DNA of 26,198 nt from a virus, in the IMG/VR virus record IMGVR_UViG_3300025687_004399, positions 1-26,198 of that record, one strand, 5' to 3'. This document shows, piece after piece, positions 1-26,198 of the stretch (the first letter of the stretch is position 1; every line of letters begins with the position of its first letter). The translations under genes were made by a program, and so were the position numbers. A model generated the notes under the pieces. It did no database searches. It worked only from the letters and a program-made list of their open reading frames with translations, and had not been told where the DNA came from.

Positions 1-958
1 CTGTCATCTTCAGCGATAATCGCGGAAAGTTAAGCGGGAGGATGCCTATATCACCGCTGCCAGGCGAAACAGTAAGCACATCGTATGCGTATGTATAGAT
101 CGTGTCCGCTTGCCGCTTGTAATCCGTGGCCTTGTGCGCGTCTGTGAAATTGTTTGTCTCGCTTCCCTCGTACTGCTCCGCCTTAAATTTCCACGCGTGG
201 CGGAACAGGGTTGAGGCTGGCATCGCATATCCGCCGCGATAGCTTGCGCTTGCGTCAGTCGTAGCATCGCTCGAGTCCGTCACAGGCACGAGGCTGTCAG
301 TCGATTCCTCATAAAAGTGCAGTTCGCCGCCAGAGGCTATACTCTGGTGGACAAGCCCGAAGGCCTCGCCGCCAGTCCGCGTGTCAACCTCAACAGGCCA
401 TAAGGCAAGCGAAGCGCACAGCGCCTCCGAGCCTGGTGTGCTTGCGTTGGCCGTGTAGTCGCCGTACACAACCGGAAAGTATCGCCCGCTGTCAGCCTGC
501 GTGTTCGGGATGCTCAGGAAATCCCACGGCTGATTCGGCTCGATGTCAAGCTGTACCTCGGCGGCAGTCCAGCTGATCCCGCGCAAGCGGCCTGTGTAGA
601 TCTGCGTGGATTGCGTAAAGTTGCCGTTCAGGCTGCTGTAAATTCGCACCTCGTGATTCACGAAAACGCCCGCTGCCGTGTCGCGCTCAGACAGCATATC
701 GGACACCAGCTCGCCGTCGATCTTCACATTGGCAAGCGTGACCGATACATTGCTCGTCTTGCTTGTGCATTTCGCCAAGTCGATACTCTCGCGAATCGAG
801 CTGATGCTCGTAACGATCGGAAAGGCGATCGTCCCGCCGGTGGTATGGATTGATGTGTCCGCAAATTCGATATAGTCGCTGCCCGTCCCGTAGTACAGGC
901 GCACCCTCCAGTTGTCCTGAATGTTGCCCATGCGCTGGGCATCGCGGATCGTTCTCAC
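1..958 (-). CDS. Tail hub/tip-like protein, N-terminal part (gene continues at 26198)
   Basis: Reading starts at a GTG at 958 that overlaps the tape-measure stop (GTGA, 4 bp) and stays open for 319 codons to base 1. One leftover base at position 1 joins two leftover bases at 26198 to make a glycine codon, and the frame continues to a stop at 25267, giving 629 aa. The N-terminal part begins MRTIRDAQRMGNIQDNWRVR and is rich in beta-strand-like segments. It includes a motif like VVYGDY (near residue 175) that I associate with tail-associated proteins. The position directly after the tape measure is where siphophages usually encode distal tail and hub proteins, so a role at the tail tip in host attachment or DNA delivery is inferred from context. 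No enzymatic motif was recognised. Confidence 0.8.
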   Translation of the reverse strand, partial: MRTIRDAQRMGNIQDNWRVRLYYGTGSDYIEFADTSIHTTGGTIAFPIVTSISSIRESIDLAKCTSKTSNVSVTLANVKIDGELVSDMLSERDTAAGVFVNHEVRIYSSLNGNFTQSTQIYTGRLRGISWTAAEVQLDIEPNQPWDFLSIPNTQADSGRYFPVVYGDYTANASTPGSEALCASLALWPVEVDTRTGGEAFGLVHQSIASGGELHFYEESTDSLVPVTDSSDATTDASASYRGGYAMPASTLFRHAWKFKAEQYEGSETNNFTDAHKATDYKRQADTIYTYAYDVLTVSPGSGDIGILPLNFPRLSLKMT

Positions 959-2682
959 GCCAGATTCCTCCGCAGCCTGTGCGCCAGCCTGTCAGCCAGT
1001 TCGGCAACCGTGCCCTGCTCGACAATGCCAGCCTGCAGGTTGATCGTCACGCCACCGCCGCGCGGGCCTTCCAGATTCGGTGAACTGGTCGGCGTGATCT
1101 GCACCCTTTCGCGCCCGCCGGGATTGTCACCGACCATAATCATCTGAGGCCCGCTCGTCACGAAGTCGCCACCGCGGGCAAACTTCTGCGCCTCGATCTG
1201 TGCGACATTTGCGAGGCCCATCGTGACCGTCGCAAGCATTGCCGGGATCGTCCACGGCGGGCCGGGCGGGTTGTTCAGTGCCTTGTTTGCGGCGCTGTAT
1301 GTGTTGATGATCGCCTCACCTTGTGCCAGCCGCTTCGTGAGTGCCGCGTTCCCGCCTGCAACTTTGTTTAGCTGGGCGAAGCTCCCGAGCAGGGCTCCCG
1401 TACCGCTCACGATCGCATCTCGCTTTTTCGCCAGCAGTGCAGTCGCCTCAGCTTGTTTTTTCGTCTCGTCCGTGACCAGCCCTAAAGCCTCAGCCGCTTC
1501 TGGGTACAGTCGGATAAACTCGGCGATATGCTCTTGTTCTTGCTCCATTTGGCCAAGGCGCAAGAATGTCGCCATTTCATACTCTTCCCATGCCGAGAGC
1601 AGCTCGTCTGGCGGAAGTGGTATTTCCGAAAGCGGGCCGGGCTTTACCTTGTTCGTCTCTTCATTCATTGACGCGATCAGGGCCGTGAGAGAAGCGACGC
1701 GATCTTCGGCCATCTGAAATGCAATATCGTCCCGCAGTGACTCGCGGAACTCTTCAAAGGTCAGCCGGGCGACATGGAACGCAAGTAGGTCTTCTTGCGA
1801 CGGCGCAGGCGGCCCCACGAACGTATCAGCCGCAGCCCGCATTTTTTTGATCTCGTTCGCGGTGTCGATCGCCTGCTGGTCAAGCTCTTTCATCGAGGTT
1901 GTGACTCCGGCGAGCCTTGCGATCAAGTGATCACCTGCCGCGTCCGCGATTACCATCGCGTCACCGAGGATATTGATCGGATTGTCAGCCCATCTGCCAA
2001 GAACAGACGGCACCTCGGCAAGATTCACAAGCAGATCGGTCAACCCCGCACCGATCGGCTCCAGCATATCACCCCACGCGTTACTGATCTGCTCGAGTTT
2101 ACCGGCCTGCGTTTGCGCCACCGCCTCAGCTGCGCCACCAGCCTTCTTGATGAGCGCCTCGAGAACGGATGTGAACCGCTCCATTGATCCAGCTGCGCCC
2201 GTGACCTCAATACCGTATCGGCTCAGCGCATTAGTGGAGCTGCCAAATGATTTGCCGACAAGCTCAGCCGCGTTCACCAAGTCCATCTCTTGAAGCGTCG
2301 CGAAGTCTTGCGTCACCTTGATGAGCTTCTTGATCTGCTCTTCATCCCGCGTGTAGGCCGCGAGCCGCGCCATTGCGCTGATAGTGACCTCGTCGCCGAA
2401 GGTGGTAACTTTTTGAAGTTCGCTCGCATAATTCCGCAGCGCCTTTGTGCTGCCCCGGAAAGCAGCCGAGAGCCTGGCCTCTGCCTGCTCTTGAACCTTT
2501 GCAAGCTCAATGGATTTTTTCATCCCGGCTAAGATCGCGTTCGCGCCAAAGTACGCCGCGCCAGCTGCCGCCGCCTGCTTGGCAAGCGAGCCGAGTCCGC
2601 GTGACACACCACCCAGCTTTTGCGCTGCCTGATCCGCGCCAGTGACGCCGACCTGAATCTGGTATTTACTTGTTGTGGCCAT
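955..2682 (-). CDS. Tail tape measure protein (575 aa)
   Basis: This is a long, alanine- and helix-rich protein lying downstream of the major tail protein and the frameshifted tail chaperone pair, the standard place for a tape measure. The N-terminus (MATTSKYQIQVGVTGADQAA) is followed by an Ala/Gly-rich hydrophobic segment around residues 32-52, then long helical stretches. The last ~80 residues are Gly-rich with a GGDFVTSGP-type segment, common at tape-measure C-termini. In the family it sets tail length during assembly and is ejected with the DNA. At roughly 0.15 nm per residue it would suggest a tail near 85 nm, a rough inference. The ATG follows an AGAGG ribosome site and overlaps the end of the chaperone T frame by 17 bp. 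It ends in a GTGA overlap with the hub-like gene. Confidence 0.93.
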   Translation of the reverse strand: MATTSKYQIQVGVTGADQAAQKLGGVSRGLGSLAKQAAAAGAAYFGANAILAGMKKSIELAKVQEQAEARLSAAFRGSTKALRNYASELQKVTTFGDEVTISAMARLAAYTRDEEQIKKLIKVTQDFATLQEMDLVNAAELVGKSFGSSTNALSRYGIEVTGAAGSMERFTSVLEALIKKAGGAAEAVAQTQAGKLEQISNAWGDMLEPIGAGLTDLLVNLAEVPSVLGRWADNPINILGDAMVIADAAGDHLIARLAGVTTSMKELDQQAIDTANEIKKMRAAADTFVGPPAPSQEDLLAFHVARLTFEEFRESLRDDIAFQMAEDRVASLTALIASMNEETNKVKPGPLSEIPLPPDELLSAWEEYEMATFLRLGQMEQEQEHIAEFIRLYPEAAEALGLVTDETKKQAEATALLAKKRDAIVSGTGALLGSFAQLNKVAGGNAALTKRLAQGEAIINTYSAANKALNNPPGPPWTIPAMLATVTMGLANVAQIEAQKFARGGDFVTSGPQMIMVGDNPGGRERVQITPTSSPNLEGPRGGGVTINLQAGIVEQGTVAELADRLAHRLRRNLA

Positions 2683-3085
2683 TTCGACCTCTCATGTGAT
2701 TCATCGCTGCGGCCTCTTCGTTTTCGATCACGATCACAGCCTCGGCGAATGCGTTCGACATCTCATCCAGCGTGTGCGCTGCTGGCGTGTGCGTTGCCCG
2801 GATCAGCCTAAAATCTTTCATCCATCGCAGCGGGTCAGGATGGAGGAACCAGTGAGCAGACGCGAAAAAAGGAAGCTGCGTGAACAGCGCGTGCCCAAGC
2901 GGCCAGCCATTCGACGCAGCTTCCGATTCAATCCGCTCAACCTCTGCCCACACTTCGCGTTCATCGTATTCGATCACCTTTCCAAGTGTCGGGCTTTGCG
3001 CGTGCCATCTGCCTGCCGCTGGCCATTCGGTATCGGGCACCCCGCACACGCCACACCATACCGACAGCAGCAGGCAGATTCTCAG
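2666..3085 (-). CDS. Tail assembly chaperone T extension, expressed as a -1 frameshift fusion (GT)
   Basis: This frame has no good start of its own. The only candidate is a GTG at 3049 inside a predicted RNA hairpin, without a convincing ribosome site. It is exactly in the -1 frame relative to the upstream G ORF (3082-3354) through the slippery heptamer GGGAAAC at 3085-3091. The fusion product would run from 3354 to 2666: 90 residues of G followed by 139 residues of T, 229 aa in all. In siphophages such as lambda, G and GT act together as chaperones that load the tape measure during tail assembly, and the gene order here (major tail, G, GT, tape measure) matches. The T part is moderately acidic, with many Trp and Glu residues. 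Its end overlaps the tape measure start by 17 bp. Confidence 0.85.
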   Translation of the reverse strand: MRICLLLSVWCGVCGVPDTEWPAAGRWHAQSPTLGKVIEYDEREVWAEVERIESEAASNGWPLGHALFTQLPFFASAHWFLHPDPLRWMKDFRLIRATHTPAAHTLDEMSNAFAEAVIVIENEEAAAMNHMRGRNGHNK

Positions 3086-3091
3086 TTTCCC
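3007..3091 (-). promoter_or_regulatory. Programmed -1 ribosomal frameshift signal: slippery heptamer plus stem-loop
   Basis: On the minus strand the last sense codons of the G gene are GGA AAC followed by TGA, and the preceding base is G. This gives the heptamer G GGA AAC (3091-3085), which fits X XXY YYZ in phase. After a 5-nt spacer (TGAGA, 3084-3080) comes ATCTGCCTGCTGCTG (3079-3065). It pairs with CAGCGGCAGGCAGAT (3021-3007) over 15 positions including one G-U pair. Stacked directly inside is TCGGTAT (3064-3058) pairing with ATACCGA (3033-3027). Slip site, spacer length and strong stem are the three usual parts of a -1 frameshift signal, and the -1 frame is the one that stays open. Confidence 0.9.
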
Positions 3092-3354
3092 GGAATCCCT
3101 CCGATGTACACATGCGCCAGGTGCTCAAGCAGGAACGACTGCTGGAAGATAGGCAAGGCTGTAAAGGTCGCGTCATCGCCCAGCCCGCTAATCTGCTCGA
3201 CGAACTCCTGCACCTTCACGAGCACCTCGTCGTCATACTCGCCGCCACGATACAGGCACCGGACGAGAGCGGCCAGCTTCATCACCTCTTTCCGAGTAGC
3301 TTCCCGCACATCAAAGGAACCGTCAAAGTTCTCAAGCTTCGGAGTAAACTCCAT
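3082..3354 (-). CDS. Tail assembly chaperone G (90 aa)
   Basis: This short helical protein lies between the major tail protein and the tape measure and has a good ribosome site (GAGGTGACAG then ATG). It begins MEFTPKLENFDGSFDVREAT, which resembles other tail chaperone N-termini in being a compact acidic/hydrophobic domain. I assign the role mainly from gene order and from the frameshift signal formed by its last two codons. Most ribosomes should stop at the TGA at 3084-3082 and make this form. A minority should slip to make the 229-residue GT fusion. Both forms are expected to act in the cytoplasm during tail assembly and to be absent from the mature virion. Confidence 0.85.
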   Translation of the reverse strand: MEFTPKLENFDGSFDVREATRKEVMKLAALVRCLYRGGEYDDEVLVKVQEFVEQISGLGDDATFTALPIFQQSFLLEHLAHVYIGGIPGN

Positions 3355-3364
3355 CTGTCACCTC

Positions 3365-4390
3365 TTATGCGTTCGAGCCGACAACAACCGTGATTGCGTC
3401 AGCCGAGCCATCAAAAGCACACCGGAAGGGCAGGTCACGGAACACGCCAGCATCCTGCCCAAAGTTGTAGTTGGCCGAATCAAACACGCAATTTGCCGTG
3501 ATCGATAACTCGTTCGTGGCATCTCCGCCGTTGAATGTCAGGTCGAGCCGTTTGTCAGCCGAGCCTGCTGTCGGGTTCGCGAGCGCATAGTCAATCAGGT
3601 TTGCCGTGTTAGCATCGTACTTCACGCTGATCGAACCTGTGGCAACATATCCCTTGCCGCCAGCTGCGCCGACCGTGCAGCCCTCAGCGTGCCCGGTCAC
3701 GTTCGCTCCCCAGAATGTCGCGCCGTTGTCGAGCGAAAGGCTGAAATTATTGGTCACAATATCACTCAAGGCGATCTGCTTGGTCGTAAACCAGTTCGTC
3801 GAAAAGTACGCCGTCCCTGCTGAAGTCCAGTCACCCGGCGTGAAGGTCGAGGTCGTGCCGAGCACCCGCCCGCTAATGAAGGTAGCGCTGAAGCTGGCGC
3901 GGCCACCGTTCGAGCCTGCGTCCCATGTGATCTCAAGGGTCTTCAGGAACGCGCTGGTCAGCTGCTTTCCTTCGCCGCTGATCGGGTCGTGCAGGGCCAG
4001 TGTGAAAAAGGTCTGATTGGCAGGGTCGCCGATTACGCTGGTGGACGAATCCCAAGCGTAGGTGTCCTCGCTCGAGTCTGTGCTCTTGTTCTGGAAGACG
4101 CCCTCAAGCAGCAGCTCAAGCACGGGTGTCGTTAGGATGCCTGACACGGTCACGGTCGTGATCGCGCCAGCTGTGGTCTTGTAGATGTCGCCTACGCTCA
4201 TGACTGCGCTTCCGTCGATGCGCGGAGTCTCGTCCGTCACGACGGCTGTGGCTGTGTCCAGCGTGGGCGGCTCGGTGATGTGCAGCTCCTGAAAGCTCGA
4301 CTGTGTTGTGATCGCCGTGCCGAATGTAGTCTCTTGGGCAATCGCGCACCTGAATTGGGTCTTGCTGTAGACAGCTGTTGAAATTGCCAT
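3365..4390 (-). CDS. Major tail (tube) protein (341 aa)
   Basis: This Thr/Ser/Gly-rich protein has the strong beta character expected of tail tube subunits. It opens with MAISTAVYSKTQFRCAIAQE and continues with TTFGTAITT, a common opening for major tail proteins in siphophages. It has one of the strongest ribosome sites in the window, AGGAGG five bases before the ATG, in keeping with high expression. It lies between the tail terminator-like gene (4400-4855) and the chaperone pair, the canonical place for the tube protein. At 341 residues it is longer than a minimal ~200-residue tube protein, so it may carry an extra surface domain near the C-terminus. Subunits should stack as hexamers around the tape measure. 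Confidence 0.88.
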   Translation of the reverse strand: MAISTAVYSKTQFRCAIAQETTFGTAITTQSSFQELHITEPPTLDTATAVVTDETPRIDGSAVMSVGDIYKTTAGAITTVTVSGILTTPVLELLLEGVFQNKSTDSSEDTYAWDSSTSVIGDPANQTFFTLALHDPISGEGKQLTSAFLKTLEITWDAGSNGGRASFSATFISGRVLGTTSTFTPGDWTSAGTAYFSTNWFTTKQIALSDIVTNNFSLSLDNGATFWGANVTGHAEGCTVGAAGGKGYVATGSISVKYDANTANLIDYALANPTAGSADKRLDLTFNGGDATNELSITANCVFDSANYNFGQDAGVFRDLPFRCAFDGSADAITVVVGSNA

Positions 4391-4399
4391 TGCGGCCTC

Positions 4400-4855
4400 C
4401 TACTCGATGATGTGTGTCACGGCGCAGCTCCACTCGAAGGCCACTCGCGCCAGCCCGTTCTCGTTATCTTCATCGGTCTCAGCGCTGTAATCGGTCGCGC
4501 CAATCTGTCCATCGTGCCAGCGGTATCCCTTAGCTGGCGTGTAGTCTTTGTTTTGCCGGAGCAGCTCAAACAGCCGCTCCATGAAGTTCGCCCGCTCGGT
4601 CAGGGCTTTCTTTCCGCTGGCTGCGCCGACCTTCACGATATAGGCAAAGTCGATCGTGTATCTGCGCGTTGTCGCGCCAGCGGCCTCTTCAACCAGCTCC
4701 TCACGGAAGTGTGACAGCTCAAGCCAGCTTGCGCCCTTCGGCGGGTCCGCGTCAAAGAGCCTTAGGGTTGTGTGACCGCGAAACTCAGACGACAGAATAT
4801 CTGTCAGCGGGTCGATCACATGAGTGCTTGCGATATTCGAGAATGTGATCGCCAT
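4400..4855 (-). CDS. Tail terminator/completion-like protein (151 aa)
   Basis: This small protein (MAITFSNIASTHVIDPLTDI) is encoded just before the major tail protein. Its length and position match tail terminator or tail completion proteins, which cap the tail tube and join it to the head. No diagnostic motif was recognised, so the role is inferred from gene order. The ATG overlaps the stop of the previous gene by one base (TGATG), which indicates translational coupling. It ends ten bases before the major tail protein start, and the ribosome site for that gene lies in the gap. Confidence 0.65.
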   Translation of the reverse strand: MAITFSNIASTHVIDPLTDILSSEFRGHTTLRLFDADPPKGASWLELSHFREELVEEAAGATTRRYTIDFAYIVKVGAASGKKALTERANFMERLFELLRQNKDYTPAKGYRWHDGQIGATDYSAETDEDNENGLARVAFEWSCAVTHIIE

Positions 4856-5844
4856 CAGATGCGCCTCAAGCTAATCGTGCGCCGGCCGGTTCCGGCTTCC
4901 GGCTTCCCGCCCCTGACCTCTACTTCCCACTCATCAGCGGCAACATACACGCCCGCCGTGAATCGTGCGTACATCCCCTGCCCGATGTTCTGATATTGGC
5001 AGTTGATCACTTCAGAATCAACTACCTGCGTAGTTTTCAGACCATCAGACCCAGCCACATAAGCCGAGTACGTAACGGTCGAAGTGCTGCCCTTCGTAAT
5101 CGTGCCGCCTGTCTCGATCACCACCTTAATCGCGTCGAAGGACACGGTCGGCATCCCCTCTACATCCGCAATCGTGCCGGTCGTGGTAGCGTCCATGCTG
5201 ACAGCGTTCACGATGCCCTTGCCTGCTGCCGTGCTGGTCTCGTTCCAAAGCGGAATCCGCCCATCACGCACCATGTCAAGCAGGCCAGGCTCGTTCGGAT
5301 TGCCGGGGTTGTAGACCATGCCGCGAAGCTGGGCACCGCGCTCCATGTCGTGCGGCTGGATCAGGTACGAACAGGCGAGCGTGGCTGTGGCGCGAATGAT
5401 ACTATCATCGTACTCTCGCAGGCTCTCGGACTGTGCGCCTGTGCCTGTGCGCTTGATGATCGGCTTTGAGACATACGATCTCACGAAGTCGCTTGCGTGT
5501 GCCACAGCCTCGGTCTTGACATCGCTCCACTTGCGCCCAGCCTCAAGCCTGTGCGTGGTCGCCGGGTCGTTCGTTGAGTACAGGTACACGACGTCCGCGT
5601 CTGAGTCGTAGTACCAGTCACCGTCGACGCGCACATCCGGCTGACTTGCCTCAGCATCGCCCAAGTCTTCACCGTCCCGGTACAGCTTCGTGACGTGCCC
5701 GCAGTCGTAGCACGCATAGACCTTCGCCACGCTTGTGACCGCCCAGCCGCCCAGCTCGCGCTTCACATCATAGGAGTCGATCACAGGCTCGACGGCCTGC
5801 AAGTCGGTCGTGATGTTGCAGTAGCTCTCAAAATATGAACTCAT
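4855..5844 (-). CDS. Putative head-tail connector/structural protein (329 aa)
   Basis: I do not recognise a specific family. The protein has a mixed N-terminal half with a Cys-x-x-Cys pair (YACYDCGHV, around residues 43-51) and many acidic and aromatic residues. A helical middle follows, and then a Thr/Val-rich beta C-terminal part. It lies between the capsid genes and the tail terminator, where head completion or connector proteins are usually encoded. The helical middle (VAHASDFVRSYVSKP onward) could be a connector domain of the HK97 gp6 type, but that is a guess. Its ATG has a GGAG ribosome site and overlaps the stop of the small membrane protein gene in an ATGA. Confidence 0.55.
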   Translation of the reverse strand: MSSYFESYCNITTDLQAVEPVIDSYDVKRELGGWAVTSVAKVYACYDCGHVTKLYRDGEDLGDAEASQPDVRVDGDWYYDSDADVVYLYSTNDPATTHRLEAGRKWSDVKTEAVAHASDFVRSYVSKPIIKRTGTGAQSESLREYDDSIIRATATLACSYLIQPHDMERGAQLRGMVYNPGNPNEPGLLDMVRDGRIPLWNETSTAAGKGIVNAVSMDATTTGTIADVEGMPTVSFDAIKVVIETGGTITKGSTSTVTYSAYVAGSDGLKTTQVVDSEVINCQYQNIGQGMYARFTAGVYVAADEWEVEVRGGKPEAGTGRRTISLRRI

Positions 5845-6038
5845 CGGAGACTCCAGAAAATGAAGTTGCCAGCGAAGGCGCCGACCACGCCAGCAGCCAG
5901 CCCGGCGAAAAGGTACACGATCACACCCACCGACCAGTCGCCCGTCAGAATCTGGCGCAGGCTCTTGACCTCGTCATTCAAGGCGGCCAGCTCACGCCTA
6001 AGCCGCCGGTTCTGCTCGTGTAAGTGCTCGAGTGTCAT
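5841..6038 (-). CDS. Small coiled-coil membrane protein (65 aa)
   Basis: The first ~32 residues (MTLEHLHEQNRRLRRELAAL and on) have a heptad pattern typical of a short coiled coil. They are followed by one strongly hydrophobic segment (GVIVYLFAGLAAGVVGAFAG, about 37-56), which is a single membrane span. This points to a small inner-membrane protein with a cytoplasmic coiled coil, or the reverse topology. It follows the two secreted proteins (8280 to 6046), so all three belong to one cassette directed to the membrane or beyond it. It could be a holin-like, superinfection-exclusion or anchoring protein; the sequence does not decide. Its ribosome site is TGAGG five bases before the ATG. Confidence 0.7.
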   Translation of the reverse strand: MTLEHLHEQNRRLRRELAALNDEVKSLRQILTGDWSVGVIVYLFAGLAAGVVGAFAGNFIFWSLR

Positions 6039-6045
6039 GCTGGCC

Positions 6046-7965
6046 TCACCTGACTCTCACCACTTTTAGCGTGTCCTGCGCCTGCGCTTCCCATGTCCCG
6101 CTGCCGTTCGGGTGCGTTCCATTCAGCCAGATGTCAATGTTCATCGCGTCTGCCGCTCCGTCGCGGGTCAGCAGGTAGTCAAGCTCGACGCCCGTAATCC
6201 CGAGCGCTCGGCAAGTCGTCAGCGCGTCCATAGGACTCTCGAATCCTGGGTTGTTGGAAGCGATCACAGGATCAGTCGAAGTCGGCGAGTAGCCAATTCC
6301 AATGAAGCCTTCAGGCGTTGCGGCGGAATAAGTCAGGCCACCAGTGCCACCGAACTTGTACTCGTATGTATCAGTCGTCGTGAAATTGGTGGCCTTGAAC
6401 CAGTTCGTCGAGTCGGCAGCATCAACCACGTCTATATCAGTGTATCCGCTCGAACTGATTAGCCTGTAAACAGTCCCGCCGCCCCAATAGTTGCTTTGGA
6501 TCGTGGCCGAGTCATAGACCTGATTGTCGTCCCATGAATTCCAATCAGTGGTACTCACCGCACTGCCATAAGTGCCAAGAATCAGGTTGTCCTGGAATGT
6601 GATACCATCGCACGGCGTGTCATCTACTTGGCTGCTCATGTCGAGAACGCCCCACGAGGCGTCATCAAAGATAAACGTATTCTGGTAGATCGCTCCGTCA
6701 TTTGCGGAGCGCAAGCTGAAAACCATCGTCCTATTGGCTGTCGAAGGCAAGTCGATGGCAGTCAAGTCATACAGGTTGTCATAAATATGAAAGGTTCCGG
6801 TCTTTACGACAGTCAGCATGATTGTTGTGACGCCCTCAGCTATCTTAGTCGTTGGCCGGAAAATGTTGTCATAAACACGAATGTTCTCTGCTGCGGTCGC
6901 GTCTGAAATATCAGCACTTCCATCAAGGCCAAGCACGAGCATATGCGGGCTACAGCACATCTCGCCCCAGCTCGCGCCACCAGCACCGAGGAACGTGTTC
7001 CCTGTGACGTGTGCATAGTTCGTCCTGACCTGGCACTGCGTGGTGATATTCTCACCCTGGAATGTGTTGCCGGAAATGACCGCACTCGCGCCTTCAGCTC
7101 CACCATGTGCGACGTCATCTCCATTCATGCCGACATAGAGCTTCACATCGGTGAACGTGCAACCAGAAACCGTGATGTCTTGCGCAATACCGGATGGTGT
7201 CTCGATCTGAAGCCCTGCGTATAACATCACGGAGTCGGTCTGGAATGTGCAGTTAGTGACCGTGATGTTGCCGCCATATTCGATCTGCACCGAGTGGTAA
7301 TAACCATTCTCGAATGTGCAGCCGTCAATCTCAACCTCGCCGCTTTGTGCGCCGGTGGACTTGCTATAGTACAGCCACGCCGTGCCACCACGGAAGGTTG
7401 AGTTAATCAGACGGACTGGAATGTCATGCGCGATCTGGAGGCCATAGTTAGTGTGACCCGGGTAGTTTACTTGATTTCCATCAAGGTCTTCATATTGGAA
7501 GGTTGACTCCTCGATGCGGATCGAATCCGTGTCCGACCTGGTGGCACTGAGCGAAGGGTTGCCACTTGTCACGCCGCGCAGCTTTTGCGTGATCCCTGAA
7601 ACAAGCATATAGCCAGACCCGCGCAGCTCCACGCCTGCACAGTTGTTCATAATCATCGTGCCGTTTCGCAGCACGAAGTCATTCACGTAGTCTGCGTCGA
7701 TCACATGGTCGCTTGGGCCTGTCAAGTTGTATGTGCCGGTGTAGCCTCCGAAGTCGATCGTCAGGTTTGCCAGTGAGCCGGGAGTCGCTCCAACCGTCAT
7801 TGAGTCGGTGTAGCTTGCGATACACAGCAGTGTATCTCCTGTCGAGGCTGCGGAAATAGCGCCCTTGAGGCTCAAATGATCAGCCCCAGCATGGCCGAAG
7901 GTCAGGACTGTTGCCTGCGCCGTGCCGAAGGCCAGCAAGCAATAGATCAGAATGGTTCTCAACAT
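6046..7965 (-). CDS. Secreted right-handed parallel beta-helix protein (639 aa)
   Basis: The N-terminus (MLRTILIYCLLAFGTAQA) is a clear Sec-type signal peptide with an A-Q-A cleavage site near residue 18. About 500 residues of repeated short coils follow, with turns such as ITVTNCTF, EIDGCTF, IRIEESTF and VSGCTF, the pattern of a pectate-lyase-like parallel beta-helix. The last ~70 residues form a separate domain ending in LNGTHPNGSGTWEAQAQDTL. That domain and the signal peptide recur in the next gene upstream (7975-8280). Beta-helices in phages usually bind or cut polysaccharides, but those are tail spikes without signal peptides, and this gene lies in the capsid region. Hand-counted GC is 40-52% in several places, below the ~60% of its neighbours, which suggests acquisition. 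The ribosome site is AGGAG seven bases before the ATG. Confidence 0.85.
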   Translation of the reverse strand: MLRTILIYCLLAFGTAQATVLTFGHAGADHLSLKGAISAASTGDTLLCIASYTDSMTVGATPGSLANLTIDFGGYTGTYNLTGPSDHVIDADYVNDFVLRNGTMIMNNCAGVELRGSGYMLVSGITQKLRGVTSGNPSLSATRSDTDSIRIEESTFQYEDLDGNQVNYPGHTNYGLQIAHDIPVRLINSTFRGGTAWLYYSKSTGAQSGEVEIDGCTFENGYYHSVQIEYGGNITVTNCTFQTDSVMLYAGLQIETPSGIAQDITVSGCTFTDVKLYVGMNGDDVAHGGAEGASAVISGNTFQGENITTQCQVRTNYAHVTGNTFLGAGGASWGEMCCSPHMLVLGLDGSADISDATAAENIRVYDNIFRPTTKIAEGVTTIMLTVVKTGTFHIYDNLYDLTAIDLPSTANRTMVFSLRSANDGAIYQNTFIFDDASWGVLDMSSQVDDTPCDGITFQDNLILGTYGSAVSTTDWNSWDDNQVYDSATIQSNYWGGGTVYRLISSSGYTDIDVVDAADSTNWFKATNFTTTDTYEYKFGGTGGLTYSAATPEGFIGIGYSPTSTDPVIASNNPGFESPMDALTTCRALGITGVELDYLLTRDGAADAMNIDIWLNGTHPNGSGTWEAQAQDTLKVVRVR

Positions 7966-7974
7966 GGTGGACTC

Positions 7975-8280
7975 CTAAAATACTTTCCCGAGCCTGAGCG
8001 TGTCCTGCGCTTGGCTTTCGTATGTCCCGCTGCCGTTTGGGTGCGTGGCGTTCAGCCACAGCTTCAGGTTGAGCGGGTCTGCATCGCTGGTGGCCGACCA
8101 ATCAAGCGTGATAGGCAGGGTCGCGTTGTATGCCGCCGTGTCTGCTGCCATCGTGGTGCTGTCCCGAATCGAAGCGAGCGCGTTGATCGGCGTTTCGTAG
8201 CCTGGCTCATTCACGTTAATGACGAGCGCCTGCGCCGTGCCAAGCACCAGCAGGCAGACTGTCAGGATGGGTCTCAACAT
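7975..8280 (-). CDS. Secreted short paralogue of the beta-helix protein (101 aa)
   Basis: I place the start at the ATG at 8280, which has an AAGGA ribosome site nine bases upstream; an in-frame start ten codons further up has weaker support. The signal peptide (MLRPILTVCLLVLGTAQA) is nearly the same as in the next gene. The mature part begins with NEPGYETPINAL and ends with LNATHPNGSGTYESQAQDTL, matching NPGFESPMDAL and the end of the 639-residue protein. The short gene is therefore the signal plus the C-terminal domain without the beta-helix. The match is visible in the DNA too (7990-8060 against about 6067-6135), which implies a duplication. The function of the shared domain is unknown. It follows the hairpin after the major capsid gene. 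Confidence 0.8.
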   Translation of the reverse strand: MLRPILTVCLLVLGTAQALVINVNEPGYETPINALASIRDSTTMAADTAAYNATLPITLDWSATSDADPLNLKLWLNATHPNGSGTYESQAQDTLRLGKVF

Positions 8281-8318
8281 GGCGCAGGTTCCTTTTTTGG
8301 CGTGATACAAAGCAGCAA

Positions 8319-8336
8319 GGGGGGCCGAAGCCCCCC
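8319..8336 (-). terminator. UUCG-loop hairpin after the major capsid gene
   Basis: The minus strand reads GGGGGGC-TTCG-GCCCCCC, a seven-bp GC stem closed by the very stable cUUCGg tetraloop. It lies 16 bases after the capsid stop at 8352. It is followed by TTGCTGCTTTG rather than a clean T-run, so it is probably a partial terminator or 3' stabiliser. This would favour high capsid mRNA and lower expression of the genes downstream. No convincing promoter was seen between it and 8280. Confidence 0.7.
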
Positions 8337-8351
8337 GCTTAATCAGGCAGA

Positions 8352-9212
8352 TCAGGGATTGTTGAAGTTCACGATACCCGTGTCGATCATCTTGGTTGCA
8401 CCGTAGTGCAGCGCGTATCCGATGCCGTCACCGATATGCGTCGGAACCGGCACGGGACCCTTGACCCGGATGCCGCCCTGAATGGCATAACCGACCGAGC
8501 GCGGATGCCAGATGGTTGCCGTCTCATCACCCGCGCCGCCGTCGCCGTCCCAATCATCAGACACATAGATCGGCATTCCGAGCAGGACACCTTCAGCGCC
8601 GCTGGCCACAAAGCTCTGGTTGCCAAGCTCGGCTGCACTCGTGTACTTCGTGCCCCAGCTGGCAACGGAAAGCTCGAAGGCTTCCGGGCTCATGCCGAAG
8701 GCGCACTGCTTGATGTCCACACCGGCGATCTTCAGCTTGCGGTAGGCGATCAGGACATCCGTCCAGAGCACCGTGTTGTCGGTGGCGAGCGTCACATCAT
8801 TGGTCGTGGCACTCTGCACGATGCCGGCAAGGTAGGTCTCGAAAGCCTTCAGCAGGACATAGCTTGAATCCATCGCGTAGGTGTTCAGCAGATCAAGGTT
8901 CGTCTGCAGCTGGGCGATGTCCTCAAAGAGGAACGCCTCGGCGGCAGTCTGGTTGACCGTGATCGTGCCCACGCTCTCGGCAGAGCTGTAGCCCGTGTAT
9001 TCGAGAGCGGTCTCGGTGCTCTTCGAGTCAGCCGTACGTGCGCCGATCAGCGGTACGCTGACAGCCTTTGCGCCGGGTGCGAGCAGCGAGCTGTAATCCG
9101 AGCAGTAGTTCGAGAGAGTCTTGGCACTCTGGAAGTAGCCCTCCATCGCCGGGGCGAATACGGTCGGCAGCCAGTTGGCCAGCTGAGTCGTTCCGTGGTA
9201 AATATCAGCCAT
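8352..9212 (-). CDS. Major capsid protein (286 aa)
   Basis: The protein follows a scaffold-like gene and has features of HK97-fold coat proteins. There is an N-terminal helical arm (MADIYHGTTQLANWLPTVFA), then a region rich in SVPLIGART and TITVNQTAAEAFLFEDIAQ that resembles the E-loop and peripheral domain of such proteins. The C-terminal part contains GMPIYVSDD and HPRSVGYAIQGGIRVKGP. I recognise it as a capsid protein by overall pattern and position, not by a single motif. The ribosome site is AAGGA seven bases before the ATG. It is followed by a strong UUCG hairpin, as is common for highly expressed coat genes. It should form the icosahedral shell together with the scaffold encoded just upstream. 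Confidence 0.88.
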   Translation of the reverse strand: MADIYHGTTQLANWLPTVFAPAMEGYFQSAKTLSNYCSDYSSLLAPGAKAVSVPLIGARTADSKSTETALEYTGYSSAESVGTITVNQTAAEAFLFEDIAQLQTNLDLLNTYAMDSSYVLLKAFETYLAGIVQSATTNDVTLATDNTVLWTDVLIAYRKLKIAGVDIKQCAFGMSPEAFELSVASWGTKYTSAAELGNQSFVASGAEGVLLGMPIYVSDDWDGDGGAGDETATIWHPRSVGYAIQGGIRVKGPVPVPTHIGDGIGYALHYGATKMIDTGIVNFNNP

Positions 9213-9227
9213 TGTTCAGTCCTTTCT

Positions 9228-9749
9228 TTAGCGTCCGCGAAGGATCGCCTCGTTTTCTTTGAGGAACTTCAGGCCGTGCTTCGCCACGCCTTCCCTGATC
9301 TGGTCAGGTGTGAGCGATGTCGAGCCGCCCGAAGAGCCTGGCTTCGCGGCGACCACCGCCGGAGCCTTTTGTTCCGAGAGCCTTGCAACCAGCTGCTCCA
9401 GCTTGGCAAGGCTCAATCCATCAGCCAGACCTTTGTCGTCATCCGTCAGCTTCGAGATTAACGCCTCGCGGCGATCGGTCTGGTACTGATCCCATTGGCT
9501 GGCCTTTTCCTTGGCGGCTGAAAGTTCGGTCTTGTACTTTTCGAGCACCGTCTCGAACTCTCCACGCTTGGCAGCTTCGGCCTCTTCCCGCGCCTGCTTT
9601 TCAGCCAGCAGGCTCTGAAGCTCGGCCTCGGCAGCTTTGCGCCTTTCGTTCACCTCGTCAAAGCGTCCCTTTGGGATCATGACGCTCTCAGCAGCAGCGT
9701 CAGGCTGGGTCGTCGCAGGTGCGCCCTGCGGGGCGGTGGTCTCGTCCAT
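9228..9749 (-). CDS. Capsid scaffolding protein (173 aa)
   Basis: This Glu/Lys/Ala-rich, almost entirely helical protein has a long central coiled coil (from about residue 30 to 110, with ERRKAAEAELQSLLAEKQAR). It ends in a small basic/hydrophobic segment (GLKFLKENEAILRGR). Such helical proteins immediately upstream of the coat gene are typical scaffolds that guide shell assembly and then leave or are degraded. No protease motif was found. I chose the ATG at 9749, which has AAGG six bases before it, over a TTG two codons earlier. Confidence 0.87.
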   Translation of the reverse strand: MDETTAPQGAPATTQPDAAAESVMIPKGRFDEVNERRKAAEAELQSLLAEKQAREEAEAAKRGEFETVLEKYKTELSAAKEKASQWDQYQTDRREALISKLTDDDKGLADGLSLAKLEQLVARLSEQKAPAVVAAKPGSSGGSTSLTPDQIREGVAKHGLKFLKENEAILRGR

Positions 9750-9769
9750 TCTCAACCTTCGGAGTTAGG

Positions 9770-10228
9770 TTATTTTCCAATCCGCACAGTTTTCTCGAAC
9801 CGTGCTTCCTTTAGTGCCTTCTCAATGCCCTCATGAAAGCGATTCTTGACCTTTTCCGCAACAGGTGCGGCGAGCGGGTTTTCCCTCGTGCTGATCGCCC
9901 TTCCCATTGCCGCGTTCTCTTCGACCTTCCAGCCGAATGCAGGCCAGCCGATCGTCACGCCGTGGTTTGAGTATGCGATCTGCTGTAAGTCGTTCATCAT
10001 GTCGCCAGTCAGGCGCAGGTTCGGCTTGGCGCTGTAATCGGCTTGGCGCGGGATTCTCGGCTCGCCTGTCGTCTTGTTCTCTCGGTAGGCACGTGAGTAT
10101 TCCTTGAACCTGCCACCCACACCCTCGCCTGAACTCGTCAGCTGGCGAATCTCGCGGATCACGAACGAACCCAGCTCGCGCCACCATGCAGCGCCCAGCG
10201 TGACCGTATCCTCCAACCGCTTAGCCAT
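9770..10228 (-). CDS. Phage morphogenesis/neck-like protein (152 aa)
   Basis: The protein starts MAKRLEDTVTLGAAWWRELG and contains a basic middle followed by PNLRLTGDMMNDLQ and GWKVEENAAMGRA. The LRLTGDM segment and the length resemble phage virion morphogenesis or HK97 gp10-like neck proteins, which take part in joining head to tail. The assignment is tentative. It lies between the minor head protein and the scaffold. The ATG at 10228 overlaps the stop of the upstream gene by 8 bp, and a TTG one codon earlier is a less likely start. Confidence 0.6.
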   Translation of the reverse strand: MAKRLEDTVTLGAAWWRELGSFVIREIRQLTSSGEGVGGRFKEYSRAYRENKTTGEPRIPRQADYSAKPNLRLTGDMMNDLQQIAYSNHGVTIGWPAFGWKVEENAAMGRAISTRENPLAAPVAEKVKNRFHEGIEKALKEARFEKTVRIGK

Positions 10229-10946
10229 CAATCAAAGCCCTCGCGCCTTCTGGGTCAACCTCGGTCGCCTCGCTTTTCCTGATCCACTGGTGTCGGCAGT
10301 TGTAGCCGCCACCGTCGATGAACGCATTTCCGAACCTGTCCTCAATCTCGTCCCTCGTCAACTCGCCCGCTGCCATCATCTCAAGGCACTCGTCACGCGT
10401 CCGGTCATCAGCTGGGCCGCTGTACACATAGAGCGTTTCGGGCGGCTCGTTCTCAGCTAAGACAGCTCGAACACTCCGGCTGTATGTGTTCAGCGTGGTA
10501 TTGACAAGCGCCTCGACACGATCAGGGCGAAGCACGCCTTGCACGGCTTCGCGGATCAGGTTCGCCGGCCGGCCGGCGAGTACATTGCGCGTCAGCTCGG
10601 CCATCACGTCCGCAAAGTATTTGTCGCTGGCGGCCAGAAACGACCGCTGCGAAGTGACCACCAGCCCCTGCAGGCTGCCAGTCGATACCGCGCCAGCCGC
10701 CGACAGGTTGCCGAGCACGTCGCGACCGAAGGAACCGAGCACGCCATCGACAGCACCAGCCCAGCCGCTCTCCAGCTTCAGGCGCTTAAGGACTGCCGGG
10801 TCTGCCAGCTGCTCAATGATTGCGGCCTTGCTCGCGCCCTGCTCCACCAACGCCGTGACCAGCCTCACCAGCTTGAGCGCAGCCTTCTCGCTCTCGCGTG
10901 AAAAGGACGCAGCCCTCGCGTCGATCATGTCGGTAAGCTTGCTCAC
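10221..10946 (-). CDS. Minor head protein, SPP1 gp7/Mu F-like (241 aa)
   Basis: The N-terminal two thirds are helical. The C-terminal part has the pattern of the phage head morphogenesis family: YSGPADDRTRDECLEMM, then NAFIDGGGYNCRHQW, where the paired Cys residues and the CRH are the characteristic end of the domain. Family members associate with the portal inside the capsid and affect DNA entry. It follows the portal gene directly with a GTGA overlap, so the start is a GTG at 10946. This portal-minor head order is the usual one. Confidence 0.85.
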   Translation of the reverse strand: MSKLTDMIDARAASFSRESEKAALKLVRLVTALVEQGASKAAIIEQLADPAVLKRLKLESGWAGAVDGVLGSFGRDVLGNLSAAGAVSTGSLQGLVVTSQRSFLAASDKYFADVMAELTRNVLAGRPANLIREAVQGVLRPDRVEALVNTTLNTYSRSVRAVLAENEPPETLYVYSGPADDRTRDECLEMMAAGELTRDEIEDRFGNAFIDGGGYNCRHQWIRKSEATEVDPEGARALIDG

Positions 10947-12274
10947 TCAGCCCCGCCGAGCAGGTCGGCAAGACTCAGCTCGCCGCGCTGCTGGATGGTC
11001 GGCTCTTCCGCACGCTCGCGGGCAATCGTCTCCAGCCTGTCGCGCAGCATATCGTCCGAGGCATCGGGGTCAATCTCGCGCAGGTAGTCCAGCTTGGAGG
11101 CCAGCCCGTTGCCGTACTCCCACTCCCATCGCTCGCGTTTTTCCGTGTCGCTCATCGGGATATGCGGCTCGACAAAGTTCACGCCGTACTCTGGCGGAAC
11201 CGTCATGCCGACAGACTGGAGGATGATCGAGTCGATCTGGAAGCGCGTGCGCTCGAACATCCGCCAGCGCGCAAAGTCGCTCATGATCGCCTCGGTCAGT
11301 TCGACCTCCAGCAGGCGCTGATGCTCGCCGCTGGTGGCCCTGCCCTCACCAGCCCACTTCAGGCTCAGGTGATGCGCGAAGGCAACCGACTCCAGCTCTG
11401 CCCGCTGCGTTTCGATAAGCTGCCCCAAGTTCGCGCCAGCCGTCGCGAAGCTGAAGGTCTCGCCCGGCTCGAGTGACAGGATTTCCCACGGGTTCAAAAG
11501 CTGCGTGCCGTCGAGCCTTGCGTCTGTCCACGGCTGGCCAGCACCCTGAAGCATGAATGCCTGACGAAGATAGGTGCCGAGCACATTGAAAGCCGTCTGC
11601 GCGTCGAGCACATCCTGCGCCATCGGTCGCCACCAGCTGGAGCCTGCCGCGCCACGGTGGGCGAACACGACAGGAAGCACGCCATAGGGATTCACCAGGT
11701 CGGTGTTGTCTTCCGTCGGGGCCATGATCAGGCCGCTCGAGCTGACACGGAAATGAAGCTGATCCGTCCAGACCGCCCACTCCATATCTTCGCGCTTCGC
11801 CCCGGCATTGTGCAGCGGATAGACCACGCCGATAGGTTCAGGGTTCTGCGGAAGGAACAGAGGCTCGAACTCGATCAGCGGCTCGTGATACAGCTGGCCG
11901 TCTTCTGTCGTGCCGATCAGCAATGCCATTGAGCCGAGCAGGTAGGTCAACCGCTCAAAGTGCGTCATGACCTCATCGAGGTTGTCAAGCCGCTCAAGGT
12001 AGCGCTCGTCTGCTACGCGTTCCGGTGTGTCACGATACACCCCAGCCCGAGCGTCAATGATCTTGCCCGCCACGGCCTGCACACTAAAGGGAACCTGCCG
12101 GTCAATGCCGGGAGGAAAATAGCGCGCCACATCCTGATACAGGTCAACGCCCCGGTACTGATCGACAGCCCGCCAGCGCTGCGCCTGCTTGCGAGACTCG
12201 CTCCCTCCGCCAGTTCCCGCGTAATTCTTGAACGCGCCAGCAATCAGTTCAGGTGTGGGCAGCGCGACGATCAT
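10943..12274 (-). CDS. Portal protein (443 aa)
   Basis: This is a large protein immediately downstream of the terminase and upstream of the minor head protein. It shows portal-family features: an N-terminal arm, a segment like PFSVQAVAGKIIDARAGVY, the EFEPLFLPQNPEPIGVVYPL region, and a long C-terminal helical part with ERTRFQIDSIILQ. Twelve subunits should form the ring at one capsid vertex through which DNA enters and leaves, and to which the terminase and connector dock. The start is well fixed by GGAGG six bases before the ATG. The terminase stop lies two bases upstream of this ATG. Its length is typical of compact SPP1/HK97-type portals. Confidence 0.9.
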   Translation of the reverse strand: MIVALPTPELIAGAFKNYAGTGGGSESRKQAQRWRAVDQYRGVDLYQDVARYFPPGIDRQVPFSVQAVAGKIIDARAGVYRDTPERVADERYLERLDNLDEVMTHFERLTYLLGSMALLIGTTEDGQLYHEPLIEFEPLFLPQNPEPIGVVYPLHNAGAKREDMEWAVWTDQLHFRVSSSGLIMAPTEDNTDLVNPYGVLPVVFAHRGAAGSSWWRPMAQDVLDAQTAFNVLGTYLRQAFMLQGAGQPWTDARLDGTQLLNPWEILSLEPGETFSFATAGANLGQLIETQRAELESVAFAHHLSLKWAGEGRATSGEHQRLLEVELTEAIMSDFARWRMFERTRFQIDSIILQSVGMTVPPEYGVNFVEPHIPMSDTEKRERWEWEYGNGLASKLDYLREIDPDASDDMLRDRLETIARERAEEPTIQQRGELSLADLLGGAE

Positions 12275-12276
12275 GA

Positions 12277-13500
12277 TTAGCCTCCAAAGCGAGAATGACG
12301 GACAACCTGCCGTCTGTGGATCGGATACATATACTCAATGGCGTAACTCGCAGCGTCCAGCGCGTGCGGGTCACGGTTCGCCTTGTCTATCCGGCCATCG
12401 ACCGTGCGCTTCGTGCGCTCGCAGTCATCAATCAGATGCTTGCACTTCGGGTCAATCGTCATGTGGACATTGCCGTCAGCGTCTTGCAGCATCCGGTTCC
12501 AGCTGTTCAGGCGGTCAACCTGTTCCGGAGCCGCCTTCCGGCCATCGACCTTGAATCCGTGATCCGTCAGGATCTGGTAGTCTGACTTCGGGCCGCGCAC
12601 ACTGCGGCTCGCGCCGCTGGGATCGGGAAAGATTCTCGTGACATGTGGATACTTTTCCCGCAGCATCCGCGCCATCATGGCCGTGTGGGCGTTCGTCGGG
12701 ATCACAAGCTCATCATAGTAATGCACACGGTCAGCCGCAAGCTCTCCACCGATCACAGCGACCATCGGCTCGACGTTGAAATCAAGCCCAATCCAAGACT
12801 GCGGGCCGGCCGGCACTGTTTCAGTTTTCAGCACATGACGCGCCCTGTCGAAGTTCCAAGCCGCCCGGTTCCCGCCAGTCTCGAAGCTCGCCTCGTATTC
12901 CTGTGCGTACAGGATCGGATCCATGTCCCTCCGGGCCGCATCGACCTCGGCAGGATCCACGAAAGGCGAGTCTTTTGTTTTATAGATCCAGCTCGCCCAG
13001 TCGCCCTCGTCAGGGTCTTGGCCGAGCCTGAAAAAGTCGTACATCCGATCATATCCGCGCGGGCTGCTGGTGAACAGCGCAGGGCCCTTCGATTGCGTCA
13101 GCATCGGGCGAATCACCAGCTGCCACATTTCCTGCTTGCGCCACAGCGCGAACTCATCCAACCAGACACGCGAAAGCCCGACACCCGGCAAGCCATCCGG
13201 ATTGTCCGCGCCGTGGAGCTGGATCGCGCCACCGTTTGAGAACGTCGCCTTCAGCTCGCTCACTGACAGCTGGATGTCAGGCATCTGGCGTGAAAGCCAG
13301 ACCAACAGCGGCCAAACATTGCGCTTGGCCTGCACGCGGAAAGGGCTGACGTGCCAGCGCAGCTCGCCCGGCTGGATCGGCTCAGAGCACAGCCAGGCAA
13401 AGCCTGCATGAGTCTTGCCCCACCGCCTGCCAGTGACCAGCGCCTTGAACCGCGCAGGGTTACTCAGCAGCGTCCGGATCTGTGGTGTTGACGAAATCAA
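12277..13500 (-). CDS. terL: Terminase large subunit (407 aa)
   Basis: This is the ATP-driven DNA packaging motor with its nuclease. Visible motifs are a Walker A GRRWGKTH (24-31), a Walker B VWLDE (112-116), a coupling-type TSSPRG (144-149), and RNase H-like nuclease acidic residues in GLDFN (D240), FPDPSG (D293) and DPHALDAA (377-384). All the expected sites look intact. The start is uncertain. The longest frame begins at a TTG at 13500 with AAGG only three bases before it; the ATT in the following codon is better spaced, and no ATG lies before Walker A. It overlaps the small terminase gene by 41 bp. Confidence 0.94.
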   Translation of the reverse strand: MISSTPQIRTLLSNPARFKALVTGRRWGKTHAGFAWLCSEPIQPGELRWHVSPFRVQAKRNVWPLLVWLSRQMPDIQLSVSELKATFSNGGAIQLHGADNPDGLPGVGLSRVWLDEFALWRKQEMWQLVIRPMLTQSKGPALFTSSPRGYDRMYDFFRLGQDPDEGDWASWIYKTKDSPFVDPAEVDAARRDMDPILYAQEYEASFETGGNRAAWNFDRARHVLKTETVPAGPQSWIGLDFNVEPMVAVIGGELAADRVHYYDELVIPTNAHTAMMARMLREKYPHVTRIFPDPSGASRSVRGPKSDYQILTDHGFKVDGRKAAPEQVDRLNSWNRMLQDADGNVHMTIDPKCKHLIDDCERTKRTVDGRIDKANRDPHALDAASYAIEYMYPIHRRQVVRHSRFGG

Positions 13501-13786
13501 AGACCTTAATCGGCTCCGATATTGTGTGCTCGATAGTCTGCGCGTTCGGCACCTTGCCTTCAGTCCGCTCTGCGATAAACTGCACGGCCCAGCTGTTGCC
13601 CTTCAGCGCGTACTGGTAGACGGAGCGCATCACAGCGTCAAGCTTGGTCATGGTCACGCCGCCAGCCTTGACCTCTTCAAGCCCGATCTTTTCGAGAATG
13701 TGCTCGATCCGGTAGCGCTTGCGCTTGCGCCCCGGCGAGCCGCTGTTTCCAACAGCGAAGGTTCCGTCTGGGTTCCGCTCAGGCAT
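13460..13786 (-). CDS. terS: Terminase small subunit-like protein (108 aa)
   Basis: The N-terminus (MPERNPDGTFAVGNSGSPGR) and the following basic KRKRYR are typical of the DUF5681-type proteins found just upstream of large terminases. The rest is helical, with KLDAVMRSVYQYALKGN and AVQFIAERTEGKVPNAQTIEH. It is expected to recognise viral DNA and start packaging. The ATG overlaps the methyltransferase stop (ATGCCTGA) and has GAAGG six bases upstream. The 41-bp overlap with the large terminase suggests coupled translation. Confidence 0.75.
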   Translation of the reverse strand: MPERNPDGTFAVGNSGSPGRKRKRYRIEHILEKIGLEEVKAGGVTMTKLDAVMRSVYQYALKGNSWAVQFIAERTEGKVPNAQTIEHTISEPIKVFDFVNTTDPDAAE

Positions 13787-15005
13787 GGACGGCCTTCTTT
13801 CCAGTGAGATTCTCCCATCGCTTGACGATCACGTCGCAGTACTGCGGGCTGATCTCCATGCCGTAGCACTTGCGGCCCAGTTGCTCGGCGGCGATCAGCG
13901 TGGTACCTGAGCCGAGGAATGGGTCGTAAACTTTGTCGCCTTTTGATCCAAAGTCGCACATAGCCCGTGCCGCCAAATCTACTGGGAAGGTGGCTTTGTG
14001 CTCCTCTTGTTGCTTTGGCCGAGGGATTTCCCACTTTGCCCATCGCGGTTCATTCTCACCTTGAGTCGTCGTATACTTTGCCCCTTTGGACAGCACAAAC
14101 ACGAGTTCCCAATTTCGTGAAAGAATGCCTTTCGATGCAGAGGGGAATCCGGCTCCTTTGTCCCAGCAAATTGTTTCTTTTACGGAAAGCCCGTGAGTTC
14201 CTGCGAACATCGTTCTTCCATACCCTGACCGGCAGTTAGCCGTATACATAACATTCCACACAACAGGAGAATAATCAGATTCCAAGTAAGACGATGTGAG
14301 AGCAAGCACGTTGTTGCAAAACTCTACCCATTCATCCTCTGACCTGTCGTCGCACTGGTGGTTGTAGAACTTTTTTGTTTTGCCGTTGTAGTCTGTTTTG
14401 TATCCTCCGTCCTTGCTGTTATACGGCGGCGACGTGAAGCACAGGTCTGCCTTCGCCCCGTCCATCAGCCGCTCAACATCCTCTGCCTTCGTCGAGTCGC
14501 CGCAAAGCAGCCGATGCTCGCCAAGCAGCCACAGGTCGCCCGGCTTTGTGATCGGCTCAGCAGGCGGCTCCGGCACCTCGTCCTCTGTGATGTCACGATC
14601 GCTGTTCCCGGCAAGCCCTTCAATCTCGCCAACATCAAAGCCAGTCAAGTCAAGGTCGAAGCCATCGTCCGCCAGGTCGCCAAGCTCAAGATTGAGCAGC
14701 TCGTCATCCCATCCGGCATTGAGCGCCAGCTTGTTGTCCGCAATCACATAAGCCCTCGCCTGTGTGTCGGTCAGGTGCGATAGGTACACAGCCGGCACGG
14801 TGTCGAGGCCGAGCTTCCGCGCAGCCATCACGCGCCCATGACCCGCAATGATCGTATTGTCATCCTTCAGCAAGACAGGATTGACAAAGCCGAATTCACG
14901 GATGCTTGCCGCTATCTGGGCAACCTGCTCGTCCGTGTGTGTGCGTGCGTTCTTCGCGTACGGTATCAGGTCTTTAGTCGAAACTTGGCTGATCTCGTCA
15001 ATCAT
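13779..15005 (-). CDS. ParB-like domain fused to a DNA (N4/N6) methyltransferase (408 aa)
   Basis: Residues 1-130 form a ParB/Srx-like domain with IIAGHGRVMAARKLG (52-66). Residues ~150-408 form an adenine/cytosine-N methyltransferase with motif IV TSPPYN (191-196) and the AdoMet-binding DPFLGSGTT (361-369). The SPPY comes before the FxGxG, the beta-class order. Both active-site motifs are intact. It probably protects phage DNA from host restriction, or marks it for packaging, given its place just before the terminase; the target site cannot be read from the sequence. The stretch 14040-14400 has GC of about 43-50% against ~60% on both sides, suggesting that the catalytic and target-recognition part was exchanged. 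It is the first gene of the late unit. Confidence 0.92.
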   Translation of the reverse strand: MIDEISQVSTKDLIPYAKNARTHTDEQVAQIAASIREFGFVNPVLLKDDNTIIAGHGRVMAARKLGLDTVPAVYLSHLTDTQARAYVIADNKLALNAGWDDELLNLELGDLADDGFDLDLTGFDVGEIEGLAGNSDRDITEDEVPEPPAEPITKPGDLWLLGEHRLLCGDSTKAEDVERLMDGAKADLCFTSPPYNSKDGGYKTDYNGKTKKFYNHQCDDRSEDEWVEFCNNVLALTSSYLESDYSPVVWNVMYTANCRSGYGRTMFAGTHGLSVKETICWDKGAGFPSASKGILSRNWELVFVLSKGAKYTTTQGENEPRWAKWEIPRPKQQEEHKATFPVDLAARAMCDFGSKGDKVYDPFLGSGTTLIAAEQLGRKCYGMEISPQYCDVIVKRWENLTGKKAVHA

Positions 15006-15034
15006 GGTTTTTCCCGTCTATAATCGGTGCCTGC

Positions 15035-15063
15035 ACTATGTCTTTCCACGCCCTGAAAGTCAA
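15035..15063 (-). promoter_or_regulatory. Candidate late promoter before the methyltransferase gene
   Basis: On the minus strand TTGACT (15063-15058) is followed, after 17 bases, by CATAGT (15040-15035), which matches TATAAT at four of six positions. The -35 is the same hexamer as in the two early promoters, but their operator is absent. It lies directly after the hairpin that ends the early unit and about 30 bases before the methyltransferase ATG. A phage regulator could be needed because the -10 is weak. Confidence 0.45.
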
Positions 15064-15065
15064 TA

Positions 15066-15079
15066 GGGGCCGAAGCCCC
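15066..15079 (-). terminator. UUCG-loop hairpin at the end of the early unit
   Basis: The minus strand reads GGGGC-TTCG-GCCCC, a five-bp stem with the stable UUCG loop, six bases after the SSB stop. The sequence that follows is TATTGACTTTC, not a good T-run, so termination may be partial. Its position between SSB and the late promoter-like sequence supports a boundary between early and late transcription. Confidence 0.6.
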
Positions 15080-15084
15080 CAATG

Positions 15085-15519
15085 TCAGAACGGCAAGTCT
15101 GCGTTCGTTTCAATGCCCTGTGGTGCTTCCGGCTTCGCAGGCTGCTCAGGATACCGGAGCCTGTCCGCGAGCCGCTCTACGTCGCTGTCAGGGGTATTTA
15201 CTGGCATTCCAGCCTTCGGGGCCAGCAGGAGCAGGCCGTATGCGTTCGCGTTCAGCTTCCAGCTCTCGCGCTTCTGGCCGTCCTTTTCCCATTTGTCGCA
15301 CTGCATCCGGCCCTTGACGGCCACGCCAGCACCTTTGACGAGCGCGGCTTTTTGGTTCTCATACGGCTCCCAAAGCACGACGCGGAACCAGTCAGTCTCC
15401 TTGTCCTTGCCACGGCTGACGGCAACGCTAAACTCGGCGATCTGCTTGCTCCCTGCCTGCCGGAACTCGGCGTCGCTTCCGATGTGTCCTGCGATCCTGA
15501 TTTCATTCTCGTACGGCAT
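15085..15519 (-). CDS. ssb: Single-stranded DNA-binding protein (144 aa)
   Basis: Residues 1-110 follow the SSB OB-fold pattern: EIRIAGHIGSDAEFRQ, FSVAVSRGKDKETDWFRVV, VKGAGVAVKGRMQ and ESWKLNANAYGLLLL. A flexible Pro-rich linker leads to the acidic tip NADLPF, the short motif SSBs use to contact replication and repair partners. It should coat single-stranded phage DNA during replication and recombination, working with the ERF protein and exonuclease encoded further upstream in the same unit. The ribosome site is AGGAGG seven bases before the ATG. It is the last gene of the early unit. Confidence 0.93.
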   Translation of the reverse strand: MPYENEIRIAGHIGSDAEFRQAGSKQIAEFSVAVSRGKDKETDWFRVVLWEPYENQKAALVKGAGVAVKGRMQCDKWEKDGQKRESWKLNANAYGLLLLAPKAGMPVNTPDSDVERLADRLRYPEQPAKPEAPQGIETNADLPF

Positions 15520-15530
15520 ATTCCAGCCTC

Positions 15531-16544
15531 CTATTTGATTTTGCGCCGCTTGAACTTCAGGAAGTCAGCGGCCAGCTCGGTGTCTGTGAATACTTGAACG
15601 AGCGCGGTCTCGCGCTGTGCGTCCGGGTCGATTACCGTCACCACGCTGGGGCTGATCTGCTGCGGGATCATGCCGTGCGCCTGCGGATAGTCGTCCGCGA
15701 TCTTGTAGCTGCCGACCTGAATGCAGTGGCTGATCAGGCCGCTTGATGGATCCACCACCTGCTGATAGCCTGAGATGTGCCGATGCCCGGCGAGCAGGAT
15801 GTTGTCACGATAGCCCATCGTCGCGGCTTTACTGATCGAGTGCGCCGTGTTCCACTGGCTGTGGCCCTTGAACTGGTGGTGCGCGCGCATCGTAACCTGG
15901 CGCTTATTCGGGAAGGTTAAGGCCATCCGTGCCTGGTGCGGCTTGTAGATTCCGCTTGCAGACTGCATAAACCAGCGCAGCGGGTCTGTCGCGCCGCTCC
16001 ACATATCATGGTTTCCGCCGATCATGTAGACCATGTGTTCCGACAGCTGTTCAATGAACCACTGGGCCAGCAGGACAGCCTGCCGTGCTGTGGTAGTTTG
16101 GTCGGCAAACAATCGCGCCAGCCTGCCAACCCAATTGTTCGTAGTGTCACCCAGATTCCCACACAAGAGGCCGTCCGTCTGCTTGACGAGCGCCATGTCA
16201 CGCTCAAGCGCTTTCAGGTCGGTGCCGTCGTCGTCAATGTGTGGATCGCCAAAGTGCAGGATGCCTACCGGGCCTTGCAGCTTGATCTGGATGTCAACGG
16301 CCCGCTGCTGATATGCGCCCAGCTTGCGCTCGGTGACCTTCCGCTTGTAGGTCAGGATGTCTTGGATGTCGATCTCGCCGTCTGGCGGCTGCTGGGTCTT
16401 GAAGTCTGGGCTGTACTCTTCCAGTTCTTTCAGCCAGCGTTTGATGGTGGTTCTCGGGATGTCGAGTTCCTTGCTGATTGCCCGGCGTGACATCCCTTTT
16501 TCGATCATGTTTTGCAACAGGTTCAGGTCTTTGTCGCTTCTCAT
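15531..16544 (-). CDS. HTH-linked calcineurin-like metallophosphoesterase (337 aa)
   Basis: Residues ~15-40 form a homeodomain-like helix-turn-helix (GMSRRAISKELDIPRTTIKR). A metallophosphoesterase domain follows with the full set of metal ligands: GDPH (99-102), GNLGD (129-133), GNHD (177-180), HH (222-223) and GHRH (253-256). The family includes nucleases and phosphatases that use two metal ions. The DNA-binding helix and the replication-recombination neighbours suggest a nucleic acid substrate, for example a Mre11/SbcD-like end-processing role, but this is an inference. It follows the VRR-NUC gene and precedes SSB. Confidence 0.9.
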   Translation of the reverse strand: MRSDKDLNLLQNMIEKGMSRRAISKELDIPRTTIKRWLKELEEYSPDFKTQQPPDGEIDIQDILTYKRKVTERKLGAYQQRAVDIQIKLQGPVGILHFGDPHIDDDGTDLKALERDMALVKQTDGLLCGNLGDTTNNWVGRLARLFADQTTTARQAVLLAQWFIEQLSEHMVYMIGGNHDMWSGATDPLRWFMQSASGIYKPHQARMALTFPNKRQVTMRAHHQFKGHSQWNTAHSISKAATMGYRDNILLAGHRHISGYQQVVDPSSGLISHCIQVGSYKIADDYPQAHGMIPQQISPSVVTVIDPDAQRETALVQVFTDTELAADFLKFKRRKIK

Positions 16545-16580
16545 CTGCCCCCCGTTTTTTCGGAATATACGCCGAAGCGC

Positions 16581-16877
16581 TTACAGATCAAACACCTTCC
16601 GCCCGATTGCTTCGAGTGCCTCGTCAACACTACGGATTACAGCCACTTGACCCTTCCACTTTTCCGCCCATGCACGCTCGTCATCGGTCAGCTGCTGCTT
16701 TGATGGTGGCTTTTCGCCGTCCTTCACCTCGAAGAGCAGGTTGATTTTGCCGACGCCCACCAGCAGATCAGGACAGCCCCGCCCGACCATGTGCAGCGGC
16801 TGGACGCTTGCGCCAGCCTTTCGCAGGGCTTTGGTGATTTCTGCCTGGTTCGCGTCAACTCTTGCGGCTCTACGCAT
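16581..16877 (-). CDS. VRR-NUC domain nuclease (98 aa)
   Basis: This is a stand-alone virus-type replication-repair nuclease. The PD-(D/E)xK core is visible as GCPDLLVG, then FEVKDG (E-x-K), followed by the conserved PSKQQLTDDERAW. In phages such small nucleases are thought to cut branched or recombination DNA. I prefer the ATG at 16877, which has GAGG six bases upstream; two in-frame ATGs at 16883 and 16889 would add up to four residues. The gene overlaps the previous one by 8 bp. Confidence 0.88.
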   Translation of the reverse strand: MRRAARVDANQAEITKALRKAGASVQPLHMVGRGCPDLLVGVGKINLLFEVKDGEKPPSKQQLTDDERAWAEKWKGQVAVIRSVDEALEAIGRKVFDL

Positions 16878-17079
16878 CGCCATCCTCATCCACTTTTATC
16901 GTGATTAGTGTCGGGGTATACTCTCTTCGAGTGACTTCAACTCCCAAGAAATCTGCCAGGTTTTCCAATGCTTCAAGCTTTGTTCGACCTTGCCCAAAAT
17001 ATGTCCTCTCATCCACCTTGAACGACGCTCTGTAAATACAGTCACGCTCAAGAGCCTCAGTTATCTCCCATCGTCTCAC
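16870..17079 (-). CDS. Unknown small protein (69 aa)
   Basis: It starts at a GTG at 17079 with a strong AGGAGG six bases upstream; an ATG inside it is out of frame. The sequence (MRRWEITEALERDCIYRASF, then KVDERTYFGQGRTKLEALEN) looks like a small alpha-beta protein with a helix resembling those of HicB or double-strand-RNA-binding folds, but I cannot assign a family. The DNA is noticeably richer in A and T than its neighbours, which suggests a recent arrival. Both ends overlap adjacent genes, so translation is coupled. Confidence 0.7.
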   Translation of the reverse strand: MRRWEITEALERDCIYRASFKVDERTYFGQGRTKLEALENLADFLGVEVTRREYTPTLITIKVDEDGDA

Positions 17080-17224
17080 GTTTCACCTCCTGCCTGATCA
17101 CTTTGTCGGTTTTGAGAGCTTCGTAGATGTCGGCGTTCTGTTCCGCGTGGTCTGCTGAGATAGCCTTCAGAAGCCTCCACAAGTGCAGCTTTGCGGCTAT
17201 GATCTCATCCGTTGTCGTTCTCAT
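17057..17224 (-). CDS. Unknown small helical protein (55 aa)
   Basis: A short open frame fills the only gap in this run of genes: MRTTTDEIIAAKLHLWRLLK through to KRETMGDN. It has GAGG five bases before the ATG and overlaps the upstream gene's stop by 20 bp. It carries the AGGAGG site of the next gene within its own last codons, so it looks like a coupled gene, not an accident. The protein is charged and mostly helical, with no known motif. Confidence 0.65.
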   Translation of the reverse strand: MRTTTDEIIAAKLHLWRLLKAISADHAEQNADIYEALKTDKVIRQEVKRETMGDN

Positions 17225-17357
17225 CAAGCCCTCGCCTGTTCATTTCCTCGCGTATCCAGCTCAGGTAGATTCTCAGCAGCTCGTCCGGCACGCCGATCAG
17301 CATCATGCTGAACTCGTCCTCTGTCAGCGGAGACAGCTCAAAGTTTCTCGGTTTCAT
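17205..17357 (-). CDS. Unknown small protein (50 aa)
   Basis: The start at 17357 is fixed by AGGAGG five bases before the ATG; a longer frame to 17399 has no such support. The protein (MKPRNFELSPLTEDEFSMML) is acidic and helical, with LLRIYLSWIREEMNRRG near the end. No family was recognised. It is part of the tightly packed set of small genes between the replication module and the nucleases. Confidence 0.68.
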   Translation of the reverse strand: MKPRNFELSPLTEDEFSMMLIGVPDELLRIYLSWIREEMNRRGLDENDNG

Positions 17358-17376
17358 TTCGCCCTCCTGTTGTCGT

Positions 17377-17634
17377 TTATATGATCCGGCGCGACTCAAG
17401 CGCCAGGTTGTTGTTGGTAGGGACGGGTCGGCAAACCCGCCCCAGCGTCAGTGAATCGGCCACGCTCTTGAACATCATCATGGCCTCTCTAACCAGCCTT
17501 GCGCTGGCGGTCACACACCCATAATCCAGCCTTTCGTCATTTTGTTGATGGTTAAGAGGCGGTCGGGTATTGCGCCCGAACAGCGGCCCGTGATATTCCG
17601 CTGCCTGCCCTTTGCAGCCGCCTCGGTTATTCAT
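17377..17634 (-). CDS. Possible small protein (85 aa)
   Basis: The frame begins at an ATG that overlaps the stop of the zinc-motif gene (ATGAATAA) and has GGAAG eight bases upstream. It fills an interval that would otherwise be empty. The product (MNNRGGCKGQAAEYHGPLFG) has low complexity in places and no recognisable domain, so the coding call is weaker than for its neighbours. The segment LVREAMMMFKSVADSLTLGR is the most protein-like part. Confidence 0.5.
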   Translation of the reverse strand: MNNRGGCKGQAAEYHGPLFGRNTRPPLNHQQNDERLDYGCVTASARLVREAMMMFKSVADSLTLGRVCRPVPTNNNLALESRRII

Positions 17635-18100
17635 GTATCAGTCTTCCGCTCATCTCATCGTATGCCATGCCCTCCGGCACGTCCTGATGACGCACCCTGC
17701 CACCATTGCAGGTCGGGCAGCGGTAGGCAACCAGTGTTGCAGTCGGCTTGTCGAGAGCCTGCGTCTGCATCGCCCCGCCCGTGCGCCAGACCGCCACATG
17801 GCGCAGCGTTCGCATATAGTGCCAGCCCTTGCCATCGCAGGTCGGGCAGCTTCCAGACTCTTCAACGCGCTGCTGCTTGCGCTGCTGGTAGGCATGGATG
17901 CGCGCCTGTTCAAATGCGGTCGGCAAGTTCGTTTCCTTGCTATATGCCAGATCCTTCAAGGCTGACCGGATGAACTCGTCCGTTTGATTGTGTCCGATTT
18001 CGCGCCATGCGTAATCCACCAGCGTCTCGTCCAGCTGGCGCGTCCGGCCCTTCAGCGTGAGCGCCTTGCCCAGCGCGATATTAAATTCCTGTCTCGTCAT
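17627..18100 (-). CDS. Zinc-motif replication-associated protein (157 aa)
   Basis: I take the ATG at 18100, which follows a GGGAGGG ribosome site. Residues ~1-80 are helical (RQEFNIALGKALTLKGRTRQ). Two CPTC pairs (85-88 and 128-131), the first in CPTCDGKGW and the second in CPTCNGG, form a DnaJ-like zinc-binding arrangement. It follows the replication organizer gene after 10 bp, the position where many phages encode a helicase loader or other accessory factor. A loader role is possible, but no ATPase motif is present, so it would have to be a lambda P-like type without a Walker motif. Confidence 0.75.
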   Translation of the reverse strand: MTRQEFNIALGKALTLKGRTRQLDETLVDYAWREIGHNQTDEFIRSALKDLAYSKETNLPTAFEQARIHAYQQRKQQRVEESGSCPTCDGKGWHYMRTLRHVAVWRTGGAMQTQALDKPTATLVAYRCPTCNGGRVRHQDVPEGMAYDEMSGRLIHE

Positions 18101-18110
18101 GATCCCTCCC

Positions 18111-18821
18111 TTAGAACGGCAGCGGGCCGTTGTCTCGTTCCGGCAGCTGTGTCCCTTCGTCCTGCCATCCGCCAGCATTCAGCCAGGTCGCCGGATATGG
18201 GATGTATTGCCCGTTCTCTCGGTGCCATTCAGGGTCTTTAGCCTGCTTGTTGACGGCCTCGATGATCTGCTCTTTGAGCTGCTTGCCGGGCCTCAGCTTT
18301 TTCCATGCCTTGAGTGCTGCTTCCTTCGAGCGCTTTTTGGGATATGCGCTCCAGAATTCGTCGAACCCTTCCGCGCTTTTCGCCTGCGAAAGCGCAAGAG
18401 AGTCTCCTCTTTCCTCTTTCCTCTTTCCTCTTTCCTCATTCAGAGCGTATTGGTACGCACCTTGGTTAGAAGCGCTTTCTACCAAGGTTATACTCGCTTC
18501 GCTCCTTGGTGGTAATTCGCTTGCTGCCTCGTTTGGGTGTGGGCGCTGGTGTTTCGTGAAGTTGTTGATTTCAAAGTACTTCACCCCATCAACCTCATAA
18601 TGGCAGAGGAACCCGGCCTTGGTCAAGGCAGAGAGCATTTTGGGAATATCGTAGTCTTCTGCTGGGAAGATCGCCATTTTGATCTTGATCGGTCGATCTT
18701 CAAAACGCCCTTCGCGGTCAGCAAAACACCACAGCCCGATGAATAACAGCCTGCAGGCAGGATCAATCTGCACAAGGTTCTCGTTCAGAAAGAATCCCGG
18801 CTTGATGTTTCGCGCGCGCAT
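18111..18821 (-). CDS. Phage replication initiator/organizer protein (236 aa)
   Basis: The N-terminal ~105 residues (MRARNIKPGFFLNENLVQID to NNFTKHQRPHPNE) form the winged-helix domain common to many phage replisome organizers. After a low-complexity linker, the C-terminal part has FDEFWSAYPKKRSKEAALKA and YIPYPATWLNAGGWQDE, a motif widely found at the end of such proteins and thought to contact the helicase loading machinery. The linker is encoded by a heptanucleotide repeat (18406-18437) and lies beside a palindrome (18459-18488). That arrangement recalls lambda gene O, where the origin lies inside the gene. The zinc-motif protein follows after 10 bp. Confidence 0.85.
   Translation of the reverse strand: MRARNIKPGFFLNENLVQIDPACRLLFIGLWCFADREGRFEDRPIKIKMAIFPAEDYDIPKMLSALTKAGFLCHYEVDGVKYFEINNFTKHQRPHPNEAASELPPRSEASITLVESASNQGAYQYALNEERGKRKEERGDSLALSQAKSAEGFDEFWSAYPKKRSKEAALKAWKKLRPGKQLKEQIIEAVNKQAKDPEWHRENGQYIPYPATWLNAGGWQDEGTQLPERDNGPLPF
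18406..18437 (-). repeat. Tandem heptanucleotide repeat (GAGGAAA) in the initiator gene
   Basis: The plus strand has four consecutive CCTCTTT units plus a final CCTC, 32 bp in total. Read on the coding strand it is GAGGAAA repeated, giving the linker residues EERGKRKEERG. Loss or gain of one unit would shift the reading frame, while a change of three units would keep it. It may also serve as part of a replication origin together with the palindrome 22 bp away. Confidence 0.85.
18459..18488. repeat. Inverted repeat beside the heptamer array, with a third half-site
   Basis: ACCTTGGT (18459-18466) and ACCAAGGT (18481-18488) form an eight-bp inverted repeat, and with one bulged base a further AGAA/TTCT pairs inside it. 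A third CCTTGGT lies at 18504-18510. Together with the heptamer array these sites span about 105 bp within the linker of the initiator gene. This is a candidate origin; binding by the initiator is inference. Confidence 0.6.
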
Positions 18822-18823
18822 GG

Positions 18824-19021
18824 CTACCTCAAGCTCTTGGCACGAATGCCCATTTTCGCGGCGTATTCCAGCACATCCAGATCAAGGTAGCGGCCTCGCT
18901 CGTTGCGCTGCGGGAATTCTGGATCGTTTGCCCGCCAGCGGTAAAAGGTCGGAGAACTGCAGCCAAGCATAGCCATTGCTTCAGTCGCGCTCATCCAGGT
19001 TCCTGCGTATTCGTCAGACAT
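18824..19021 (-). CDS. AlpA/excisionase-like helix-turn-helix protein (65 aa)
   Basis: This small DNA-binding protein shows the pattern WMSATEAMAMLGCSSPTFYR followed by RWRANDPEFP and a basic RGRYLDLDVLEY wing, typical of MerR/AlpA-like HTH proteins. Members act as transcription regulators or recombination directionality factors. No integrase is present here, so regulation of the replication genes just downstream is more likely. The ribosome site is AAGGA six bases before the ATG, and an extended -10 promoter-like sequence lies just upstream (19046-19051). It ends two bases before the replication organizer start. Confidence 0.8.
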   Translation of the reverse strand: MSDEYAGTWMSATEAMAMLGCSSPTFYRWRANDPEFPQRNERGRYLDLDVLEYAAKMGIRAKSLR

Positions 19022-19045
19022 TGCTTTTCCTTTCTTTGTTGCACC

Positions 19046-19074
19046 ATTGTAGCAATTGATGAGCGATAAAAGAA
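19046..19074 (-). promoter_or_regulatory. Candidate extended -10 promoter before the replication genes
   Basis: On the minus strand TTGCTACAAT (19055-19046) contains TACAAT with a TGn extension, five of six matches to TATAAT. The -35 at 17 bp (TTCTTT, 19074-19069) is poor, which fits an extended -10 promoter. It lies in one of the few intergenic gaps in the early unit, 24 bases before the AlpA-like gene. Confidence 0.4.
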
Positions 19075-19078
19075 GCCA

Positions 19079-19288
19079 TCAGGCAATTTCCCGCGAAAAA
19101 ACTTCCTTGACCAGCGGCCCAACGCCGATAGCCTTTGCGGCATGGATGCGGACGCTGATCAGGTCGTCCAGGTAGCAGCGCACGATATTGCGCGACACCC
19201 GCTCGGCTTCGCTCATCGTGTCGCAAAAAATGCGCTCGTGGCTTTTCTTGGGCTCGCAGTTCCGCCATTTGATCTCGATGTATGCCAT
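19079..19288 (-). CDS. Unknown small protein (69 aa)
   Basis: The start is the ATG at 19288, overlapping the upstream stop as TAATG, with GGAGAG five bases before it. The protein (MAYIEIKWRNCEPKKSHERI) looks like a compact alpha-beta protein with a helix DTMSEAERVSRNIVRC. No family was recognised. It is the last gene before the short intergenic region with the promoter-like sequence. Confidence 0.68.
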   Translation of the reverse strand: MAYIEIKWRNCEPKKSHERIFCDTMSEAERVSRNIVRCYLDDLISVRIHAAKAIGVGPLVKEVFSREIA

Positions 19289-19521
19289 TACCACTCTCCC
19301 GTGTATTCTGGCGCGGGATGGAATATCCGCGTCTTGTTCCCTTCGCGCTCCATGATCCGGCTCCCGTCTGGGCCGATCCATTCGAGCCTCGCAAGCTGCA
19401 TCTCAAAGGCGCGGTTCAGGATCCGATATAGCTTAAGCGCTTGCTCTTCCGTCAGCCCGCCTTCACTGTGGCGTGCCCCGCCCTCCGAGTATGTCCATCT
19501 TATCCGGTGATCAGTTTGCAT
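19288..19521 (-). CDS. Unknown small protein (77 aa)
   Basis: The start is placed at the ATG at 19521, which has GGAGG nine bases upstream and overlaps the upstream stop by 11 bp; a longer frame to 19554 lacks such support. The product (MQTDHRIRWTYSEGGARHSE) has a helical middle (TEEQALKLYRILNRAFEMQL) and ends in EYTGEW. No family was recognised. Both ends overlap neighbours, consistent with coupled translation in the early unit. Confidence 0.68.
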   Translation of the reverse strand: MQTDHRIRWTYSEGGARHSEGGLTEEQALKLYRILNRAFEMQLARLEWIGPDGSRIMEREGNKTRIFHPAPEYTGEW

Positions 19522-19819
19522 AGCGGATGTCCTCCAGCAGCCTCGCAAGCGCACGCGCCCAGCGGGCCTCCTGCTCCTGCTTTTGCATCATCCGGCTCTG
19601 CCATGCCTTGATCCGGCCTGAGTCTTCACCAGCCTGCCATGCCGTGTAAATCATTGCAGCTTCGCGCTCGGTCGAATATGAAAGCCCTTCGATCAGCCCG
19701 ATTCGCTCCCACTTGATCAGCTTCGCCCCTGCAAGCTGCCCATGTCGGGCAGCCTGCACTTCGATACCGTGCTCGGTGTTCGCGAGCCTGGTGTCTGGGT
19801 TGATTTTGTACGCTCTCAT
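19511..19819 (-). CDS. Unknown helical protein (102 aa)
   Basis: It is linked to the exonuclease gene by an ATGA overlap. The first ~45 residues (MRAYKINPDTRLANTEHGIE) look beta-rich. The rest is a charged helix with RMMQKQEQEARWARALARLL, possibly a coiled coil. No family was recognised. The direct coupling to the recombination genes suggests, but does not show, an accessory role. Confidence 0.7.
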   Translation of the reverse strand: MRAYKINPDTRLANTEHGIEVQAARHGQLAGAKLIKWERIGLIEGLSYSTEREAAMIYTAWQAGEDSGRIKAWQSRMMQKQEQEARWARALARLLEDIRYAN

Positions 19820-20433
19820 GCTATGCTCCTGATTTCCTGCTCATGCTTGTCGATCTCGTCGCAGAATGTGGGGAGATTATCGGCAAGCGCCTGCTGAACT
19901 TTAGCGTCCGGCAAGACTTCAATGATCAGCGGCGGCAGGCCGGGAAAGTAGGACATGAAATACCACTTGGGTGCGCCCGTCACGAACAAGCAGCCTTGCA
20001 CCTGCATGATGTACTCATCTGGGCACTTATCGCCAATCAGGTACTCCATGTGCTTTCGCATACCCGGGCACTTCAGTTCCAGCCCAGCTTCCAGCTTGTC
20101 GGAATAGATCAGCCCGTCAGGACTCGCGCCGATTCGCTCGTCATCGGTCAGGCAAAGCCCTACTTCCGTCACCGTGTGCCCTGTGATCAGCTGGAAGGCC
20201 TCGCGGGCTTCCGGCTCAAGTTCTGTCCCGCGTTCCATCGCATAGGTGGTCGGGATTTCCTCGGCTTGCCCAAGCAGCCGCTCGCCCACCAGCTGGCACA
20301 TATACCCATGAGCCTGTGTCGATAGCTTGCCCGTTTTCGGCGTGACGATCCTGCCAAATTGTGAAGCTGTGGGCCTTCCGGCACGATCCGCCAACCACTG
20401 TGCGCTTCCCTGTTCTGCATTGAGTGTCTTCAT
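19816..20433 (-). CDS. YqaJ-type exonuclease (205 aa)
   Basis: This is a lambda-exonuclease-like 5'-3' exonuclease. The family pattern is visible: WLADRAGRPTASQFGRIV at the start, ERGTELEPEARE in the middle, then the catalytic ASPDGLI and LELKCPG (D and E-x-K of the PD-(D/E)xK fold), followed by YIMQVQGCLFVTG. It should resect double-stranded ends and hand the single strand to the ERF protein encoded immediately upstream. The two genes overlap by ATGA, the common arrangement for phage recombination pairs. All catalytic positions look intact. Confidence 0.92.
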   Translation of the reverse strand: MKTLNAEQGSAQWLADRAGRPTASQFGRIVTPKTGKLSTQAHGYMCQLVGERLLGQAEEIPTTYAMERGTELEPEAREAFQLITGHTVTEVGLCLTDDERIGASPDGLIYSDKLEAGLELKCPGMRKHMEYLIGDKCPDEYIMQVQGCLFVTGAPKWYFMSYFPGLPPLIIEVLPDAKVQQALADNLPTFCDEIDKHEQEIRSIA

Positions 20434-21161
20434 GCTCCCATCTCCTTTGCGATTCTGCGCCGCTTAGCCGCCAGCGCCGCCTCTGCCTTTTGTACATCGC
20501 GCTCCGTCATGGCCGTGGCATCACAGCCCAGCCACCCGAAAAACGCGTCCTGGTCGATCTGTAGATCATCCACGCCCTTGATAATCCGCGCCACCGAGTC
20601 AGGATCTGCCCAGCGCTGCCCAGCAGCCACGCCGTCATCATCCTGATCGGTCGCGGCGAGTCCCGTCATGGCGAGCAGCGTGTACCGTTGCAGATAGGTC
20701 ACTGCCGAGCCGATCGCTTGGATTGCATTCTTGCTTCCGCTGTTGTCGGCAGGTGCTGAGAGGCTGGTGGACTCACTGTGCCCGAGCTCATGCGTAACCG
20801 TGCAGGTCACCGTCACTTGACCTCCAGCCTGATCTGTCCTCCAGCTGGCGGTCAGCCCGTGGTCGGACATTGCCGCGCTGATGGTGGCTGTAACATTCGC
20901 GAGCGTGGCGTGCTTGTACTGCGTGTTTCCGTACTTGACTTCGCGGTCTTTCCGCACCGTCGGCGGATGCGCCTTGAAGGCTGCCATCGCGGCGTGGTAG
21001 GCTTTCCGCGCCTCGTTGGCCTCCCAGCGCAAATGCATATCCATCAGGGCCGACATGGCCTCGACAGACCCACCCTGCTCAACAGCCAGCTTCAGTAGGT
21101 CGGCTGGTGTCGGGGCCGCTTGCGGCAGCCCCCCTTGTGTGATTGTGATTTCGTTGCTCAT
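20430..21161 (-). CDS. erf: ERF-family single-strand annealing protein (243 aa)
   Basis: The start at 21161 (MSNEITITQGGLPQAAPTPA) is chosen because a GAGGAAC-AGGAG site precedes it; the frame further up is a low-complexity run of Met and Thr codons that overlaps the acidic protein gene. Residues ~45-190 match the ERF pattern: AAMAAFKAHPPTVRKDREVK, KHATLANVTATISAAMSDHG, then GSAVTYLQRYTLLAMTGLA with DQDDDG. It should anneal complementary strands produced by the YqaJ exonuclease. The C-terminal end is basic and helical (AEAALAAKRRRIAKEMGA). Confidence 0.92.
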   Translation of the reverse strand: MSNEITITQGGLPQAAPTPADLLKLAVEQGGSVEAMSALMDMHLRWEANEARKAYHAAMAAFKAHPPTVRKDREVKYGNTQYKHATLANVTATISAAMSDHGLTASWRTDQAGGQVTVTCTVTHELGHSESTSLSAPADNSGSKNAIQAIGSAVTYLQRYTLLAMTGLAATDQDDDGVAAGQRWADPDSVARIIKGVDDLQIDQDAFFGWLGCDATAMTERDVQKAEAALAAKRRRIAKEMGA

Positions 21162-21177
21162 CTCCTGTTCCTCTCGC

Positions 21178-21348
21178 TTAGAACCAGTCATCATCATCAT
21201 CATAGTCATCATCATCGTCTGGCTGATCCGGCTGATCCGGCATGAATGGCGGCAGCAGCGCAGCAGCATCAGCAGCCTCGATCATTGCCTGAATCAGCGG
21301 GCTGGGCTTCCGGTCTTCCGGCTGGTGGTAGTGGATTGTCTGTGTCAT
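21178..21348 (-). CDS. Small very acidic protein with an SSB-like C-terminal tip (56 aa)
   Basis: This short frame starts at an ATG with GGAGG eight bases upstream, three bases after the previous stop, and ends 17 bases before the ERF start. The product begins MTQTIHYHQPEDRKPSPLIQ and ends DDDDDYDDDDDWF. A run of Asp ending in an aromatic residue is the hallmark of SSB-type tails and of gp2.5-like proteins, which recruit partner proteins. It might mimic such a tail or DNA itself. There is no recognisable folded domain. The gene is small but its spacing and ribosome site make it convincing. Confidence 0.72.
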   Translation of the reverse strand: MTQTIHYHQPEDRKPSPLIQAMIEAADAAALLPPFMPDQPDQPDDDDDYDDDDDWF

Positions 21349-21351
21349 CTG

Positions 21352-21552
21352 TCACGCCTCCTTTTTGGTCGAGCTGGAGAGAGAATCAAAATCGATAGAG
21401 CTGGAATCAATGGCAAGGATCAGCTCGCCTTCCTCGTCGATAATGATAAGAGTCCCAACTTCAGGGTGGGCCTTGAATACTGCTACAACATCAACGGCAG
21501 GTTGGCCGCAAAAGTGTTGGATGATCAGGTCCTTGTGTGCTGTCTGTGCCAT
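21352..21552 (-). CDS. Unknown small protein (66 aa)
   Basis: This is the first gene after the second early promoter, with AAGGAG seven bases before the ATG. The protein (MAQTAHKDLIIQHFCGQPAV) has a hydrophobic beta-like middle (VGTLIIIDEEGELILAI) and a Ser/Asp-rich end. No family was recognised. Its stop is three bases before the acidic protein start, so it heads a sub-operon with the acidic protein, ERF and exonuclease. Confidence 0.72.
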   Translation of the reverse strand: MAQTAHKDLIIQHFCGQPAVDVVAVFKAHPEVGTLIIIDEEGELILAIDSSSIDFDSLSSSTKKEA

Positions 21553-21575
21553 GATTCGGCTCCTTGTTTGTTCTG

Positions 21576-21609
21576 GTCATAAGATATGACGAAAAAAAGG
21601 GAAAGTCAA
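21576..21609 (-). promoter_or_regulatory. Early promoter P2 with overlapping operator
   Basis: The minus strand has TTGACT (21609-21604), a 17-base spacer rich in T, and TATCTT (21586-21581). GTCAT-N5-ATGAC (21590-21576) overlaps the -10. The whole block closely matches the first early promoter at 22118-22151, including the T-run, the operator arms and the AACAAACAAGGAG-like leader. The -35 overlaps the stop codon of the HTH gene. Confidence 0.82.
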
Positions 21610-21794
21610 GAAAAATTTTGATTGTTTTTGCAGGCCGTCTCGAGCTGGGCCAGCCACTCGGCAGGAACCTCGCGATCATTGCCGTACAGCCGCCGGTCGA
21701 AAGCCGCCAGCGACACGCCCAGCAGCCTCGCCGCTTCTTCGCGGCGCAGGCTGTACAGGGTCATCAGGACCCGGATCTTCAGCTTATCGGTCAT
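21606..21794 (-). CDS. Small helix-turn-helix regulator (62 aa)
   Basis: I place the start at the ATG at 21794, which has an AAGGAG eight bases upstream; a longer frame to 21836 passes through a hairpin. Residues ~12-40 (LYSLRREEAARLLGVSLAAF then DRRLYGNDREVPAEW) form a compact HTH of the YdaS/Cro-like kind. It lies between the two early promoters and ends in the -35 of the second. It is therefore the natural candidate to bind the shared GTCAT-N5-ATGAC operator and control both; this is inference. Confidence 0.75.
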   Translation of the reverse strand: MTDKLKIRVLMTLYSLRREEAARLLGVSLAAFDRRLYGNDREVPAEWLAQLETACKNNQNFS

Positions 21795-21817
21795 CGTCTC
21801 GTCTCCTTGTTTGTCAT

Positions 21818-21842
21818 GGGCGCCTGGGCCTTCCAAGCGCCC
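21818..21842 (-). promoter_or_regulatory. Stem-loop upstream of the HTH gene
   Basis: On the minus strand GGGCGCTTGG pairs with the later CCAGGCGCCC (ten bp, one G-U) around a short loop of about five bases. It is not followed by a T-run, so it is more likely an RNA processing or stability element than a terminator. It sits 24 bases before the HTH start, between the first early gene and the regulator. Confidence 0.55.
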
Positions 21843-21856
21843 TCATTCTTCGTTAC

Positions 21857-22096
21857 TCAGATCTTCGCGAAGGCCAGCTTGATTGCGGCATTCATGAAGG
21901 CGCTCTTGTAAGCGGACAGTGCCTCCTCCTCGGTCACGAAGTGGCGGCCGCCAAGGCGTCCATTATTCCAGGCGCGGTTCGAGGCGTTGCGGTTGCATAC
22001 TGCGATCGCATGGCGAAGGCGCGCAACCTCTACCGTCTGGCGACCGTTGCTGATCGTGATCGTGTTCGGGGTCTGGGCGGTGATCATGAGCTGCAT
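21857..22096 (-). CDS. First early gene, unknown protein (79 aa)
   Basis: This gene follows the strong early promoter with a leader of about 20 bases and an AAGGAG before the ATG. The protein (MQLMITAQTPNTITISNGRQ) begins with beta-like segments, has a basic, Asn-rich middle (AVCNRNASNRAWNNGRLGGR), and ends with a helix (EEEALSAYKSAFMNAAIKLA). No family was recognised. Its place as the first transcribed early gene makes it a candidate for host takeover or early regulation. Confidence 0.75.
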   Translation of the reverse strand: MQLMITAQTPNTITISNGRQTVEVARLRHAIAVCNRNASNRAWNNGRLGGRHFVTEEEALSAYKSAFMNAAIKLAFAKI

Positions 22097-22117
22097 TTTT
22101 CGTCTCCTTGTTTGTTG

Positions 22118-22151
22118 GTCATAATATATGACAAAAAAAGATGCGAGTCAA
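22118..22151 (-). promoter_or_regulatory. Early promoter P1 with overlapping operator
   Basis: The minus strand has TTGACT (22151-22146), a 17-base spacer, and TATATT (22128-22123), five of six matches at each box with ideal spacing. An inverted repeat GTCAT-N5-ATGAC (22132-22118) covers the -10, the usual place for a repressor site. It lies just after the late terminator, so it starts the early unit. Confidence 0.87.
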
Positions 22152-22159
22152 GGGAAAAA

Positions 22160-22201
22160 TGAAAAAAATGCGAAAAAAGCAAAGCCCCTCCGAAGAGGGG
22201 C
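22160..22201 (-). terminator. Rho-independent terminator at the end of the late unit
   Basis: The minus strand reads GCCCCTC-TTCG-GAGGGGC (22201-22184), followed by TTTGCTTTTTTCGC and then another run of T. This is the best terminator in the window: a seven-bp GC-rich stem with a UUCG loop and a T-rich tail. It lies 68 bases after the M15 peptidase stop and just before early promoter P1, insulating the two units. The interval 22202-22269 holds nothing else that I can support. Confidence 0.88.
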
Positions 22202-22269
22202 CAAGCCAGCAAGGAAACAGGAGACAGAATGGAGGTTGCGAGCGGGGGGGTGGAGCTTGCGACCTGCAC

Positions 22270-22620
22270 TCAGTAGAGGCCGATCCAGCCCTCTCCGAAC
22301 GAGTCGACATGAATATAGGTCTTGGCGATGGAAAAAGAAACAAGCCCAGCCACCAGCAGCGCCTGTAATATCGTGAACCTGTCGCGGCTGCTTACGGCGT
22401 GGATGTCGACAGCTTGCCCGAGCGGATGCCTGGATCGCCCCGCGCCGCCGACCTTCCGGTTGTGCTTTTCGCATCGGTAACCGGAATTGATGCGGAATGG
22501 GATGCCAGCGAACTCCCGCGCCACGTTCAGCTGGTGGACAAAGCCCTCGTCCATCTCGCACGCCCCGCAGCACGGGCACGCGAACTCTTCGCGCGTGAAG
22601 TATTCTCTCTCAGGTTTCAT
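22270..22620 (-). CDS. M15-family peptidoglycan peptidase, likely endolysin (116 aa)
   Basis: The start at 22620 follows AGGAGG by six bases; a longer frame to 22692 is not supported. The M15 pattern is clear: RINSGYRCEKHNRKVGG (44-60), SRHPLGQAVDIH (H65, D72) and YIHVD (H104), giving the zinc ligands and acid of LAS-type D-Ala-D-Ala peptidases. A Cys cluster CPCCGAC (15-21) may bind a second metal. No signal peptide is seen, so release would need the holin. It is the last gene of the late unit and overlaps the previous gene by 11 bp. Confidence 0.9.
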   Translation of the reverse strand: MKPEREYFTREEFACPCCGACEMDEGFVHQLNVAREFAGIPFRINSGYRCEKHNRKVGGAGRSRHPLGQAVDIHAVSSRDRFTILQALLVAGLVSFSIAKTYIHVDSFGEGWIGLY

Positions 22621-22855
22621 TGTCGGCCTCCTGTTCGCCTGGCTGGAATCCGATTCGCCTGGCCTGTTCAGCTGACAGAAGCTCGAACTCATAGACCTGC
22701 GTTTCGTTTCCGGCTGTCTCGTAGGTTATGCCGTCCTGCCGGATCGTCACGCCACGGATCTGGTCAGGAGTTTCCGGGCTGATCCGGTAGCCGACCACTT
22801 CGCCGATATTAAAGGCTGGCTGAATCACCGTCCCATCATCAAGAATGATCTGCAT
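22610..22855 (-). CDS. Unknown small beta-rich protein (81 aa)
   Basis: The start at 22855 (MQIILDDGTVIQPAFNIGEV) has a G-rich site just upstream; a longer frame to 22942 is less likely. The product has short beta segments such as VGYRISPE, GVTIRQDGITYE and QVYEFELLSAEQA, and resembles small SH3-like or DUF-type accessory proteins. No family is assigned. It overlaps the endolysin start by 11 bp and so belongs to the lysis block. Confidence 0.65.
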   Translation of the reverse strand: MQIILDDGTVIQPAFNIGEVVGYRISPETPDQIRGVTIRQDGITYETAGNETQVYEFELLSAEQARRIGFQPGEQEADNET

Positions 22856-22922
22856 GAACCCCCCAGAATCGCCAGAAATGGGCCTAACAGCCGATTTCCG
22901 GCACTTTCGCGCCGAATACGCA

Positions 22923-23306
22923 TCAGCGCAAGGTGAAAACAATGCGGCCCTTAGAAGCGTCCAAAATCAGCCAAGTCAAATAGGTGCCGGCCATGTGGTA
23001 GATGATGTCAGAATGGCTGAAGCCGTCAGCGGTCAGCACATCATCACGCCAATCGTGATAGATCGGGCCGGCCGGCTTGAAAGCATCACCTATCTCCCAG
23101 GCTGTCGCAATCGCCAGCGAATACCCGAACGGGTGCGCTGTGTGCCGTGTCAGCAGGTAGCTGGCTGATCCGCCCAGCACATGGTACTTGCTCCAGTCGT
23201 CGGCGACAAACTCAGTCTGGACTCGGAAGTCAGCAAGAGCAGCCGCGCTTCCGAGTAGGATTCCGAGTAGAGCTGTAAGAAAAAACAGACACTTTTTCTT
23301 ACACAT
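22923..23306 (-). CDS. Exported protein of unknown function in the lysis block (127 aa)
   Basis: The N-terminus (MCKKKCLFFLTALLGILLGS) followed by AAALA is a Sec signal peptide, with likely cleavage after ALA near residue 25. The mature part has DDWSKYHVLGGSASYLLTRH, IATAWEIGDAF and FSHSDIIYHMAGTYLTW. The spaced His, Glu and Asp residues recall YfiM/DUF2279-like envelope proteins, but that is only a pattern match. It may act in the periplasm during lysis. The ATG overlaps the previous stop by 8 bp. Confidence 0.7.
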   Translation of the reverse strand: MCKKKCLFFLTALLGILLGSAAALADFRVQTEFVADDWSKYHVLGGSASYLLTRHTAHPFGYSLAIATAWEIGDAFKPAGPIYHDWRDDVLTADGFSHSDIIYHMAGTYLTWLILDASKGRIVFTLR

Positions 23307-23805
23307 GGCGCTGGCTCAATTCGTAGAGCCTCATCGGCGTGATATTGTCGGGATCGAGCGGTGCGACCCAGTCAACGCCAGCCTCCTGGAGCACGCGAAC
23401 CACGGCCTCCGAGCAGAATACGCGATCAGCTGACCTGTCCGTGTTGCCGCGCCGCCAGACGCGCAGGACATTGATCCACTCTTCGTAGGGCGTGCCTTCC
23501 AGCCGCTTGATTGCATCGCGGATCTCCTCGCGAAAGCCATGCACAGCCACAGGCACGGTGCGGAAGTGTTTGCCTTCCTTCAGGCCCTCCAGCCTGAAAT
23601 AGTGCGGCCGGCGCACGAAGCCGGCCACGGCATCCGCCCCGTACAGGTAGACCACGCCCGCATCAATCATGGCAATCTCGACATGGTGCGGAATCCAGTC
23701 GGGCACAGCCTCGCGCCTGATCGTAGCGCCCAGCCAGCTGCCGAAGCGGATCAGCCCCGGAATGATGCCGCGCTTCCGGAAGAATACCAGATCGCCTGTA
23801 TTCAT
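23299..23805 (-). CDS. YiiX-like permuted NlpC/P60 (papain-fold) hydrolase (168 aa)
   Basis: The start at 23805 has an AGGGAGGGG site just before it. The family pattern is visible: NTGDLVFFRKRG at the start, a His pair in PHHVEIAMID (H40, H41), and FCSEAVVRVLQEAG with the likely nucleophile C131, then DPDNITPMRLYEL. Permuted members put the catalytic Cys near the C-terminus, as here. Such enzymes cut peptide or lipid amide bonds in cell envelopes, so a second wall-degrading activity next to the M15 peptidase is plausible. The start overlaps the holin-like stop (ATGA). Confidence 0.82.
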   Translation of the reverse strand: MNTGDLVFFRKRGIIPGLIRFGSWLGATIRREAVPDWIPHHVEIAMIDAGVVYLYGADAVAGFVRRPHYFRLEGLKEGKHFRTVPVAVHGFREEIRDAIKRLEGTPYEEWINVLRVWRRGNTDRSADRVFCSEAVVRVLQEAGVDWVAPLDPDNITPMRLYELSQRHV

Positions 23806-23969
23806 TTTCCCCTCCCTGCGATATGCTCGGCTGCGTTCCCGCCGATCAGGGCCAGCAGCCCGCCCAGAATGCCCTGCATCAGCACATCCGACAGAAAGCC
23901 CAGCCAGCCTGCCAGCAGTAGTGCCAGGACGGCGCACAGGAAGGCCGTCAGCTTGCGCTGGCCGATCAT
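23802..23969 (-). CDS. Small two-span membrane protein, holin candidate (55 aa)
   Basis: This short frame is tightly coupled on both sides, with ATGA overlaps at both its start and its end. It has two hydrophobic segments: LTAFLCAVLALLLAGWLGFL (about 7-26) and LMQGILGGLLALIGGNAAEH (about 30-49). The second ends in the IGGNAAEH pattern often seen in phage membrane proteins of the holin kind. It is followed by two cell-wall enzymes. A holin that makes the membrane permeable at lysis is the likely role, by size, topology and neighbours. Confidence 0.75.
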   Translation of the reverse strand: MIGQRKLTAFLCAVLALLLAGWLGFLSDVLMQGILGGLLALIGGNAAEHIAGRGK

Positions 23970-24232
23970 GGGTGTTGCTCGTGGATCAGGGTTTTGATAT
24001 CGCCGCGAATCTCGCGCAGCATCTCGCCGTTGGCTTCCTGCATTCGCTCGACCACTGAAACGCGGGTCTCAACCTGCGCCATGCGCTCCGGCAGGCTGTC
24101 GATCCTGATTTCATTCGTTTGCACGCGTGCCTTCAGGCTATACCAGGCAGCCACGCCAGCCAGCAGCAACGGAATGACCTGAAAAGCCCAGTGGTATGTT
24201 TGCTTCCTGCGATCTTGTTTCTGTGTCAACAC
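23966..24232 (-). CDS. Membrane protein with coiled coil, spanin or holin-accessory candidate (88 aa)
   Basis: There is one N-terminal membrane span (WAFQVIPLLLAGVAAWYSL, about 15-33), followed by a long charged helix (TNEIRIDSLPERMAQVETRV and on) likely to form a coiled coil. This layout matches inner-membrane spanin subunits (Rz-like), although an outer lipoprotein partner was not found. It is coupled by ATGA to the holin-like gene. An alternative is a DUF2730-type accessory protein. Confidence 0.7.
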   Translation of the reverse strand: MLTQKQDRRKQTYHWAFQVIPLLLAGVAAWYSLKARVQTNEIRIDSLPERMAQVETRVSVVERMQEANGEMLREIRGDIKTLIHEQHP

Positions 24233-24244
24233 ATGATCCCCCGA

Positions 24245-25267
24245 TCAAAATTCTTCTTCGATACGTCTTTTCAGATTCACCACGCCAAAGGCCACCTCTT
24301 CCTGCTGGTAGTCGTCATCCGCGAAGCGGGCGAAAGCATAATCGCCAACGGTGGTGCTGGTCGAGTCTGGCGTGAAAATGAAGGGCAAAGCAGGGCCAGC
24401 GGTCAGACCGTAAACAGCGTTGAAGGTGGTCGGATTCACCACGCCTGTCGATAGGTCGGATTGGTTTACCACCGTGTCGGCAAGGTAGGACAGCTGGAAC
24501 TCCCAATAACGCCTGCCGGGATGGATCGCGGCATTCTCACCAACGGTTATATTGTTCGTCCTGAAGGGCACGCCAAATGGCAGGCTCTGACCGTCCGATC
24601 CTGTCGTCCAGCCTGCAACATGATGCCTCGCGCCGCCGAAGGTCTCCAGCACCTTGCCTCCGTCGTGCAGGATGCCTGTTTTCATGCCGATATCAGGCCC
24701 GTGTGGCGCGGTGCAATGCTTGCCAAGCATGATGTTGCCGATTTCAAGATCATCAATCCAATTAAGCGGAAGTTTTGCTTGGAAAACGATGTAGTAGTAC
24801 CTGTAATTCTGTGCCGAATCAAAAAGAAATATATGGCTCCCGTTCTCATTAAATTGCTTTGCTGTTGACGCTGTGTAATCTGAAGCATCACCAACATATT
24901 CACTTGTTGCAATGAGCGTTGCTGACGTCCATGTAACGCTTGAGTTTGAGCCTCTTATTGAAAATATAGCGTTGGCACCTGACCCAGAAAGGTTGTGGTT
25001 CAACAAGGCCACATAATCAACCGTTCGCTGATTATCTTTTAAGTCGATCTCGAAAACAAGGTCATCCCCAGCTAAAGCACCGTTCGTGGCAAACACCCCG
25101 CGGACACTTGGCTGACCATCGAACGTCCTCAAATAATGTGACCCAGACGCCGTATTGATATATCCAGACCCGATAACCTGTGACACAACACTTGTCTCAC
25201 CGCGGTGCATCAAGTGCTGAATCACGCACGGGTAGATTCGTGGCTTCAAACGCCTGCCGTATGCCAT
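24245..25267 (-). CDS. Distal tail/receptor-binding candidate protein (340 aa)
   Basis: This Gly/Ser/Thr-rich, beta-dominated protein follows the hub-like gene as TAATG and is the last structural gene before lysis. The N-terminal half contains YINTASGSHYLRTFDGQPSV, VDYVALLNHNLSGSGANAIF and RGSNSSVTWTSATLI, which looks like a carbohydrate-binding or tail-tip jelly-roll type domain. The stretch 24720-25160 is much richer in A and T (one hand-counted line is about 38% GC) than its flanks, as expected for an exchanged host-recognition domain. Receptor binding is inferred from position and composition only. Confidence 0.75.
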   Translation of the reverse strand: MAYGRRLKPRIYPCVIQHLMHRGETSVVSQVIGSGYINTASGSHYLRTFDGQPSVRGVFATNGALAGDDLVFEIDLKDNQRTVDYVALLNHNLSGSGANAIFSIRGSNSSVTWTSATLIATSEYVGDASDYTASTAKQFNENGSHIFLFDSAQNYRYYYIVFQAKLPLNWIDDLEIGNIMLGKHCTAPHGPDIGMKTGILHDGGKVLETFGGARHHVAGWTTGSDGQSLPFGVPFRTNNITVGENAAIHPGRRYWEFQLSYLADTVVNQSDLSTGVVNPTTFNAVYGLTAGPALPFIFTPDSTSTTVGDYAFARFADDDYQQEEVAFGVVNLKRRIEEEF

Positions 25268-26198
25268 TATCCAACCTCCCGCGCTTTGATGCTGAACTTG
25301 CCCTGCGACCTGGTTACATCGGTAATCATGTAATAGGCCGCGTCATTTTCAAGCTGCACAATGTCGCCTATCTCAAGCGTGAATAGCTCAGGCCGGTACA
25401 GCTCGCAGCTGATCAGCCGCTTAGGTGCGCCGAAAACAAGGTCTGTGATCGTGGCATGGCTGGACACGCTGTCCACCAGATAGTCCAGCTCGATCTGTTC
25501 GATGTTCTCAAGCGAGTCAAAATTGAACTTGCTCCTGTCGCTGTTTGTCTTCGTGTAGGCTGAAAGGTAGCGCGAATCATCAGCCGGATGCCGCTCGTAC
25601 TTCAGTTCCTGCTTGCTCACGATTTCCGAGAACGGCGTGAGGCTGTACTGGATAGCACTTGTGTCACGGCCCGGCGTGATCGTTGCCGATACATCGCCGC
25701 TCGAGTAGCTGGATTTCACGAAAATATACTTCGGATCGCCATCAGCGGCCCAAGCGAAGATAAACTGCCCTTCGTACTGTAACTGCTCAAGCACTTTCCG
25801 CAGCTCTTCCGGCTCATGCAGCCACAGCCTGCCAGACCATCCGCTCCGAGCCGTGTCGAGAGCCGCGTATCCGTCCGGCGTGCTGGTGGACAGCCCCGCG
25901 AAGCGGATCAGCATATCTCTGTGGATTTCTTGAATTGTATCACACGCGCCGGAAGACCAGCTTTTCGCGAAACCGTCAGCTCCACAGTACAGCGTATCAA
26001 CGCCCTCGACGGCACGCGCCTGCGCTGTTGCATCGCCTGACGTGTCGATCTCAACCTCGGTCGTGATGATCACGTCCCAGATACGCACCGTGATGTTGAC
26101 AGTCCCGCCAGTGTAAAACGCCCCGGCGGCTCTAATCTTAATCCATTCAGGGGGCGCATCGCCCGTAGTCCCGCCCGTGAAGGTGTAACTCTGCTGAC
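25267..26198 (-). CDS. Tail hub/tip-like protein, C-terminal part (gene starts at 958)
   Basis: This is the second part of the 629-residue gene that crosses the end of the coordinates. The frame is open from 26198 (GQQSYTFTGG after the junction codon), so a GTG at 26088 is not the true start. This part contains ITTEVEIDTSG, a helical stretch (CDTIQEIHRDMLIRFAGLST), and a C-terminal beta domain with LDYLVDSV, KRLISCELYRPELFTLEIGD and AAYYMITDVT. It is typical of tail-tip proteins with several beta domains. The stop overlaps the next gene as TAATG. Confidence 0.8.
   Translation of the reverse strand, partial: QQSYTFTGGTTGDAPPEWIKIRAAGAFYTGGTVNITVRIWDVIITTEVEIDTSGDATAQARAVEGVDTLYCGADGFAKSWSSGACDTIQEIHRDMLIRFAGLSTSTPDGYAALDTARSGWSGRLWLHEPEELRKVLEQLQYEGQFIFAWAADGDPKYIFVKSSYSSGDVSATITPGRDTSAIQYSLTPFSEIVSKQELKYERHPADDSRYLSAYTKTNSDRSKFNFDSLENIEQIELDYLVDSVSSHATITDLVFGAPKRLISCELYRPELFTLEIGDIVQLENDAAYYMITDVTRSQGKFSIKAREVG

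Follow-up and report, generated by a model that had tools for sequence, protein, structure and literature searches.

The window analysed here is a virus record of 26,198 bases in which the recombination genes, like all the genes identified, lie on the minus strand. Its recombination operon runs in the order 66-aa ORF, acidic ORF, ERF (PF04404) and YqaJ exonuclease (PF09588); coordinates are collected in Table 1. An earlier note on this DNA had placed the acidic ORF just before ERF and the exonuclease, and Pfam matches confirm both genes; it had also given the phage SSB a normal NADLPF end, which is indeed how that protein terminates. Elsewhere in the window a ParB-like nuclease domain is fused to a DNA methyltransferase (13779-15005, minus strand; PHROGs 498 and 620). 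Rfam gave no match on the window. The sole relative of the acidic protein in everything that we searched is encoded on the IMG/VR contig IMGVR_UViG_3300025687_005340, called L082 below.

Table 1. Coordinates of the acidic gene, its parts and other genes of the window
Feature	Position	Strand	Evidence
56-aa acidic orphan protein	21178..21348	-	Translation; SD AAGGAGG before the start; homologue L082:5001-5180
Acidic C-terminal tail DDDDDYDDDDDWF	21181..21219	-	L082 has the acidic tract and the Trp but lacks the final Phe and stops elsewhere
Predicted helix, residues 17-30 (PLIQAMIEAADAAA)	21259..21300	-	AlphaFold2; identical in L082
66-aa upstream neighbour of the acidic gene	21352..21552	-	No family match in Pfam or PHROGs
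ERF-family ssDNA-annealing protein, 243 aa	20430..21161	-	Pfam PF04404, E 1.3e-17; PHROG 155, E 2e-34
YqaJ/RecE-like exonuclease, likely ERF partner	19816..20433	-	Pfam PF09588, E 4e-27; PHROG 149
Phage SSB, ordinary tip, C-terminal TNADLPF	15085..15519	-	PHROG 44, E 4e-24

The acidic ORF translates as MTQTIHYHQPEDRKPSPLIQAMIEAADAAALLPPFMPDQPDQPDDDDDYDDDDDWF, followed by a stop codon. As the earlier note had described it, the product is 56 residues long, and its end comprises ten Asp with a single Tyr among them and a final Trp-Phe. It has a computed pI of 4.05 and a charge of about -14, and the same values were obtained for the L082 homologue. Outside the Asp tract, none of the window's six frames contains a run of at least four Asp or Glu residues. 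One 12-residue stretch of the protein has ten Asp, whereas no stretch of that length exceeded six when the window was resampled 200 times with a first-order model; such a run lies well outside what chance would give. A strong Shine-Dalgarno (SD) site, aaaaaGGAGGcgtgacagATG, is found at the start of the ORF, and we infer that the ORF is translated in vivo. AlphaFold2, run on one chain with an alignment of two sequences and therefore weak, predicts one helix (pLDDT about 85) and gives the tail a pLDDT of 55-64; the tail is probably disordered.

The ERF start is most likely the ATG at 21161 (agaggaacaggagATG), 17 nt from the stop of the acidic ORF and preceded by its own agaggaacaggag. The longer ERF frame in the list of ORFs arises where the Asp codons, read in +1, become Met codons. 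A start at the ATG run within the Asp tract was rejected, as there is no SD there and a good one before 21161. The ERF frame is also open, with many ATGs, upstream of the likely start (21178-21269, minus strand), and likewise in L082.

The relative in L082

Searches with tblastn in 50,697 phage records and 72,556 plasmids, and a search of about 85,000 bacterial and archaeal genomes (GTDB), found no relative of the 56-aa protein; such searches have little power with proteins that are very short and of low complexity, and they may leave out records very near the window. When IQAMIEA and the start of ERF, MSNEITITQGG, were searched as degenerate DNA patterns, the same L082 contig alone was recovered. 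A profile search against the PDB gave nothing meaningful. One Pfam match, to RunxI (E 0.079, below the cut-off), was dismissed as an artefact of composition.

The two proteins are 95% identical over residues 1-40, and residues 12-40 are the same in both. In the first 41 codons there are nine nucleotide differences, distributed 0/2/7 over codon positions 1/2/3 (binomial P about 0.008 for the third-position bias), with two amino-acid replacements. Because the differences concentrate at third codon positions, we take the ORF to be coding. The acidic tract has experienced in-frame indels and Asp/Tyr exchanges and is still acidic. In L082 the tract and the Trp are kept, and the frame runs on through WQIGDSDDE (end DDDDWQIGDSDDE) to a stop that overlaps the ERF start (ATGAGTAA). 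This distal stop reads as a sense codon in the window, hence the stop has moved in one lineage; two sequences without an outgroup do not give the direction.

Such variability raises the question of whether this small gene is merely recent or drifting, its Asp tract being a GAT microsatellite without selected function. The tract is indeed built of (GAT)3 and (GAT)4 with GAC, indels and a shifting stop position separate the members, and only two members were found in all. However, the strong SD, the third-position bias, the intact reading frame and the identity of residues 12-40 in two phages make drift improbable. It is rather unlikely, too, that the ORF serves mainly as a translational leader, delivering ribosomes to the ERF start while the peptide itself is of little account. 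The position of its stop, 17 nt before the ERF start in the window or overlapping it in L082, would suit a leader. But in both phages ERF is preceded by its own SD-like site, a leader does not need a polyacidic product, and the amino-acid sequence has been kept, the changes over the 41 codons being mostly at third positions. The acidic ORF is a genuine gene, its product acidic and its position linked to ERF, and it is kept in one relative without the WF end.

Linkage with ERF

In L082 the acidic gene lies upstream of the same ERF as in the window, and the next gene upstream differs: a 66-aa ORF in the window, a different 72-aa ORF in L082. The junction AAAAAGGAGGCGTGA, comprising the last codons of the 66-aa ORF and the SD of the acidic gene, is common to both. 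Since the linkage persists despite the exchanged neighbour, the SD, the acidic gene and ERF look as if they have been inherited as a block. The 72-aa ORF (L082:4780-5000) opens with MTQTIH and a leader similar to those of the acidic gene, suggesting that small genes may be exchanged via short homology at start sites.

The earlier note had proposed looking for similar short ORFs next to ERF genes, and among 80 IMG/VR and 18 bacterial ERF loci screened, L082 alone has an acid-tailed small ORF in this place. The closest other ERF, in the locus L001, is 67% identical and has as its neighbour an unrelated 93-aa ORF with a 4-nt overlap; ERF is therefore not generally dependent on the acidic protein. 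The small genes that precede ERF show a marginal excess of acidity over other small genes (P 0.049, gene calls being heuristic).

The carboxy end and SSB tips

SSB tips act through the carboxylate of their terminal Phe. The earlier note had likened the end of the acidic protein to such a tip, and had suggested that it might recruit or titrate host proteins that bind SSB tails. On such a reading the free DDDDDWF carboxy end would dock in a pocket for SSB tails, on host or on phage proteins. The window copy does resemble the tips of SSBs (NADLPF in this phage, NDYPPF in HK620, DDDIPF in E. coli) in having acidic residues and then a free terminal Phe, and annealases do cooperate with SSB tails. 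SSBs, however, have an OB fold and a Pro before the Phe, whereas the 56-aa protein has Trp in that position, as against Pro in the phage's own NADLPF, and has no OB fold, being 56 residues long with no Pfam match and one short predicted helix. A hydrophobic-Pro-Phe carboxylate end is found in neither copy, the window protein ending in DWF and the L082 homologue in DSDDE. Of the conserved acidic-aromatic end that homologues might have been expected to share, the acidic half has held, residues just before the end being acidic in both proteins, and the aromatic end has not, as the only relative terminates WQIGDSDDE. With the terminal Phe missing from one of the two relatives, the end is poor evidence for SSB-tip mimicry. 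We regard such mimicry as disfavoured on the sequences compared, and very improbable; the SSB-like end, striking as it is, belongs to a single lineage.

DDDDWF also ends two unrelated viral proteins, which could be taken in favour of SSB-tip mimicry, but such ends are too rare for a class (five stretches in two families in IMG/VR; the reversed DDDDFW occurs once). One is a 663-aa viral protein (L085:3265-5256, minus strand) that looks like a primase-helicase on an unscanned reading and ends EEDDDDWF. The other is a separate family of 173-182 aa (L083, L084, L086 and L087), unrelated to the L085 protein, which ends DNPFNWDDDDWF and has the same acidic-WF end. In the window itself, a putative replication initiator (18111-18821, minus strand; PHROG 16167) ends PERDNGPLPF, SSB-tip-like and with the usual Pro-Phe.

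Arf and other acidic helpers

In P22 the gene just before erf, with which it shares 4 nt, is arf; its product, 47 aa long with a computed pI of 4.05, is annotated as stimulating Erf recombination. The two are alike in several respects: both proteins are tiny (47 and 56 aa), their pI is equal, and both genes stand directly upstream of an ERF gene, near its start or overlapping it. The acidity of Arf, in contrast, is spread along the protein and is mostly due to Glu, without a poly-Asp tail. Neither the 56-aa protein nor its L082 homologue matches PF17585 or PHROG 2445, both of which P22 Arf matches, and BLASTP of the 56-aa protein against Arf gave nothing at E<=100. Judged by sequence, the 56-aa protein is not a member of the Arf family; judged by analogy, it fits the same role. 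The statement in the earlier note that there is no named family for it holds for sequence families (none was found in Pfam, PHROGs or PADLOC), but it overlooked P22 Arf, a named acidic protein of similar size in the same place.

How Arf works is unclear, but a protein so small and so acidic could be a DNA mimic, as a paper on RecBCD inhibition remarks (PMC9836394). T7 gp5.9 (residues 1-49 resolved, pI 4.0) inhibits RecBCD as a DNA mimic (PMC9836394). The 56-aa protein might likewise inhibit a host exonuclease (RecBCD or AddAB) or a defence nuclease, its Asp tail filling the DNA-binding channel and so preserving the ends of the phage DNA for ERF and YqaJ, like lambda Gam or gp5.9; DNA mimicry that blocks a nuclease was the other suggestion of the earlier note. 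Like these two it is small, highly acidic and found in a phage recombination context; it adjoins an annealase-exonuclease pair, as gam does in lambda, and the window ORFs that were scanned (those to the right of about 10,900) include no protein recognised as Gam or Abc. But Gam and gp5.9 fold into helical dimers with their charges set out on a rigid surface, while here the charge resides in a tail predicted to be disordered, and the 56-aa protein does not match their profiles. Inhibition of a nuclease is a possibility to be taken seriously, if a doubtful one.

The most likely reading, which we put forward tentatively, is that the 56-aa protein is a genuine member of the ERF-YqaJ operon that works like P22 Arf, as a polyanionic accessory protein whose charge would act on ERF or on a host nuclease. 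The short helix at residues 17-30 may be a binding helix, flanked by disordered segments and the polyanionic tail, and the tail would attach to a basic surface with which a protein of the pathway binds nucleic acid. Its target would most likely be ERF itself, at the positive C-terminus or the ssDNA groove, with a host nuclease as the second candidate. ERF comes first on two grounds: it is genetically linked, and it has a basic C-terminus (AAKRRRIAKEMGA), the counterpart in L001 being similar (AAKRRKAEKEMQG). Binding of the tail could keep ERF off unproductive nucleic acid or could aid its handover to SSB-coated DNA, and recombination might be affected. For Sak80alpha, a related annealase, it is the C-terminal domain that cooperates with the SSB tail (PMC11846896).

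In favour of an Arf-like role are the position upstream of ERF with an SD of its own, the linkage as a block, the acidity kept despite indels and the parallel with Arf. Against it are the lack of similarity to Arf, the L001 locus without such a neighbour, the marginal nature of the acidity trend, the reliance on two sequences and the net charge of the whole ERF, which is -6. An unlikely alternative would be a new family of phage proteins with polyaspartate tails, unrelated to Arf, Gam and gp5.9, in which a free-standing acidic tail would bind the phage annealase, or else the SSB-tail pocket of the annealase's partners, and regulate the handover between SSB and ERF.

If the Arf-like reading is true, an unrelated small acidic protein at the place of Arf in an environmental phage would be a sign that polyanionic helpers have been recruited to ERF systems time and again, and the 56-aa protein, a helix with an Asp tail, would be a minimal helper with which this idea could be tested. 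In HK620 the place of Arf is taken by an orphan that is unrelated to it (PMC5928155), so there is precedent for small proteins of different descent in this slot. We class the 56-aa protein as an orphan within a functional class that is already known.
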